DNA of 64,000 nt from Massilia sp. erpn (GTDB taxonomy: Bacteria > Pseudomonadota > Gammaproteobacteria > Burkholderiales > Burkholderiaceae_D). Position 1 is the stretch's first letter. Every line of letters begins with the position of its first letter. This document shows, piece after piece, positions 1 to 64,000 of this stretch. Location of the stretch: assembly GCF_024400215.1 (NCBI RefSeq), contig NZ_CP053748.1:5766001-5830000 (forward strand), written 5' to 3'. Position numbers and translations under genes: made by a program. The notes under the pieces are model-generated. The model did no database searches, was not told the origin of the DNA, and saw only the letters and a list, made by a program, of their open reading frames with translations.

Positions 1-490
<490 letters not shown>

Positions 491-496
491 AAATCT

Positions 497-1204
497 TTAT
501 TCTCCGCTGGCCTCTTCGCTGGGCGGCACGGTACGGGTATGGCGGATATCCCTGCCTTCCACCACGTAAATCACATACTCAGCGATGTTTTTCGCATGGT
601 CGCCGATACGCTCGATGGCTTTCGCCACCCACATCGTATCCAGCGCCGCCGAGATTGTACGCGGATCTTCCATCATGAAGGTAATCAGGTTGCGCATGAT
701 GGAGCGGAATTCGTGGTCGATGATCGCATCCTGGGCGATCAACTGCAGCGCCTGCTTGCCATCGTTGCGGGCAAAGGCGTCCAGCGCATCGTGCAGCATA
801 TCGCTGGTGGCGTTGGCGATGGAACGCACCATTTCGTAATGGTTGACGGTGACGGCGCCGCGGCTGTGCAGGCTCTTGGCCGTGCGCGCAATCTTGGTCG
901 CCTCGTCGCCGATGCGTTCCAGGTCGGTGATCACCTTGATGGTCGCCATCACGGTGCGCAGATCGTTGGCCGTCGGCTGGCGGCGCACGATCAGGTGGCT
1001 GCAGGCGTCGTCCAGCTGCACTTCGAGCTGGTTGACCGAATCGTCTTCGCGCATCACGCGCTCGGCGCGCTCCAGATTGCCGATGCGGAAGCAGGTCATC
1101 GCATCGAGGAACTGGGTTTCCACGATGCCGCCCATCAGCAGCACCTTGGAGCGGATCGCTTCAAGTTCGTTGTCGTACTGTTTGGAAGAATGCTCGCCAA
1201 TCAT
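497..1204 (-). CDS. phoU: Phosphate signalling protein PhoU
   Basis: A 235-residue protein of normal PhoU length built from two repeated three-helix units. Each carries the metal-binding E/D-rich helix (DLERIGDEATKIA around residues 93-105 and the second copy AIERIGDHAKNIAEY near 190-204). PhoU links Pst transporter state to the PhoR-PhoB system and represses the regulon when phosphate is plentiful. It lies between pstB and phoB on the minus strand, the usual betaproteobacterial order. A GGAGA ribosome site precedes the ATG. Confidence 0.96.
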   Translation of the reverse strand: MIGEHSSKQYDNELEAIRSKVLLMGGIVETQFLDAMTCFRIGNLERAERVMREDDSVNQLEVQLDDACSHLIVRRQPTANDLRTVMATIKVITDLERIGDEATKIARTAKSLHSRGAVTVNHYEMVRSIANATSDMLHDALDAFARNDGKQALQLIAQDAIIDHEFRSIMRNLITFMMEDPRTISAALDTMWVAKAIERIGDHAKNIAEYVIYVVEGRDIRHTRTVPPSEEASGE

Positions 1205-1242
1205 GCTGCTCTCCGGATATCTAATGTAATTTTATTGTGTAA

Positions 1243-2022
1243 TCAGCCAAAGCGGCCGGTGATGTAATCCTGGGTTTCCTTGCGCGCAGGATTCATGAAA
1301 ATCTGGTCGGTTTCGCCGAACTCCACCAGTTCGCCCAGGTACATATACGCCGTGTAGTCGGAGCAGCGCGCCGCCTGCTGCATATTGTGGGTGACGATGG
1401 CGATGGTGTAATCCTGCTTCAGCTCGCTGATCAGCTCTTCCACTTTCGAGGTCGAGATCGGATCCAGCGCCGAGGTCGGCTCGTCGAGCAGCAGCACGTC
1501 GGGTTTCACCGCCACGCCGCGCGCGATGCACAGGCGCTGCTGCTGGCCGCCGGACAGGGACAGGCCGCTCTTGCCCAGCTTGTCCTTGACTTCGGTCCAC
1601 AGGGCCGCCTTGTTGAGCGCCCATTCAACGCGCTCATCCATTTCGCCTTTCGACAGGTCTTCATACAGGCGCACGCCGAACGCGATATTGTCGTAGATCG
1701 ACATCGGGAACGGGGTTGGCTTCTGGAACACCATGCCGACCTTGGCGCGCAGCATGTTCACATCCTGGTCGGCGTCGAGGATATTGCGGCCGCGGTAGGC
1801 GATCGTGCCTTCGGCGCGCTGGCCGGGATACAGGTCATACATGCGGTTCAGGGTACGCAGCAGGGTCGATTTGCCGCAGCCGGACGGGCCGATGAAGGCC
1901 GTCACCTGCTTTTCGTGGATGTCCAGGTTCACATTGGTCAGGCTGCGGGTCTTGCCGTAGTAGAAGTTCAGGCCCGAAATTTCAATAATCTTGCGCTTGT
2001 TGCTCATGGTCTCTTGGCTCAT
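1243..2022 (-). CDS. pstB: Phosphate ABC transporter ATPase PstB
   Basis: A 259-residue ABC ATPase with Walker [10 protein letters not shown] (about residues 45-53), Q-loop FQKPTPFP, signature LSGGQQQR, Walker [13 protein letters not shown] and switch histidine THNMQQ. The [14 protein letters not shown] segment is typical of PstB. It energises uptake of phosphate delivered by PstS through PstC-PstA. It follows pstA by 16 bp and precedes phoU by 38 bp. A second in-frame ATG at residue 6 is an alternative start. Confidence 0.97.
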
Positions 2023-2038
2023 GTGAAATATTTTCGAT

Positions 2039-2896
2039 TTAGTTCGGTATCTTCTGCGTGAAGACGGTGCGCGACAGCACGTTCAGGGCCAGCACGCTGA
2101 AAGTCACCAGCAGGGCGCCACCCCAGGCCAGGGCGCGCCAGTTGTCGTAAGGGCTCATGGCGAACTGGTAAATCACCACCGGCAGGTTGGCCAGCGGCTT
2201 GTTCATGTCGGCGCTGAAGAACTGGTTGTTCAGGGCGGTGAACAGCAGCGGCGCGGTTTCGCCCGAAACGCGGGCCACGGCCAGCAGCACACCAGTCACC
2301 ACGCCGGCCTTGACGGCGCGCAGGCGCACCATCATCGCCACCTTCCAGCGCGGCGCGCCGAGGGCGAAAGCCGCTTCCAGCAGGCTGTTGGGCACCAGGC
2401 GCAGCATATTGTCGGTGGTGCGCACCACCACCGGCACGGCGATCAGCGACAGCGCGATGGAGCCGGCATAGCCGGAGAAGTGCTTCACATTGGCCACATA
2501 CATGGCGTACACGAACAGGCCGATCACGATGGACGGGGCCGACAGCATGATGTCGGTGACGAAGCGGGTCAGCTGGGCCACCTTATTGTCTTCGCCGTAC
2601 TCGGCCAGGTAGATGCCGGCCAGGATGCCGACCGGGGTCGAGACCAGCGTGGCCAGGCCCACCATCAGCAGGCTGCCGACGATGGCATTGGCCAGGCCGC
2701 CGCCTTCACTGCCCGGGGCCGGGGTGGTTTCGGTGAACAGCGCCAGGTTCAAGCCATGGAAGCCATTGATCAGCAGGGTCGCCAGAATCCAGATCAGGGC
2801 GATCAGGCCGACCAGCATGGCGCCCACCGACAGGGCGATGCCGATGCGGTGCGCGAACAGGCGCTTGCGATAGACGGGATTGATGGCCTGCTTCAT
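2039..2896 (-). CDS. pstA: Phosphate ABC transporter permease PstA
   Basis: A 285-residue inner-membrane permease with about six hydrophobic segments and the EAA-loop region ([21 protein letters not shown] near residues 172-192) that contacts PstB. PstA forms the phosphate channel with PstC. Its ATG overlaps the pstC stop codon (ATGA arrangement at 2893-2896), which implies translational coupling and equal amounts of the two permeases. Confidence 0.97.
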
Positions 2897-3912
2897 TTCA
2901 CACCTTCTTTACGGGACATGCCAGCCAGCATCAGCTTGGCGGCGGACAGCACAATAAACGTGATCGCAAACAGGATCAGGGCCAGCGCATACAGCGAGGA
3001 CACATGCAGCTGCGAGGACGCTTCGGCAAATTCATTGGCCAGGGTGGAGGCGATCGAGTTCCCTGGCGAGAACAGCGTGGCCGACAGCTTGTTGGCGTTG
3101 CCGATCACGAAGGTCACGGCCATGGTCTCGCCCAGCGCGCGGCCCAGGCCCAGCATGACGCCGCCGACCACGCCGGTCTTGGTGTAAGGCAGCACCACCT
3201 TGCGCACCACTTCCCAGCGCGTGCAGCCCAGGCCATAGGCCGACTCTTTCAGCACGGCCGGCACGATTTCGAACACATCGCGCATCACCGAGGAGATAAA
3301 CGGGATGATCATGACCGCCAGGATCAGGCCGGCGGTCAGGATGCCGATGCCCATGGTTGGGCCGCGGAACAGCACGCCGACAAAGGGCAGCAGGCCCAGG
3401 GTCGATTTCAGCAGCGGCTGCACATAGTCGGCGAACAGCGGGGCAAACACGAACAGACCCCACATGCCATAGATGATCGAGGGCACGCCGGCCAGCAGCT
3501 CGACGGCCGTGCCCATCGGACGGCGCAGCCAGACCGGGCAGATCTCGGTCAGGAACAGGGCGATGCCGAAGCTGACCGGGAAGGCGATCAGCAGCGCGAT
3601 ACCGGACGTGGCCAAGGTACCGACGATGGCGATCAGGGCGCCGTATTCGTCGTTGACCGGATCCCATTCGACGCGCGTGATGAAGCCCGGCCCGAACTGC
3701 TGCAGGGCCGGCATGGCGCCGAGGATCAGGGAAATGATGATGCCGACCAGTACGAACAGTACGGACAGGGCGAACAGCATCGTGATTTTATGAAAAATAA
3801 AGTCCTGGATGCGCTGCTTGCGCATGGTCGAATGCATGGCGGCCTGGGCGGCGGCTTCATTCACGGGGGACTCCGTAATCCGGATAGGCGGGGAAGTAAT
3901 GTCTGCACTCAT
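2893..3912 (-). CDS. pstC: Phosphate ABC transporter permease PstC
   Basis: I place the start at the ATG at 3910-3912 (protein begins MSADITSPP, 339 residues) rather than at an upstream in-frame codon, because the extra residues fall in the hairpin region between pstS and pstC. The protein has a long cytoplasmic N-terminus, six or so membrane segments and the EAA loop [16 protein letters not shown]. It pairs with PstA. Its separation from pstS by strong inverted repeats suggests lower expression than PstS. Confidence 0.95.
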
Positions 3913-3932
3913 GGTATCTTGTTTTAGGTGTA

Positions 3933-4015
3933 GGCTAGCCGGGAGCCGCAAGCGAAGCAGCGGGAAGCTGCGGCCGACGGGTCCCGGCTAGCCTCCTCGG
4001 CCGGGACCGAGGAGG
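3933..4015 (-). promoter_or_regulatory. pstS-pstC intergenic stem-loop cluster
   Basis: Three inverted repeats sit in the 111-bp gap after the pstS stop: GGCTAGCCGGGA (3933-3944) with TCCCGGCTAGCC (3982-3993), an inner GCAGC/GCTGC pair (3957-3971), and CCTCCTCGG (3992-4000) with CCGAGGAGG (4007-4015). No T-run follows. Such structures after a binding-protein gene commonly protect the upstream mRNA or attenuate read-through, raising PstS over PstCAB; that role is inferred here. Confidence 0.75.
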
Positions 4016-4023
4016 CAGACTGA

Positions 4024-5067
4024 TTAGTAGATTGCTTTGCCCGAAGCGTCTTTCAGGTTGGCTTTCCAGGAATCCTGCACCAGCTTGACCACGCTCGGCG
4101 GCAGCGGTACGTAGTCCAGTTCGGCGGCAGCGGCGCTACCGTTTTTGAAGGCCCACTCGAAGAACTTCACGACTTCCTTGCCTTTGGCGGCATCCGCCTG
4201 GGATTTGTGCATCAGGATGAAGGACACGCCGGTGATTGGCCAGGACGCTTTGCCAGCCTGGTCGGTCAGCACCACGCCGAAGCCTGGGGTCTTGGTCCAT
4301 TCGGCATTGGCGGCGGCAGCTTTGAAGTTGTCGTCGTCAGGCTGCACGAAGTTGCCATCCTTGTTTTTCAGCTGGGTGTGCTGCAGCTTGTTTTTCTTGG
4401 CGAAAGCCCACTCCACGTAGCCGATCGCGCCCTTGATACGCTGCACATTGGCGGCCACGCCTTCGTTGCCCTTGCCACCCACGCCCGTTACCCATTTCAC
4501 CGCCGTGCCGGCGCCGATCTTGGTCTTGAACTCAGGGCTGGTTTTCGACAGGTAGTCGGTGAACAGGAAGGAGGTGCCGGAGCCGTCGGCGCGGTGCACC
4601 ACGGTGATCTCGGCGGCTGGCAGTTTCACGCCTGGGTTCAGGGCGGTGATGGCGGCATCGTTCCACTGGGTGATTTTGCCCAGGTAGATGTCGGCGACCA
4701 CAGGGCCGGTCAGTTTCAGCTGGCCAGGGGTCAGGCCGTCAACGTTGACCACGGTGACCACGCCACCCATGATGGCCGGGAACTGGGTCAGGCCTTCCGC
4801 GTCCAGCTCTTCGCCTTTCAGCGGGCTGTCGGTGGCGCCGAAATCGACGGTCTTGGCTTTGATCTGTTTCACGCCAGCGCCGGAACCGACGGACTGGTAG
4901 TTCAAACCGTTGCCGGTAGCGGCTTTGTACTGCTCAGCCCATTTGGCATAGATCGGGTAAGGGAAGGTCGCGCCGGCGCCGGTCATGTCGGCCGCGGCTG
5001 CCGTGCCGAACGCCAGGGCAGCGGAAGCGCCTACTACGAAAGTGGTCAACAGTTGTTTCATACGCAT
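4024..5067 (-). CDS. pstS: Phosphate-binding periplasmic protein PstS
   Basis: A 347-residue exported protein with a clear Sec signal peptide (basic MRMKQ, hydrophobic core, AxA cleavage near AAAADM). Phosphate-binding motifs typical of PstS are visible: GAGATFPYPIY, SVGSGAGVKQI, DFGATDSPL and RADGSGTSFLF. It captures phosphate in the periplasm for PstCAB. It is the first gene of the operon and has a strong Pho box about 58 bp upstream. Confidence 0.97.
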   Translation of the reverse strand: MRMKQLLTTFVVGASAALAFGTAAAADMTGAGATFPYPIYAKWAEQYKAATGNGLNYQSVGSGAGVKQIKAKTVDFGATDSPLKGEELDAEGLTQFPAIMGGVVTVVNVDGLTPGQLKLTGPVVADIYLGKITQWNDAAITALNPGVKLPAAEITVVHRADGSGTSFLFTDYLSKTSPEFKTKIGAGTAVKWVTGVGGKGNEGVAANVQRIKGAIGYVEWAFAKKNKLQHTQLKNKDGNFVQPDDDNFKAAAANAEWTKTPGFGVVLTDQAGKASWPITGVSFILMHKSQADAAKGKEVVKFFEWAFKNGSAAAAELDYVPLPPSVVKLVQDSWKANLKDASGKAIY

Positions 5068-5123
5068 ATCAAAGATCCTCTTTGGGGGTTACGGTTTGAA
5101 TGCTGCGCAGTCTAGCGAACCAA

Positions 5124-5142
5124 TATGACAGCTTTATGACAT
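5124..5142 (-). promoter_or_regulatory. Pho box upstream of pstS
   Basis: Read on the minus strand this is ATGTCATAAAGCTGTCATA, two GTCAT units exactly 11 bp apart, very close to the enterobacterial PhoB consensus (CTGTCATAAATCTGTCAT). The proximal GTCAT ends 58 bp before the pstS ATG, a suitable place to replace the -35 element. Confidence 0.88.
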
Positions 5143-5191
5143 ATGAAAAAAATTATGACTTTGGCGTTTCCAGAGGGGCGGCGGTACGGTT

Positions 5192-5229
5192 TGTCATATT
5201 TCCCTGCCCCTTTTCGGGGAAATATGACA
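5192..5229. promoter_or_regulatory. 13-bp inverted repeat of Pho-like half sites between pstS and ppk
   Basis: TGTCATATTTCCC (5192-5204) is perfectly inverted as GGGAAATATGACA (5217-5229), with a 12-nt centre. Each arm contains one GTCAT Pho unit, so the dyad offers PhoB units facing both divergent genes. The inner CCCC/GGGG could also let it fold as a hairpin. Whether it acts as a PhoB site or as RNA is not decided by sequence. Confidence 0.6.
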
Positions 5230-5231
5230 GC

Positions 5232-5261
5232 AAGTCACGAAGTTGTCATATTTCACATTTA
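5232..5261 (+). promoter_or_regulatory. Candidate Pho box upstream of ppk
   Basis: On the plus strand GTCAC (5234) and GTCAT (5245) are 11 bp apart, followed at 5256 by a weaker third unit (CATTT). This is the direct-repeat geometry of a PhoB site oriented toward ppk, ending about 91 bp before its ATG. It is weaker than the pstS box. Confidence 0.6.
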
Positions 5262-5339
5262 CACTCTCTCGCGGGCCGCGCTGATGTGAAAAAAAGGCTA
5301 AAATTAATCATCTGTTAATGAAAAGTAATAGACCAAACC

Positions 5340-7439
5340 ATGAAGCCTGATATGCGTATGGAAGCAAACAGGAACAGCATCCTGCTGGACCGCGAAATCT
5401 CCCAGCTGATGTTCAACCGGCGCGTGCTGGCCAACGCCGAGGATCCGGCGATTCCTTTATTAGAGCGCCTGCGCTATCTGTGCATCGTCAGCAGCAATCT
5501 CGATGAATTCTTTGAAGTGCGCGTGGCCAGCCTGCTGGCGGCGGCCAGCGTCGATGGCGCCCTGTCCGAGCACCCGGCCCTGGTGGCGACGCTGAACCGG
5601 GTCAGCAACGAGTGCCATGCCCTGGTCAAGCGCCAGTACGAAGTCTTGAATACCGAAGTGCTGCCGGAACTGGCGGCCAGGAATGTGCACCTGCTGCGGC
5701 ATAGCGAGCGCAACGATGCGCAGCGGGCCTGGGTCAAGGAGTATTTCGAACGCGAAGTGCGCCCCCTGCTGACCCCGATCGGCCTCGATCCGGCCCACCC
5801 CTTCCCGCAAGTGGTCAACAAGAGCCTGAACTTCATCGTCGCCCTGAGCGGCAAGGATGCCTTCGGCCGCGGCACCGCCATCGCCATCGTCAAGGCGCCG
5901 CGCGTGCTGCCGCGCGTGATCCGCCTGCCGGACGAATTGTCGGACGGCACCGGCGGCATTGCCTTCTGCCTGCTGTCGTCCATCATCCACGCCCATATCT
6001 CGGACCTGTTCGCCGGGCGCGAAGTGATCGCCTATTCCCAGTTCCGCGTGACGCGCGACTCCGACCTGTGGGTGGACGAGGACGAGGTGAAAAATCTGCG
6101 CCAGGCGCTGAAAGGCGAGCTGCAAGGCCGCCAGTTCGGCCGTTCGGTGCGGCTGGAAGTGGCCAAGAACTGCCCGCCCGAACTGTCGCAATTCCTGCTC
6201 GACCAGTTCAGCCTCGACCAGAGCCGCCTGTACCGCGTCGACGGTCCGGTGAATATGGTGCGCCTGAACGAGATCATCGAGCACGTCAAGGACGCCACGC
6301 TGCGCTTCCCGCCCTTCTTCCCCGGCTCGGTCACGAAAGTGGCCAGCGGCGACATCTTCGCCACCCTGCGCGAGCACGACATCCTGCTGCACCACCCCTT
6401 CCAGAGTTTCCAGACCGTGATCGACTTCGTGCGCAGCGCCGCCCTCGATCCGAGCGTGGTGGCGATTAAGCAGACCGTCTACCGCACCGGCATGAACTCG
6501 GACCTGATGGAGGCGCTGATCGCCGCCGCGCGCATGGGCAAGGAAGTGACCGTGATCGTGGAACTGATGGCGCGCTTCGACGAGGAAGCCAATATCAACT
6601 GGGCCGACAAGCTGGAACAGGTCGGCGCCCAGGTGGTGTACGGCGTGGTGGGCCTGAAGACCCATGCCAAGATGGCCCTGGTGATCCGCCGCGAAGAAGG
6701 CGCGCTGCGCTACTACGCCCACCTCGGCACCGGCAACTACCACCCGACCACGACCAAGTTCTACACCGACTTCGGCCTGCTGACCTGCGACCCGCAGCTG
6801 GGCAAGGACGTTAACGAAGTCTTCATGCACCTGACCAGCCTGACCAAGCCGCAAAAACTGACCCACCTGTGGCTGGCGCCCTTCGCCCTGCAAAGCGAAA
6901 TCATCAAGGCCATCCGCAACGAGGCCAAGATCGCGCGCGCCGGCCGGCCGGGCCGCATCATCGTCAAGGTCAATGCACTGGTGGACGAATCGGTGATCCG
7001 CGCGCTGTATGCCGCCTCCCACGATGGCGTGAAGATCGACCTGATCGTGCGCGGCGCCTGCACGCTGAAGCCGGGCGTACCGGGCCTGTCGGAAAATATC
7101 CGGGTGCGCTCCATCATCGGCCGCTTCCTGGAACACAGCCGTATCTATTATTTCCGCAACGACCTGGCGCACGATGTCTACCTGGCCAGCGCGGACTGGA
7201 TGAACCGCAATCTGTTCCGCCGCATCGAAGTGGCCTTCCCGGTGCTGGACAAGGCGCTCAAGCGGCGCGTGATCACCGAGGGCTTGAATCCCTATCTGAA
7301 GGATAATACCAATGCCTGGGAGCTGGAACCGGATGGCCACTACCTGCGGCGCAAACCACGCGGCAAGCAAGTCCTGTTCGGCGCCCAGCAGCATCTGATG
7401 GACATCCTCGGCACGCCGGCCGACCAGGCGGGCAGCTGA
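5340..7439 (+). CDS. ppk: Polyphosphate kinase 1
   Basis: A 699-residue PPK1 of normal length: N-terminal SSNLDEFFEVR region, head domain and two phospholipase-D-like C-terminal domains. The catalytic histidine lies in GLKTHAKMALV and the second conserved histidine in FLEHSRIYYF. It reversibly polymerises the ATP gamma-phosphate into polyphosphate. It is divergent from the pst operon, and the intervening region has PhoB-like sites. The ribosome site is weak, and ATGs at residues 5 and 7 are alternative starts. sixA follows after 13 bp. Confidence 0.97.
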   Translation: MKPDMRMEANRNSILLDREISQLMFNRRVLANAEDPAIPLLERLRYLCIVSSNLDEFFEVRVASLLAAASVDGALSEHPALVATLNRVSNECHALVKRQYEVLNTEVLPELAARNVHLLRHSERNDAQRAWVKEYFEREVRPLLTPIGLDPAHPFPQVVNKSLNFIVALSGKDAFGRGTAIAIVKAPRVLPRVIRLPDELSDGTGGIAFCLLSSIIHAHISDLFAGREVIAYSQFRVTRDSDLWVDEDEVKNLRQALKGELQGRQFGRSVRLEVAKNCPPELSQFLLDQFSLDQSRLYRVDGPVNMVRLNEIIEHVKDATLRFPPFFPGSVTKVASGDIFATLREHDILLHHPFQSFQTVIDFVRSAALDPSVVAIKQTVYRTGMNSDLMEALIAAARMGKEVTVIVELMARFDEEANINWADKLEQVGAQVVYGVVGLKTHAKMALVIRREEGALRYYAHLGTGNYHPTTTKFYTDFGLLTCDPQLGKDVNEVFMHLTSLTKPQKLTHLWLAPFALQSEIIKAIRNEAKIARAGRPGRIIVKVNALVDESVIRALYAASHDGVKIDLIVRGACTLKPGVPGLSENIRVRSIIGRFLEHSRIYYFRNDLAHDVYLASADWMNRNLFRRIEVAFPVLDKALKRRVITEGLNPYLKDNTNAWELEPDGHYLRRKPRGKQVLFGAQQHLMDILGTPADQAGS

Positions 7440-7452
7440 ACAGGGAGACAGC

Positions 7453-7920
7453 ATGGACCTGATACTGTGGCGTCACGCGGAGGCGGAAGCGGGCGGCCCC
7501 GACCTGCCCGATATGGAGCGCGCCCTGACCGGCAAGGGACAGAAGCAGGCGCGGCGCATGGGTCACTGGCTCAATTCCCAGTTGCCGGAAAACTGCCGCA
7601 TCCTGGCCAGTCCCGCCGTGCGCACCCTGCAAACGGTGGAAGCGCTGGGCCGCAAGTTCAAGACCCATCCCGATCTGGCGCCGGACGCCGATCCTGAGGC
7701 TATCCTGCGCGCCGCCAACTGGCCGGCCGGCAAGGAGGCGGTACTGATCGTCGGCCACCAGCCGACCCTGGGCCAGACCGCCGCGCTGTTAATGACGGGC
7801 GCGGTGCAGGAATGGGAAATGCGCAAGGCCGCCGCCTGGTGGTTTGTGCAGCGCGAGCCGGGCGACCCGGCCAGCCTGTATTTGAAGGCCGTGATGTCGT
7901 CCGACCTGGTGGTGAAGTAA
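7453..7920 (+). CDS. sixA: Phosphohistidine phosphatase SixA
   Basis: A 155-residue histidine phosphatase with the RHG-type motif LILWRHAEAE at residues 3-12 (catalytic H8), SPAVRTLQTVEAL, and the second catalytic histidine in VGHQPTLGQ. SixA removes phosphate from phosphohistidines of phosphorelay or PTS proteins. A GGGAGA ribosome site sits 7 bp upstream and the gene follows ppk closely, so the two are probably co-transcribed. Confidence 0.9.
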   Translation: MDLILWRHAEAEAGGPDLPDMERALTGKGQKQARRMGHWLNSQLPENCRILASPAVRTLQTVEALGRKFKTHPDLAPDADPEAILRAANWPAGKEAVLIVGHQPTLGQTAALLMTGAVQEWEMRKAAAWWFVQREPGDPASLYLKAVMSSDLVVK

Positions 7921-8037
7921 GCCCGCAACACCGGCGCACGCCGTCCCCCGGCAGGGCTTGAAAATTGTTCCTGGCCTGCTAAAGTTTAGCTGTATCAACT
8001 AAGGGGGGCAGCGGCCTGAAAGGGTGCTGCATGTATC

Positions 8038-8154
8038 ATGATGACCCTGTTTACCATGGGTATTTTCGCCTGCATGATCGGACTGATCGTGTTTGAGATT
8101 GTGGCGGAAGGCCGGGGAAGTCACCACAAGCTGCTGGACCGCTATCACGAATAG
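8038..8154 (+). CDS. Possible small single-pass membrane protein (38 aa)
   Basis: This short ORF encodes a protein beginning MMTLFTMGIFACMIGL: one hydrophobic segment (about residues 4-22) followed by a charged tail (EGRGSHHKLLDRYHE). It fills the gap between sixA and the terminator at 8176. The ribosome site is poor (AGGG about 14 nt upstream), the ATG at 8041 is an alternative, and I know no family for it. Conservation between relatives would be needed to accept it. Confidence 0.4.
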   Translation: MMTLFTMGIFACMIGLIVFEIVAEGRGSHHKLLDRYHE

Positions 8155-8175
8155 CTCGAAGCTTCATTGAAGCTC

Positions 8176-8216
8176 AGGCTCCCGCTGCGGACATGCGAAT
8201 GTCCGCCGCCGGAGCC
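8176..8216. terminator. Bidirectional terminator-like hairpin
   Basis: AGGCTCC (8176-8182) pairs with GGAGCC (8211-8216), and the inner GCGGACAT (8187-8194) pairs with ATGTCCGC (8199-8206). A T-rich stretch follows on the plus strand. It lies between the plus-strand small ORF and the end of the minus-strand polyamine-binding protein gene, so it can serve both. Confidence 0.7.
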
Positions 8217-8226
8217 TTCATTATTT

Positions 8227-9342
8227 TTACATGCCGGTCTTGAACTTGGTATAGACGCGCGTGATATTGCGGCGGATATCGGCCGGCACCGCTTCCGGCG
8301 CCTGCATGCGCTTCTTGTCCTCGTCGGACAGGAAGACGTTCTTGTTCTCGGCAATATCCTTGCGCACATACTTGACACTGGCCGCATTCGGATTGGCGTA
8401 GAACACCTTGTTGGTCAGTCCCGCATGCACTTGCGGACGCAGGATGTAGTTGATGAACAGGTGGGCATTGTTCGGATGCGGCGCATCGGCCGGAATGGCC
8501 ATGGTGTCGAACATCAGGGCGGCCGAGGTCTTCGGCACCAGCACCTGGATCTGCTGGCCGTTCTTGGCGTCGATGGCACGCTGACGCGCGATATTGATGT
8601 CGCCCGACCAGCCCAGGGCCACGCAGACGGCGCCGTTGGCCATATCATTGATATAGCCCGAGGAGCTGAACAGGGTCACGTAAGGACGGATGGCGCTCAG
8701 CATCTTGCCCGCTTCCGTATAGTCGGCGGCCGCGGTCGAGAAGGCCGGCTTGCCCAGGTAGATCAGGGCGGCCGGCAGCACTTCCGACGGCGAGTCGAGG
8801 AAGGAGACGCCGCAGGACTTCAGCTTGGACGCGTATTTCGGATTGAAGATCAGTTCCCAGGCGTTGTCCGGCATCGGCATGGTGCCGAGCGCGGCCTTGA
8901 CCTTACCGACATTGATGCCGACCGTGGTATAGCCCCACAGCCAGTCCACCAGGTAGTCGTTGTTGGGATCGATCTTGGCCAGCTTGGCCTGGATGTGCGG
9001 GTCCAGATTGGACAGGTTGCCCAGCTTGCTCTTATCGAGCTTGCGCAGCAGCTTGGCGTCGATCTGCAGGCGCGCCCACTGCGCGGTCGGCACCACGATG
9101 TCATAGCCCGACTTGCCGGCGGCCAGCTTGGAATTGAGGATTTCGTTATTATCAAAAACATCATAGCGGACCTTGATGCCCGTTTCTTTTTCAAAGTTTT
9201 TGATCGTGTCGTCGGCGATGTAATCCGACCAGTTGTAGATGTTCAGGACTTTCTCTTCCTGCTGCGCCTGAGCTTGGCCCACGATGGCCGCAGCCGCCAG
9301 CAGACCCAGACCGAAACGCTTACCCCAACCATTCACCGCCAT
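8227..9342 (-). CDS. Polyamine-type periplasmic binding protein (PotF/SpuD-like)
   Basis: The start is set at the ATG at 9340-9342 (371 residues), which has a GGAGGCGGG ribosome site and begins a signal peptide (MAVNGWGKRFGLGLLAAAA, cleavage after AQA). The mature protein starts with EEKVLNIYNWSDYI, typical of PotD/PotF putrescine-spermidine binding proteins, and ends KRMQAPEAVPADIRR. It should bind putrescine or a related amine in the periplasm. No PotGHI permease or ATPase genes lie next to it, so its transporter must be elsewhere or it has a sensory role. Confidence 0.85.
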   Translation of the reverse strand: MAVNGWGKRFGLGLLAAAAIVGQAQAQQEEKVLNIYNWSDYIADDTIKNFEKETGIKVRYDVFDNNEILNSKLAAGKSGYDIVVPTAQWARLQIDAKLLRKLDKSKLGNLSNLDPHIQAKLAKIDPNNDYLVDWLWGYTTVGINVGKVKAALGTMPMPDNAWELIFNPKYASKLKSCGVSFLDSPSEVLPAALIYLGKPAFSTAAADYTEAGKMLSAIRPYVTLFSSSGYINDMANGAVCVALGWSGDINIARQRAIDAKNGQQIQVLVPKTSAALMFDTMAIPADAPHPNNAHLFINYILRPQVHAGLTNKVFYANPNAASVKYVRKDIAENKNVFLSDEDKKRMQAPEAVPADIRRNITRVYTKFKTGM

Positions 9343-9563
9343 AATTCCCGCCTCCAATGAAAAGGAACTCGCCAAAAAAGCGAGATGATCCGGCATTGTG
9401 CCACCGAATGCAAGCGCCCGCCGCACCCGGGGCGAAAAAGGCCGGCGGCGACAATTTCGAATTGGTGAAGGTACGGGCGTGCTGCCGCTGGCGGCACTGG
9501 TCAGCGGCGCTGTTGCCGAGCGGCGCACGCCACCAGGCGCTGCGCGCGCCCAGCGCCAGCTTC

Positions 9564-10949
9564 TTACGCCAGCATATCGAATAGCGAGCGCGGTCCGGTG
9601 TAGCCTGGCAGCGCAGGATTATTGCCGGCCTGCTCCTGCTGGGTGTACAGCTTGACCAAGGCATTGGCCTGGGCCGTCAAGGCCTTTGACAGTTCGGCGC
9701 GCTTGCCGTTGAGGTTGGTGATTTCCTTGCCCACGGAAGCTACTTCCCGCTTGAGCGTGCTGTCGGCGCCGGTCAAGCCATCGATGCGGTTGCTCACCTG
9801 GTCGGCAATGCCCTTGCCGCCATTGGTGAACAGGGCCGACACGGCGGCCGGGTCGGCGGCGATCGCCGCCTTGAGTTTTTTCTCGTCGAGCTGGGCCTTG
9901 CCCGAGCTGTCGAAGCTGATGCCGGCCTCGGCCAGCGCCGTGGTCGAAATATTGCCGCCGCCGGTACGCATCAACTGGCTGAGCTGGCTGCTGGCCTGGG
10001 CCACGGCATTGCCGGATTTCAGATCGCCTTTTTGCAGCACCGCCAGACGGGTGTTCAGGCTATTGAAGGCGTCCACGAACTTGCCGACGTTGGATGCGAT
10101 CTGGCTGGCGTCCTGGGTCACCGCCACATCGGTCCTGCCCTTGCCGGTCAGGGTCAGTTTCAGGCCATCGATGGCCTTGTCCAGCGTATTGCTGGCACTC
10201 TGGATCTGCTTGCCATTCACCGTCAACAACGCATCCTGGGCCGCCTGGGTCTGGGCCAGCTTGGAATTGGCCGCGCCGTTATACGCCAGCATATCCTTGA
10301 GCGCCGCATCGCCCGTGACGCTGATGCGCATGCTCTGCGCCTCGCCGTCCGCACCCTTGATCGCCAGCGCGAAACCGCCGCCGGTCTTGACCACGCTGGC
10401 ATCGATGCCGGCCGCCTTGAATGCGGATGCAATGCCGTCCAGGGTGTTATTGCTGCTGTCGATGGTGATGCTCTTGACCGCATCCTTGCCGGGCGTAAAT
10501 CCCTTATCGCCCTGCACGCCAAACTCGACCTTGATGGTGGCCGGCGCGCCGGTGCCGATCTTGGCGCTGTTCGACAGCTGCGTCTCGCTGGTCAAGACCT
10601 GGCCCTGGGCCAGGCGGCTGACATCGACCGCGTAGCTGCCCGCCTTGGCCGTGGCGCCGCTGCTCACCGTCAGCACGCCCTTGCCGGACGAGGTGGCACT
10701 GGTGCTCAGGCCGCTGCCCGACAAACCCTTGGCCACCGCCTGGAAGTCGGCCAGCGCGCTCTGCAGCTGGCCCAGGCCGGACAGCTTGGTCTGGCTGCTG
10801 GCCAGGCTGGTGTTCAGGCGCTGGGCCACGCCCGCCTGGCCGGCGAGTGCGCGCTCCACCTTGGCGTAGACGGCGGACGAGGGCGAGCCGACGCCGCCCA
10901 GGCTGCCGCTATTGCCGTACATGGAAGAAATGATGGAAGGATTGATCAT
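9564..10949 (-). CDS. fliD: Flagellar filament-capping protein FliD (isolated copy)
   Basis: A 461-residue protein with the FliD_N region (AKVERALAGQAGVAQRLNTSL, DFQAVAKGLS) and FliD_C region (DAFNSLNTRLAVLQ, LDEKKLKAAIAADPAAVSALF, ending LYTQQEQAGNNP). Internal Ala/Ser/Gly-rich repeats and a coiled-coil C-terminus fit a cap subunit that folds flagellin at the filament tip. It is unusual in having no flagellin or fliS nearby; its only motility-linked neighbour is the PilZ protein upstream on the same strand. It may be a second cap protein or an adhesin-like derivative. Confidence 0.82.
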   Translation of the reverse strand: MINPSIISSMYGNSGSLGGVGSPSSAVYAKVERALAGQAGVAQRLNTSLASSQTKLSGLGQLQSALADFQAVAKGLSGSGLSTSATSSGKGVLTVSSGATAKAGSYAVDVSRLAQGQVLTSETQLSNSAKIGTGAPATIKVEFGVQGDKGFTPGKDAVKSITIDSSNNTLDGIASAFKAAGIDASVVKTGGGFALAIKGADGEAQSMRISVTGDAALKDMLAYNGAANSKLAQTQAAQDALLTVNGKQIQSASNTLDKAIDGLKLTLTGKGRTDVAVTQDASQIASNVGKFVDAFNSLNTRLAVLQKGDLKSGNAVAQASSQLSQLMRTGGGNISTTALAEAGISFDSSGKAQLDEKKLKAAIAADPAAVSALFTNGGKGIADQVSNRIDGLTGADSTLKREVASVGKEITNLNGKRAELSKALTAQANALVKLYTQQEQAGNNPALPGYTGPRSLFDMLA

Positions 10950-11073
10950 GGCTGAGTATCCGTGGGAAAAGATAGATGGTCCGAGGGATGATCTTAATTA
11001 TTATCCACGTTTGGCGCTTTTTCAAAACGGCGAACAGAGGCGGAATTCCCGCCCTGCCCGCCGCCGCCCCGGC

Positions 11074-11394
11074 TCAGCGCATAAAGCGCGTCAAAGCCGT
11101 CAGTACGGCCTGATCGAGGTTCTGGAAAGCGAAGCCGACCTTGAATTCATCGCCGCTGAAAATGCATTGCGTGACTTTTGAACGGCAAGTCAACAGCTGG
11201 GGCTTGCCCTCCACCAGCATCTCAAACACCACCTGGCCCAGCTTGCCGATCTCGACTTTATGATCGCTTGTCACCGACATGCCGGTGGTGCCGAGGTCGA
11301 AGGTGCGGGCGGCCATCGGGGTGCCGCCATCCATCAAAATCATTGCCTTCACGCGCAGGATCTTGCGCGCCGCTTGTCTTTGGTCTGCTAGCAC
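11074..11394 (-). CDS. PilZ-domain protein
   Basis: A 106-residue single PilZ domain. The c-di-GMP-binding RxxxR box reads R-K-I-L-R at residues 10-14 and the second box is DLGTTGMS (usual D/NxSxxG, with T for S). Such proteins bind c-di-GMP and act through partners, often in motility. It lies 124 bp upstream of the isolated fliD on the same strand. The degenerate second box leaves actual ligand binding uncertain. Confidence 0.8.
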   Translation of the reverse strand: MLADQRQAARKILRVKAMILMDGGTPMAARTFDLGTTGMSVTSDHKVEIGKLGQVVFEMLVEGKPQLLTCRSKVTQCIFSGDEFKVGFAFQNLDQAVLTALTRFMR

Positions 11395-11531
11395 TTTAAT
11401 CGCTCTTTTGAGTATCAGGACGGAAATGGCGCGGAGCGCGCCAAGCCGTGGTGCCAGCGCGCCACGGTGGGAACACGCGGTATTCTACTGCGCATTCAAT
11501 CGCCTAACAGTTCAAAATTGCCAAATACGAA

Positions 11532-12908
11532 CTATTGCAGTTCCCGCAAGCGGCTGAAGGCATCGTCGATGCGCTCGACGGCGATGATGGTCATGCCTTC
11601 CACCGGCTGTTTCGGCACATTCGCCTTGGGAATCATGGCGATCGAGAAGCCCAGCTTGGCCGCCTCGCGCAACCGTTCCTGGCCGCGCGGCGCGGGCCGG
11701 ATCTCGCCCGCCAGCCCGACTTCGCCAAAGACCACGAAACCGGCCGGCAGCGCCTTGTTGCGCATCGAGGAATTGATGGCCAGCAGCACGGCCAGGTCGG
11801 CGGCCGGCTCGGTGATCTTGACCCCGCCGACGGCGTTGATGAACACGTCCTGGTCGAAAGCGGCGATGCCGGCGTGGCGGTGCAGCACGGCCAGCAGCAT
11901 GGCCAGGCGGTTCTGCTCCAGGCCGACCGAGAGGCGGCGCGCGTTGGGCAGGTGGCTGGCGTCGACCAGGGCCTGGATTTCCACCAGCAGCGGGCGGGTG
12001 CCCTCCTGCGTCACCATCACGCAGGAACCGGGCACCTGGTTATCGTGCTGGGACAGGAACAGGGCCGAGGGGTTGGAGACGCCTTTCAAGCCCTTGTCCG
12101 TCATGGCGAACACGCCCAGCTCATTGACCGCGCCGAAGCGGTTCTTGATGGCGCGCACCAGGCGGAAGCTGGAATGGTTGTCGCCCTCGAAATACAGCAC
12201 GGTGTCGACAATGTGTTCCAGCACGCGCGGTCCGGCCAGGGCGCCCTCTTTCGTCACGTGGCCGACCAGGATGATGGTCACGCCGCTCTGCTTGGCCATG
12301 CGCGTCAGCTGGGCCGCGCATTCGCGCACCTGGGCCACCGAGCCGGGGGCCGAACTCAGCGCATCCGAATACAGGGTCTGGATCGAGTCGATCACGGCCA
12401 CCTGCGGCTTCAGCTCATGCAGGGTGTTGAGGATTTTCTCCAGCTGGATTTCGGCCTGCAGCTTCAGCTCATGCGCATCCACGGCCAGGCGCTTGGCGCG
12501 CAGCGCGATCTGGGCGCCCGACTCCTCGCCGCTGACATACAGCACGCTTTTGAGCCGGGCCATATTCGCCAGCGCCTGCAGCAGCAGCGTCGATTTGCCG
12601 ATGCCGGGATCGCCGCCGATCAGCACCACCCCACCGGCCACCAGGCCGCCGCCCAGCACGCGGTCGAATTCCTCGATGCCGGTGCCGAAGCGCGGCACGT
12701 CGAGCGCCTCGATATCCTTCAGCGAGAGCACCGGCGCGGTCTGGGCCAGCGCCTGGTGCGCGCTTTGCGAGAAGCGGTTGGCGCCTGGCGCCTCGATCAC
12801 CGTCTCCACCATCGTATTCCACTGCTGGCAGGCGGCGCACTGGCCGGTCCATTTGCTGCTGGTGCCGCCGCACTCGCTGCAGGTGTAGTTGGTTTTTGCC
12901 TTGGCCAT
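11532..12908 (-). CDS. radA: DNA repair protein RadA (Sms)
   Basis: A 458-residue protein of normal length with an N-terminal C4 zinc finger (CSECGG and CAACQQW), RecA-like ATPase with Walker A GGDPGIGKST, the RadA-specific KNRFG motif, and a C-terminal Lon-protease-like domain. RadA drives branch migration of recombination intermediates. It starts 2 bp after the alr stop codon, so alr-radA forms an operon. Confidence 0.97.
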   Translation of the reverse strand: MAKAKTNYTCSECGGTSSKWTGQCAACQQWNTMVETVIEAPGANRFSQSAHQALAQTAPVLSLKDIEALDVPRFGTGIEEFDRVLGGGLVAGGVVLIGGDPGIGKSTLLLQALANMARLKSVLYVSGEESGAQIALRAKRLAVDAHELKLQAEIQLEKILNTLHELKPQVAVIDSIQTLYSDALSSAPGSVAQVRECAAQLTRMAKQSGVTIILVGHVTKEGALAGPRVLEHIVDTVLYFEGDNHSSFRLVRAIKNRFGAVNELGVFAMTDKGLKGVSNPSALFLSQHDNQVPGSCVMVTQEGTRPLLVEIQALVDASHLPNARRLSVGLEQNRLAMLLAVLHRHAGIAAFDQDVFINAVGGVKITEPAADLAVLLAINSSMRNKALPAGFVVFGEVGLAGEIRPAPRGQERLREAAKLGFSIAMIPKANVPKQPVEGMTIIAVERIDDAFSRLRELQ

Positions 12909-12910
12909 GT

Positions 12911-13999
12911 TCAGCCTTCAACGACCGGCACGCGCGGCGCCAGGGCGCACATCAGCTCATAGCCGATGGTGCCGGCGACCGTCGCCACCTCGTCGATCGG
13001 CATGCCCTCGCCCCACAGCACCACGCGGCTGCCCACCTGCGCCTGCGGCAGCGGCGTCAGGTCCACCGTCAGCATATCCATCGAGACGCGGCCGACGATG
13101 CGGGTGCGCACGCCGTCCACCAGCACCGGCGTATCGACCGGCGCGTGGCGCGGATAACCGTCAGCATAACCGCAAGCCACCACGCCGATGCGCATGCTGC
13201 CCTCCGCCTGGAAGCGGCTGCCGTAGCCGACATAGTCGCCGGCTTCGATCTGCTGGATGCCGATGATTTCGCTGGACAGGGTCATGGTCGGACGCAGGCC
13301 GAACTCCTCGGCGCTCTTGCCGCCCGGCGTGCCGCCGTACAGCATCACGCCGGGGCGGATCCAGTCGCTGACCAGTTCGCCATCCAGCGCCTCCATCTGG
13401 AAGATGCCGGCCGAGTTGGACAAGCTCAGCGGCCCCGCCAAGCCATCCGCGCCCAGCTTGAAGCGGCGGATCTGCTCGCGGATCGGCAGGCAGGCGTGGG
13501 CCGCCTCGTCGGCATTGGCGAAGTGGGTCATCAGGGTGATTTCGCCCACATGCGGGATGGCGCGCAGGCGCGCATAGGCGGCGCGGAAGGCTTCGGGCTT
13601 GAAGCCGAGGCGGTTCATGCCGGTATTCATTTTCAGGTGCACATCGAGCTGGCGCGCGGGGCGCGCCGCTTCCAGCAGCAGCAATTGCTCCTCGCAATGC
13701 ACGGCGCCGTTCAGCTGGTAGCGGTCCATGGTCTGGATATCGGCCGCGTCGAAGAAGCCTTCCAGCATCAGCATGGGCTTGCTCCAGCCCAGTTCGCGCA
13801 GGCGCACTGCATTATCGAATTCGACCAGGGCCAAGCCATCGGCCTCGGCAAAACCACGCATGGCGCGTTCCAGGCCATGCCCATACGCATGCGCCTTCAC
13901 CACCGCCCAGGCCCTCGAACCCGGTGCGCAGGCTTTGGCGCGCGCCAGATTATGTTTCATCGAGTCAATATGGATACTTGCGAGAATCGGCCTAGGCAT
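12911..13999 (-). CDS. alr: Alanine racemase
   Basis: I choose the ATG at 13997-13999 (362 residues, MPRPILASIHID) because a GGAAA ribosome site lies before it; a longer in-frame start at 14014 would include that site. The PLP lysine is in AVVKAHAYGHG, the catalytic tyrosine is in VGYGSRF, and the substrate loop MLYGGTPG is present. It converts L-alanine to D-alanine for peptidoglycan. The close spacing to radA suggests co-transcription. Confidence 0.95.
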   Translation of the reverse strand: MPRPILASIHIDSMKHNLARAKACAPGSRAWAVVKAHAYGHGLERAMRGFAEADGLALVEFDNAVRLRELGWSKPMLMLEGFFDAADIQTMDRYQLNGAVHCEEQLLLLEAARPARQLDVHLKMNTGMNRLGFKPEAFRAAYARLRAIPHVGEITLMTHFANADEAAHACLPIREQIRRFKLGADGLAGPLSLSNSAGIFQMEALDGELVSDWIRPGVMLYGGTPGGKSAEEFGLRPTMTLSSEIIGIQQIEAGDYVGYGSRFQAEGSMRIGVVACGYADGYPRHAPVDTPVLVDGVRTRIVGRVSMDMLTVDLTPLPQAQVGSRVVLWGEGMPIDEVATVAGTIGYELMCALAPRVPVVEG

Positions 14000-14173
14000 G
14001 GAGTTTCCGGACAAAATGAGGGAGCCGGTATTTTACCCGAGCCAGGCGAAAGACATGGCCGCCTTGTCAAGCCCCTTGCGCTATCGTATTCCCGCCGCAC
14101 TGTTACATTTTGCTAGTTTTCCAAGATTCCTCAAAGATATTATTTTTATTTTAACAATCTTAAGGAAAACTCA

Positions 14174-14812
14174 ATGCGTTATCTGCACATCTGCGCTGCC
14201 GCCCTTGCGGCACTGGCTTCCCTGGGCGCCCAGGCCACCGGCTACCGCGAGCTGCCGACCGGCGGCGTACTGCGCGCCGGCGATTTCATCGAAACCGGCG
14301 GCGAATACTGCGTTATTCAGCAGCACGACAGCAATCTGGTGGTCTACAAACGTCCACGCAGCAATACCTGCACCGGCGGCACCCCGATCTGGGCCAGCTA
14401 TTCCAGCGGCGCCACCTATACCGTGATGCAGGCCGACGGCAATCTGGTGCAGTACGACGACGCAGGCAATGCCAAGTGGGCCAGCAACACCGGCGGCCGC
14501 GCACCGGGCAATTATGGCTTCACCGTCCATGCCACCACGGGCGCCCTGAACATTACGCTGTGGGATGCCGAACATCGTTACGGCACGACCTTCTGGTCCA
14601 CCCCCGCCGATCCGAATCCGACGCCACAGCCACCCAATCCTAAACCGCCTGGCTCGACCTGCCCGAACGGTGCCACGCCTGGCATTTACACCGTCTGCAT
14701 CTCACCCAGGATGCAGTCGCGCATGACCTATAAATTCCCGGCCTGCAGCCAGCGCGAAGCACAGATCCTGGCGCTGCAAAACGGCTGGGCCTGGGGTGCC
14801 TGCAATCCATAA
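14174..14812 (+). CDS. Secreted bulb-type mannose-lectin-like protein
   Basis: A 212-residue protein with a Sec signal peptide (cleavage near AQATG). Residues about 25-145 form a B-lectin (beta-prism II) domain with two clear sugar-binding signatures of the QxDxNxVxY type (QHDSNLVVYK and QADGNLVQYD). A Pro/Asn hinge (DPNPTPQPPNPKPPG) then leads to a Cys-containing tail of about 55 residues (CPNG, VCIS, PACSQ, GACNP). An AAGGAAAA ribosome site precedes the ATG. The role could be carbohydrate adhesion or a lectin-like toxin; the sequence does not decide. Confidence 0.78.
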   Translation: MRYLHICAAALAALASLGAQATGYRELPTGGVLRAGDFIETGGEYCVIQQHDSNLVVYKRPRSNTCTGGTPIWASYSSGATYTVMQADGNLVQYDDAGNAKWASNTGGRAPGNYGFTVHATTGALNITLWDAEHRYGTTFWSTPADPNPTPQPPNPKPPGSTCPNGATPGIYTVCISPRMQSRMTYKFPACSQREAQILALQNGWAWGACNP

Positions 14813-14882
14813 ACTGATTCTTTCGGGATGTCCTGGCTGCCGGCCTGCCCGGTTGGCAGCCAGGCAGGCCCAAAACGTCTTG

Positions 14883-15587
14883 ATGAAAAAATTTTTCGCG
14901 CTGGCCGCCATGGCCGCAATCCTGCTCTATTTCGCCTGGCCCAGCGGGCAAAACACCGTGCCGGCAGCACCCTCCGCGCCCATCACCACCGCCGCATCAG
15001 CAGCCGGCAAGACGGCTGTACCAGCTGCGCCGGCCATATCGGGCGCCCCTGACAGCCCATCCTGGGCCCGTTCGCCATTCGGGCGCGCAGTCCCGCTTGC
15101 GGACAGCCGGCCACGGCCCATCGAGCGGCGCAAGGAGCAGATGAAAGCAGGCGGCTACTACACGCCGGAGGAATACTTCACGCTGCCGCTGAAGGAATTG
15201 CAGACGCGGGCCAAGGCCGGCGACATCTATGCCCTGCTGCAGCTGGGCCAGCAATACTATTACGAAGGCCCGGCCCTGCAGGAAGAAGAGGGTTATCAAC
15301 TGGACGAAGATCCCCGCTTCGTCGGCAAGCGCCATTTCGCCGCTGCGGCGGTGGGCGGCCACGGTCAGATGCCCGCGGTTCTGGCCCAGCTGTATGCGGC
15401 GGAAGGCGATATGGTGAATGCCTATGCCTGGCAACTGTTTGGCGAACAGCTGGGCGAACACTATGCGAAGCGGCTGGATATCAGCAAACTCAACAACCAG
15501 GAGCAGAATCTGGCGCAGCAGCAAGCCCGCCAGCTCTTGGGCCGCTTCATGAGCCGCGCGCCGGCGGGCGGCATTCCGCCGCAGTAA
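14883..15587 (+). CDS. Membrane-anchored Sel1-like repeat protein
   Basis: The start at 14883 (MKKFFALAAM) gives 234 residues: an N-terminal membrane anchor or signal, an Ala/Pro/Thr-rich linker to about residue 60, then helices resembling Sel1/TPR units (LQTRAKAGDIYALLQLGQQYYYEG, AAVGGHGQMPAVLAQLYAAEG, VNAYAWQLFGEQLG). Sel1 repeats usually bind proteins. It lies 70 bp after the lectin gene and may share its transcript. I do not recognise a specific family. Confidence 0.65.
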   Translation: MKKFFALAAMAAILLYFAWPSGQNTVPAAPSAPITTAASAAGKTAVPAAPAISGAPDSPSWARSPFGRAVPLADSRPRPIERRKEQMKAGGYYTPEEYFTLPLKELQTRAKAGDIYALLQLGQQYYYEGPALQEEEGYQLDEDPRFVGKRHFAAAAVGGHGQMPAVLAQLYAAEGDMVNAYAWQLFGEQLGEHYAKRLDISKLNNQEQNLAQQQARQLLGRFMSRAPAGGIPPQ

Positions 15588-15679
15588 AGCAGCGGCCCTG
15601 GGCTGGAGGGCCGAAACTACTGACTGTCATATATTTATGGTATAAAGCACGCCAAGATAAGTTTCCAGGTCACCCCAGA

Positions 15680-16942
15680 ATGAATCGTGGTTTTTATACC
15701 ATCATGGCAGCGCAGTTTTTTTCGTCGCTGGCGGATAATGCGCTGCTCTTCGTAGCAATCGACCTGCTCATTTCCATGAAATCCCCGGCGTGGATTACGC
15801 CGCTGCTTAAGCTGTCATTCGTGCTGTTTTACGTGCTGTTGGCCGCTTTTGTAGGCGCTTTCGCCGACGCCCTGCCCAAGGGCCGGGTCATGTTCATCGC
15901 CAACCTGATCAAGATTTTCGGCTGCATGCTGCTCTTCGTGCATGTGCATCCACTTTTGGCTTATGCCATCGTAGGTTTCGGTGCGGCAATTTATTCGCCA
16001 GCCAAATACGGCATCCTGACCGAATTGCTGCCGGCCGAAAAACTGGTGGCCGCCAATGGCTGGATCGAAGGCCTGACCATTTCCTCGATTATTCTGGGCA
16101 CCGTCATGGGCGGCGCCCTGGTTGCGGGCAAGACCGCCACCATGCTGCTCAACTTCGATATGCCGCTGATCGAAACCGGCATCGATACCGTGACCGAATC
16201 GGCCCTGGTGGTGCTGGGCTTCGTATACGTGCTGGCGGCGCTGTTCAATCTGCGCATTCCCGATACCGGCTATGTGTACGAGCACCAGGAACGCAATCCG
16301 GTCAAGCTGATCGCCGATTTCTCCCGCTGCGTCAACATCCTGTGGAAGGATAAGCTGGGCCAGATTTCCCTCGCCGTCACCACCCTGTTCTGGGGCGCCG
16401 GCGCGACCCTGCAATTCATCGTGGTGGAATGGGCCAAGAAGGCGCTGGGCATGAGCTTCGACAAAGCCACCACCCTGGTCGGCGTGGTCGCCATCGGCGT
16501 GGCGGTGGGCGCGGTCATGTCGGCGCGCATCATCACCCTGCGCAACTCGCTCAGCGTGATCCCGCTCGGCATCGCCATGGGCATCATCGTTGCCTGCATG
16601 CCGCTGGTGCATTCGGTGTATGTGGCGTATGCCCTGCTGGTGGTGATCGGCGTGCTGTCCGGCTTCTTCGTGGTGCCGATGAACGCCCTGCTGCAGCACC
16701 GCGGCCACGTGCTGATGAGCGCCGGCCATTCGATCGCTGTGCAGAACTTCAATGAGAACCTGTCCATCCTGACCATGCTGGCGATGTACTCGCTGATGCT
16801 GCGCCTGGGCCTGGGCCTGAACACCATCATCATCATGTTCGGCCTGTCGGTGGCCGGTCTGATGTACTACATCATGCGCCTGCATGCTGCCAATCAGCGC
16901 GAGAAGGATTCGCTCTCGCTGATCGGCGAACACAAACACTGA
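15680..16942 (+). CDS. lplT: Lysophospholipid transporter LplT
   Basis: A 420-residue major-facilitator protein with about 12 membrane segments. The opening MNRGFYTIMAAQFFSSLADNAL and the segment FGAAIYSPAKYGILTELLP are characteristic of LplT, which moves lysophospholipids across the inner membrane for re-acylation. No Aas acyltransferase is fused or adjacent, as is common in betaproteobacteria. It converges with the DUF1853 gene, 1 bp between stop codons. Confidence 0.93.
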   Translation: MNRGFYTIMAAQFFSSLADNALLFVAIDLLISMKSPAWITPLLKLSFVLFYVLLAAFVGAFADALPKGRVMFIANLIKIFGCMLLFVHVHPLLAYAIVGFGAAIYSPAKYGILTELLPAEKLVAANGWIEGLTISSIILGTVMGGALVAGKTATMLLNFDMPLIETGIDTVTESALVVLGFVYVLAALFNLRIPDTGYVYEHQERNPVKLIADFSRCVNILWKDKLGQISLAVTTLFWGAGATLQFIVVEWAKKALGMSFDKATTLVGVVAIGVAVGAVMSARIITLRNSLSVIPLGIAMGIIVACMPLVHSVYVAYALLVVIGVLSGFFVVPMNALLQHRGHVLMSAGHSIAVQNFNENLSILTMLAMYSLMLRLGLGLNTIIIMFGLSVAGLMYYIMRLHAANQREKDSLSLIGEHKH

Positions 16943-16943
16943 T

Positions 16944-17945
16944 CTAGCTGGGCAAGTCGCCCGCGCTGCGGCGGGCGGCGGCACGCTCGCGCCAATCATC
17001 CGGCACGACAAAGGCGCGCTCGGTTTCCAGCAGCCAGCCCGCTTCTTCCCTGACCGTCGCCACCATCACCGGCGACGGGTCTTGCGCAAATTTTTCCCTC
17101 AACAGCGCCTGCAAGGCATCCCGCTCCTGGGCCGGCGGCGTCGGCGCCGGCTCGCCATTGACCGGCGCCGCCGTCGCTTTCAGGGGCGCCAGCCATTGCA
17201 GGCGCGGCATGACGACAAAGCGCTCGCCCGCCACTGCGCCGAATTCCTCCAGCGTGCGCCAATGGCCACGGCAATGACCGGGACTGACGCCTTCGAAGAC
17301 GGGGGGATTCTGCTGCGGGTAGAACAGCCAGCCCTTGATCAGGGCCTGTGCCTTGTCCACCGGCTGCGCCAGCATCGCCTGGGCGGCGGGATGCCAGGCC
17401 AGCTGCAATTGCTGGGCAAAGATCTTGCGCATTTTCAGGCCCAGGGTATCGGCCAGATTGGGACCGACCAGGCGGTTGAAGTTGCCGGGATCGGGCTGGC
17501 CATCCAGCAGATAGAACTTGGTGGCGAATTCGATATGCACCAGCTCTCCCCTCTGCCGCAGCAGGAAGTCGAACTCGCCCACTGTTTCATTGCGCGCCGA
17601 GCGTACTTGCAGGCCATGCGCCTGCAGCACGCCGTGCTGCTCGAAATAGAAGGCCATCAGCTTTTCGGCATACAGGCCAAGGCGGGAATAGAACTTGTTG
17701 CCCAGCGCCGCGTCCAGCGGGGCGGGATCGGCATCCAGCGCGGCCAGCCAGGTGGCGGTGGCGGCGCTGGGTGGGCCCAGGGTGGCGATACGGTCCTGCC
17801 AGTGCGGCGAGGCGGGATCGAGCAGGTCGGGCGAATCCAGCAGCCAGGCCAGGGCGCGCACCGCAGGGCGCGTCAGATGGCCCCAGGCGCGATGGAAGCG
17901 CGCCTGGTAACTCAAGGGACTGGCGCTGTCAGAGGCGTCCAGCAT
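16944..17945 (-). CDS. DUF1853 family protein
   Basis: Starting at the ATG at 17943-17945 the protein has 333 residues. Conserved DUF1853 features include the central FYSRLGLYAEKLMAFYFEQH, EFDFLLRQRGELVHIEFATKFYL and GWLFYPQ segments. The E-FDFLL...H-EFATKFYL pattern resembles a PD-(D/E)XK nuclease core, but no function is established. It is the last gene of the tsaB-rimI-UDG operon and overlaps the upstream gene by 17 bp. Confidence 0.8.
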   Translation of the reverse strand: MLDASDSASPLSYQARFHRAWGHLTRPAVRALAWLLDSPDLLDPASPHWQDRIATLGPPSAATATWLAALDADPAPLDAALGNKFYSRLGLYAEKLMAFYFEQHGVLQAHGLQVRSARNETVGEFDFLLRQRGELVHIEFATKFYLLDGQPDPGNFNRLVGPNLADTLGLKMRKIFAQQLQLAWHPAAQAMLAQPVDKAQALIKGWLFYPQQNPPVFEGVSPGHCRGHWRTLEEFGAVAGERFVVMPRLQWLAPLKATAAPVNGEPAPTPPAQERDALQALLREKFAQDPSPVMVATVREEAGWLLETERAFVVPDDWRERAAARRSAGDLPS

Positions 17946-19032
17946 GGGCGGAGCGGGCCAGGCACAGATCGGCCCAGGCCTTGCCTTTGTCTTCCGGACG
18001 GCGCAGCAGGTCGGCCGGATGGTAGGTCGCCACGGTCGGACGGCCATCGTAGCGCAGCACCTTTCCGCGCGCAGCGGCGCCCAGCAAGCCCTTGCCGGCA
18101 GGGTGGCCGATGGCCAGCAGCAGGCGCGCGCCACTCAATTCAAGCTCGCGGTCGAGGAAAGGACGGCAGGCCGCCACCTCGTCGGCGCTCGGCGCGCGCT
18201 CGCTACCGTCGGCGGCGGTCGGACGGCATTTCACCAGGGTGCCGATGTAAGCGCCTTCGGCCGTGCTCAGGTCGACGGCTTTCAGCATATTGTCCAGCAG
18301 CGTGCCCGCTTCGGCACTGAGCGGACCGGCATTGCCGCCGGCGGCGGCATCGGCTTCGTCGGCAGCGCTGGGCGCGGCGGCCAGCACCAGCCATTGCGCA
18401 TGCAGGTCGCCACGTCCCGGGACGGCAGCCTTGCGGCTGTGGCATAGCTCGCAGCGTGTACAGGATTTGACGGCGGCTTGCAGCTGAGGCCAGTCCATGG
18501 CGGCGATGGCGGCATCGGAGACGGGACCGGCTGCCGGCGCCGCTGCGGCCGGCGCGCGTGCCGGAGCTGGTGCCGGCATGGGCGCGTCGTCGAACCAGGC
18601 CGTCGAATCGTCCAGCGGCGGCGCGGGCGGACGCGGTGCGGCCGGGCGCTGCGCTGCAGGCTGCGAGGGCGATGCCGGCGCGCGGATGGGCGCTGGGGCG
18701 GCGGCTACTGCCGGCGTTGGCGCATCGTCAAACCAGGCAGTCGAGTCATCCGGTGCTGCGGCGGCCGGCACTACAGCGGGCGGCACAGCCACGGGCGCTG
18801 CCGGCTGCACGACAGGGGCGGCAGCTTGCGGGGCGGATGGCACAGGCGCGGCATGCGCGGTTTCCGCGGCATGCGGCACACCCGCCGGCATCTCGGACAG
18901 CACTTCCGCATCCACAGCCGCGGCATCCTGCACCTCGTCCTGGAGCGCATCGGCGTGCTGGCGCAGCTTCCAGCGCGGAGCGATACCCATCTCCGCCAGG
19001 AAGACCGCGCTGCGTTGTGAGGCCTGACTCAT
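17929..19032 (-). CDS. Uracil-DNA glycosylase family protein with long Ala/Pro linker
   Basis: A 367-residue protein. Residues 1-40 are a short conserved N-terminus, 50-175 are Ala/Pro-rich with two copies of DDSTAWFDDAP (95-105 and 141-151), and about 180-367 is a family-4/5-type UDG domain. Candidate iron-sulfur cysteines are in CTRCELC, LVKCRP and AACRPF, and YHPADLLRR supplies the late histidine motif. The first catalytic motif, normally GEAPG, reads LAAAPSAAD, so activity is doubtful. It overlaps rimI by 4 bp. Confidence 0.83.
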   Translation of the reverse strand: MSQASQRSAVFLAEMGIAPRWKLRQHADALQDEVQDAAAVDAEVLSEMPAGVPHAAETAHAAPVPSAPQAAAPVVQPAAPVAVPPAVVPAAAAPDDSTAWFDDAPTPAVAAAPAPIRAPASPSQPAAQRPAAPRPPAPPLDDSTAWFDDAPMPAPAPARAPAAAAPAAGPVSDAAIAAMDWPQLQAAVKSCTRCELCHSRKAAVPGRGDLHAQWLVLAAAPSAADEADAAAGGNAGPLSAEAGTLLDNMLKAVDLSTAEGAYIGTLVKCRPTAADGSERAPSADEVAACRPFLDRELELSGARLLLAIGHPAGKGLLGAAARGKVLRYDGRPTVATYHPADLLRRPEDKGKAWADLCLARSAHAGRL

Positions 19033-19499
19033 AATTCGAACCGCATGACGATTGCGTCCTCGCGTTGCTGGTTGGCCGCCGGGTAGTAACCCTTGCGCCG
19101 CCCGATTTCAATGAAGCCATAGCGCCGGTAAATATCCAGCGCCCGTTCGTTCGAGGGACGCACTTCCAGCAGTATCGATTCCATGCCCAGCCCGCGCGCG
19201 CAAGCTGCGGACTGGTTCAGCAGAAAGCGCCCCAAACCCTTGCCCTGCCAGCGCGCCGCCACGGCCACGTTCAGCAAATGGGCTTCGTCCACGACACCCA
19301 TGATCAGGAAATAGCCCAGCAGCTCGCGCGAGGCATCGCGCAGCACCCAGGCCTGATAGCCCTGGTTCAGCGAATCGGCGAAATTGGTCCGGCTCCAGGG
19401 ATACGGATAAACGACCTGCTCGAGCGCCACCACCTCATCCAGGTCGCTGTCCTGCATCGGCTCGTAAATCAGCCGCGCCAGATCCCATTGCTGCGTCAT
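19029..19499 (-). CDS. rimI: Ribosomal protein bS18 alanine N-acetyltransferase RimI
   Basis: A 156-residue GNAT enzyme with the acetyl-CoA loop VAARWQGKGLGRFLLN and the RimI-type segments LLEVRPSNERALDIYRRYGF and IGRRKGYYP. It acetylates the N-terminal alanine of ribosomal protein S18. It overlaps tsaB by 4 bp upstream and the UDG gene by 4 bp downstream, a pairing with tsaB seen widely in bacteria. Confidence 0.94.
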   Translation of the reverse strand: MTQQWDLARLIYEPMQDSDLDEVVALEQVVYPYPWSRTNFADSLNQGYQAWVLRDASRELLGYFLIMGVVDEAHLLNVAVAARWQGKGLGRFLLNQSAACARGLGMESILLEVRPSNERALDIYRRYGFIEIGRRKGYYPAANQQREDAIVMRFEL

Positions 19500-20209
19500 G
19501 CGCCCGCTCCACCAGCCTTCATTTCCTCGCGTTCGGCCTTGGTATAAGCGACCTTATTGCGCAGATACAGAGGCTGGGCGGCGGCGGCCGTTACGCCCTG
19601 CCCTGCGGCGAAAGCGATGCGGCCCAGCTGCGCGATCTGCACCGCATGCGGCATCAGCGCCGCATGCGGTGCATTGGCGCAGGCCAGGCCGGACAAGGCT
19701 TCGGCATAAGCGGCAAAACCATTGCCGCAAGCGACCAGCGCGCCATCCACGGCGACAGGCTGCACGCCTTCGGGCGCGGACAGCACCGGCGGCAGCACCG
19801 CCTGCGGCGCCTCGCCGTCGAAACGGTACTGCGCCCAATACACCTCATTCATACGCGCGTCGAGCACGGCCAGCACCGCGCCGGCGCCATGCTGCTGGCG
19901 GCAAGCCAGGGCCATGGCGTCCAGCGTCACGATAGGCAGCAGCGGCTTGGCCGCGCCGAAGCCCAGGCCCTGGGCGATGCCGCAGGCGGTGCGCACGCCG
20001 GTAAACGAACCGGGACCGGCGCCATAGGCGATGGCATCGACATCGGCCAGGGCGATGCCGGCTTCGGCCAGCAGCTCCTGGACCATGGGCAGCACGGATT
20101 GCGAATGGGTACGTACGCCCGACGATTCGCGGGAATAAATCTGGTCGCCGCGCAGCAGCGCGCAACTGGCCATTTCGGAGGAAGTTTCAATTGCAAGGAT
20201 AATCGGCAT
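19496..20209 (-). CDS. tsaB: tRNA threonylcarbamoyladenosine biosynthesis protein TsaB
   Basis: A 237-residue ASKHA-fold protein with ILAIETSSEMASCALL at the start and AYGAGPGSFTGVRTACGIAQGL in the middle, both diagnostic of TsaB (YeaZ). It binds TsaD and TsaE to make the t6A modification of ANN-decoding tRNAs. It heads the tsaB-rimI-UDG-DUF1853 operon. Confidence 0.95.
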   Translation of the reverse strand: MPIILAIETSSEMASCALLRGDQIYSRESSGVRTHSQSVLPMVQELLAEAGIALADVDAIAYGAGPGSFTGVRTACGIAQGLGFGAAKPLLPIVTLDAMALACRQQHGAGAVLAVLDARMNEVYWAQYRFDGEAPQAVLPPVLSAPEGVQPVAVDGALVACGNGFAAYAEALSGLACANAPHAALMPHAVQIAQLGRIAFAAGQGVTAAAAQPLYLRNKVAYTKAEREEMKAGGAGA

Positions 20210-20271
20210 TCCGGTATTTTAACCCGCCGAGGCAGCAACGGCCCAGCGCAGCGATGTACAATACCCACCCT

Positions 20272-20697
20272 ATGCACGCCACCACCCTTGATACCGACAA
20301 CCGCGCCGAAGTGGCCGCCGCCCTGGCCCAGGACCGCCTGATCGTCGCCTGCCTGTGCGCCGCATGGTGCGGAACCTGCGGCAGCTACCGCGCCACGTTC
20401 GAAAGCCTGGCCGCGCGCAATCCGGACAAATACTTCCTCTGGGTCGACATCGAAGACCATGCCGACGTGGTGGGCGACCTCGACGTGGAAAACTTCCCCA
20501 CCCTGCTGATCCAGCGCCACGACAGCGTCGCCTTCTTCGGCACCATGCTGCCCGACGCCAATGTCGCCCAGCGCCTGATCGAAACCCAGGCCGAACTCAG
20601 CGGCGAAGAAATGCAGCGCCTCGCCGCCAGCAGCGCCGAGCGCCGCCAATGGCAGCAAGACTGCAATCTGCGCACCCTGCTCCACGCCACCCTCTAA
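20272..20697 (+). CDS. Thioredoxin-like protein
   Basis: A cytoplasmic thioredoxin-fold protein of about 141 residues with active site CAAWCGTC, the conserved DIEDHAD strand, and the cis-proline VENFPTLLI. The central dipeptide Gly-Thr differs from Gly-Pro of classical thioredoxins. The start is uncertain: an in-frame ATG at 20254 adds six residues, and neither start has a convincing ribosome site. It is divergent from tsaB. Confidence 0.85.
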   Translation: MHATTLDTDNRAEVAAALAQDRLIVACLCAAWCGTCGSYRATFESLAARNPDKYFLWVDIEDHADVVGDLDVENFPTLLIQRHDSVAFFGTMLPDANVAQRLIETQAELSGEEMQRLAASSAERRQWQQDCNLRTLLHATL

Positions 20698-20707
20698 GCC
20701 GACAGCT

Positions 20708-20770
20708 CCACAGCCGAGCCCGTGTCCACCTTGGTGCCAGGCACCAAGGTGGACACGGGCTCGGCTGTGG
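20708..20770. repeat. Perfect 31-bp palindrome between convergent genes
   Basis: The 31-bp arm at 20708-20738 is exactly inverted at 20740-20770 around one central A. The core (GTGTCCACC, TTGGTGCC and their inverse) matches the REP-like family found elsewhere in the window. It lies between the thioredoxin-like stop (20697) and the GGDEF/EAL stop (20772-20774), only 1 bp from the latter, and can terminate both transcripts. Confidence 0.9.
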
Positions 20771-20771
20771 C

Positions 20772-23700
20772 TCAGGTTTTCCAGCGCTGCAGCAGGTCTT
20801 CCGGGGTGACGGGGCGGCTGTAGTAGTAGCCTTGCGCCTGGTTGCAGCCGTGGCGCAGCAGGAAGGCGGCTTGCTCGTCGGTTTCGACGCCTTCGGCGAT
20901 CACGGACAGGTTCATGCTCTTGCCAAGCTGGATGATGGCGATGGCGATGGCTTCGTCGTTGACGTCGGTGGAGATGTCCTTGATGAAGGAACGGTCGATC
21001 TTCAGCGTTTGCACCGGCAGCTGCTTCAAATACGCCAGCGAGGAATAGCCGGTGCCGAAATCGTCGATCGCCAGGCCGACGCCGATCTTGTGCAGGTCAT
21101 TGATGAAGGCCATGGCGTCGCCGGTATTCATGATCACCGATTCCGTCACTTCCAGCTGCAGGCGCTGCGGCTCGAGCCCCGTTTCGCGCAGGATGTCGGC
21201 CACCATGCTGACGATGGAGCCGCGCTCGAACTGCTTGACCGAGAGGTTGACGGCGATCTTCGGCACATGCAGGCCGGCCTCCTGCCAGCGCACCATCTGG
21301 CGGCAAGCTTCGTACAGCACCCACTTGCCCAGCTGGTTGATGAAGCCCGTATCCTCGGCCAGGGGAATGAAGCGGAACGGCGGCACCAGCCCCAGTTCCG
21401 GATGGTTCCAGCGCAGCAGCGCTTCCACGCCAATCAGCTTGCCAGTGTCGATTTCGACCTGGGGCTGGTAGTTGAGGAAGACTTCTTCCTTTTCGATGGA
21501 ACGGCGCAGGAAGGTTTCCAGGCGCAGGCGCTCGACGCCCTCGCCCGTCATCGACGGTGCGTAGAAGCGGTAGCCGTTGCGGCCGCGCGCCTTGGCCTGG
21601 TACATGGCCACGTCGGCATTGCGGATCAGCATATTGATGTCCTGCGCATCCTCCGGGAACAGGCTGATGCCCACGCTGCAGGTGACGAACAGCTCGTGTC
21701 CCGCCACCATGAAGGGCTGCTCGAACATGCCCACCAGCTTTTCCGCCACCAGACTGGCGCTGAACTGGCCGTCCACGTTCTCCAGCAGGACGATGAATTC
21801 GTCGCCGCCCAGACGGGCCAGGGTATCGCCTTCGCGCAGTTTGTCCGAGAGGGCATGCGCCACCTGTTTCAGCAGCTCGTCGCCGATGTGGTGGCCCAGG
21901 GTGTCGTTGACGTTCTTGAAGCGGTCCAGATCGATGAACAGCAGCGCCAGCTGCTCGCCTTCGCGTCCGGCGCGCTGCAAGGCGTGCTGCAGGCGGTCGT
22001 TGAACAGCAGGCGGTTGGGCAAGGCGGTCAGCGGGTCGTGGTGGGCCAGGTGGTCGAGCTTTTCCTGCGACTCCTTGACCTGGGTGATGTCGCTGAACAC
22101 GCCCACATAATAGGTGGCGATGCCGCGGCTGTCGCGCACCGCGCTCAGGGTCAGCCACTCCAGATACTGCTCGCCGTTCTTGCGCAGGTTCCAGATCTCG
22201 CCGCGCCAGTAGCCGGTGGTTTCCAGCTCCTTCCACAAGCCTTCGTGGAAGGCATCGTCCTGGCGGCCGGAGCGGGTCAGCATGCGGTCGCGGCCCAGCG
22301 CCTCCTCTTCGGTATAGCCGGTGATCTGGGTGAAGGCCGGATTGACGGCGACGATGGTGCCGCGCGCATCGATCACCATCACGCCGTCGGCAATGTGTTC
22401 CAGCACGGTGGCCGACAGGCGCAGCTTGTCCTCGGCCTCCTTGCGCGCCGTAATGTCAGCGTAGACCCAGATGCTGCCTTCGTTCGGGCGGCTATGGTCG
22501 ATGGCGCAGCCGCTGACCATGCACCAGAACAGGGTGCCGTCCTTGCGGCGGTAATGGCGCTCTTCGCTGAAGTATTCGCCGTTGCTCAGGGTCGGGTACT
22601 GGCGCGCGCCGGCCGATTCGAAATCGAAAGAGGTCGGGAACACGATGGAGGTCGAGCTGCCCAGCATCTGGCCCGGCTCGTAGCCGAACAGTTCTTCGCA
22701 GCGGCGATTGACGGAGACGATGGCGCGGTTGCGCACGAACATCACGCCGAACATCACATTGTCCAGGATCGCGCTCTGCTCAGCCAGCAGGGCTTCGATG
22801 CGCATCTCATTGTTCTTGCGCGGGCTGATGTCGGAGATGATGCCGTCCACCCAAGGCGCGCTGCCGGCGTCGGAGGGCTGCGGCTGGCCGTTCTCGGCCA
22901 CCCAGCGCTCGGTGCCGCTGGCGTCGATGATGCGGTATTCGATTTCGTAAGGCCGCCCATCCTTGATCGCCTGGGTCACGGCGCGGCGCTGCATCTTGCG
23001 GTCTTCCGGGCAGATCAGATTGGCCCAGGAATGGGTGGTGCTGCGCATGAACTGGGCCGCGCTGTAGCCGGAGATATCCTCGATGGCGTCGCTGACGAAA
23101 TCGATGGGGCCATCGGGGCGGAAGCGGAACACGGCACCCGGCACCTGGGTCACGATGGTGCGGAAGCGCTCCTCGCGCTGGCCGATATCCTCGAACAGGT
23201 GCTTGATCGCCACCCGCATCTGCTCCAGCTGGCCGGCCAGGCGGCCCAGCTCATCGCCGCTGGACAGTTCCATGCGCGTTTCGAAATCGCCATGCGAGAG
23301 GCGGTCGGAAAAACGCATCAGCTTGCGCAAAGGCTTGATCAGGCGCGCGTTCAGGAACAGCACGATCAGCACCAGCGACACCGTCAGCTGCGCCGCCAGC
23401 ACGAAGACATAGGACAGCTGCTTCTCGCGCAGCTCCTGCTGGCTGCGCGCATCGTCCATCTCGACCATGATGCGGCCGATCCGCTCGCCGCGCACCATGA
23501 TTTCGCGCTCGGCGCGGTAGATATTGCCGATGGCGCGCTTGGGCGCCTCCACATGGATAAACTGGGTATCGGCCTGGCCCGTGACTTCCACTTGCAGCAC
23601 CGAGCGGTCGCGCATCACCGATTCGACCAGGGAATTGGCCGATTCGGCATTCATATTCCACAAGGATTCCTGCATGCCCAAGGCCAGGATGTCGGCATTG

Positions 23701-23888
23701 CGCTGCAGCGACTCATTGAGCGCGGTACGCGCCGATTGCTGCTCGTGGACGCCAATCAGCAGATAACTGCCGATAATGGCGGGAATGACAAGGCCGCCAA
23801 ACACGACCAGCAACAAGGCGCCGTAGATGGATAGGCCGTAGAGGGCGCTCAGTCGGAGGCGCAGGCTGCGATAAATATTACTGGCCAT
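20772..23888 (-). CDS. PAS/GGDEF/EAL cyclic-di-GMP signalling protein
   Basis: With the start at the ATG at 23886-23888 the protein has 1038 residues. Order: membrane segment (about 15-45), periplasmic sensor region, second membrane segment (about 160-185), HAMP, three PAS/PAC units, GGDEF and EAL. The cyclase motif RLGGDEF is intact, with an RxxD inhibitory site (REGD) five residues before it. The phosphodiesterase motifs EALLRW and DDFGTGYSSL are also intact. It may therefore both make and degrade c-di-GMP. Confidence 0.95.
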   Translation of the reverse strand: MASNIYRSLRLRLSALYGLSIYGALLLVVFGGLVIPAIIGSYLLIGVHEQQSARTALNESLQRNADILALGMQESLWNMNAESANSLVESVMRDRSVLQVEVTGQADTQFIHVEAPKRAIGNIYRAEREIMVRGERIGRIMVEMDDARSQQELREKQLSYVFVLAAQLTVSLVLIVLFLNARLIKPLRKLMRFSDRLSHGDFETRMELSSGDELGRLAGQLEQMRVAIKHLFEDIGQREERFRTIVTQVPGAVFRFRPDGPIDFVSDAIEDISGYSAAQFMRSTTHSWANLICPEDRKMQRRAVTQAIKDGRPYEIEYRIIDASGTERWVAENGQPQPSDAGSAPWVDGIISDISPRKNNEMRIEALLAEQSAILDNVMFGVMFVRNRAIVSVNRRCEELFGYEPGQMLGSSTSIVFPTSFDFESAGARQYPTLSNGEYFSEERHYRRKDGTLFWCMVSGCAIDHSRPNEGSIWVYADITARKEAEDKLRLSATVLEHIADGVMVIDARGTIVAVNPAFTQITGYTEEEALGRDRMLTRSGRQDDAFHEGLWKELETTGYWRGEIWNLRKNGEQYLEWLTLSAVRDSRGIATYYVGVFSDITQVKESQEKLDHLAHHDPLTALPNRLLFNDRLQHALQRAGREGEQLALLFIDLDRFKNVNDTLGHHIGDELLKQVAHALSDKLREGDTLARLGGDEFIVLLENVDGQFSASLVAEKLVGMFEQPFMVAGHELFVTCSVGISLFPEDAQDINMLIRNADVAMYQAKARGRNGYRFYAPSMTGEGVERLRLETFLRRSIEKEEVFLNYQPQVEIDTGKLIGVEALLRWNHPELGLVPPFRFIPLAEDTGFINQLGKWVLYEACRQMVRWQEAGLHVPKIAVNLSVKQFERGSIVSMVADILRETGLEPQRLQLEVTESVIMNTGDAMAFINDLHKIGVGLAIDDFGTGYSSLAYLKQLPVQTLKIDRSFIKDISTDVNDEAIAIAIIQLGKSMNLSVIAEGVETDEQAAFLLRHGCNQAQGYYYSRPVTPEDLLQRWKT

Positions 23889-24063
23889 GCAGAAGCGGTG
23901 CCGTGGCGGCTGGTTGAAATGGCATCGGTTGGGCAATCAGACAATTATCTAACAGCAATTATGCACATAAAACGGGCGAACAGCCATCACAAAGCAACAC
24001 ACTGGGCCGGCACAAGCGGCGCAAACTTGCTATGATCGCCAAACTTTTTAACAGGAGCCTGCC

Positions 24064-24570
24064 ATGTCGTTTTCCATGTATTCCGCATCCATCCCCGTGT
24101 TCAAGCAGATCTTGAACAGTTTGCACGCCATCCTGGTGAAAGCCGAAGCCCATGTCGAGGACAAAAAGCTCGATCCGAATGCGCTGTTGCAATTCCGCCT
24201 GTTCCCGGACATGCTGCCCTTCACGCGCCAGATCCAGATTGCCGCCGACTTCGCCAAAGGCGCCGGCGCCCGTCTGGCCGGCCAGGACGTGCCCGCCTAC
24301 GAAGACACGGAAAAGACCATCGCCGAGCTGAAACTGCGCATCACGCGCACCCTGACCTTCCTCGACAGCCTGCCGCAGGACGCGATCGATGGCAGCGAAG
24401 GCCGCGCCATCACCACCGGCAGCGGCGAAAAGACCAAGCACTTCGTCGGCCAGACCTATCTGCTGCACTACGCCCTGCCCCACTTCTTCTTCCACGCCAC
24501 CACCGCCTACGACATCCTGCGCCACAACGGCCTCGACATCGGTAAGAAAGATTTCATCGGCAGCTATTGA
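24064..24570 (+). CDS. DUF1993 family protein
   Basis: A 168-residue helical protein matching DUF1993 (MYSASIPVFKQILNSLHAIL at the start, LLQFRLFPDMLPFTRQIQIAADFAKG, and HYALPHFFFHATTAYDILRHNG near the end). The fold is thought to resemble DinB four-helix bundles; the late histidines could bind metal. Function is unknown. It has an AGGAGCC ribosome site and stands alone between a divergent GGDEF/EAL gene and a palindrome pair. Confidence 0.85.
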   Translation: MSFSMYSASIPVFKQILNSLHAILVKAEAHVEDKKLDPNALLQFRLFPDMLPFTRQIQIAADFAKGAGARLAGQDVPAYEDTEKTIAELKLRITRTLTFLDSLPQDAIDGSEGRAITTGSGEKTKHFVGQTYLLHYALPHFFFHATTAYDILRHNGLDIGKKDFIGSY

Positions 24571-24588
24571 GTTTGATCTAAATCAGCC

Positions 24589-24627
24589 AATGTCCCACCC
24601 TGGTGTCAGGCACCAGGGTCGGACATT
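24589..24627. repeat. REP-like palindrome, AATGTCC type (copy 2)
   Basis: AATGTCC (24589-24595) and ACCCTGGTG pair with CACCAGGGT and GGACATT (24621-24627), with one C/C mismatch in the stem. TTGAT-N4-ATCAG (24573-24586) on the left and TTGAT-N4-CGCAA (24629-24642) on the right flank it. It follows the DUF1993 stop codon. Confidence 0.85.
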
Positions 24628-24660
24628 GTTTGATCTGGCGCAAAGTATCTGCGCTTGAGT

Positions 24661-24698
24661 CCGTGTCCGCTTGGTGCCTGGCACCAGGGTGGACACGG
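24661..24698. repeat. REP-like palindrome, CCGTGTCC type (copy 3)
   Basis: CCGTGTCC (24661-24668) pairs with GGACACGG (24691-24698) around GGTGCC-T-GGCACC. It ends 2 bp before the stop codon of the minus-strand DUF1289 gene and forms a pair with the preceding palindrome. Confidence 0.85.
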
Positions 24699-24700
24699 GG

Positions 24701-24895
24701 TCAGCCGTTGCGGCGGGGGTAGCCTTGGGACAGGATGCGCACCCAGACCTTCTCTTTCTCTTCGGCGCTCATCGAGACCCAGTGGGCGACTTCGACATAG
24801 CTGCGGCCGCAGCCGCGGCAAATTTCGTCAAACGTCGTGGAGCAGACGGCCACACAGGGGGTATCGGGACGTTCCGGTAAGTCGCTGTCGGCCAT
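24701..24895 (-). CDS. DUF1289 family cysteine-rich small protein
   Basis: A 64-residue protein with the DUF1289 pattern PCVAVCSTTFDEICRGCGRSYVEVAHW: four cysteines in C-x3-C and C-x2-C arrangement that could hold zinc or an Fe-S cluster. Function is unknown. Its ATG overlaps the DUF1415 stop codon by 1 bp (TAATG), so the two are translationally coupled. Confidence 0.88.
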   Translation of the reverse strand: MADSDLPERPDTPCVAVCSTTFDEICRGCGRSYVEVAHWVSMSAEEKEKVWVRILSQGYPRRNG

Positions 24896-25455
24896 TACTT
24901 CACTTTCAGGCCAAGCTTGGCCCAGCCTTCGTGGCCCAGCTTTTCCATCGTTTCGATGTTCTTTTCAAAGATGTCTTCCGCTTCGGGGAAGGCTTCCACG
25001 GCACGGTCGATGCTGTCTTCGCGCAGCAGGTGCAGGGTCGGATAGGGTGAACGGTTGGTGTAGTTGCCGATATCGTCTTTTTCGGTGTCGGCGAACTGGT
25101 AGTCCGGGTGGAAGCTCGCCACTTGCAGCTCGCCCACCAATTGCATGTCTTCCAGCGCGGCGTCGGCCACGTCGAGGAACTCGTTGTAGTCTTCGAAGTC
25201 GGTCAGGACGTGGGGGTGGATCAAGAGGGTGGTGTCGACTTTTTCCGGCTCGGTGTCGGCCAGCAGTTGCAGCTCGTCCATCAGCTGCTCCAGCAGCTCT
25301 TCCGGGGTGGTGGCTTCCGACACCACGTAGCGCACCTGCTTTTTCACATGCACAGACTTGGCAAAAGGACACAGGTTAAGACCGATCACGGCCTTTTCCA
25401 GCCATTCTTCGGTAGCGGCGATCACGGCGTCGCGCTCGGCGGCAGGGGTACTCAT
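24895..25455 (-). CDS. DUF1415 family protein
   Basis: A 186-residue soluble acidic protein matching DUF1415: EEWLEKAVIGLNLCPFAKSVHVKKQVRYVVS at the start, TTLLIHPHVLTDFEDYNEFLD in the middle, and NYTNRSPYPTLHLLRE toward the end. The conserved Cys (NLCPFA) and His residues suggest a catalytic or metal role, but none is established. It is the first gene of a two-gene operon with the DUF1289 gene. Confidence 0.88.
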   Translation of the reverse strand: MSTPAAERDAVIAATEEWLEKAVIGLNLCPFAKSVHVKKQVRYVVSEATTPEELLEQLMDELQLLADTEPEKVDTTLLIHPHVLTDFEDYNEFLDVADAALEDMQLVGELQVASFHPDYQFADTEKDDIGNYTNRSPYPTLHLLREDSIDRAVEAFPEAEDIFEKNIETMEKLGHEGWAKLGLKVK

Positions 25456-25593
25456 CAGCTTATTCCTTGAAGTAAATCATTGCTCTCAGCCAGCATTGTA
25501 CGCACCCAGCGACAATCGTGCCAAATACCGCTATTTAGCGTAAGTTTTATGTTAATTCCCATGTATTTGCCGTCATTATTAGTGCAAATAAAC

Positions 25594-25610
25594 TGTCATC
25601 CGGATGACAT
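25594..25610 (+). promoter_or_regulatory. Palindromic, Pho-box-like site upstream of mltD
   Basis: TGTCATCCGGATGACA (25594-25609) is a perfect 16-bp palindrome. It also contains GTCAT (25595) and GACAT (25606) 11 bp apart, the spacing of PhoB units and the same GTCAT/GACAT mixture as the site before olsB. It ends 91 bp before mltD. It could be a dyad for another regulator; the two readings cannot be separated by eye. Confidence 0.45.
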
Positions 25611-25700
25611 ATTTCCTTGACTCGCCCCCCGCAACTTACTTACACTCCACGTTTAATGATAGTCCGTCCGATGTTTCTCTCGTGACAACAATGGAATACT

Positions 25701-27077
25701 ATGCAAGCACGAATTAAGTACACTCCCCTGTTGGCGGCGCTCGTCATCGGCGCAGCGCCCGCGATCAGCCAGGCTGGCGACACCGCCGCCGCAACGAACC
25801 TGATCCCGCTGTCCTCGCCCGCCACGGCCAAATCCCCCGCTTCCGATCTCCCCACTTCCGCCAAGACTGCCGCCAAGCCGGCCGGGGAAGAGGCTTTCCG
25901 CGAAAAAGACGTCTGGGGCCGCATCCGCTCCGGCTACGCGATTCCGGACGTGGACAATTCCCTGGTGACGCGCCATGTCAACTGGTACAGCACCCGTCCC
26001 GACTATATCGACCGCACCACCCGCCGCGCCTCGCTCTATCTCTACCATGTGGTGAGCGAGCTGGAAAAGCGCGGCATGCCGACCGAACTGGCCCTGCTGC
26101 CCTTCATCGAATCCGCCTTCAACCCGCAAGCCCTGTCGACCGCGAACGCGGCCGGCATGTGGCAATTCGTGCCGGGCACCGGCCGCGACTTCAACCTGAA
26201 GCAGAATGCCTTCAAGGACGAGCGCCGCAGCGTGCTGGCGTCGACCGACGCCGCCCTGACCTATCTGCAGCGCCTGTACGATATGTTCGGCGACTGGCAG
26301 CTGGCCCTGGCCGCCTATAACTGGGGCGAAGGCTCGGTGCAGAAGGCGATCAAGCGCAACCAGGCCGCCGGCAAGCCCACCGATTTCGAGAGCCTGGCCG
26401 AGCTGATGCCGGCCGAGACGCGCAACTACGTGCCGAAGCTGCAAGCGGTCAAGAATATCGTCGCCAATCCGGCCCAGTATGGCCTGACCCTGCCGATGAT
26501 CCAGAACCAGCCTTATTTCACCGCCGTCGACAAGACCAGCGATATCGACCTGGCCCTGGCCGCCCAGCTGGCCGAACTGTCGATCGATGAATTCAAGGCG
26601 CTGAATCCGCAATTCAACCGCCCGGTGATCGTCGGCAGCGAGCAGACCCAGATCCTGCTGCCGAAGGAAAACGCGGAGAAGTTCCACCTGAACCTGGCGC
26701 AATGGGGCCGTGCCCTGTCGAGCTGGACCACGCACAAGATCACCAGCGCGCGCGAACGCATCGAAACCCTGGCCTCGCGCTTTGGCACCACGCCGGAAGT
26801 GATCCGCCAGGCCAACAATATCCCGCAGAAGACCCTGCTCAAGGCCGGCTCCACCATCCTGGTGCCGAAAACCTCGGCCAGCGCCAACGATATCGCGCCT
26901 GAAATCGCCGACAACGCCACCGTGGCGCTGGAAGCAGACCGCGGCGGCAATAAGCGCAGCAATTATCGCCAGGCCGGCGCCGCCAAATCGAACGGCAATG
27001 CCCCGGTCTCGCTGGTCAAGGCCCGCGTCTCGCGCGCCGAAGCTGGCAAAAAAGCCAACCACCGCCGCAGCAATTAA
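25701..27077 (+). CDS. mltD: Membrane-bound lytic murein transglycosylase D (MltD-like)
   Basis: A 458-residue exported protein with an N-terminal signal (MQARIKYTPLLAALVIGAAP). The family-1D transglycosylase domain contains the catalytic glutamate in LPFIESAFNPQALS, then AAGMWQFVPGTGRDF and ALAAYNWGEGSVQKAI. A C-terminal LysM unit (IETLASRFGTTPEVIRQANNI...ILVPK) binds peptidoglycan, and a weaker LysM-like stretch precedes it. It cleaves glycan strands to 1,6-anhydro ends. It lacks an obvious lipobox, so anchorage may differ from E. coli MltD. Confidence 0.92.
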   Translation: MQARIKYTPLLAALVIGAAPAISQAGDTAAATNLIPLSSPATAKSPASDLPTSAKTAAKPAGEEAFREKDVWGRIRSGYAIPDVDNSLVTRHVNWYSTRPDYIDRTTRRASLYLYHVVSELEKRGMPTELALLPFIESAFNPQALSTANAAGMWQFVPGTGRDFNLKQNAFKDERRSVLASTDAALTYLQRLYDMFGDWQLALAAYNWGEGSVQKAIKRNQAAGKPTDFESLAELMPAETRNYVPKLQAVKNIVANPAQYGLTLPMIQNQPYFTAVDKTSDIDLALAAQLAELSIDEFKALNPQFNRPVIVGSEQTQILLPKENAEKFHLNLAQWGRALSSWTTHKITSARERIETLASRFGTTPEVIRQANNIPQKTLLKAGSTILVPKTSASANDIAPEIADNATVALEADRGGNKRSNYRQAGAAKSNGNAPVSLVKARVSRAEAGKKANHRRSN

Positions 27078-27098
27078 TCCGCTGATACACCGGCACAC

Positions 27099-27128
27099 CG
27101 CGACTGCAGCTCATCTGTTGCAGTCGCG
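27099..27128 (+). terminator. Hairpin downstream of mltD
   Basis: CGCGACTGCA (27099-27108) and TGCAGTCGCG (27119-27128) form a perfect 10-bp stem with a 10-nt loop, 21 bp after the mltD stop. The sequence after it is C-rich rather than T-rich, so this is a weak intrinsic terminator or an mRNA 3'-end stabiliser. Confidence 0.55.
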
Positions 27129-27267
27129 CTCCTCTCCCCCTACAATTCCATTCTTGCGGCGCCGTTTTTCGGCCTGCCGATAAACGTAGTTCAAATAACA
27201 ATAAGCCATATGGATCGGGGCCGCGCCGCGCGCGCCGGTCATGGCAGCAGTTTTGTGTGGAGTGATC

Positions 27268-28059
27268 ATGGCTTTCTTGCAAGGCAAAAAAATTCTCATT
27301 ACGGGCGTTCTGTCCAACCGTTCCATCGCTTACGGCATTGCCCAAGCCTGCCACCGCGAAGGTGCGGAACTTGCCTTCACCTATGTCGGCGAACGCTTCA
27401 AGGAGCGCATCACCGAATTTGCCGCCGAATTCGGCAGCACGCTGGTCTTCGACTGCGACGTCAGCAGCGATGAGCAGATCTCCGCGCTGTTCACCGACCT
27501 GGGCCAGCAATGGGAGCATCTGGACGGCTTCGTGCACGCCATCGGTTTCGCCCCGCGCGAAGCGATCGCCGGCGAATTTCTCGATGGCCTGACGCGTGAA
27601 AACTTCCGCATCGCCCACGATATCTCGGCCTACAGCTTCCCGGCCATGGCCAAGGCCGCGCTGCCGCTGCTGCGCCCCGGCTCCTCGCTGCTCACCCTGT
27701 CGTACCTGGGTGCGATGCGCGCCATCCCCTTCTATAACACCATGGGCCTGGCCAAAGCCTCGCTGGAAGCCTCGGTGCGCTACCTGGCCGAGAACCTGGG
27801 CCAGCACGGCATCCGCTCCAACGGCATCTCGGCCGGCCCGATCAAGACCCTGGCCGCCAGCGGCATCAAGGACTTCAGCAAGCTGCTGGGCTTCGCCTCC
27901 AGCCACGCGCCGCTGCGCCGCAATGTCACCATCGAGGAAGTGGGCAATACGGCCGCCTTCCTGCTGTCCGACCTGTCCTCCGGCATCACCGGCGACATCA
28001 TCTATGTGGATGGCGGCTTCTCGCATGTGATGGGTCTGAACGCCAGCGATTACCAGTAA
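27268..28059 (+). CDS. fabI: Enoyl-[acyl-carrier-protein] reductase (NADH) FabI
   Basis: The start at 27268 ([13 protein letters not shown]) gives 263 residues, the usual FabI length. It is an atypical short-chain dehydrogenase: cofactor loop [13 protein letters not shown], catalytic region [28 protein letters not shown] with the Tyr-x6-Lys pair, and [13 protein letters not shown]. It performs the last reduction of each fatty-acid elongation cycle and is the target of triclosan-type inhibitors. Confidence 0.96.
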
Positions 28060-28083
28060 GCGCTTGCCCTGCGCTGGCCGTCC

Positions 28084-28674
28084 ATGTCCGAGCTGCCTGA
28101 CGATGAGCTGATGCTGCACTACCGCGACGGCAATCTGGCGGCCTTTCAGGAGCTGTATCGCCGCCACAGCCGGGGCCTGTATCGCTTTATCGCCTGGCGT
28201 GCCGCGCGCCGCGAATGGGTGGACGAGGTGGCGCAGGACAGCTGGCTGGCCCTGCACCACGCGCGCAGCCGCTACCAGCCGCAAGGCAGCTTCCGTACCT
28301 GGCTGTATCAGATCGCCCGCAACCGCCTGAGCGATCTGCAGCGCCAGCAGCAGGACGTGCTGCTGGGCGATATGGCGCAGGAGGCCGACTTCATCGCCGA
28401 TATGCTGGTCGAAGCGGCGCCGCCCGCCACCCTGGCCGACGCCGCGCTCGATCAGCGCCAGCAGACCGGCGCGCTGTATGCGGCCATCCGCCAGCTTCCC
28501 GCCGAGCAGAAAGATGCGCTGGTGCTGCAGCATTTCAGTGGCCTGAGCATCGAGGAAATCGCGCAACTGTGCGAGGTCCCGGGCGAAACAGTGAAAAGCA
28601 GGCTACGCTATGCCATGCGCAAGCTGCGCGAACATTTCGCGCATGAAGCCAAGCCGCAAGAGGAAAAAGCATGA
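28084..28674 (+). CDS. ECF-type RNA polymerase sigma factor
   Basis: A 196-residue sigma-70-family protein with region 2 (FQELYRRHSRGLYRFIAWRAARREWVDEVAQDSWL, GSFRTWLYQIARNRLSD) and region 4 (LPAEQKDALVLQHFSGLSIEEIAQLCEVPGETVKSRLRYAMRKLR). It should direct polymerase to a small extracytoplasmic-stress regulon. Its stop codon overlaps the start of the next gene by 4 bp, which is typical of a sigma/anti-sigma pair. No strong ribosome site is visible before the ATG. Confidence 0.93.
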   Translation: MSELPDDELMLHYRDGNLAAFQELYRRHSRGLYRFIAWRAARREWVDEVAQDSWLALHHARSRYQPQGSFRTWLYQIARNRLSDLQRQQQDVLLGDMAQEADFIADMLVEAAPPATLADAALDQRQQTGALYAAIRQLPAEQKDALVLQHFSGLSIEEIAQLCEVPGETVKSRLRYAMRKLREHFAHEAKPQEEKA

Positions 28675-29579
28675 AGGCCGACAAGGACGACCTGGATCAG
28701 CAGGAACTGGAGCGCAAGCTGGCGGCCCTGCCGCAGCCCGCGCCTTCGGCCGCGCTGGATGCAGCCATCCTCGCGGCCGTGCAGGCCGATCTCGCCGCCG
28801 CGCCTGCGCCGGTGCATCCCGGCACGCCCGCCGCCAACGACGCGCCGGCAACGCCACTTCCCGCCCAGCCGCAGGCGCGCAAACGCCGGACGCGCTGGCA
28901 ACTGCCGCTGGGATTGGCGGCATCTTTCGTGCTGAGCTTGAGCGTGGTGCTGAAATTGCAGGAGCATGAAGCGCAAATCGCCGCGCCGCAGCCGGCGGCC
29001 GAACCTGCGCCAGCGCCAGCCATCGCAGACACGGAAATCACCATTCCTGCGGCACAGGATGCACCAGCGGACAAAGACTTGGAAAAACGAAGCGTCGCTC
29101 AAGCTGCAAAGCCCAGCCGCTCTGCCGCTGCCGCTGCCGCTGCCGCTCCAGCTCCAGCTCCAGCTCCGACTCCGGCTCCGGCCGCGCCGAATGATGCCGA
29201 ACACGCCGCGCCACCGGCGAACGCGAACGATGTTGCGGCGCGAGAGTTCCACCGCGCTCCGCAAGCCATGCCGGAATTGAAGCTTGCTCCGCCCGTAGCG
29301 CTGGCGCCACCTGCCCACCCGGCGCCATCGTTTGGCGCACCGCCTCCAGCTTCAGGCGGCGCAATGGAAGAACGCCGGGTGCAAATCACGGGATCCAGGG
29401 TCATGTCCCCTCAGCAGGATGCCGTATCGCCCGAAGCCTGGCTGGCGGCCATCGACGAAATGCTGAAAGCGGGGCTGCGGCGCGATGCGCTGGCGGAATG
29501 GCCACGCTTCCGCCAGGCTTATCCAAACTATCCAGTACCGCAGGAGCTGCTCGAGCGCCTGCAAGTACCGAAGGACTAA
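28671..29579 (+). CDS. Anti-sigma-like single-pass membrane protein
   Basis: A 302-residue protein coupled to the sigma gene. Residues 1-70 are a short cytoplasmic region without the HxxxCxxC zinc motif of ZAS anti-sigmas, 77-97 form one membrane segment (RWQLPLGLAASFVLSLSVVL), and 100-235 are an Ala/Pro-rich periplasmic linker. At 237-244 comes RRVQITGSRV, then a small helical domain (PEAWLAAIDEMLKAGLRRDALAEWPRFRQAYP). Anti-sigma function is inferred from position and topology only. Confidence 0.65.
   Translation: MKADKDDLDQQELERKLAALPQPAPSAALDAAILAAVQADLAAAPAPVHPGTPAANDAPATPLPAQPQARKRRTRWQLPLGLAASFVLSLSVVLKLQEHEAQIAAPQPAAEPAPAPAIADTEITIPAAQDAPADKDLEKRSVAQAAKPSRSAAAAAAAAPAPAPAPTPAPAAPNDAEHAAPPANANDVAAREFHRAPQAMPELKLAPPVALAPPAHPAPSFGAPPPASGGAMEERRVQITGSRVMSPQQDAVSPEAWLAAIDEMLKAGLRRDALAEWPRFRQAYPNYPVPQELLERLQVPKD
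29121..29180 (+). repeat. Hexanucleotide tandem repeat inside the anti-sigma-like gene
   Basis: About ten in-frame hexamers of related sequence run in blocks (GCTGCC, then GCTCCA, then GCTCCG or ACTCCG), encoding an Ala run followed by Ala-Pro repeats. Repeat number could change without frameshift, altering the length of the periplasmic linker. Confidence 0.8.
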
Positions 29580-29582
29580 GGC

Positions 29583-32510
29583 TTACTTCTTCGGCCTCAC
29601 TTCAAATTCGCCGACCAGCACCGTGCTGCCCTGCCCCGCCAGGCGCAGCGTTACCATCTGATCCTTGGCTGCCGCCGTGCCAAAGCCGGTGCTGAACTTC
29701 AGCTGCAAGGTGGTGGCGCCGGCAACAATCTGCTGGCGGTGTCCATAGAAATTGGCCTCCACCCGGTAGACGCCAGGCTTCGCATGGCGCAGCGAGAACT
29801 CTTCCGGCCCATATCCGCCCGTCATATCGGGCGACATCGTCCCGCCCTGGTACGTCAGGCGGTGGCCATAGAAGGAGCGCTCGCCGTTCGGATCGGTCAC
29901 CCACAAGTCCATATCGCTATTGTCCGCATCCCAGGTCAGCACCACGCGCAGATCCAGCGGCAGGTTTCTCAGCAGGCGCGAATCGATCTGGCTCACGTCC
30001 ACCTTGACGCCCTTGGCCTGCGCTTTCGCCAGCGTCTCATTCATCTCGGCCAGCGCGATCAGTTCGATCTCGGGGAAGCGCCCATCCCAGGGCCGCAGCA
30101 CGACCTCGTACAGCTGGTCCACGGCGCGCTGCCAGCGCCCGCAATCGGCCAGCGCCAGGCCCAGGTCGCGGAAGGATTGCGGCTCCTCCTCGCCCAGCAG
30201 CTGCACCTGCTCGAATACCGGCACCGCCAGCTCGGGCGCGCCGGCCTGCATCAGGCGGTAGCCCAGCACGCGCAGCACCTGGCGGTTTTCCAGCTCCATC
30301 TCGGCCAGGTTCGACAGCACGCGCAAAGCCAGCTCGCGCTGCCCCTTATCGAACAGGATGCCGGCGGCGTCGAGGAAAAAGGCGCTGCTATTCAGATACG
30401 AGGGACGTTCGTCCAGATACACGGCATACATCCTGTCCGGCGCGGCAGCCTTCATGCGCTGGATATAGGGCGCGTCAGCCTGCCATTTCTTCAGCGTGAT
30501 GGACGCACCGCCGTTTTGCCCAGCCGCCAACTCGGCATCGCCGGATGAGATGCTCGAACCGGTCACCGTCACCATGCGGGTCTCGGCGCGCCCAAAGTTC
30601 GACACCGCGCCGCCAGGCGCAAGATAAGATGGGGGCGGCGCAGCGGCCAACGCCGGTGCCGGTGCCGGCAGCGGCATCGCTTGCGGCGATTCGCCGCGCT
30701 GGTATACGCCGTCCTGCAGAACGACGGGCGGCCTCGGTTTCACGGGCAGAGGCATATCCTTGGGATAGCCTTTCTCCCACCACGCGACCTTACGTTCAAA
30801 AGCGCGCACCACGCTATCCAGCTGCTTCTGGCGCTTTTGCGCAAGCTGCTGGCCGCGCACCATTTTCAGCTTGTCGTACGCGGCGCGCATGAACTCCGGC
30901 GGCAGCACCTCATGACGCACATAGTCTTCCAGCCTTTCCAGCACAAGCAGCGAAGTCTCGCGGGTGGGAATGCCGAATTCCGCGCCCAGGCGGCGGATGG
31001 CGCCGCGCCGCAGCTCATGCTCGCCATCCAGCTCCTGCAGCTTGCGGCTGGCCCACCACCACGCGGCCAGGCTGCCGGACGGCGTAGCCGCGTCGATGTC
31101 GAAAGCGATGGCGCGCGGCTTGCCTTGCTCCAGCACCGTCAGTTCGATGCGGGCCGTAGCAGCCGACAGCTTGCCCGCAACACGCAACAGGCCATCGCGC
31201 GCGCCAGCCACATCGGCCAGCAGCTCGCCGGCGCCGGCAGCGTTCACGGCGCGCAGTTGCGGGCCGTCGCTCAACAGAGCCTCCACCGCCGCTTCGGGAC
31301 GCTGCGGATCGATGGCGATCAGCTGGCCGCCACTGCGTTCCGCCAGCGAGGCCAGGCGCGCCGTGTCCGCGCCCAGCTGCGGCGCCAGCGCATACAAACG
31401 CTGGTTTGCCGCCAGCGCCGGGAAGCGCTGGCTACCGTAATTGCTCAAGCCATCGCTGAACAACAGATATTCGCCCACGTCGGCCTGCGGCTTCCAGTCG
31501 CCCAGCGCACTGGCACCATCATAGACGGTGGCGGCCAGCGCCTTGCGCAGCGACTCCCAATTGCCATCGGCGATGCGGAAGACTTGCTGCGCCTCGGCGC
31601 GGTCGCGCAGGCGGATCAGGCGCACTTCGGCGCGGCCCAGCGCCTTGAAGTACTGGTCCAATGCCTGCAACTGCGCTGCATGCGGATGGCTGGCGGCGGA
31701 ACCGGAGCTGTCCCACAGCAGCCCCACCACCTTCGGCAGCGCACGCGCCACGCGCGGCGTGCCGACCGGCAGTTCGGCCATGAAGTAGCGCGCACCGCCA
31801 AACTCCTGCACATACACACGCTGCGCCAGGTCGGCGTCCAGCAGCAGCTTTACCGCGCCATCCGTCGCCCTCAGGGGACGCGCCAAGCGCGCCCGATAGC
31901 CGCCGGCGTGACGCTCGAAATTCAGCAGGCCGGAGGCGCCAAGCAGCACCGGTTCGTCCTGCACCCCGCTAAAATCCAGCTCCAGCCGCGTATCCTGCGG
32001 CAGCGCGCCGTAAGACAGCGGTAACAGCCAAGCCAGGCGGCCCTGCTCGCGCTTCAGCGTTTCGACATAGCGCAGCTCCACTGTGCGGCTGCCGCCGGCC
32101 GGAATCGGATACACGCGCAAGCGGAACTGATTGCCCGCGGTCTGCTCCAGCAGGCCGGGGTCGATGCCGCGCCGCTCCTCGGCCTCCAGAATCTCGCGGC
32201 CGCGCTTTTTCTCGACCGGCACGGCGGGCCGCAGCGCGCCATCGATATCGAGGGAGAAACCGGTCAGTTGCTGCCCCTCGGCCAGCGGAAATTCCAGCGT
32301 TCCCTCCAGCTGGCGCAGGTTCGGGTTGAAGAACACCATGCGCACCGTGGTTTCCGCCATGCTGCCGCTCACAGCGCCGCGTATCGCCAGGCTTTGCAGA
32401 CGCACCGGCTCACTCGCCTCCGGCACCCGCATCAATGGCCAGCGCGCGATCTGCGCCTGGGCCTGGACCGCGAGCAGGAGCAGCAAAAATGTAAATAATC
32501 GCATCAACAT
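29583..32510 (-). CDS. Exported VIT/von Willebrand A/DUF2135 protein
   Basis: A 975-residue exported protein. Signal peptide residues 1-20; VIT domain about 25-155; vWA-like domain from 258 with MIDAS DSSGS (267-271); a helical region to about 590; a Pro-rich hinge 605-640; MVTVTGSSIS at 646-655; TPR-like helices about 690-850; C-terminal DUF2135 domain (DLRVVLTWDADNSDMDLWV) about 858-970. Domain makeup fits a periplasmic or surface adhesion/scaffold protein. It converges with the sigma/anti-sigma pair, 3 bp between stops. Confidence 0.88.
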   Translation of the reverse strand: MLMRLFTFLLLLLAVQAQAQIARWPLMRVPEASEPVRLQSLAIRGAVSGSMAETTVRMVFFNPNLRQLEGTLEFPLAEGQQLTGFSLDIDGALRPAVPVEKKRGREILEAEERRGIDPGLLEQTAGNQFRLRVYPIPAGGSRTVELRYVETLKREQGRLAWLLPLSYGALPQDTRLELDFSGVQDEPVLLGASGLLNFERHAGGYRARLARPLRATDGAVKLLLDADLAQRVYVQEFGGARYFMAELPVGTPRVARALPKVVGLLWDSSGSAASHPHAAQLQALDQYFKALGRAEVRLIRLRDRAEAQQVFRIADGNWESLRKALAATVYDGASALGDWKPQADVGEYLLFSDGLSNYGSQRFPALAANQRLYALAPQLGADTARLASLAERSGGQLIAIDPQRPEAAVEALLSDGPQLRAVNAAGAGELLADVAGARDGLLRVAGKLSAATARIELTVLEQGKPRAIAFDIDAATPSGSLAAWWWASRKLQELDGEHELRRGAIRRLGAEFGIPTRETSLLVLERLEDYVRHEVLPPEFMRAAYDKLKMVRGQQLAQKRQKQLDSVVRAFERKVAWWEKGYPKDMPLPVKPRPPVVLQDGVYQRGESPQAMPLPAPAPALAAAPPPSYLAPGGAVSNFGRAETRMVTVTGSSISSGDAELAAGQNGGASITLKKWQADAPYIQRMKAAAPDRMYAVYLDERPSYLNSSAFFLDAAGILFDKGQRELALRVLSNLAEMELENRQVLRVLGYRLMQAGAPELAVPVFEQVQLLGEEEPQSFRDLGLALADCGRWQRAVDQLYEVVLRPWDGRFPEIELIALAEMNETLAKAQAKGVKVDVSQIDSRLLRNLPLDLRVVLTWDADNSDMDLWVTDPNGERSFYGHRLTYQGGTMSPDMTGGYGPEEFSLRHAKPGVYRVEANFYGHRQQIVAGATTLQLKFSTGFGTAAAKDQMVTLRLAGQGSTVLVGEFEVRPKK

Positions 32511-32971
32511 GATTTAACCCTTATGGTTGCTTATTCGACTCACGGTATTAAACGGAGCACAAGACAAAACGGGGTTAAATCCACAAAATTATTATTTTGC
32601 AAGGCATGGATGCGTGCGGCAGGCTTGCAGCCGGATACCATTAGTTAATGTCAACTTTATGCTTCATTGCAGCGGTGCCAACAAAAACCCGTGCAAAATG
32701 CTCGGAAATACGATATAGTTACGCCTTGTGCGCTGCAACACCCCGCAGCTGCAAAGAATTACACAACTAGCAGCTTCGCGAACCTCTGTCGGCATCCCAT
32801 CTGGTTGCCGCTTAAAGCCCTCCGCCTTATGTGTCGAAACCTGACACAGTCCCGGCGCAAAGCTTTTGTGCCGAAATTTCTAAAGTATTAGAGTCGTTTC
32901 GTTATTGGTTAGCGTTGCTATTCTGCGTTCTGCTTTTCCGCACGAGCGCCTGATTTTTACGAAAGATAAGA
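32511..32971 (+). promoter_or_regulatory. Long intergenic region and presumed 5' leader of rhlE
   Basis: These 461 bp hold no credible gene. A possible -10 (TATAGT, 32714-32719) would give a leader of about 245 nt. Within it are an inverted repeat TGTGTC/GACACA (32830-32848) and a 9-bp stem CGGCGCAAA/TTTGTGCCG with a 3-nt loop and one G-T pair (32853-32873). Base composition is more AT-rich than the flanking genes. The structures may act in cold-induced or autogenous control of the helicase gene. Confidence 0.45.
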
Positions 32972-34447
32972 ATGACGTTTGAAACCCTTGGTCTGAATCC
33001 CTCCATCCTGAAAGCCCTGACCGACGCCGGCTACACCAAGCCGACGCCGGTACAGGAGCAGGCCGTGCCTGCCGCGATTCAAGGGAAAGACCTGTTGGTG
33101 TCTTCGCAGACCGGTTCCGGCAAGACGGCAGCCTTCATGCTGCCATCGCTGCACCGTCTGGCCGACGCCGAACCTGCGGCAGGTGGCCGCACTCACAATC
33201 AAGAACTGCAAGCTGCGCGCGCGCGCGGCGAGCGCCCACGTTTCCGTCCTGCCCAGCCGAAGATGCTGGTGCTGACCCCGACCCGCGAACTGGCGCTGCA
33301 AGTCACCACGAACACCGATAAATACAGCGTCAACCTGCGCCGCATCAAGGCTGTTTCCATCCTGGGCGGCATGCCTTACCCGAAACAGATGCAACTGCTG
33401 TCGCGCAATCCAGAGATTCTGGTGGCGACCCCCGGCCGCCTGATCGACCATATGGAATCGGGCAAGATCGACTTCTCCCAACTGGAAATCCTGGTGCTGG
33501 ACGAAGCCGACCGCATGCTGGACATGGGCTTCATCGACGACATCGAAAAAATCGTCGAAGCCACTCCAGCCACCCGCCAGACCATGCTGTTCTCGGCCAC
33601 GCTGGACGGCGTGGTAGGCAATATGGCACGCCGCATCACCAAGGACCCGCTGGTCATCCAGATCACCAGCACCAGCAACCGCCACGAAAACATCTCGCAG
33701 CGCGTGCACTTCGTGGACGACCTGTCGCACAAGAACCGCCTGCTGGACCATCTGCTGCGTGACGAATCGCTGGACCAGGCCGTGGTCTTCACCGCCACCA
33801 AGCGCGACGCCGACACCATCGCCGACCGCCTGAACATCGCCGGCTTCTCCGCCGCCGCCCTGCATGGCGACATGCACCAAGGCGCGCGTAACCGCACGCT
33901 GGACGGCCTGCGCCGCGGCAACGTGAAAGTGCTGGTCGCCACCGACGTCGCCGCACGCGGCATCGACGTGCCGAACATCACCCACGTGTTCAACTACGAC
34001 CTGCCGAAGTTCCCGGAAGACTACGTGCACCGCATCGGCCGTACCGGCCGCGCTGGCCGCAACGGTCTCGCCATCTCCCTGGTGAACCACTCCGAAGGCA
34101 TGCACGTCAAGCGCATCGAACGCTTCACCAAGCAGACCATCCCGGTCAACGTGGTGGAAGGCTACGAGCCGAAGAAATCCGCTCCGCCGCGCGCCCCGCG
34201 TCCGGGCTGGAAACCAGGCGACAACCGCAAGCCAGGTCAGCGCAGCTTCAGCAAGCCAGGCACTGCCGGTCCACGCAAGGAAGGCCACTACCGCAGCAGC
34301 GAAAGCACCCCATTCCGCAGCGAAGGCAGCGGTTTCCGTAGCGAAGGCGGCCAACGCGAAGGCGGCTTCCGCCGCGAAGGCAGCGGTGGCTACAAGGGCA
34401 GCAACCCACGTCCCGACAGCCAGCGCCGCAGCTGGGGCGACCGCTAA
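32972..34447 (+). CDS. rhlE: DEAD-box RNA helicase RhlE
   Basis: A 491-residue helicase. Q motif (KPTPVQEQAVPAAIQ), Walker A SSQTGSGKT, PTRELALQ, TPGRLID, DEAD box LVLDEADRMLDMGF, SAT motif MLFSATL, and the C-terminal RecA lobe ending in HRIGRTGRAGR are all present. Residues about 395-491 are a basic, Gly/Arg/Ser-rich tail with short repeats (FRSEGSG, FRSEGGQ, FRREGSG) that should bind RNA. RhlE-type helicases act in ribosome assembly and mRNA decay. Confidence 0.94.
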   Translation: MTFETLGLNPSILKALTDAGYTKPTPVQEQAVPAAIQGKDLLVSSQTGSGKTAAFMLPSLHRLADAEPAAGGRTHNQELQAARARGERPRFRPAQPKMLVLTPTRELALQVTTNTDKYSVNLRRIKAVSILGGMPYPKQMQLLSRNPEILVATPGRLIDHMESGKIDFSQLEILVLDEADRMLDMGFIDDIEKIVEATPATRQTMLFSATLDGVVGNMARRITKDPLVIQITSTSNRHENISQRVHFVDDLSHKNRLLDHLLRDESLDQAVVFTATKRDADTIADRLNIAGFSAAALHGDMHQGARNRTLDGLRRGNVKVLVATDVAARGIDVPNITHVFNYDLPKFPEDYVHRIGRTGRAGRNGLAISLVNHSEGMHVKRIERFTKQTIPVNVVEGYEPKKSAPPRAPRPGWKPGDNRKPGQRSFSKPGTAGPRKEGHYRSSESTPFRSEGSGFRSEGGQREGGFRREGSGGYKGSNPRPDSQRRSWGDR

Positions 34448-34467
34448 TCCCCCGATAGCCTGACCCG

Positions 34468-34497
34468 AAGGCCGCCGCCCAGGCGGCCTTTTTATTT
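34468..34497 (+). terminator. Intrinsic terminator of rhlE
   Basis: AAGGCCGCC (34468-34476) and GGCGGCCTT (34482-34490) form a 9-bp stem with a 5-nt loop, followed by TTTATTT. It begins 20 bp after the rhlE stop codon. Confidence 0.9.
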
Positions 34498-34623
34498 GAT
34501 CCACATCAAACAATGTCCCACCCTGGTGTCAGGCACCAGAGCTGGACATTCCTTGTGCTAGATCAAAGAATGTCCGACCGTGGTGCCTGACACCAGGGTC
34601 GGACATTTTTTGTTTTAGGTCAA
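34496..34623. repeat. REP-like palindrome pair with TTGAT-N4-ATCAA spacers (copies 4 and 5)
   Basis: Palindromes at 34512-34550 and 34569-34607 each have AATGTCC/GGACATT arms around a TGGTGYC core and lie 57 bp apart. They are bounded by TTGATccacATCAA (34496-34509), TTGTGctagATCAA (34553-34566) and TTGTTttagGTCAA (34610-34623). The first of these is a perfect match to the FNR/Anr consensus. The same 57-bp period recurs at 60.5 kb. Confidence 0.85.
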
Positions 34624-34649
34624 AGGTGCGCTTTCTTGTTTTTTGATAT

Positions 34650-34669
34650 ATACTTGCTTTATCAAGTAT
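34650..34669. promoter_or_regulatory. Candidate MarR operator
   Basis: ATACTTG (34650-34656) and CAAGTAT (34663-34669) form a perfect 7-bp dyad with a 6-nt centre, the usual size of MarR-family sites, 17 bp before the marR ATG. Binding here would block expression of marR and the transporter gene. Confidence 0.65.
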
Positions 34670-34685
34670 TTTTCAAGGAATTGTC

Positions 34686-35132
34686 ATGGATCAAGAAGAG
34701 ATTTCGGGTGTGGCGCTGGAGTTCTGCCTGCGGCTGGCGCGGGCGCAGGCGCTGGTGGTGCGGCGGCTGGATACGGTCTTAGGCGCCCATCACGGACTGA
34801 GTTTTGGCGACTTTGTGTTGCTGCACCATTTGTCGAAAGCGCCGGGCGGTCGGCTGCGGCGCGTGGATCTGGCGGAGAAGCTGGGCCTGACGGCATCGGG
34901 CGTCACGCGCACCTTGCTGCCGCTGGAGAAGACCGGCTACGTGGCGCGCCAGGCCGATGCGCGCGATGCGCGCGTGAGTTACGCGGCCATCACGCCGGCC
35001 GGGCATGAGATTTTCGATAACGCGCTCTTCACCTCGAAAGAGACCTGCAATGAACTGCTGCGCCACGCTGCGCCGGATCAGCTGGAAGCCATGTCGGCGG
35101 CCCTCGGCTATGTGGCGGGGATGAGCGCATGA
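34686..35132 (+). CDS. MarR family transcriptional regulator
   Basis: A 148-residue winged-helix regulator: dimerising N- and C-terminal helices and a central DNA-binding part (LRRVDLAEKLGLTASGVTRTLLPLEKTGYVARQADARDARVSYAAITPAG) with the typical wing D-x-R. It probably represses its own gene and the overlapping MFS transporter until an inducer, likely a phenolic or drug-like compound, is bound. An AAGGAA ribosome site precedes the ATG. Confidence 0.92.
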   Translation: MDQEEISGVALEFCLRLARAQALVVRRLDTVLGAHHGLSFGDFVLLHHLSKAPGGRLRRVDLAEKLGLTASGVTRTLLPLEKTGYVARQADARDARVSYAAITPAGHEIFDNALFTSKETCNELLRHAAPDQLEAMSAALGYVAGMSA

Positions 35133-36376
35133 GCGCCACGCTGAAGGACAACGCCAACTTCCGCTGGCTGATGAGCGGGGCGACCATCTCGATGCTGGGC
35201 GACCAGTTCACGCTGATCGCCCTGCCCTGGCTGGTGCTGCGCCTGACCGGCGATCCGCTCTCGCTCGGACTGGTGATCGCGCTGATGGGCATTCCGCGCG
35301 CGGTCTTTATCTTATTGGGCGGCGCGCTGGTGGACCGCTATTCGCCCAAACGCGTGCTGATGCTGACCAAGTACGCCAGCAGCATCCTGCTGGGCGCCCT
35401 GACCTTTGCCGTGCTGACCGGCCAGGCCAGCCTGCCGCTGGTGTATGCGCTGGCCTTCGGCATCGGCCTGGCCCAGGCCTTCGCGGTGCCGGCCGGCAGT
35501 TCCATGCTGCCGCGAACCATCGAGCCGCATCTGCTGCAGGCGGCCAACGGCATCATGATGGGCTTGCGCCAGCTGACGCTATTGGCCGGTCCTTTGCTGG
35601 CGGCACTGATCCTGGTGCTGGAAGGCGGCAATGGCGCGGTGGCCAGCATGCGCGCACTGGGCATCGCCTTCGGCATCGATTGCGCGAGCTATCTGGTGTC
35701 GGCGTGGACGCTGTCCCAGGTCAAGCCGCTGGATGTGGTCAAGCCGCAGGAGCAGCACTTGCTGCGCTCCGTGGGCGAGGGCATCACCATGGTCTGGCGC
35801 GATACGGATATGCGCAGCTGCTTCCTGTACTGGGGTCTGGTGTCCTTCTTCATCGGCGGCGCGATGCAGGTGGCGATGCCGCTGCTGGCACAGAATACGC
35901 TGCACGATGCGGCTGCTCTGGGCGTCCTGTTAGGCACGCACGGCGTCGGCACGCTGATCGGCATGGCCGCTTCCGGCATGCTGAAGAAGCTGCGCTGGCT
36001 CAGTTTCGGCGCCATGATCCTGAGCGTGGACGCATTGGCCGGCGTGCTTCTGATGCCGGTGGGCGCCATCAGCGCCAGCTGGCAGGGCATGCTGCTGATG
36101 CTGCCCCTGGGCTTGATCGGCGGCTTCATACAGATCGCCGTCTTCACCTGGATCCAGCAGCGCGTGCCGCCGCAGATGATGGGCCGCACCATGAGCATTT
36201 TCATGTTCATCTTCATGGGACTGGCGCCGCTGTCGGCAGCGAGTACCGGCTGGGTGCTGCAGTACCTCACGCTGACCGAGCTGTTTACCGGCGGCGGCGC
36301 CCTGCTGGTGTGCTTCGCGCTGGGCGCCTGGCTGTTTACGCCCATGCGCCACATCCGCCACAGCGCCGCCGGGTAA
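35129..36376 (+). CDS. Major facilitator superfamily exporter
   Basis: A 415-residue protein with about 12 membrane segments; it fits the MFS_3/enterobactin-exporter-like group (FRWLMSGATISMLGDQFTLIALPWLVL at the start, VDRYSPKRVLMLTKYASSILLG as the loop 2-3 motif). Its ATG overlaps the marR stop by 4 bp, so the regulator and transporter are co-translated. Substrate is unknown; efflux of the MarR inducer is the simplest guess. Confidence 0.88.
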   Translation: MSATLKDNANFRWLMSGATISMLGDQFTLIALPWLVLRLTGDPLSLGLVIALMGIPRAVFILLGGALVDRYSPKRVLMLTKYASSILLGALTFAVLTGQASLPLVYALAFGIGLAQAFAVPAGSSMLPRTIEPHLLQAANGIMMGLRQLTLLAGPLLAALILVLEGGNGAVASMRALGIAFGIDCASYLVSAWTLSQVKPLDVVKPQEQHLLRSVGEGITMVWRDTDMRSCFLYWGLVSFFIGGAMQVAMPLLAQNTLHDAAALGVLLGTHGVGTLIGMAASGMLKKLRWLSFGAMILSVDALAGVLLMPVGAISASWQGMLLMLPLGLIGGFIQIAVFTWIQQRVPPQMMGRTMSIFMFIFMGLAPLSAASTGWVLQYLTLTELFTGGGALLVCFALGAWLFTPMRHIRHSAAG

Positions 36377-36408
36377 AATGGCGGATTGTCAGCACGCCGG
36401 ATCATGCA

Positions 36409-37371
36409 ATGGAAACCAAATGGCTGGAAGACTTCATCTCCCTGGTCGAAACCAATAACTTCAGCCGCTCGGCCCAGCTGCGTCATGTGACGCAGCCTGC
36501 CTTCTCGCGCCGCATCCAGTCGCTGGAAAACTGGCTGGGCACCGACCTGATCGACCGCACCTCCTATCCGACCCGGCTCACGCCGGCCGGGCTGGTGTTC
36601 TACGAGCAGGCGCTGGAGATGCTGGGCCAGATCAACGGCGTGCGCGAACTGCTGCGCAATAAGCGGGTGGCGGCGCTGACCAGCATCGATCTGGCCGTGC
36701 CGCATACCCTGTCGCTGACCTTCGTGCCGAAGTGGATCACGGAACTGGAAACCGATTTCGCGCCCATCAACAGCCGCCTGATGGCGCTCAACGTGCACGA
36801 CGCCGTGCTGCAGCTGGTTGAAGGCGGCTGCGACCTGCTGCTGTGCTATCACCATCCGCGCCAGCCGGTGCAGCTCGATCCAGGCCGCTACGATATGCTG
36901 GTGCTGGGCCGCGAAGCGCTGCGCGCCTACGCCCGCTGCGACAAGAACCGCCAGCCCGAATTCATGCTGCCGGGACGCAAACAGGCCCCCCTGCCCTTCC
37001 TTTCGTACACCAATAATGCCTATCTGGGCCGCATGGTCGACCTGATACGCAGCGACACCAAACAGGCGCTGCACCTGGAACAGCATTATGAAACTGATAT
37101 GGCCGAAGGCCTCAAGATGATGGCCCTGGAGGGCCGCGGCATCGCCTTCCTGCCCGAATCGGCGGTGACGCGCGAGGTCAAGCAAAAGCTGCTGGCGCGC
37201 GCCGACGGCGGCGGCACGGAATGGGAAATCGAGATGGAAATCCGGCTTTACCGCGAGCGCCCCTCGGCCGCGCGGCCCGGCAAGACCATCGTCGGCAAGC
37301 TGTGGGAGTTCCTCGCCGAGCGCCAGAAGCCGGCCGCCGCGCGCCGCCGCATCCCCGCCTCGGAGCGCTGA
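36409..37371 (+). CDS. LysR-type regulator resembling HypT/YjiE
   Basis: With the ATG at 36409 the protein has 320 residues. The N-terminal HTH begins METKWLEDFISLVETNNFSRSAQLRHVTQPAFSRRIQSLENWLG, and the effector domain contains LPFLSYTNNAYLGRMVDLI and LKMMALEGRGIAFLPE. Both parts closely resemble the hypochlorite-responsive HypT (YjiE/QseD) group as I remember it. It lies between the MFS gene and gdhA, all on the plus strand; a dyad before gdhA is a possible target. Confidence 0.85.
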   Translation: METKWLEDFISLVETNNFSRSAQLRHVTQPAFSRRIQSLENWLGTDLIDRTSYPTRLTPAGLVFYEQALEMLGQINGVRELLRNKRVAALTSIDLAVPHTLSLTFVPKWITELETDFAPINSRLMALNVHDAVLQLVEGGCDLLLCYHHPRQPVQLDPGRYDMLVLGREALRAYARCDKNRQPEFMLPGRKQAPLPFLSYTNNAYLGRMVDLIRSDTKQALHLEQHYETDMAEGLKMMALEGRGIAFLPESAVTREVKQKLLARADGGGTEWEIEMEIRLYRERPSAARPGKTIVGKLWEFLAERQKPAAARRRIPASER

Positions 37372-37490
37372 AACGCGCCACCGGGGCGCGCCAGCGCCGC
37401 CAAAGAATTAGCAATTCGACCAAACTAAACGCCGGAATCGCCCAGCCATTCCGGGCGAAAGTTCGGCCTTTTTCCGGTCGCTGGGAGGTT

Positions 37491-37555
37491 ATGCAAAATT
37501 TGCATAGCCGGATGCTCATACGGCATTGGCCGCCCTGTTGACTCGAGCCTATGAT
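37491..37555 (+). promoter_or_regulatory. Palindrome and candidate promoter upstream of gdhA
   Basis: ATGCAAAATTTGCAT (37491-37505) is a perfect 15-bp palindrome with the ATGC...GCAT shape common in LysR-type sites. A -35-like TTGGCC (37526-37531) and -10 TATGAT (37550-37555), 18 bp apart, follow, putting the dyad near -65, the usual activator position. The gdhA ATG is at 37626. Confidence 0.45.
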
Positions 37556-37625
37556 TCGCTCGCCTGCCGCCGCAGCCCATGCGCGGCGCCATAACGAACA
37601 CATACCGCGAATCAGGAGTCACACA

Positions 37626-38909
37626 ATGACGAATCACGCACTGCCTTCCTACCTCAATCCCGAAGACCTCGGCCCATGGGGTCAGTACCTGAAACAGATC
37701 GACCGCGTTACCCCCCACCTCGGCGGCCTGTCGCGCTGGGTGGAAACCCTGAAGCGCCCTAAGCGCATCCTGACCGTTGACGTGCCTATCGAGCGCGACG
37801 ACGGCTCCATCGCCCACTTCGAAGGCTACCGCGTGCAGCACAATATGTCCCGCGGCCCAGGCAAAGGCGGCGTGCGCTTCCACCAGGACGTAACCCTGTC
37901 CGAAGTGATGGCCCTGTCGGCATGGATGACCGTGAAAAACGCGGCCGTCAACGTGCCATACGGCGGCGCCAAAGGCGGTATCCGTGTCGATCCGAAAACC
38001 CTGTCGCGTGGTGAACTGCAGCGCCTGACCCGCCGCTACACCAGCGAAATCAGCATGATCATCGGCCCAACCAAGGACATCCCGGCACCGGACGTCAACA
38101 CCAACGAACAGGTGATGGCATGGATGATGGACTCCTACTCCATGATCGAAGGCAACCTGTCGACCGGCGTGGTCACCGGTAAGCCAATCTCGCTGGGTGG
38201 CTCGCTGGGCCGCCGCGAAGCGACCGGCCGTGGCGTGTTCGTGGTGGGCGTGGAAGCCGCTGCGAAACGCGGCGTGGCGATCAAGGGCGCACGTGTCGCC
38301 GTTCAAGGTTTCGGCAACGTGGGCGGCATTGCTGCTAACATGTTCGCTGAAGCTGGCGCCAAAGTGATCGCCGTTCAGGATCACACTGGCACCGTGGTGC
38401 ACCAAGGCGGCCTGGACGTGGCCCTGCTGCACAAGCACGTGGCCGAAGCTGGCGGCGTTGCCGGCTTCCCGGGCGCAGAAGCGCAACTGGACCGCGATGC
38501 CTTCTGGGGCATCGAGTCCGACATCCTGATCCCGGCCGCGCTGGAACAGCAGATCACCGCTGCCAACGCACCGAAGATCCGCACCAAGATCATCCTCGAA
38601 GGCGCTAACGGCCCTACCACGCCGGAAGCGGACGACATCCTGAACGACAAGGATGTGCTGATCGTACCGGACGTGCTGGCCAACGCCGGCGGCGTGACCG
38701 TGTCCTACTTTGAGTGGGTGCAGGACTTCTCCAGCTTCTTCTGGACCGAAGAAGAGATCAACGCCCGTCTGACCCGCATCATGCAAGACGCATTCAAGTC
38801 GGTATGGGATGTGGCACAAGAGAAGAAGGTTTCGCTGCGTACCGCGACCTTCATCCTGGCGTGCACCCGCGTGCTGCAAGCGCGCGAAGTACGCGGCCTG
38901 TACCCTTAA
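37626..38909 (+). CDS. gdhA: Glutamate dehydrogenase (Glu/Leu/Phe/Val dehydrogenase family)
   Basis: A 427-residue enzyme starting [14 protein letters not shown] after an AGGAG ribosome site; an upstream in-frame codon at 37551 is rejected. Substrate-binding [10 protein letters not shown] and catalytic lysine region [14 protein letters not shown], the conserved [17 protein letters not shown], and nucleotide fold [14 protein letters not shown] are all present. It interconverts glutamate and 2-oxoglutarate with ammonium. The next gene is a malic enzyme, so the pair joins nitrogen and C4 metabolism. Confidence 0.95.
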
Positions 38910-38951
38910 TACACAACCTGACGGGTGTCCCAAGGGACGCTCGCCAGAATG

Positions 38952-38985
38952 CGCCCGCACAGGCTTTGCGCCGTGCGGGCGTTTG
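38952..38985 (+). terminator. Terminator downstream of gdhA
   Basis: CGCCCGCAC (38952-38960) and GTGCGGGCG (38973-38981) form a 9-bp stem followed by TTTGT, 43 bp after the gdhA stop. Confidence 0.7.
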
Positions 38986-39010
38986 TCGCATCGGAGAAAG
39001 ATAAAAAATT

Positions 39011-40243
39011 ATGAGCACGCTTGAGAAAAAAGCCCTCGAATACCATAAAGCCGGCAGCCCCGGAAAAATCGCCACCGCCGTCACCAAGAGCGTGGCCAGC
39101 CAGGACGACCTGGCGCTGGCTTACTCTCCCGGCGTGGCCGTGCCATGCGTGGAGATCCAGCGCGATCCCGAGCTGGCCTACGACTACACCGCCAAGGGTA
39201 ACCTGGTGGCCGTCATCACCAACGGCACCGCCGTCCTGGGCCTGGGCAATATCGGCGCCCTGGCAGGCAAGCCTGTGATGGAAGGCAAAGTCGTGCTGTT
39301 CAAGAAGTTCGCGGGCATCGACGCCTTCGACATCGAAATCGACGAAACCGATCCGGACAAGCTGGTGGACATCATCGCCGCCCTGCACCCGACCTTCGGC
39401 GGCATCAACCTGGAAGACATCAAGGCGCCGGAATGCTTCTACATCGAGCGCAAGCTGCGCGAGCGCCTGTCGATCCCGGTCTTCCATGACGACCAGCACG
39501 GCACCGCCATCGTGGTCGGCGCCGGCATGCTGAACGCGGTGGAACTGACCGGCCGCGATATCGCCGACGTGAAAATCGTCTGCTCCGGCGCCGGTGCTGC
39601 AGCCATCGCCTGCCTGGAACTGCTGGTGGACATCGGCGCGCGCCGCGAGAACATCTTCGTCTGCGACTCCAAGGGTGTGCTGAGCACCACCCGCGAGCTG
39701 ACCGAAGAGAAGCGCGCCTGGGCCCAGGATACGCAGGCGACCACGCTGTCGCAGGTGATCGAAGGCGCCGACGTCTTCCTCGGCCTGTCCGGCCCCGGCC
39801 TGCTGTCCCAGGCGGACGTGCAGAAGATGAAGGCAAGCCCGATCGTCTTCACCCTGGCCAACCCCGACCCGGAACTGCGTCCGGAACTGGTGCGCGAAGT
39901 GGCGCCGGATGCGGTGATCGCCACCGGCCGTTCGGACTATCCGAACCAGATCAACAACGCCCTGTGCTTCCCTTACCTGTTCCGCGCGGCGCTGGATTCC
40001 CACGCCTCGACCATCAACCAGGAAATGAAGCGCGCCTGCGTGACCGCCCTGGCTGGTCTGGCCCGCGCCGATGCGCGCTTCGGCAAGGACTACGTGGTGC
40101 CTGGCCTGCTGGACGAGCGCCTGCTGAGCGAAGTGACGCCGAAGATCGCCGCCGCAGCGGCACGCAGCGGCGTGGCGCGCAAGCCGGTCGATCCGCTTGC
40201 TTACGGCACCCGTCTGGCCACCCTGGCCAAAGAGCTGCTGTAA
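39011..40243 (+). CDS. NAD(P)-dependent malic enzyme, short form
   Basis: A 410-residue malic enzyme: [11 protein letters not shown], the metal/substrate region [12 protein letters not shown], the nucleotide loop [15 protein letters not shown], and the C-terminal [22 protein letters not shown]. It decarboxylates malate to pyruvate. Many proteobacterial MaeB proteins carry a ~330-residue phosphotransacetylase-like tail; this one ends after the malic domain, the short form. Cofactor preference cannot be read with confidence. Confidence 0.92.
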
Positions 40244-40261
40244 GACTTGCCGTAATGGCGT

Positions 40262-40292
40262 AAAAAAGGCTGGCATGCGCCAGCTTTTTTTT
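40262..40292 (+). terminator. Intrinsic terminator of the malic enzyme gene
   Basis: GCTGGC and GCCAGC pair around ATGC, extended by A-rich and T-rich flanks, and the stem is followed by a run of eight T. It starts 19 bp after the stop codon and separates this gene from the convergent DUF885 gene. Confidence 0.88.
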
Positions 40293-40303
40293 CGCGGCGC
40301 GCC

Positions 40304-42124
40304 TTATGACTTGCGGCGCTGCGCGATCCAGTCATCCACCACGCGGTTCAGCACGATCAGCGGCAAGGCGCCGTGGCTCAGCACTTCGCGGTGGAACTGC
40401 TTCAGGTCGAATTGATCCCCCAACTCCTGCTTGGCGCGTTCGCGCATGCCCAGTATGGTCAGCATGCCTACCTTGTAAGCCAGCGCATAGCCGGGCAGCA
40501 CGAAGTAGCGCTCCACCTCGGCCGCCACCTCCTGCTCGCCCATGCCGGTGTTTTCCATCATATAGGCGATGGCCTGCTCGCGCGTCCAGCGCTTGTAGTG
40601 AATGCCGCTGTCGACCACTAGGCGGGTGGCGCGCATCATCTCGTCGCGCAGGCGCCCCAGGACGTCGAGCGGATCGGGCTCCAGGCCCATTTCGCCGGCC
40701 AGGCGCTCGGCGTACAAGCCCCAGCCTTCCTGGTAGGCGGTAAAGGGAATCACGCGGCGGAAGAAAGGCACATCCTGCATTTCCTGCGCCACCGACAGCT
40801 GCATATGGTGGCCCGGCATGGTTTCGTGATACACCACGGTACGCATGGCGAATTTCGGCACCTCGCGCGGCGCGCGCAGGTTCACGTAGAAGACTGCGGG
40901 GCGGCTGCCGTCGATGGCGGCCGGCACATAATAGGCGCCCGCGCCGCTGGCCTGCGACACCTCCGGCACCGCGCGCACCTCCAGCTTCTGTTTGGGACGC
41001 AGGTCGAACGCTTGTCCCATATTGCGATCCGCCTCGCCGACCAGCACGCGGAAATGCTCCAGCAAGGCTTGCCGGCCTTCCTGCGTGTCCGGATAGTGCT
41101 GGCGCGGGTCGCCAGCCAGCTGCTGCACGCGGGCGCCGATGCTGCCTTCGCGCAGTCCTTGGGCCTGCAGGATCTTCTCCATCTGCGCGCCCACCTTGGC
41201 CACTTCGGCCAGACCCAGTTCATGCACCTGGCGCGGCGTCAGGTCGGTGGTGGTGTGCTTGCGCACGGCCCAGGCGTAGTAAGCGTCGCCATCTGGCGTG
41301 CTCCAGGCACCATGATTGTTCATCACGCGCGGCAGCAGATCGGCGTAATGGGTGATCAGCTGGGCGTAGGCCGGATAGACCTGGTGGCGGATGGCTGCTT
41401 CGGCCTCGGCAAGCAGGCTGGCGCGGGTCGCCTCGTCCATACTTTCGGCAGGGATGGCTGCCAGCTTGTCGCGCAGATTGAGGTAGAGCTGATGCTCTTT
41501 GGCTGGCTTGCCGGTGTAGGCCTGCATCTGCTCCAGCACGCGCTCGATGGCAAAGCGCGGCATGAAGATGCCTTGTTCCTCGCTCAGTCGCGTACCCTCC
41601 AGCTTTTGCGCAAACTTCTGCGGGAACAGCCGCAGGCGCGCGATATAGGCTTTGGCATCGGACTTGCTGCGGATCTGGTGCAGCTCCGTCATGAATTCAG
41701 GCAGGGCATTCTGCTCGCCAAAAGCCGGATTGAATTCGAAGAAGTGGCGCTGGAAAGCCTCGCCTTCCATTTCCATGCGCAGGTAGTAGTGCAGGATATC
41801 GTAAGACAGCTGGTCGTCACGGCCCAGGGCATTGCGGTCGTACTCCTCCAGCGTGGCCAGATTGGCGCGCACCTCGTCGGCCGTGGCGCGCTCCTGGGCC
41901 AGCGAAGCGTCGTCCAGGCGGCGGCTGTGAAAATCCAGCCAGCCGGACAGCATGCCCAGACTGGTCAGCATTTCCGGGCTTTCCAGCGCCAGCGAGGCGA
42001 AGGCGCGCGTGTAGAACCACTCCAGCTTCAGGGGCTTGAAAAACCACGTCTGGGTGAACAGGATCACCACGGCAAAGAGCAGCGCCATCAGCGCCGTACG
42101 CAGCCACACCCCAAAACGCCTCAT
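40304..42124 (-). CDS. DUF885 family metallopeptidase-like protein
   Basis: The ATG at 42122-42124 (MRRFGVWLRTALMALLF) gives 606 residues and a proper signal anchor; longer in-frame starts run into the divergent promoter. The key motif is VVYHETMPGHHMQLSVAQEM, the HExxxGHH zinc-binding signature of this family, with YQEGWGLYAERLAGEMG later. Such proteins are predicted zinc peptidases facing the periplasm. It is divergent from another peptidase gene, 146 bp away. Confidence 0.9.
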   Translation of the reverse strand: MRRFGVWLRTALMALLFAVVILFTQTWFFKPLKLEWFYTRAFASLALESPEMLTSLGMLSGWLDFHSRRLDDASLAQERATADEVRANLATLEEYDRNALGRDDQLSYDILHYYLRMEMEGEAFQRHFFEFNPAFGEQNALPEFMTELHQIRSKSDAKAYIARLRLFPQKFAQKLEGTRLSEEQGIFMPRFAIERVLEQMQAYTGKPAKEHQLYLNLRDKLAAIPAESMDEATRASLLAEAEAAIRHQVYPAYAQLITHYADLLPRVMNNHGAWSTPDGDAYYAWAVRKHTTTDLTPRQVHELGLAEVAKVGAQMEKILQAQGLREGSIGARVQQLAGDPRQHYPDTQEGRQALLEHFRVLVGEADRNMGQAFDLRPKQKLEVRAVPEVSQASGAGAYYVPAAIDGSRPAVFYVNLRAPREVPKFAMRTVVYHETMPGHHMQLSVAQEMQDVPFFRRVIPFTAYQEGWGLYAERLAGEMGLEPDPLDVLGRLRDEMMRATRLVVDSGIHYKRWTREQAIAYMMENTGMGEQEVAAEVERYFVLPGYALAYKVGMLTILGMRERAKQELGDQFDLKQFHREVLSHGALPLIVLNRVVDDWIAQRRKS

Positions 42125-42270
42125 GCAATGGTCTCCACAAAACTCGATGCTCACGACATTATAGTTGCAAGCGCGCGCCGGAAATACACTTGCGGCCAGC
42201 AACCTTGGTATCATGCGCGCTCGGCCAGCCCCGCGCGCTGGTCTTTCTATAACCAGATCGGAGATACCGA

Positions 42271-44337
42271 ATGACTTTACGCCTGCTGGTAATGGGCGCC
42301 GCCATCGCTGCGGCCACCAGTGCCGTGGCCGCGCCGCGCGGCCTGACCGTTGAAGACCTCGCAAACATGGAGCGCGTGGGCAGCCCGGTGCTGTCGCCGG
42401 ACGCCAGCCGCGTCGTCTACACCGTGCGCAGCACGAATATGGAGAAGAACCGCGGCGCCACCCAGCTGTGGATGATCGACCTGCGCGCCGCCAAGCCGGT
42501 GCCGCAACAGCTGACCCAGCACGATGCCAGCAGCCGCGATCCGGAATGGTCGGCCAATGGCGATGCGATTTACTTCCTCTCGGGCCGTTCCGGCTCGTCC
42601 CAGGTATGGCGCCTGCCGGCGGGCGGCGGCGAAGCGTCCAAAGTCACCGACCTGCCGCTGGATGTGGAAAGCTTCCGCCTCTCGCCCAAGGGCGATCGCC
42701 TGGCCCTGAGCTTTGCCGTCTTCCGCGACTGCGCCGATCTGGCTTGCAGCAAGAAGCGCGGCGACGAGCAGACCAAGAACAAGGCCACCGGCAAGCTGTA
42801 TGACCAGATGTTCGTGCGCCACTGGGACACCTGGGCCGACGGCCGCCGCAATGTGCTGTACAGCGCCCCGCTGGATGCCAGCGGCCGCGTCTCCGCCGCC
42901 CCGGTCAACCTGAGCGGCGCACTCGATGGCGACGTGCCGTCCAAGCCTTTCGGCGACCACGGCGAATACCAGTTCAGCCCAGACGGCAAGAGCATCGTCT
43001 TCTCGGTACGCGTGGCGGGCAAGACCGAATCCTGGTCCACCAATTTCGACCTGTACGAAGTGCCGTCCGCCGGCGGCAAGGAGCCGCGCAATCTGACGGC
43101 AGACAATCCGGCCTGGGACACCAAGCCCTCCTTCTCCCCGGACGGCAAGACCCTGGCCTATGTCGCCATGAAGCGCCCCGGCTTCGAAGCCGACCGCTTC
43201 CACATGGTGCTGATGGATGTCGCCAGCGGCAAGAAGCGCGTACTGGCCGAGAACTGGGACCGCTCCATCGCCGACTACCGCTGGCGTCCTGACGGCAAGG
43301 CCCTGCTGGCGACCGCCGACGACGTCGGCCAGCACCGCCTGTTCTCGCTGGACGCGGCCAGCGGCAAAGTCACCGCGCTGACCGGCAAAGGTTACGCGGG
43401 CGAATTCGACGTGCGCGGCGACACCGTGGTCGTGGCCCAGGCCAGCCTGTCCTCCGGCGCCCAGCTGTTCAAGCTGAAAGCCGATGGCGGCGCCGAACCG
43501 AAAGCAGCCCAGCTGACCAATCTGAACGCCGAGCGTCTGGCCGATGTGCGCATGGGCGAGTACGAGCAGTTCTCCTTCGCCGGCGCCAACGGCGAAACCG
43601 TGTACGGCCACGTGATGAAGCCATGGAACGCCCAGCCGGGTCAGAAATATCCGGTGGCCTTCCTGGTGCACGGCGGTCCGCAAAGCAGCTTCGGCAACTC
43701 CTGGAGCTACCGCTGGAATCCACAGGTGTATGCAGGCGCAGGCTATGCAACCATCTTCATCGACTTCCACGGTTCCACCGGCTACGGCCAGCAGTTCACC
43801 GACGCGATCAGCAATGACTGGGGCGGCAAACCGCTGGAAGACCTGCAAAAAGGCCTGGCCGCAGCGGCCCAGAAATTCCCATGGCTGGACCGCGAGCGCA
43901 GCTGCGCCCTGGGTGCATCCTACGGCGGCTACATGATGAACTGGATCGCCGGCAACTGGAACGATGGCTTCCGCTGCCTGGTCAACCACGACGGCGTATT
44001 CGACCAGCGCGGCATGGCCTACGCCACCGAAGAACTGTGGTTCACCGAATGGGAGAACGGCGGCACCTACTACGCCAATCCGAACGGCTACGAGAAATTC
44101 AATCCGGTCCACCACGTCAGCAAATGGAAAACGCCGATGCTGGTGATCCAGGGCGACCTCGATTTCCGCATCCCGACCGCGCAAGCGCTGGGCACCTTCA
44201 CCGCCCTGCAACGCCAAGGCATCGAAAGCAAGCTGCTGGTCTTCCCCGACGAAAACCACTGGGTGCTGAAACCCGCCAACTCCATCATGTGGCACCACAC
44301 CGTCCTCAACTGGCTCGACAGCCACCTGAAAAAGTAA
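42271..44337 (+). CDS. Exported S9 family peptidase (prolyl oligopeptidase type)
   Basis: A 688-residue protein with a signal peptide (cleavage after AVAAP), an N-terminal beta-propeller made of WD40-like PD40 repeats (for example FSPDGKTLAYVAMKRPG), and a C-terminal alpha/beta hydrolase. The catalytic triad is visible: nucleophile S in GASYGGYMMNW, acid in VIQGDLDFRIP, and histidine in PDENHWVLKP. It should cleave short peptides in the periplasm, like dipeptidyl or acylaminoacyl peptidases. Its neighbour DUF885 suggests shared peptide scavenging. Confidence 0.94.
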   Translation: MTLRLLVMGAAIAAATSAVAAPRGLTVEDLANMERVGSPVLSPDASRVVYTVRSTNMEKNRGATQLWMIDLRAAKPVPQQLTQHDASSRDPEWSANGDAIYFLSGRSGSSQVWRLPAGGGEASKVTDLPLDVESFRLSPKGDRLALSFAVFRDCADLACSKKRGDEQTKNKATGKLYDQMFVRHWDTWADGRRNVLYSAPLDASGRVSAAPVNLSGALDGDVPSKPFGDHGEYQFSPDGKSIVFSVRVAGKTESWSTNFDLYEVPSAGGKEPRNLTADNPAWDTKPSFSPDGKTLAYVAMKRPGFEADRFHMVLMDVASGKKRVLAENWDRSIADYRWRPDGKALLATADDVGQHRLFSLDAASGKVTALTGKGYAGEFDVRGDTVVVAQASLSSGAQLFKLKADGGAEPKAAQLTNLNAERLADVRMGEYEQFSFAGANGETVYGHVMKPWNAQPGQKYPVAFLVHGGPQSSFGNSWSYRWNPQVYAGAGYATIFIDFHGSTGYGQQFTDAISNDWGGKPLEDLQKGLAAAAQKFPWLDRERSCALGASYGGYMMNWIAGNWNDGFRCLVNHDGVFDQRGMAYATEELWFTEWENGGTYYANPNGYEKFNPVHHVSKWKTPMLVIQGDLDFRIPTAQALGTFTALQRQGIESKLLVFPDENHWVLKPANSIMWHHTVLNWLDSHLKK

Positions 44338-44369
44338 GCCCACAGCCCAGCCCGCCGGATGGCCGTCCC

Positions 44370-44521
44370 GTCCACCCTGGGGTCAGACCCCAATCGGACA
44401 CGAGCTGAGCCTTAACGTCTGGGTGCAAATGAAAAAAGGCGCCGCAGGTGGAGGCCTGCGGCGCCTTTTATTCCTGAGGCCGTGTCCGAATGGGGTCTGA
44501 CCCCATGGTGGACACGGCCTC
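44370..44521. repeat. REP-like palindromes flanking a bidirectional terminator (copies 6 and 7)
   Basis: Copy 6 (about 44370-44402) has GTCC and GGAC arms around TGGGGTC-AGACCCCA. Copy 7 (44476-44521) has 12-bp arms GAGGCCGTGTCC and GGACACGGCCTC around TGGGGTCTGACCCCA. Between them, AAAAGGCGCCGCAGG (44434-44448) pairs with CCTGCGGCGCCTTTT (44455-44469), a symmetric terminator for the convergent S9 peptidase and amidohydrolase genes. Copy 7 ends 4 bp from the amidohydrolase stop codon. Confidence 0.88.
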
Positions 44522-44525
44522 GGCT

Positions 44526-45818
44526 TTAGCGGCGGATGATGGCGCCGCCTTTCATGACGAAATTGACCTTGGTGAGCTGGCTGGCGTCGGCGGCGACGTC
44601 GCCGGGGGCGGCGATGAGGTCGGCGTATTTGCCGACGGCGATGCTGCCGATGCGGTCTTTCCAGCCCAGCAGGTCGGCGGCGTGGACGGTGGCAGCCTGG
44701 ATGGCCTGCATGGAACTCATGCCGTACTGGGTCATGTATTTAAACTGGCGCGCGTTGTCGCCGTGCGGGTAGACGCCGGCGTCGGAGCCGAAGGCCATGC
44801 GGGCGCCGCCCTGCCAGGCCTTCCTGAAATTATCCCTTTGCAGCTGGCCCAGGGCGCGTTCCTTTTCGATCGATTCGGGCAGCATGCCGGCTTTCGCGCC
44901 TTCCTGCAGGATGAAGTCGTCGTTGTAGATGTCCATCACCAGCCAGGTGCCCTTCTCTTTCGCCAGCTTGATGCCTTCTTCGTCGATCAGGCTGGCGTGC
45001 TCCACCGAGTCCACGCCGGCGCGGATGGAGTCCTTGATGCTGGTGGCGCCGTGGGCGTGGGCCGCCACCTTGCGTCCCAGCTTGTGGGCTTCGTCGACGA
45101 TGGCTTGCAGCTCTTCCAGCGTATATTGCGCGGCACCCGGCTCGTCGCCCTTGGACAGCACGCCGCCCGAGGCGCAGACCTTGATCACGTCGGCGCCGAA
45201 CTTCACCATCTCGCGCACCTTGGCGCGCGCCGCCCATGGGCCGTCGGCCACGCCGCGCTCGGTGTAATTGAAGTCGTGCGCCAGCAGATTATTGTCGCAA
45301 TGCCCGCCCTTGATGCTCAGGGCATAGGCCGAGGTGCGCATGCGCGGGCCGACGATATCGCCGTCGTTGATGGCGTCGCGCAGGGCGACATCGCCAAAGC
45401 CGCCCGCGCCCACATTGCGCACCGTGGTGAAGCCCGCATCCAGCGTCACGCGCGCGGCGCGCACCGCGTACAGCGCGGAACGGATATCGGACACGCCAAG
45501 CGACTGGTAGCCATTCAGATAGGCATCGCTGGTCAGGTGGGTATGCATATCGATCAGGCCGGGTAGCACAGTCTGCGACGAAAGATCGACCACTTCGGCA
45601 CCCGCTGGAATCGGTGTGCTGCCGCTCGGCCCCACCGCGCTAATACGCTCGCCAGTGACGATGATGGTCTGGTCGCGCAGCACCGTGCCCTTCTCCACAT
45701 CGATCAATTTACCGGCGCGTATCGCCACCACTTTCTGCTCTGCCGCCGCGATGACGGATCCTGCTGCACCCAAAGCCCCGGCCAGGGCGGCGACAATGGC
45801 GATACGCTTGAAGATCAT
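44526..45818 (-). CDS. Exported metal-dependent amidohydrolase
   Basis: The ATG at 45816-45818 with an AAAGGA ribosome site gives 430 residues beginning with a signal peptide (MIFKRIAIVAALAGALG, cleavage near AAAE). Metal-binding HTH in GLIDMHTHL, the lysine of VIKVCASGG, AHAHG, VEHASL and the late aspartate in FGSDAGVYPHG define an imidazolonepropionase/Xaa-Pro-type amidohydrolase. Its neighbours are exported peptidases, so a peptidase-like role such as prolidase or an amide hydrolase role is plausible. Confidence 0.9.
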   Translation of the reverse strand: MIFKRIAIVAALAGALGAAGSVIAAAEQKVVAIRAGKLIDVEKGTVLRDQTIIVTGERISAVGPSGSTPIPAGAEVVDLSSQTVLPGLIDMHTHLTSDAYLNGYQSLGVSDIRSALYAVRAARVTLDAGFTTVRNVGAGGFGDVALRDAINDGDIVGPRMRTSAYALSIKGGHCDNNLLAHDFNYTERGVADGPWAARAKVREMVKFGADVIKVCASGGVLSKGDEPGAAQYTLEELQAIVDEAHKLGRKVAAHAHGATSIKDSIRAGVDSVEHASLIDEEGIKLAKEKGTWLVMDIYNDDFILQEGAKAGMLPESIEKERALGQLQRDNFRKAWQGGARMAFGSDAGVYPHGDNARQFKYMTQYGMSSMQAIQAATVHAADLLGWKDRIGSIAVGKYADLIAAPGDVAADASQLTKVNFVMKGGAIIRR

Positions 45819-45952
45819 GCTGGTCCTTTCGCTTGTTATCAAAACTGTTTGCATAAATGGAAACCACCTGCCGATTGTAGCGGCTTTTTCGGCAAAAGCC
45901 GCTGGCTTGGTGGATAATCCGCTGCATTCCATCTCCTTCCTGCGTGGCGACC

Positions 45953-47002
45953 ATGAGCACCGAAGCAATCAAACTCACTTCCTTCTCCCACGGCGGCGGC
46001 TGCGGCTGCAAGATCGCGCCCGGCGTGCTGGCCAATATCCTGAAAAACAGCCAGGGCTTCCCGCTGCCGAAGGAACTCATGGTGGGCATCGAAACCTCGG
46101 ACGATGCCGCCGTCTATAAACTGAACGAGGAGCAGGCGCTGATCGCCACCACCGACTTCTTCATGCCCATCGTCGACGATCCTTTCGACTTTGGCCGTAT
46201 CGCCGCCACCAACGCCATCTCCGACGTGTATGCCATGGGCGGCACGCCCATCATGGCGCTGGCCCTGGTCGGCATGCCGATCAATAAGCTGCCGCTGGAA
46301 ACCATCGGCCAGATCATCAAGGGCGGCGAGTCGATCTGCGCCGAGGCGGGCATTCCCATCGCGGGCGGCCATACCATCGATTCGGTGGAGCCGATCTACG
46401 GCCTGGTGGTCCTGGGGCTGGTGCATCCGTCCAAGGTCAAGCGCAATGCCGATGCGCGCGCCGGCGATGTGCTCATCCTCGGCAAGCCGCTGGGCGTGGG
46501 CGTGCTTTCGGCCGCGCTGAAAAAGAATGTGCTGGACGCGGACGGCTACCAGGCCATGATCGCCAACACCACCAAGCTGAATAAGCCGGGCAAGGCCCTG
46601 TCCGAGCTGGCTGGCGTGCATGCGCTGACCGACGTCACCGGCTTTGGCCTGCTCGGTCACCTGCTGGAGCTGACACGCGGCGCCGGCCTGGAAGCGCGCC
46701 TGGACATGGGCCGCATTCCCTTGCTGCCCGGCGTCGAACAGCTGGCCAAGGACGGCTATTTCACCGGCGCCTCCGGCCGCAACTGGGAAGCCTACGGTCA
46801 GGATGTCAGCCTGTCGCCCGCCATCAGTCCGGCCCAGCACACCCTGCTGACCGACCCGCAAACCTCGGGCGGCCTGCTGGTTTCCTGTGCCCCCGACAGC
46901 GTGGACGAGGTGCTGGCCCTGTTCTCCCGCGAAGGCTTCGCCGATGCCGCCGTCATCGGGGAAATGCACAGCGGCGCCCCGCGCGTGCTGGTGGAGGCCT
47001 GA
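45953..47002 (+). CDS. selD: Selenide, water dikinase (selenophosphate synthase) SelD
   Basis: A 349-residue SelD starting MSTEAIKLTSFSHGGGCGCK. The active-site pair is Cys (not selenocysteine) with the following lysine in GGCGCK; ATP-binding motifs ETSDDAAVYKL and TTDFFMPIVDDPFDFGRIAA and the late TDPQTSGGLL are intact. It makes selenophosphate from selenide and ATP for tRNA 2-selenouridine or selenocysteine. No selU/mnmH or selA/B lies beside it; a PhnCDE-like transport cluster 7.5 kb downstream may supply selenium. Confidence 0.96.
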   Translation: MSTEAIKLTSFSHGGGCGCKIAPGVLANILKNSQGFPLPKELMVGIETSDDAAVYKLNEEQALIATTDFFMPIVDDPFDFGRIAATNAISDVYAMGGTPIMALALVGMPINKLPLETIGQIIKGGESICAEAGIPIAGGHTIDSVEPIYGLVVLGLVHPSKVKRNADARAGDVLILGKPLGVGVLSAALKKNVLDADGYQAMIANTTKLNKPGKALSELAGVHALTDVTGFGLLGHLLELTRGAGLEARLDMGRIPLLPGVEQLAKDGYFTGASGRNWEAYGQDVSLSPAISPAQHTLLTDPQTSGGLLVSCAPDSVDEVLALFSREGFADAAVIGEMHSGAPRVLVEA

Positions 47003-47030
47003 AAATCCGTCATAAGGGAAGCCCGGATGC

Positions 47031-47102
47031 GGTACTAAACTGGTACTAAAAATTGTAACAATCGTTGTTCCGGTGAAAATGTCGTTATTTTTTTGATATA
47101 AT
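47031..47102 (+). promoter_or_regulatory. Promoter region of the PEP-CTERM gene
   Basis: An extended -10, TGATATAAT (TATAAT at 47097-47102), lies 59 bp before the ATG without a good -35, which suggests an activator. Upstream, GGTACTAAA is directly repeated at 47031-47039 and 47042-47050, an 11-bp (one helical turn) period, a plausible activator site. Confidence 0.5.
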
Positions 47103-47160
47103 CTCAACCTGAAATGCTGCGGTTCGTATCAAAACCGATCAACAATACCAATTTAATACC

Positions 47161-48114
47161 ATGCCAAAATTCGCAAAACTGCTTCCCGCCCTGCTGGGCG
47201 CATCCCTGCTCCTCCCTCTGCAAGCTGGCGCAACCACGATCGATCTGGGCGTGGCTTCCGGCTATAGCGGCTTCTTCTACGGCAACGCCAAGAACTTCAC
47301 CGACATTGAAGGCCGTCTGGCCGTCGGCGGCGACGTGACTGCCAGCGCCTCCATCGGCTACCGCGCGCCTTACGGCAGCAAAGGCCCAAGCCTGGTCGTG
47401 GGCGGCAACGTGAAACTGGGCGGCGGCGACATCTTCAACGGCCCAACCACCAATGTGAACACCAACGCTTCGGTCGGCCCCATCACCGAATACGACAAAG
47501 CGAAAGGCTACGGCGTCTATGGCGGCACCAGCCAGTCGGGCGCCCACCACGATCTGCGCAAGCAGACCGGCGTGGTGAACTTCGGCGCTGCCAAGACTCA
47601 GCTGACCAATCTGTCCTCCAACCTGGGCAAGCTGTCCAGCAACGGCCTGGTGGAAAAAAAATGGGGCAGCACCTACCTGACCGGCGACAATAAGTCGGAC
47701 ATCCAGGTGTTCACCGTCGACAGCAAAAATCTGTCCAACCTGTTCCTGCAGGACGTGAAAGCCGACGCCCACGTGGTGATCAATGTGATCGGCAACGGCG
47801 CCTTCAGCATCACCGGCGGCCAGGACGGCCAGCTGAAAAACCTGCGCGACCGTCTGCTGTACAACTTCGTCGACGCCAGCAGCGTGACCGTGGGTACCTT
47901 CGCCTACGGCACCATCCTGGCGAACAAGGCCGACATCCTCGGCGGCGGCCACCTGGAAGGCAATATCATCGCCAATTCCCTGTCCTCCGCGCTGGAAATC
48001 GGCTATGAGCCATACAAAAACATCAGCGCCGTACCAGAGCCACAGACCTGGGCCCTGCTGATGGGCGGCCTGGCCTTTGTCGGCTTCGCTGCACGCCGCC
48101 GCAAACAAGCCTGA
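47161..48114 (+). CDS. Choice-of-anchor-A PEP-CTERM protein
   Basis: A 317-residue surface protein: signal peptide (cleavage near AGATT), a choice-of-anchor A domain (GRLAVGGDVTASASIGY, VINVIGNGAFSITGGQ, GTILANKADILGGGHLEGNIIA), and a C-terminal sorting signal VPEPQTWALLMGGLAFVGFAARRRK (PEP motif, membrane helix, basic tail). Exosortase should process it after export, usually together with exopolysaccharide. No exosortase gene is in the window. A strong terminator follows. Confidence 0.93.
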   Translation: MPKFAKLLPALLGASLLLPLQAGATTIDLGVASGYSGFFYGNAKNFTDIEGRLAVGGDVTASASIGYRAPYGSKGPSLVVGGNVKLGGGDIFNGPTTNVNTNASVGPITEYDKAKGYGVYGGTSQSGAHHDLRKQTGVVNFGAAKTQLTNLSSNLGKLSSNGLVEKKWGSTYLTGDNKSDIQVFTVDSKNLSNLFLQDVKADAHVVINVIGNGAFSITGGQDGQLKNLRDRLLYNFVDASSVTVGTFAYGTILANKADILGGGHLEGNIIANSLSSALEIGYEPYKNISAVPEPQTWALLMGGLAFVGFAARRRKQA

Positions 48115-48135
48115 TCGCTGTCGCACGATCAGCAC

Positions 48136-48162
48136 AAGCGCCGCACATGCGGCGCTTTTTTT
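48136..48162 (+). terminator. Intrinsic terminator of the PEP-CTERM gene
   Basis: AAGCGCCGCA (48136-48145) and TGCGGCGCTT (48148-48157) form a 10-bp stem followed by an unbroken T-run to 48162, so the leuA leader downstream must have its own promoter. Confidence 0.92.
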
Positions 48163-48193
48163 ATGTTCCGAAGTTTGTACGGCCTTTTTCTGC

Positions 48194-48223
48194 TTGACAG
48201 CTGCAAAGTTCATCACTTACATT
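48194..48223 (+). promoter_or_regulatory. Candidate promoter of the leuA leader
   Basis: A perfect -35 TTGACA (48194-48199) and a -10-like TACATT (48218-48223) are 18 bp apart. Transcription would begin near 48229-48231, on or next to the ATG of the first leader ORF, so that ORF may be read from a leaderless mRNA end. Confidence 0.6.
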
Positions 48224-48230
48224 AAAGCCC

Positions 48231-48317
48231 ATGTTCACGCATCTGCATCTATCCGCTTTCCTGCTGCCGTTTGCTAGCGCCCTATCGCTAGCGACGCGCC
48301 TACTAGCACGCGCTTAA
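48231..48317 (+). CDS. Leucine-rich leader peptide 1 of leuA (28 aa)
   Basis: The ORF encodes MFTHLHLSAFLLPFASALSL followed by ATRLLARA. Eight of 28 residues are leucine, and five of these use CTA, a codon I found nowhere in frame in leuA itself. This is the pattern of a ribosome-stalling attenuator peptide for leucine. It has almost no ribosome site, but the predicted transcript start coincides with its ATG. A GC-rich hairpin follows at 48339-48360. Function is inferred from composition, rare codons and position. Confidence 0.65.
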   Translation: MFTHLHLSAFLLPFASALSLATRLLARA

Positions 48318-48338
48318 TCCGCGTTCTCTGTCGTACCC

Positions 48339-48360
48339 CGCGCCGGCCACGAGCCGCGCG
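48339..48360 (+). promoter_or_regulatory. Hairpin between the two leuA leader ORFs
   Basis: CGCGC (48339-48343) and GCGCG (48356-48360) with inner GGC/GCC can pair 21 nt after the first leader stop. No T-run follows. It could be part of an alternative fold set by stalling on leader 1. Confidence 0.45.
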
Positions 48361-48390
48361 AAGTCCCAAAACCCAGGAAAGATTGCACCG

Positions 48391-48519
48391 ATGTTCACAA
48401 CGGCCACCCCGACTCCATTCCGCGCAGGCGCTTCGACCGCCCTGACGGCTGGCGTGTGTGCGCCGCTGCGCCCTCTGCTGCCCCTACTGCTAAAACTACC
48501 GATCGGTTGCCTGGTCTAG
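48391..48519 (+). CDS. Leucine-rich leader peptide 2 of leuA (42 aa)
   Basis: A second ORF, also starting Met-Phe-Thr and with a good AGGAAAG ribosome site, encodes 42 residues ending in a leucine cluster [18 protein letters not shown]. Nine leucines are present, eight in the last 17 codons, and three are CTA. The stop codon is 88 bp before the leuA ATG. The last four sense codons form the left arm of a stable hairpin (48505-48542), so ribosome position would decide whether it folds. This is the stronger leader-peptide candidate. Confidence 0.7.
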
Positions 48520-48542
48520 CGCCCCGTGGCCACCAGGCAGCC
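48505..48542 (+). promoter_or_regulatory. Hairpin overlapping the end of leader 2
   Basis: GGTTGCCTGGT (48505-48515) pairs with ACCAGGCAGCC (48532-48542), 11 bp with one G-T pair. A competing pair GTGGC (48526-48530)/GCCAC (48547-48551) overlaps its loop and right arm. No T-run follows, so control would be Rho-dependent or act on leuA translation (ribosome site AGGAG at 48597-48601). Confidence 0.55.
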
Positions 48543-48607
48543 ATCCGCCACATGCCGTAGTCCGATCCGTTCGGCTTTCCCAATTTGAGAGACTCCAGGA
48601 GTACACC

Positions 48608-50302
48608 ATGATGTTGCAGAATCCGGCCGCCAAATACCGCGCCTTCCCCGCCGTTCAATTGTCCGACCGCCAGTGGCCCAACGCCGTCATCAGCAAACCG
48701 CCGATCTGGATGAGCACCGATCTGCGCGATGGCAACCAGGCGCTGATCGAGCCGATGAGCATCGAGAAAAAGCTGCGCTTTTTCGACCTGCTGGTGAAAA
48801 TCGGTCTGAAGGAAATCGAAGTGGGCTTCCCATCGGCTTCGCAGACCGACTTCGACTTTGTGCGCAAGCTGATCGACGAGAAGCGCATTCCGGACGACGT
48901 GACCATCATCGTGCTGACCCAGTCGCGCGAAGAGCTGATCCGCCGCACCGTGGACGCCGCCGCCGGGGCCAAGCATGCCATCGTCCATCTGTATAACTCG
49001 GTGGCACCGGTATTCCGCAAGGTGGTGTTCGGCATGTCGCGCGAAGAGATCACCAATATCGCCACCAGCGGCGCCAAGCTGGTGAAAGAGCTGCTGGCCC
49101 AGCATCCGGAAACCGAGTGGGGCTTCGAGTACACGCCGGAATCCTTCTCCACCACCGAGCTGGATTTCTCCAAGCATATCTGCGACGCCGTGAGCGCCAT
49201 CTGGCAGCCGACGCCGCAGAAGAAGATGATCATCAACCTGCCTTCGACCGTGGAGTGCAGCACGCCGAACGTATATGCCGACCAGATCGAATGGATGTCG
49301 CGCAAGCTGGCGCGCCGCGATGCCATCATCATCAGCGTGCACCCGCACAATGACCGCGGCACCGCCGTCGCCTCGGCCGAACTGGCCGTGATGGCGGGCG
49401 CCGACCGCGTCGAAGGCTGCCTGTTCGGCAATGGCGAGCGCACCGGCAATGTGGACCTGGTGACCTTGGCCTTGAATCTGTACACCCAGGGCGTGCATCC
49501 CGGCCTTGATTTCTCCGACATCGACTCGGTGCGCAAGCTGGTGGAGGAATGCAACCAGCTGCCGGTGCATCCGCGCCATCCGTATGTCGGCGATCTGGTG
49601 TTCACCGCCTTCTCCGGCTCGCACCAGGACGCGATCAAGAAAGGCTTCGCCCAGCAGCAGCCCGACGCGATCTGGGAAATCCCCTATCTGCCGATCGATC
49701 CGGCCGACCTGGGACGCAGCTACGACGCGGTGATCCGCGTGAACAGCCAGTCCGGCAAGGGCGGCATGTCCTATCTGCTGGAACAGGATTACGGCCTGGT
49801 GCTGCCGCGCCGCCTGCAGATCGAATTCAGCCGCGCCGTGCAGAAAGTGGCCGACCAGACCGGCCTGGAAATCACTTCCGAAGGCATTCACGCAATCTTC
49901 CAGCGCGAATACCTGGAGCAGACCGCGCCTTACGCCTACGCCTCGCACAAGATGGTGGAAGACAGCAGCAGCGACGAGCCGGTGCAGATCGATATCGCCC
50001 TGATCCACCGCCAGGCGCCATTGGCCCTGCAAGGCGGCGGCAACGGCCCGATCGACGCCTTCGTCGACGCCCTGGGCCTGGATATCAAGCTGATGGACTA
50101 CCACGAACACGCCATCGGCCACGGCGCCAATGCCAAGGCGGCCTGCTATGTCGAGCTGCGCCTGGAGCACGGCCCTACCCTGTTCGGCGCGGCCATCGAC
50201 AGCAATATCGTCACCGCCTCCTTCAAGGCCGTGCTCAGCGCGGTCAACCGCCAGCTGCAAATGAAGGAAGCGGCAGCGGCTAGCCAACAGGTAGCGGCTT
50301 AA
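48608..50302 (+). CDS. leuA: 2-isopropylmalate synthase (type 2 LeuA)
   Basis: A 564-residue enzyme of the long actinobacterial/betaproteobacterial LeuA type: [34 protein letters not shown], metal-binding [26 protein letters not shown], and a C-terminal leucine-sensing domain ([21 protein letters not shown]). It condenses acetyl-CoA with 2-oxoisovalerate, the first step of leucine synthesis. The AGGAG ribosome site is 7 bp upstream. It follows two leucine-rich leader ORFs and stands alone as a structural gene. Confidence 0.96.
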
Positions 50303-50492
50303 GCGCGTATCGACTATCATGTGACTTGCCACGGTGTGCGAACCGTAGGCGGCAGCGGAAGCCCTCCCTCCTTCCGCTGCCATTCCTATTCCTGTCTCAT
50401 ATTCCCATCATCCACGCGGCCCTTGCCGCCGCTGGCGAAGCCCCGTTGCTATACTGTTTTCTCCCCACGCATCCTGGCAAAGGAGAAGCGGC

Positions 50493-52085
50493 ATGGCTAT
50501 GGCAAACCTGAAAATAGGTACGCGGCTCGGCATCGGCTTCGGCGCCGTCTTCCTGCTGATGATCGTGCTGATCCTGGTCGGGCTGCAAAGGCTGTCCAGC
50601 ATTGGAGACTTAAGTTCCACCATCATCGACAAGGACTGGATCAAGGCGGATGCCGCCGCCACCATCGCCACCACCACCCGTTCCAATTCCGCCCTGGTGC
50701 TGGAGCTGTTCATTGCAGGCACTGGCGAAGTCGCGCCGATCAAGGCGCAGATCGCCGCCAACAAAACCACCATCAGCAACGCCATGGACACGCTGGACAA
50801 GCTGGTCTATCTGCCCCAGGGCCGGGAGCTGATGCAAACCATCAAGCGCGAACGGGCCGCCTACGTACAGTCCTTCGGCAAGGTCATCAAGCTGCTCGAC
50901 GAAGGGCAGCGCGAAGCGGCGGGCCAGCAGATGCAAGGAGAAACCCTGCCCCAGCTACGCCAGCTGCAGAACAGCATCAAGTCCCTGAACGATTTGCAGC
51001 GCTCCCTGGTCGGCGACCATGGCGCGCTGATCAAGTCCGATATCGCCACGGCCAGCCAGCTGATGGCCGGCCTGGGCGTGGCCGCCGTGCTGCTGGGCGT
51101 GATACTGGCTTACCGCATCTCGCAATCGATCACCAATCCCATCGGCTATGCGCTGAAAGTGGCGCGCGCCGTGGCCGGCGGGGACTTGAGCAGCCATATC
51201 GAAGAGGCGGGCAAGGATGAAACGGGCGAATTGCTGCATGCCCTGAAGGAAATGAACGACAGCCTGGCCAATATCGTCAGCCAGGTACGACATGGCACGG
51301 GAGCCATCGCCAGCGCATCAAGCCAGATCGCCAGCGGGAATATGGATTTGTCCTCGCGCACCGAAGCCCAGGCCAGCTCGCTGGAAGAAACGGCATCGTC
51401 GATGGAGCAGCTGACGTCGACCGTCAAGCAGAATGCGGACAATGCGCGCCAGGCCAATCAGCTGGCCCACTCGGCATCCGAAGTGGCGCAGCGCGGCGGC
51501 GAGGTGGTCTCGCAGGTGGTGCACACCATGGGATCGATCAACGATTCTTCGCGCAAGGTGGCGGACATTGTCGCCGTCATCGACAGCATCGCTTTCCAGA
51601 CCAATATCCTGGCCTTGAACGCCGCGGTGGAAGCGGCGCGCGCCGGCGAGCAGGGGCGCGGCTTTGCCGTGGTGGCCTCGGAGGTGCGCAACCTGGCGCA
51701 GCGTTCGGCCACGGCAGCACGCGAAATCAACGAGCTGATCTCCGATTCCGTCAACAAGGTCGACGATGGCGCCAGGCTGGTGCAGCAGGCCGGCGAAACG
51801 ATGGAGGAGGTAGTGAATGCGGTGCGCCGCGTGACCGACATCATGGGCGATATTTCGCTGGCCACCAGCGAGCAGACCGACGGCATCGAGCAGATGAACC
51901 AGGCCATCTCGCAGATGGACGATGTGACGCAGCAGAACGCGGCGCTGGTGGAGCAGGCGGCGGCGGCCTCGGCCGCCATGCAGGATCAGGCAAACAAGCT
52001 GGAAACGCTGGTCGCCCAGTTCCAGCTCTCCGGCGAACGCCGCCTGGCGGCCAGCCGCCAGCTCAAGCTGATACGTTCAAGCTGA
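50493..52085 (+). CDS. Methyl-accepting chemotaxis protein
   Basis: A 530-residue chemoreceptor. Membrane segment 1 about residues 12-32, a four-helix periplasmic sensor (about 35-185), membrane segment 2 about 188-208, HAMP, then the signalling domain with hairpin tip [16 protein letters not shown] and upstream [29 protein letters not shown]. There is no CheR-docking pentapeptide at the C-terminus. The ligand is unknown. Its last 9 bp overlap the convergent egtB gene. Confidence 0.95.
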
Positions 52086-53336
52086 AGAACGCGCCAGGCG
52101 GATGCCGCTGAATTGCCAGCGCGCGCCGGCCGGGAAAAAGTTGCGGTAGCTGGCGCGGGCATGCCCTTCCGGCGTGGCACAGGACGAGCCGCGCAGCACA
52201 TACTGGTTGACCATGAACTTGCCGTTGTATTCGCCCAGCGCGCCGGCGGCGGCACGGTAGCCCGGATACGGCGCATAGCTGCTGCTGGTCCATTGCCAGC
52301 AATGCCCGAACATCTGCTGCAAGCGGCCTTGCGGCGGCTGCACGGCGCCCGGATGCAGAGCGCCGCCTTCGGGCGTTGCGCCGGCGGCATGTACCGCCAA
52401 TTCCCATTCCGCCTCGCTCGGCAGGCGCGCATCCATCCAGTGGGCGCAGGCATCGGCCTCGAACAAGGAGATATGCGTGGCGGGCCGGTTCATATCCAGC
52501 CGCTGCAAGCCATGCAGGGTAAACTCCCACCACTGCCCCGCTTCGTCCTGCTGCCAGTACAGCGGATGGCGCAAGCCCATGCTGCCGGCCCAGTCCCAGC
52601 CCTCGGCCAGCCATAGCGACGGATCGCGGTAGCCGCCCGCTTCGATGAAGGCCAGATACTCACCATTCGTCAGCAGGCGCGAAGCCAGCTCGAAAGGCGC
52701 AACATACTGGCGGTGGCGCGGCAGCTCGTTATCGAAACAGAAGCCCTCGCCCTGGTGGCCGATATCGCATAAGCCGCCTTCCAGCGCCAGCCACGCCAGC
52801 GGCGCGGCGGCAGCGGCCGGCGGCAGCGCTTCGGCGGCATAGGCGGGATGCAGCGGATTCTGCGCCAGCAGATGCTTCACGTCGGTCAGCATCAGCTCCT
52901 GGTGCTGCTGCTCGTGCTCCAGGCCCAGCGTGAGCAGCATGGCCAGCCTGTCGCGCGCGGCGCCATCGAGGACGCTGCCCTGCAGGCGTGCCATGCGCTG
53001 GTCCACATTGGCGCGGTAGGCGCGCACCTCGGACAAAGCCGGCCGCGTCAGCAGGCCGCGGCGCGGACGCGGATGCTTGTCGCCCACACCGTTGTAATAG
53101 GAATTGAACAGCATGCGGAAAGCCGGATGGAAAGGCTGAAAATCCGCCTCCATCTGTTCCAGGATAAAGGTCTCGAAGAACCAGGTGGTATGGGCCAGAT
53201 GCCATTTGATCGGGCTGGCGTCCGGCATCGACTGCACGCAGCAATCCTCATCGCTCAGCGGCGTGGCCAGGTCCAGCGAACGTTGGCGCACGGCGGCGTA
53301 GCGCGCGGTCCACAGACCGCTGTCATACATATGCAT
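52077..53336 (-). CDS. egtB: Ergothioneine biosynthesis protein EgtB
   Basis: A 419-residue non-haem iron sulfoxide synthase: DinB_2 domain with iron ligands ([11 protein letters not shown], then [14 protein letters not shown]) and a C-terminal formylglycine-enzyme-like domain ([40 protein letters not shown]). It joins hercynine to a thiol (gamma-glutamylcysteine or cysteine). A strong AAGGAGGGG ribosome site precedes the ATG, 15 bp after egtD. Confidence 0.94.
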
Positions 53337-53351
53337 ATCCCCTCCTTCTTC

Positions 53352-54353
53352 TTATTCGCTGACGGCCTTGGCGTGGAAGACGGCGAACCAGCCGGCGGCA
53401 TCGGTCCATACGCCATCCTCGGCAAAGCCGGCATCGCGCAGCAGCCCGGAAAAGCTGTCGCGCGTATACTTGTAACTGTCCTCGGTATGAATGCGTTCGC
53501 CGCGCGCGAAATCGCGCTGGCCGCCAGGCCAATTCACCGTCAGCGCAGTACGCGCTTCCAGGTGCATTTCGATGCGGCTTTCCTCGGCATTGAAGAAGGC
53601 GCGGTGGCGCCACTGGCTTACATCGAAATCCGCGCCGATCAGATGATTCAGATGGCGCAGCATATTCAGGTTGAAGGCCGCCGTCACGCCGATGGCGTCG
53701 TCGTAGGCCGCATCCAGCACGGCGCTGTCCTTGATCAGATCGACGCCGATCAGCAGGCCACCGTCGGCGCAGGCCTGGCCGCGCAGGCGGCGCAGGAAGG
53801 CAATGGCTTCATGCGGGGCGAAGTTGCCGATTGAGGAACCAGGATAAAAGAAAGTGCGGCGCTGCGGGCGTACCGTGGCGGGCAGCTCGAAGTGGCCGGA
53901 GAAATCCAGCGCCAGCGCCGTCATCTCAATGGCGGGAAAGCGCTGCTGCAAACGGCTCACGGCCTCGTTCAGAAAATCACGCGAGATATCGACCGGGACA
54001 TACTGCGCCGGCTGCAGCAGCGGAAACAGGCTGGCCGCCTTGGCGCAATTGCCCGCACCCAGGTCGATCAGCGTGGCGCCCTTGCCGATGCGGTCCGCCA
54101 TTTCCGCGCCGTGGCTGGCGAAAATGGCCGCCTCGGTGCGCGTTGGATAATATTCGGGCAGTTCGCAAATCGCCTCGAACAGGCGCGAGCCGAGACTGTC
54201 ATACAGATACTTGGGCGAGGTATGCGCGGCGCGCGCCAGCAGTCCGGCACTGATCTCGGCCGCGATGGCCGGTGCGGCGTGGGCGATGCCGAGCGGTATG
54301 GCTGGGATGGCCGGCGAAACAACGCGCATCGCCGCAGTACGGGACAAAGGCAT
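53352..54353 (-). CDS. egtD: L-histidine N-alpha-methyltransferase EgtD
   Basis: With the ATG at 54351-54353 the protein has 333 residues. SPKYLYDSLGSRLFEAICELPEYYPTRTE, the SAM-binding TLIDLGAGNCAKAA, and FFYPGSSIGNF are characteristic of EgtD, which trimethylates histidine to hercynine. A longer in-frame start at 54401 is possible. It forms a two-gene operon with egtB; egtA, egtC and egtE equivalents are absent nearby, the reduced arrangement frequent in proteobacteria. Confidence 0.94.
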   Translation of the reverse strand: MPLSRTAAMRVVSPAIPAIPLGIAHAAPAIAAEISAGLLARAAHTSPKYLYDSLGSRLFEAICELPEYYPTRTEAAIFASHGAEMADRIGKGATLIDLGAGNCAKAASLFPLLQPAQYVPVDISRDFLNEAVSRLQQRFPAIEMTALALDFSGHFELPATVRPQRRTFFYPGSSIGNFAPHEAIAFLRRLRGQACADGGLLIGVDLIKDSAVLDAAYDDAIGVTAAFNLNMLRHLNHLIGADFDVSQWRHRAFFNAEESRIEMHLEARTALTVNWPGGQRDFARGERIHTEDSYKYTRDSFSGLLRDAGFAEDGVWTDAAGWFAVFHAKAVSE

Positions 54354-54565
54354 AATCAGGCTCTTTCTCGGAGTTGTTGGACGCCATCGCGGCTGAGCCA
54401 TGCCGGTCCAGCCGCCCCGGCGCCGATGACATTTTTGTTATCATAGCTGAATATCCAAAACCGGGCGTCCGCCACGCCGCTCAGTGCTCCCTTGCACTGT
54501 TTAACGAAATAACAAGCACCTGCAGCAACCTGGCAACAACCCCTCACCGAAAGGTCTATCTCACC

Positions 54566-55444
54566 ATGAGCCACTCTGCCCTGAGTACCATGAAATCCCT
54601 GCTGTGCGCCGCCATGAGCGCCGGCCTGATGCTGGCGTCGGCACCCTCGCTCGCCCAGCAAGTGCTGCGCGTGTCCGCCATTCCGGACGAGGCGCCGACC
54701 GAGTTGCAGCGCAAGTTCAAGCCGCTGGGCGAGTATCTGGAAAAGAAACTGGGCATGAAGGTGGAGTTCACTCCCGTCACCGATTACGCCGCCTCGGTCG
54801 AAGGCTTGATCAACAAGAAGCTGGATATGGTCTGGTTCGGCGGCTTCACCTTTGTGCAGGCCAAGGAACGCAGCAAGGGCCAGGTGGTACCGCTGGTGCA
54901 GCGCGCCGAGGACGAAAAGTTCCGCTCAGTCTTCATCACCACCGCCAAGGACATCAACAAGCTGGATGACCTGAAAGGCCGTACGCTGAGTTTCGGCTCC
55001 GAATCCTCGACCTCGGGCCATCTGATGCCGCGCTCCTTCCTGCTGGCCGCCAAGATCGATCCGGACAGCGACCTGAAACGCGTGGCCTATTCCGGCGCGC
55101 ACGACGCCACCGTGGCCGCCGTGGCCGGCGGCAAGGTTGATGCGGGCGCGCTGAATATCTCGGTGTGGGAAAAACTGGTGGGCGAGAAAAAAGTCGACAC
55201 CCAAGCGGTGCGCGTGTTCTACACCACGCCCGGCTACTACGACTATAACTGGACCGTGCGCGCCGACATGCCTCCCGAATTGAAGAAAAAAATCAGCGAC
55301 GCCTTCCTCGCGCTGAGCGCCGACAATGTGGAAGGCAAGGCGATTCTGGACTTGCAGCGCGCCTCCAGGTTCATCCCCACCAAGGCCGAGAACTACGCCG
55401 CCATCGAGGCCGCGGCCAAGAATGCGGGACTGTTGAAAAAGTAA
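54566..55444 (+). CDS. PhnD-like periplasmic binding protein, putative selenate/phosphonate type
   Basis: The ATG at 54566 (AAAGG site 11 bp upstream) gives 292 residues with a signal peptide cleaved near LAQQV; the ATG at 54590 is an alternative. LRVSAIPDEAPTELQRKFKPL, DMVWFGGFTFVQA, SFGSESSTSGHLMPRS and FYTTPGYYDYNWTVR place it among PhnD-like proteins. I recall the subgroup with the IPDEAPTEL opening being annotated as putative selenate binding because it co-occurs with SelD. It begins a five-gene plus-strand cluster. Confidence 0.85.
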   Translation: MSHSALSTMKSLLCAAMSAGLMLASAPSLAQQVLRVSAIPDEAPTELQRKFKPLGEYLEKKLGMKVEFTPVTDYAASVEGLINKKLDMVWFGGFTFVQAKERSKGQVVPLVQRAEDEKFRSVFITTAKDINKLDDLKGRTLSFGSESSTSGHLMPRSFLLAAKIDPDSDLKRVAYSGAHDATVAAVAGGKVDAGALNISVWEKLVGEKKVDTQAVRVFYTTPGYYDYNWTVRADMPPELKKKISDAFLALSADNVEGKAILDLQRASRFIPTKAENYAAIEAAAKNAGLLKK

Positions 55445-55447
55445 GCG

Positions 55448-56344
55448 ATGGATTCCAGCAGCAAAGAAGACGGCGCCCTGGCGGCGCCGGCAGCAAATCC
55501 GCTCCCCGCCGGCCTCCAGCCACAGGGAGCGGCCGTGTATCGCCTGGAACGGCTCGCGGTGCGCCATCTCGGCGGCACGCGCGCGCTGGCCCTGCAAGAC
55601 ATCAACCTGCATATCGCACCCGGCGAACAAGTCGCCCTGATCGGCCCTTCCGGCGCCGGCAAGACCACCTTGCTGGCCACCCTGGCCTGCGCCCACCAGC
55701 CGGAGTCGGGACGCTTCGAAGCGTTCGGCGGCGATCCATGGGCCCTGTCGGACGGCGAGCGCCATCGCCTGCGCGCCCGCCTCTTCCTTGCGCCGCAAAC
55801 GCCGCCGCTGCCGCCACGCCAGCGCGTGGTGACGGCGGTGCTGGCGGCGCGGCTGCCGCATTGGAGCTTGTGGCGCGCGCTGCTCTCGCTGCTGCGCCCC
55901 GCCGATCCGGAAGCGGCCTTCCGTGCCCTGTCGCGCTTCAATCTGGGCGACAAGCTGTATGCCCGCGTCGACCGCCTGTCCGGCGGCGAGCGCCAGCGCT
56001 GCGGCCTGGCGCGCCTGCTGCTCTCGACGGCGCAGGCGCTGCTGGTGGACGAGCCCTTGTCGGCCCTCGATCCCGCACTCTCGCAACTGACCCTCAACAC
56101 CCTGCAGCAGGAAGCGGCGCAGCGCCAGGCGGCACTGGTCTGCAGCCTGCACCTGGTCGACCTGGCGCTGAGCCATTTCCCGCGCATCGTGGCCTTGAAG
56201 GAAGGCCGCATCGTCTTCGACCTGCCGCGCGAACAGGTGACGGAAGCGATGATCGCCGAACTGTATCTGGGCGAACAGCCGCCCGCCAATTCGCCGCATC
56301 CGCAGACCTTGCAGGACAAGCTGGCCGTCGGCGCCTGCCTGTAA
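55448..56344 (+). CDS. PhnC-like ABC transporter ATPase
   Basis: A 298-residue ATPase with an N-terminal extension of about 30 Ala/Pro-rich residues. Walker A IGPSGAGKTTLL, Q-loop LAPQTPPLPPRQ, signature LSGGERQRCG and Walker B ALLVDEPLSALDP are intact. It starts 3 bp after the binding-protein gene and 11 bp before the first permease gene, and should power this importer. Confidence 0.92.
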   Translation: MDSSSKEDGALAAPAANPLPAGLQPQGAAVYRLERLAVRHLGGTRALALQDINLHIAPGEQVALIGPSGAGKTTLLATLACAHQPESGRFEAFGGDPWALSDGERHRLRARLFLAPQTPPLPPRQRVVTAVLAARLPHWSLWRALLSLLRPADPEAAFRALSRFNLGDKLYARVDRLSGGERQRCGLARLLLSTAQALLVDEPLSALDPALSQLTLNTLQQEAAQRQAALVCSLHLVDLALSHFPRIVALKEGRIVFDLPREQVTEAMIAELYLGEQPPANSPHPQTLQDKLAVGACL

Positions 56345-56355
56345 GCGGAACGCGC

Positions 56356-57201
56356 ATGCAGAACATCCCCGCCATCCCTTACGCCGCACGCCATCCCGAT
56401 CCCGCGTGGCGCGGCCGCCTCACCTATACCGTGCTTGGCCTGCTGCTGCTGTGGCCCATGCTGGTGGCCAGCGAATTCAAGCCCGCCATGCTGTTCGACC
56501 GGCAAAGCCTGAGCGCCACCGGACGCTTCCTGGCAGGCTTCCTGCCGCCCGTGCACTCCCCGGAATTTCTCGCCATGCTGCTGCGCGAAACCTGGCAGAC
56601 CATCGCCATCGCCACGGCGGGCCTGAGCCTGGCCCTGCTGGGCGCGATCCCCGCCACGCTGATCGTCACCGAACGCCTGTCCATCTCGCGCCTGGGCCGG
56701 CGCCGCATGGGCGTGCTGCCTGCCGCAGTGCGCCAGCTGGTGCGCTGGCTGCTGGTCCTGCTGCGCAGCGTGCCCGAGCTGGTGTGGGCGCTGCTGCTGG
56801 TACGCATCGTCGGCCTCGGCCCCACGGCGGGCGTGCTGGCGATCGCCCTTACCTACTGCGGCATGCTGGGCAAGGTCTATGCTGAAATCCTGGAATCATC
56901 GGAAGCGCATGCCAGCGCCAGCCTGCTGATGAACGGCGGCGGACGGCTGGCCGCATTGTTCTATGGCGCGCTGCCGGAAGCGGCGCCGGAACTGCTGTCC
57001 TACACCGTCTACCGCTGGGAATGCGCGATCCGCGGCTCGGTGGTGATGGGCTTTGTCGGCGCCGGCGGCCTGGGGCAGCGCATGGATGAATCGATGAAGA
57101 TGCTGGCGGGCGGCGAAGTGGCATCCATGCTGCTGGTCTTCGTGCTGCTGGTGGCTGCCGCCGACCTGTTCTCGCGCCTGCTGCGCCGGAGGCTGGCATG
57201 A
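56356..57201 (+). CDS. PhnE-like ABC transporter permease 1
   Basis: Beginning at the ATG at 56356 the protein has 281 residues, about six membrane segments, and a PhnE-type permease core (LLRSVPELVWALLLVRIVGLGPTAG; EAA region MNGGGRLAALFYGALPEAAPELLSYTVYRWE; GFVGAGGLG). Its stop overlaps the next permease start by 4 bp, so the two permeases are probably made in equal amounts as a heterodimer. Confidence 0.92.
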   Translation: MQNIPAIPYAARHPDPAWRGRLTYTVLGLLLLWPMLVASEFKPAMLFDRQSLSATGRFLAGFLPPVHSPEFLAMLLRETWQTIAIATAGLSLALLGAIPATLIVTERLSISRLGRRRMGVLPAAVRQLVRWLLVLLRSVPELVWALLLVRIVGLGPTAGVLAIALTYCGMLGKVYAEILESSEAHASASLLMNGGGRLAALFYGALPEAAPELLSYTVYRWECAIRGSVVMGFVGAGGLGQRMDESMKMLAGGEVASMLLVFVLLVAAADLFSRLLRRRLA

Positions 57202-58010
57202 GCCAGCATGAAGACCATGCGGTGCCAGCGATGCCGGCCGCGCCGCGCCTGCACTGGTCCGGTCCCGCGCTGGGCTTGGCGCTGATGGCGCTCGTCATCG
57301 CCAGCTTCGCCAGCCTGCCGCTGAAATGGCACGACTTCTTCAGCACCGATGCCGTGGCCAGCGTGGCCGAATTCCTGGCCGGCTTCGCGCCGCCCGAAAC
57401 GGGAAGCGGCTTCCTGCGCAAGACGGCACTGGCGACCGGCGAAACCCTGGCCATGTCGGCCCTCGGCACCCTGCTGGCGGTGGCGGGCGGCATGCTGCTG
57501 GCCCTGCCCGGCGCAGGACGCTTTGGCCGGAGCGCGCGCGGCGCGGTGCGCGTGCTGCTCAATGTATTGCGCTCGGTGCCGGAACTGGTATGGGCTTCCA
57601 TCCTGCTGATCGCCGCCGGCCTTGGTCCCTTTGCCGGCACGCTCGCGCTGGCCGCGCACACGGCCGGCGTGCTGGGGCGCCTGTTCGCCGATGCGCTGGA
57701 AAACGCCGCGCCGCTGCCGGAGCAAAGCCTGCGCGCCAACGGCGCGCCGCCGCTGGCCGCCTTCTTCTATGCCACGCTGCCGCAAACGCTGCCGCAGATG
57801 CTGTCCTACACCCTGTACCGCTGGGAGAACAATATCCGCGCCGCAGCCATCCTGGGCGTGGTGGGCGCGGGCGGCCTGGGGCAGATGCTGAAGTATCATC
57901 TCTCGCTGTTCCAGATGCAGAAGGCGGCGACGGTGATCCTGGCCATGCTGCTGCTGGTGGCCCTGGTCGATGCCGTCAGCTTCGCGCTGCGGCGCGCCTT
58001 GACGCGCTGA
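57198..58010 (+). CDS. PhnE-like ABC transporter permease 2
   Basis: A 270-residue paralogue of the preceding permease with the same landmarks (VLRSVPELVWASILLIAAGLGPFAG; ANGAPPLAAFFYATLPQTLPQMLSYTLYRWENNIR; GVVGAGGLGQ). The two arose by duplication. It overlaps the upstream gene by 4 bp and is 20 bp from the second ATPase gene. Confidence 0.92.
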   Translation: MSQHEDHAVPAMPAAPRLHWSGPALGLALMALVIASFASLPLKWHDFFSTDAVASVAEFLAGFAPPETGSGFLRKTALATGETLAMSALGTLLAVAGGMLLALPGAGRFGRSARGAVRVLLNVLRSVPELVWASILLIAAGLGPFAGTLALAAHTAGVLGRLFADALENAAPLPEQSLRANGAPPLAAFFYATLPQTLPQMLSYTLYRWENNIRAAAILGVVGAGGLGQMLKYHLSLFQMQKAATVILAMLLLVALVDAVSFALRRALTR

Positions 58011-58030
58011 CTTTCAACCCAAGGAAGACG

Positions 58031-58711
<681 letters not shown>

Positions 58712-58883
58712 AACTCATAAATATCGAACAAAAACGCGCAAAAATTTTTTTGCGTAGTATAGTTTAATTAACTTGCTTGGTTATCAATGATAGTTGAGTT
58801 AGTCGCCACCCTCACCGCCAGTTGTGGCGGCTAGACAAGCCAGGAAGAGCCAGTCCTATCCACGTGACCTTAGGGAGGAGCAA

Positions 58884-59171
58884 ATGAGCGTGCGGCAAAA
58901 AAAACTGGAACTGATCGAAGCGATGAACCGTGCAAGGGCGCTAGAGCCTTCAAGCTTTGTGCCCAATAAGCTGCTCGATACCCTGATCGAAAAAATGCAT
59001 CTGAAGAACGATGCAGAGCTGTGCCGGGTGCTGGAAGTGCAGCCACCCATCATCAGCAAGATCCGGCATCGCAAGCTTGCCGTAGGCGCGACGATCCTGT
59101 TGCGCATGCACGAAAAATCGGAACTCAGTATCCGTGAATTAAAAGAATTATCGACTGCTTCAGTGCACTGA
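58884..59171 (+). CDS. Small helix-turn-helix-like protein
   Basis: Beginning at the ATG at 58884 after a GGGAGGAG ribosome site, the protein has 95 residues. KNDAELCRVLEVQPPIISKIRHRKLAVGATILLRMHEKSELSIRELKEL reads like a Cro/CI-type HTH (N-A-E-L-x3-L-x-V-x2-P-x-I-S-K-I). It may be a DNA-binding regulator with an unknown target. The 172-bp upstream region is notably AT-rich, with an inverted repeat CGCCAC/GTGGCG. I do not recognise a named family. Confidence 0.72.
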   Translation: MSVRQKKLELIEAMNRARALEPSSFVPNKLLDTLIEKMHLKNDAELCRVLEVQPPIISKIRHRKLAVGATILLRMHEKSELSIRELKELSTASVH

Positions 59172-59382
59172 CTAGCATTTTCTGTCCTTGCCATGCCAGG
59201 CGCCGGCATTGCAGTCTCCGGCGCCCACTTCCCCCTGCACAGCCCAAACCCCGCTGTCAGCATTTTTTCCCCGAATTACAACAGCCCCCGTCCCCCTCTT
59301 AAGGGAGAGGCCGCTTGCGCGCCGCCCCGCTAGACTGGACGCGCGAGGCCTTCCGCATTCCCCGCCCACCTACGAGGTCACC

Positions 59383-60529
59383 ATGAAACTGCTGTTCGCT
59401 CTGAGCACTCTCAGCCTGGCCCTGCTGCCGCTGACGGGCTGCGATTCGCCCCAGGACAAGGCGGCGGCCAAGCCGGCCGGCACGCCGGTCTCGGCGGCGC
59501 TGGTGGTGCAAAAGGACATCGTCGAAACCCGGGAATTTCCGGGCCGGCTGGAAGCCATCGAGCGCGTCGAAATCCGGCCACGCGTGAGCGGCTACATCAC
59601 CAGCGTGCACTTCACGCCGGGCAGCCTGGTCAAGAAAGGCGAGGTGTTGTTTACCATCGACGCCCGCCCCTACCAGGCCCAGCTAAACAAGGCCGAAGCG
59701 GACGCCCATTCGGCCCGCGCCCGCGCCGACCTGGCCAAGGTCGAACTGGAACGCGCCGAACGGCTGCTGGCCGACCGCGCCATTGCCCAGCGCGAATTCG
59801 ACGAGCGCGCCTCCAGCCAGAAAGAGCTGGACGCCACCGCGCGCCACCCAAGCCGCCACCGAAGCGGCGCGCCTGAACATGGCGTACACCAAGGTGCTGG
59901 CGCCGATCGACGGGCGCGTCAGCAAGGCTGAAATCACGGTCGGCAATCTGGTCGACGGTAAGGCCGTGCTGACCTCGGTCGTTTCCACCGACCAGATCTA
60001 CGCCAGCTTCGACGGCGACGAAGACACCTATCTGCGCGTGGCCGTGCTGAAGCGGGCCGGCATGCCGGTGCCGGTGCATATCGCCCTCAACAAGGAACAA
60101 GGTTACCCGCACGAAGGCGCACTCGAATTCATCGACAACCGCCTCGACACCAACACCGGCAGCGTGCGCATGCGCGCCGTGCTGAATAATGCCGAACGCA
60201 ATCTCGTGCCCGGCCTCTTCGTGCGCGTCCAGGTCGCCGCCGGCAATGGCCGCCAGCAAACCACGCGCGCCCTGCTGGTAAACGAGCGCGCCATCGGCAC
60301 CGACCTCAATCGCAAATTCGTCTTCATTGTCAACCGCGAAGGCAGGGCCGAATACCGCGCCGTCACACTCGGCGCGCAAGCCGGCGGCGGCCTGCGCATC
60401 GTGCAAAGCGGCCTCAAGCCCGACGACAAAGTCATCCTCGACGGCCTGCAGCACATCCGCCCCGGCGCCGCCCTGACCGTCCAAACCGTCGCCATGGACA
60501 GCCACAACAACAACGGCCAAGCCCTTTGA
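59383..60529 (+). pseudogene. RND efflux periplasmic adaptor (MexE/AcrA-like), frameshifted
   Basis: The N-terminal half (lipobox LLPLTGC, EIRPRVSGYITSVHFTPGSLVKKGEVLFTIDARPYQ) is read from 59383. The C-terminal half (RLNMAYTKVLAPIDGRVSKAE, VFIVNREGRAEYRAVTLG) continues in the +1 frame to 60529. The join is near 59835-59850, at ACCGCGCGCCACC; one extra GC would restore an uninterrupted adaptor of ordinary length. The pump (RND) and outer-membrane genes that normally follow are missing. It is a pseudogene, a slippage allele, or an assembly error. Confidence 0.85.
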
Positions 60530-60666
60530 TCCAAATCAAAAAATGTCCCACCCTGGTGTCAGGCACGAAGGTAGGACATTTGCTGATCCAGATCAAAGAA
60601 TGTCCGACTCTGGTGCCTCGGCGGCCCCGCCTGGCACCAGGGTGGACATTTTTTGACTTTTGTCAA
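60526..60666. repeat. REP-like palindrome pair with FNR-like spacers (copies 8 and 9)
   Basis: Palindromes at 60542-60580 and 60599-60650 share AATGTCC/GGACATT arms and start 57 bp apart. Copy 9 carries a 13-nt GC-rich insertion in its loop. Bounding and separating elements are TTGATccaaATCAA (60526-60539), CTGATccagATCAA (60583-60596) and TTGACttttGTCAA (60653-60666). The outer two contain the stop codons of the RND adaptor (60527-60529) and the convergent TetR gene (60663-60665). Confidence 0.88.
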
Positions 60667-61214
60667 AGGCGGCGCTGCAGGCGCTGGAGGGCGGTGCGGA
60701 AGCTGGCGGGGGTTTGCAGGGCGCGTGACAGCACCAGCGCGCCTTGGATGCCGGCGACGGTTTCTTCGGCCAGTTCGCTGGCTTCCAAGGCGGCATGGCC
60801 GCTGCGCTGCAGGGCAGCGCCGAGGGCGGCGATCCAGGCGGCGAAGTAGCCTTGCACGCGGGCGGCGAAGCGGTCACGCTCGCTACCGAGGGCGAAGACA
60901 CCGAGCAGACAGATGCGCTGGCCGGAATCAAAGTAGCGCTCCACATCGGCGAACATGCGGGCGATGCCGGCGCCCGGCTCGGCACTCTCGGCCAGCGGGG
61001 TGAAGATATTGTCGCGGAACCAGGCGTCGATGTCGGCCAAGACCGCGTCGGCCATTTCTTCTTTGCCGCCGGGGAAGAAGTGGTAGATGCTGCCTTTGCC
61101 CAGCCTGGTACCTTCGCCGATGCGCGCCAGACTGGCGCCTTCGAAGCCGTACTGGCGGAACACTTCCGCCAGCAGCGGCACGATGTCGGCTTTTTCTGCG
61201 ATGAGTCGCGCCAT
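60663..61214 (-). CDS. TetR/AcrR family transcriptional regulator
   Basis: A 183-residue regulator with an N-terminal HTH (VFRQYGFEGASLARIGEGTRLGKGSIYHFFPGGKEEM) and a TetR_C-type ligand domain of the YcdC/LmrA-like kind (FDSGQRICLLGVFALGSERDRF). It is co-transcribed 16 bp downstream of an NTF2-like gene, and a dyad lies before that gene, so it probably controls its own operon. Its stop codon lies inside the flanking repeat. Confidence 0.92.
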   Translation of the reverse strand: MARLIAEKADIVPLLAEVFRQYGFEGASLARIGEGTRLGKGSIYHFFPGGKEEMADAVLADIDAWFRDNIFTPLAESAEPGAGIARMFADVERYFDSGQRICLLGVFALGSERDRFAARVQGYFAAWIAALGAALQRSGHAALEASELAEETVAGIQGALVLSRALQTPASFRTALQRLQRRL

Positions 61215-61230
61215 TCCTATCCTTTAATAC

Positions 61231-61701
61231 TTAAAAACCCAGCGCGCTCAAGCCCGGATGGTCGTCCGGACGCGGCCCGCTGGCGTCCCAGAAGAACTTG
61301 CGTTCGCTGGCCTGGATCGGGTGTTCGTTGATGCTGGCGTGGCGGTGGTGCATCAAGCCTTGCTCGTCGAATTCCCAGTTTTCGTTGCCGTAGGCGCGGA
61401 ACCACTGGCCCGAGTCGTCATGGTATTCGTAGGCGAAGCGAACCGCAATGCGGGCGCCGTCGTAAGCCCATAACTCCTTGATCAGGCGGTAGTCGAGTTC
61501 ACGCGTCCACTTGCGCTTGAGCAGGGCCACGATGGCGGCGCGCCCCTGGGCGAATTCGCCGCGGTTGCGCCACCAGCTGTCTTCGGTGTACGCCAGCGCG
61601 ATTTTCTCTGGGTCGCGCGTGTTCCAGCCGTTTTCGGCCAGGCGGACTTTTTCAATGGCGCTGTCGCGGGTGAAGGGAGGTAGCGGAGGACGGGTAGACA
61701 T
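61231..61701 (-). CDS. DUF1348 / NTF2-like family protein
   Basis: With the ATG at 61699-61701 the protein has 156 residues. [29 protein letters not shown] and [32 protein letters not shown] are characteristic of DUF1348 proteins, which adopt the NTF2/SnoaL cone fold. Members often accompany TetR regulators and may bind or convert small molecules; the reaction is unknown. It is the first gene of a two-gene operon with tetR. Confidence 0.9.
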
Positions 61702-61736
61702 GGTTTTTCCTTTCAAATGTACCAATCGCCACACAA

Positions 61737-61752
61737 TGTACCGATCAGTACA
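61737..61752 (-). promoter_or_regulatory. Candidate TetR operator before the DUF1348 gene
   Basis: TGTAC (61737-61741) and GTACA (61748-61752) form a dyad around CGATCA, 36 bp before the ATG. A second TGTACCAATCG half site occurs 19 bp closer to the gene (from 61718), matching TGTACCGATCA in eight of the first eleven positions or better. The pair fits a cooperative TetR site over the promoter. Confidence 0.55.
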
Positions 61753-61794
61753 GTTAACTATAGGCCATGCCACCGGCGAACGCAAGCATAAAAA

Positions 61795-61818
61795 AACCCG
61801 CCTCGGACGAGGCGGGTT
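61795..61818 (-). terminator. Intrinsic terminator of olsB
   Basis: AACCCGCCTC (61795-61804) and GAGGCGGGTT (61809-61818) form a perfect 10-bp stem with a 4-nt loop. On the minus strand it is followed by a T-run (A-run at 61790-61796). It lies 25 bp after the olsB stop. Confidence 0.92.
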
Positions 61819-61842
61819 GGCAGGGAAGACGGACGCGCTGCT

Positions 61843-62622
61843 TCAGGCCGCGCTGGCCAGCGCCGGTTCGCCTACATTGTAGTGACGCGCATAGCGGGCA
61901 TCGAGATTGGCCAGCGGCATCAACAGGAACAGGTCGGCGCTTTCGAAATCCGGATCCCAGGCCGGATCGCCGCAGATCCAGGCGCCGGAGCGCATATAGC
62001 CTTTCAGCAGGGCCGGCACCTGCACCGCCGGCGCCGGGTCCAGCTTCTGATAAGGGAAAGGCAGGTGCGGCGTGACACGGTACTCGGGCGGCGCCATATG
62101 CTTTTCGCGCAGCTGCTGGTAGACGGCGACGGCATTGTGGCCGCCGTCGGCCAGGCTGATGCTGGCGCAGCCGATCAGGTAGTCGCATTGCTGGCGGCGC
62201 ATATACTCGGCCAGGCCCGACCACAGCAGCATGATCACGCTGCCGCCACGGTAATCCGGGTGGATGCAGGCACGGCCCGCTTCGAGCATGCGGCCGCGCA
62301 GATTATTCAGGCGCCCCAGGTCGAATTCGCCTTCGGAATACAGTCGGCCCAGCTTGCGGGCGCGGGTGGGATTGAGCAGGCGGTAAGTGCCGACGACCTT
62401 CAGGCTGTCGGATTCGCGCACGATCAGGTGATCGCAGAATTCATCGAATTCGTCGCTGTCCAGGCCATCGTCGCTGGCCAGCGAGTTGAGGCCCATTGAC
62501 TCGATGAACACCTTGTAGCGCAGGCGCTGCACTTCGCGCAGTTCCTCGGGCGTGCTGGCCATGCTCAGCACCAGACGGCCAGCCGACGCCCGGGTTTCCG
62601 CTTGTACGATAGTATGTTGCAT
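61843..62622 (-). CDS. olsB: L-ornithine N(alpha)-acyltransferase (OlsB-like GNAT)
   Basis: A 259-residue GNAT-type acyltransferase: LRYKVFIESMG at the start, FDEFCDHLIVRE, VVGTYRLLNPTRARKLGRLYSEGEFDL, GRACIHPDYRGGSVIMLLWSGLAEYM and YLIGCASISL. These are the landmarks of OlsB, which makes lyso-ornithine lipid from acyl-ACP and ornithine. Ornithine lipids replace phospholipids in phosphate starvation in several bacteria. A Pho box with the same start distance as in pstS supports that role. No OlsA is adjacent. Confidence 0.88.
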   Translation of the reverse strand: MQHTIVQAETRASAGRLVLSMASTPEELREVQRLRYKVFIESMGLNSLASDDGLDSDEFDEFCDHLIVRESDSLKVVGTYRLLNPTRARKLGRLYSEGEFDLGRLNNLRGRMLEAGRACIHPDYRGGSVIMLLWSGLAEYMRRQQCDYLIGCASISLADGGHNAVAVYQQLREKHMAPPEYRVTPHLPFPYQKLDPAPAVQVPALLKGYMRSGAWICGDPAWDPDFESADLFLLMPLANLDARYARHYNVGEPALASAA

Positions 62623-62679
62623 GCTTTCATCCTTTCAGTGGGGACGAAAGCAAGCGTAACGAGCTATTGCTTCAACAAA

Positions 62680-62695
62680 ATGACAACTTTATGTC
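62680..62695 (-). promoter_or_regulatory. Pho box upstream of olsB
   Basis: On the minus strand the site reads CTGACATAAAGTTGTCATT, with GACAT and GTCAT units 11 bp apart; it differs from the pstS box at only a few positions. The proximal unit ends 58 bp before the olsB ATG, identical to the pstS distance. An overlapping dyad ATGTCA/TGACAT (62691-62708) reaches the stop codon of the upstream gene. Confidence 0.72.
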
Positions 62696-62707
62696 AGTTC
62701 GGTGACA

Positions 62708-63298
62708 TCAGGCTTTTTTGGGCCGTCCGGTCTTCAACTGTGGTAAAGATGCCAGTACGCTTTGCAGGGTGGCCAGGTCGATCTGGCTGATCAGGGCCAC
62801 GCCCACGCGCAGCAGCTCGCTCTTTTTGATCTCGAAACCGGCTTTCAGGCAGGATTTCTTCACCTGGCCCAGCACCGCGTATTCGGCTTCGGGCATGGTG
62901 AAGCTGTCGCGCACCAGCTTATCCTTGCGCGGCTTCTCCTTCGCCACCTCGGCCGCTTTCTCGGCCGGCTTGGCGGCGGCGCGCGGCTTGGCCGCTTTCG
63001 GTGCAGCGGCTTTCGATGCAGCGGCTTTCGGCGCCGCAGCTTTTGGCGCGGCCTTTGGCGCAGCGGCCTTCGGCGCGGCCGGCTTGGCCGCCGGTTTCGC
63101 TGCTGGCTTGGCGGCGGCTTTCACGGCGGGTTTGGCGGCGGCCTTGACCGGCTTGACGGCAGCCTTGGTCACGGCCTTGGCGGCCGGTTTCGCCGCAGCG
63201 GCAGCGGGTTTGGTGGCGGTGGCGGCGGTTTTCACGGCCGGTTTGGTGGCCGGGGCCTTGGCGGCAGCCGGCTTTTTCTCGGTTTTTACAACAGTCAT
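62708..63298 (-). CDS. Histone H1/AlgP-like Lys-Ala-Pro-rich protein
   Basis: With the ATG at 63296-63298 the protein has 196 residues. Residues about 5-125 are almost only Ala, Lys and Pro in KPAA/PKAA repeats, resembling histone H1 tails and Pseudomonas AlgP. A compact C-terminal domain follows (RDSFTMPEAEYAVLGQVKKSCLKAGFEIKKSELLRVGVALI...), ending in the basic GRPKKA. It probably binds DNA or another polyanion. It lies between olsB and ppx; tail length may vary by repeat slippage. Confidence 0.82.
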   Translation of the reverse strand: MTVVKTEKKPAAAKAPATKPAVKTAATATKPAAAAAKPAAKAVTKAAVKPVKAAAKPAVKAAAKPAAKPAAKPAAPKAAAPKAAPKAAAPKAAASKAAAPKAAKPRAAAKPAEKAAEVAKEKPRKDKLVRDSFTMPEAEYAVLGQVKKSCLKAGFEIKKSELLRVGVALISQIDLATLQSVLASLPQLKTGRPKKA

Positions 63299-63392
63299 GG
63301 CGACTCCATTAATTGAACAATATAAACAATATATACCATTTTTCAAGAAAATGGAGCCATGCAGCGAGAATCCGTGAGAATTCCCCGTCCGC

Positions 63393-64000
63393 TCAGGCGA
63401 TAGCGCGGATGCTCAGATCGACACCCACCTCGTCCCAGAACTCCTGTTCCTTCTCCATCCAGTAGGCCACGGTGGGATGCTCGGCCACCCATTCGCGCCG
63501 CAATTCCAGCTCGATACGGTTTTTCATGCGCAGCTTGATGCCCTTGAAATCCAGTTCAATGCGCGAGTGCATGAAGAGAATCGCCAGGCGCAGCGCCACC
63601 ACCGCCTTGGCGAAATCGGACTCGCCCAGCAGTTCGCTGACCTTGCGTAGATTGCCCTTCTGCGCCAGCAGCAGGCGGCTCATGGCCTTCTGCTCGCGGG
63701 TGGTGAAGCCCGGCAGGTCGGCGTTTTCAACCAGGTAGGAGGCGTGCTTATGGCTGCCCGTCTGTGACACCACCACCCCGCATTCGTGCAGCAGCGCGCT
63801 CCAGAACAGGTGCTGGCTGTAGTTATCCTCGCCCGGTTTCATCTGCTCGTACAGCGTGACGGCATCGCTGGCGACACGCTCGGCGCGCGCCTGGTCGACA
63901 TGGAAGCGCTCCATGAACAGGCGCACCGACTGCTCGCGCCGGTCGCGCCGGGTCGAACGCAGATACAGGTCCCACATCACGCCCATGCGCAAGCCGGCCT
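63393..64000 (-). CDS. ppx: Exopolyphosphatase Ppx (C-terminal part, runs off the window)
   Basis: About 200 residues of the helical C-terminal half are present; the N-terminal ASKHA catalytic domains lie beyond 64000. AGLRMGVMWDLYLR at the edge is the conserved G-[LI]-R-x-G-V junction of Ppx/GppA enzymes, followed by an HD-like region (LFWSALLHECGVVVSQTGSHKHASYLVENADLPGF). Ppx removes terminal phosphates from polyphosphate, opposing the ppk gene at the other end of the window. Ppx rather than GppA is favoured by length and context. Confidence 0.88.
   Translation of the reverse strand, partial: AGLRMGVMWDLYLRSTRRDRREQSVRLFMERFHVDQARAERVASDAVTLYEQMKPGEDNYSQHLFWSALLHECGVVVSQTGSHKHASYLVENADLPGFTTREQKAMSRLLLAQKGNLRKVSELLGESDFAKAVVALRLAILFMHSRIELDFKGIKLRMKNRIELELRREWVAEHPTVAYWMEKEQEFWDEVGVDLSIRAIA

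Follow-up and report, generated by a model that had tools for sequence, protein, structure and literature searches.

Two leucine-rich leader ORFs and a covarying pseudoknot upstream of leuA: a candidate ribosome-read leucine gauge in Massilia and other Proteobacteria

The 377 nt preceding leuA in the window (the whole stretch of DNA analysed, 64 kb in length) probably constitute a terminator-free leucine gauge read by ribosomes, composed of two short leucine-rich ORFs (ORF1 and ORF2) and an H-type RNA pseudoknot at the end of ORF2, in which an 11-bp stem (S1) is crossed by a 5-bp stem (S2). The two leader ORFs are not the product of chance, and their role as two leucine-sensing leaders of leuA is well supported by codon usage in the window and its relatives. 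The pseudoknot is the most conserved part of the leader, and it ties the locus to the LEU element of Actinobacteria. The original prediction had drawn attention to the two leucine-rich ORFs, whose coordinates and codon, leucine and CTA counts were found as described, to a terminator upstream of ORF1, which is present, and to the absence of in-frame CTA from leuA, a gene of 564 codons in which none of the 48 leucine codons is CTA. Two features escaped it, namely the promoter whose position makes a leaderless ORF1 probable and the covarying pseudoknot in which ORF2 ends. The features of the locus are collected in Table 1. The terminator probably serves the ORF upstream of it, which ends in VPEPQTWALLMGGLAFVGFAARRRKQA, presumably a PEP-CTERM-like tail.

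Table 1. Features of the leuA leader and its surroundings, in positions of the window
Feature	Position	Strand	Remarks
Upstream ORF	47161-48114		adjoins the terminator on its 5' side
Intrinsic terminator	48136-48157		just 3' of the upstream ORF
Sigma-70-type promoter	48194-48223	+	TTGACA, 18 nt, TACATT
ORF1, leucine leader peptide	48231-48317	+	MFTHLHLSAFLLPFASALSLATRLLARA, then stop; 28 codons, 8 Leu, 5 CTA
Helix P1, 5' strand (ORF1 nt 9-33)	48239-48263	+	complementary to the ORF2 start region; RNAalifold
Hairpin P2, between ORF1 and ORF2	48339-48360	+	predicted
ORF2 Shine-Dalgarno (CAGGAAAG) and start codon; also P1 3' strand	48374-48394	+	sequence
ORF2, second leucine leader peptide	48391-48519	+	42 codons, 9 Leu, 3 CTA
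Conserved CTA leucine codon	48496-48498	+	6 nt 5' of the pseudoknot
Pseudoknot S1, 5' arm GGTTGCCTGGT	48505-48515	+	partner 48532-48542; covariation
Pseudoknot S2, 5' arm GTGGC	48526-48530	+	partner 48547-48551
Pseudoknot S1, 3' arm ACCAGGCAGCC	48532-48542	+	covariation
Pseudoknot S2, 3' arm GCCAC	48547-48551	+	
leuA Shine-Dalgarno CAGGAG	48596-48601	+	sequence
leuA, 2-isopropylmalate synthase, leuA_yeast class	48608-50302	+	TIGR00970, 787.6 bits, cut-off 697.4

Over the long ORFs of the window, 38 in number with 16,902 codons in all, 0.7% of the leucine codons are CTA. Against this background the CTA excess is highly significant in both leaders (P = 9e-10 for the 5 of 8 leucine codons of ORF1 and P = 3e-5 for the 3 of 9 of ORF2, 8 of these 9 lying within the last 17 codons), leucine richness alone being weaker evidence (P = 0.006 and 0.02, respectively). 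In the 87 loci to which both ORFs could be assigned (that of the window included), CTA supplies 392 of the 679 leucine codons of ORF1 and 217 of the 570 of ORF2, and a single one of the 914 leucine codons in the available parts of leuA of the same loci. The frame test gave the same answer for both ORFs, with 392 of 419 CTA triplets in frame in ORF1 and 217 of 238 in ORF2, counts to be read knowing that the frame of ORF2 was set by its anchor codon, which places 86 of the 217 in frame by construction, and that the choice of ORF1 carried a small bonus for CTA count. When each of the 22 genera is represented by a single locus, the in-frame triplets number 94 of 97 for ORF1 and 55 of 58 for ORF2.

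In the window's genus, pN/pS was 1.32 for ORF1 and 0.94 for ORF2 (0.94-2.49 in the other frames), which suggests that codons, rather than peptides, are kept there; a conserved micropeptide was thus left unsupported in this genus. Outside it, the ratio for ORF2 was 1.10 in frame 0 vs 2.19 and 2.25 in the other frames, a constraint that makes a peptide role possible in those genera. A 38-codon form of ORF2, starting with MHFK or MYFK and ending in ...IFARSL.LLPLPIGCLASR, recurs by eye in several of them (e.g. loci L036, L042 and L050), and this recurrence also suggests some peptide-level constraint.

As for the start of ORF1, the promoter TTGACA-N18-TACATT ends 7 nt upstream of its ATG. By a rule permitting a gap of 4-9 nt between the -10 box and the ATG, a TTGAC-type promoter followed by a short ORF was found in 91 of 97 leuA loci from the family and the genus (that of the window included), and 86 of these 91 have a gap of 6-7 nt. 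At the usual distance between the -10 box and the transcription start, the transcript would begin at, or 1-2 bases from, the A of the ORF1 ATG. Hence, ORF1 is probably translated from a leaderless transcript. A leaderless leucine leader before leuA, leuL1, has been described in Streptomyces lividans and is reported as having no typical Rho-independent terminator (PMC8079986); leuL1 is a single leader, whereas the window has two.

The pseudoknot is supported by compensatory changes in two alignments. In the first (A1, 60 loci of the family, G044 being excluded), 97.1% of the cells hold standard pairs and 7 pairs have changed on both sides, with 39 doubly changed cells against 6.6 after shuffling, a number that none of 500 shuffles reached. 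The second (A3) holds 45 further loci (44 distinct), mostly from outside the family and aligned to the covariance model R1, built on S1 and its flanks; 96.0% of its cells are paired, 8 pairs have changed on both sides, and 35 cells are doubly changed against 4.4 after shuffling (0 of 500), a covariation count that leans towards S1, to which A3 was fitted. Most of the covariation comes from S1, that of S2 being weaker (1 and 2 doubly changed pairs in the two counts, with 98.0% and 91.8% of the cells paired). The conservation of both stems suggests that S1 and S2 can form together, and they may well do so simultaneously, an alternation between the two being likewise compatible with the sequences. 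A first pseudoknot finder was excluded from all counts: at the 50 loci found by the model it returned no knot in 8 cases, another fold in 7 and a shifted S1 in 2, and at a number of loci it scored no higher than the best of six shuffles. A later finder chose a wrong helix at L215 and odd second stems at L163 and L214.

The distance between the knot and the last leucine codon varies little. In A1, 56 of the 60 rows have a 6-nt spacer and the other 4 a 5-nt one; S1 is preceded by a CTA codon in 86 of 87 loci, a proportion favoured by the choice of anchors (search patterns beginning C(T/C), 16 of 61 being set by eye at a CTA). Furthermore, the triplet 6 nt before S1 encodes leucine in all 45 rows of A3 (33 CTA, 8 CTG, 3 CTT and 1 TTA). 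The stop codon of ORF2 falls in loop 1 or in the S2 5' arm in 73 of the 87 loci and in the S1 5' arm in 3, the remainder lying before S1 (4) or beyond the S2 5' arm (7). Judging from the ribosome footprint, a ribosome awaiting tRNA-Leu at the last CTA would stand against an intact knot, and one at the stop codon would melt S1; the fixed spacing would thus yield a sharp prediction of the ribosome position that preserves the knot.

Loop 1 (48516-48525 in the window) contains an unpaired CC(T/A)NGCG-like run, kept in most proteobacterial knots, even where the ORF2 stop codon falls inside the run. In the Parvibaculum loci L180 and L181, which are alphaproteobacterial, loop 3 is long (23 nt in L180 vs 4-8) and holds a small extra hairpin, as seen by eye.

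The conserved loop 1 run is what a riboswitch-like element might show, in which the knot serves as the binding site of a protein or small molecule and the leaders merely supply translation through it, and a binding protein was proposed for the LEU element by its authors (PMC1262725). Such a model does not need leucine codons in frame at a fixed distance from the knot, as found, and the run is absent by eye from four actinobacterial knots; a ligand-binding knot is therefore considered improbable.

Searches with R1 that covered more than 40 genomes were strictly filtered, so that their genome counts are lower bounds: at least 26 of 399 genomes of the order, at least 5 of 369 of the class and at least 5 of 398 of the phylum matched, the window's own genome, with its single match, being counted in each. 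Of the 85 family genomes that carry a leuA of at least 55% identity, 70 supplied loci for the comparison; scanning the remaining 15 with R1 gave 3 matches, one of them weak (E 0.006), in a scan that included two known negatives. From 60 genomes of the window's genus the 27 best new loci were taken. A leuA motif follows in each of the 34 model-match loci examined. Among the 80 best named leuA loci, the model finds the knot in 50. A looser, rule-based scan of 79 of these loci found a leaderless leucine ORF with the knot downstream of it in 31, one leaderless leader running into the knot in 4, a knot for which no leaderless ORF was found in 15, a leaderless leucine ORF without the knot in 12, and neither in 17.

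By these searches, two leaders followed by the putative pseudoknot occur in Oxalobacteraceae, in other Burkholderiales, in genomes outside this order and in Parvibaculum. The genera include Massilia, Duganella, Janthinobacterium, Herbaspirillum, Undibacterium, Methylobacillus (a weak model match, E 0.003), Cognatazoarcus and, for 2 of 3 loci, Parvibaculum (matches spanning only the S1 part of the model), among others; the full arrangement was also recognised by eye in three genomes outside the order. The arrangement is thus not limited to a lone betaproteobacterial leuA, the setting in which the original prediction had placed it, the same layout being found outside Burkholderiales and in Parvibaculum. 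In Achromobacter, Bordetella trematum and Cupriavidus, the knot module is accompanied by one leader (by eye), and in two Burkholderia loci an ORF1-like leader stands alone. In Proteobacteria of various lineages, leuA is marked by a covarying knot that has no Rfam match and whose geometry resembles that of the LEU element.

Seliverstov et al. 2005 (PMC1262725) found the LEU element upstream of leuA in the majority of Actinobacteria. It combines a leucine leader with a pseudoknot and a base stem, in which leucine codons pair with the leuA Shine-Dalgarno sequence and on which an alternative hairpin can also be built; its authors did not settle the mechanism and favoured a binding protein. The likeness was judged on four actinobacterial sequences: their leuA leaders have the same stem order, an S1 of 11-12 bp with at most one mismatch, a loop 1 of 7-11 nt and a loop 2 of 0-3 nt, and each of the four knots scores above 60 mononucleotide shuffles. 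Their last leucine codon lies 5 nt before S1 in three of the loci and 3-5 nt before it in Microbacterium, depending on where S1 is taken to start. Model R1 does not match these four leaders. The window's leader shares with the LEU element the position before leuA, a leucine leader, a conserved pseudoknot overlapping the leader end and the lack of an obvious terminator; moreover, the LeuA proteins of Nonomuraea and of the window both pass TIGR00970. It differs from the LEU element in its CTA codons, its conserved loop 1, an extra upstream leaderless leader and its occurrence in Proteobacteria, as well as in lacking a general base stem to the leuA Shine-Dalgarno sequence; as this stem was looked for and did not emerge, the element is not classed as a member of the LEU element. 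It looks instead like the proteobacterial counterpart of the LEU element, its nearest known relative. A literature search turned up neither this element in Proteobacteria nor a pair of leucine leaders before leuA; Lopatovskaya et al. 2010 and Vitreschak et al. 2004, both outside the scope of that search, may treat proteobacterial leuA leaders.

This likeness, in layout and in knot geometry, would suit a translational control of the LEU type (PMC1262725), in which the knot and the base stem would hide the leuA start and a ribosome stalled on the leucine codons would free it. Pairing between the leucine run and the Shine-Dalgarno sequence is strong, at -14.8 and -15.8 kcal/mol, in two of the actinobacterial loci, and reaches -8.2 and -5.6 in the other two; some of the present clades also pair well (-12.1 vs -8.9 kcal/mol for non-cognate partners in g27, -11.8 vs -7.8 in g19). 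Over 86 loci, however, cognate and non-cognate pairing are equal (-6.48 vs -6.43 kcal/mol, mean rank 0.52), and a longer window gave a mean rank of 0.45 over 87 loci; only in a few clades (g27, g19, g12 and g4) does the cognate pairing prevail, and the window's genus gives -6.1 vs -5.6. The base stem was accordingly rejected as a general feature. In addition, ribosomes masked onto ORF2 leave the accessibility of the leuA start unchanged in nested folds, which cannot represent a pseudoknot, the genus means being 0.48 for the free leader, 0.48 for a stalled ribosome and 0.54 for one at the stop codon. On this evidence, control through a hidden leuA start is unlikely, although it is a stronger contender than a ligand-binding knot.

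The original prediction had also proposed a relay between the two leaders. Its leucine-sensing pair is well supported by frame-specific CTA codons and wide conservation; the relay, like the graded or two-checkpoint response envisaged with it, is still conjectural, with a conserved ORF1-ORF2 helix in the window's genus in its favour and, against it, both the covariation of that helix and its distribution. For 31 leaders of this genus, RNAalifold predicts a helix (P1) between ORF1 nt 9-33 and the Shine-Dalgarno sequence and start of ORF2. In these 31 loci the cognate duplex reaches -18.6 kcal/mol vs -10.4 for non-cognate ones (rank 0.01; rank 0.02 against codon shuffles), and AGGAAAG lies 8 or 9 nt upstream of the ORF2 ATG in all of them. 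Clade g16 resembles the window's genus, and g12 and g19 also stand out against codon shuffles. P1 is not general, a rank of 0.1 or less against codon shuffles being confined to 4 of 22 genera; in 48 loci of five genera it covaries no more than shuffles do, and in only 22 of 87 loci do 5 or fewer of 100 codon shuffles match the pairing of the whole ORF1. A general coupling helix was for these reasons rejected, and within the window's clade, where the covariation is not significant, coupling of ORF1 to ORF2 is plausible from the predicted folds. Support for the hairpin between the ORFs (P2) is modest: 11 doubly changed cells against 5.9 after shuffling, with 6 of 500 shuffles as high, and a number of doubly changed pairs not above that of shuffles. 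Two short ORFs in one leader have been described for the mgtM/mgtP tandem attenuators of Salmonella mgtCBR, whose signals are ATP and proline (PMC3641672); those attenuators answer two different signals, whereas both ORFs of the window are leucine-rich, and no common descent is claimed.

The leucine gauge considered probable at the outset could operate as follows. ORF1 would be translated from the extreme 5' end of the mRNA and, being rich in rare CTA codons, would gather a queue of ribosomes at low levels of charged tRNA-Leu. Pairing between the beginning of ORF1 and the start region of ORF2 is possible in the window's clade, and such queued ribosomes would there keep ORF2 open. Ribosomes translating ORF2 would then reach its CTA codons, the last of which lies 6 nt before the 11-bp plus 5-bp knot. 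A ribosome starved at this codon would stand against the knot, which would stay folded, and one reaching the ORF2 stop, mostly located inside the knot, would melt the first stem. A folded knot, as a sign of leucine shortage, would turn leuA on, and a melted one, as a sign of plenty, would turn it off; both the response to starvation and its sign are what we infer from the arrangement. In its most specific form, namely a two-stage, terminator-free gauge in which a queued leaderless ORF1 licenses an ORF2 whose last leucine codon parks a ribosome against the knot, with a knot module common to Proteobacteria and Actinobacteria that carry the same leuA class, the proposal is tentative and its odds fall short of even. 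If true, it would represent a distinct class of attenuation, with the knot as the switch in place of a terminator or a hidden start site, and with the knot reporting a single ribosome position.

In four Herbaspirillum-type loci the ORF2 stop directly follows the CTA, so that the knot-melting step would be smaller there. Leader mutations before leuA of Streptomyces coelicolor, whose effects are reported to be inconsistent with classical attenuation (PMC1262725), are counted against this best explanation, and so are three close relatives with ORF1 only (L010 in genome G067, L136 in Massilia eburnea and L137 in Duganella sp. CF458). In these relatives neither ORF2 nor the knot was found, and leuA starts within about 80-100 nt of ORF1, as in natural losses.

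The last step towards leuA can be only a first guess, Rho-dependent termination on the C-rich leader being the candidate. The leader contains 144 C and 92 G, an excess reached by 0.2% of windows; taken by segment, single leader segments rank at 5-8% and the stretch after the knot at 28%, so that the C richness fits Rho-dependent termination as weak evidence. Leaders of the TnaC/SpeFL type undergo Rho-dependent termination within the leader. Downstream of the knot, T makes up 0.19-0.23 of the sequence in 85 Oxalobacteraceae-type loci and 0.36-0.43, in T-rich tracts, in 16 Alcaligenaceae- or Cupriavidus-type loci, which means that the last step may differ between lineages. A programmed frameshift from ORF2 into leuA was also considered and rejected: an uninterrupted reading path that joins the leuA frame exists after a -1 shift in 10 of 86 loci and after a +1 shift in 23, too few for a conserved path into leuA.

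Leader-peptide control of amino-acid genes is a textbook subject, mostly involving intrinsic terminators. The enterobacterial leu operon has a short leader peptide with leucine codons before leuA, its LeuA being of another class than that of the window, and differs from the present locus, which lacks an intrinsic terminator and has a pseudoknot and two leaders. In two genomes of one genus of the family (G008 and G050, loci L067 and L068), a short leucine ORF follows a promoter-like site about 160 nt before leuA, and downstream of it come a G+C-rich hairpin with a T run and no knot that could be found, an arrangement that resembles classical attenuation.

These two loci, the T-rich tracts after the knot in the 16 loci mentioned above and a leucine leader with rare CTA codons would all suit the classical attenuation of the enterobacterial leu operon, which acts through an intrinsic terminator. 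In the window, however, no terminator-like site was found between 48163 and 48607 (search region 47900-48900), which covers the stretch from ORF1 to leuA, and the T fraction after the knot stays at 0.19-0.23 in the Oxalobacteraceae-type loci. Nor did Rfam give any match at the gathering threshold over the whole 64 kb, and its five sub-threshold matches include no leucine leader. For the window, classical attenuation has therefore only a slim chance, comparable to that of a ligand-binding knot, and the terminator-free gauge is preferred.

Natural loci with ORF1 only, with the knot module only or with both would allow the parts to be compared in soil bacteria. In locus L023 (G018), the last 80 nt before leuA hold an inverted repeat, GGGGTCGGAGCCC...GGGCTCTGACCCC, in place of the knot region, which looks like a repetitive element. 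Finally, genome G402 has a second knot match (L124), upstream of a second leuA-like gene.
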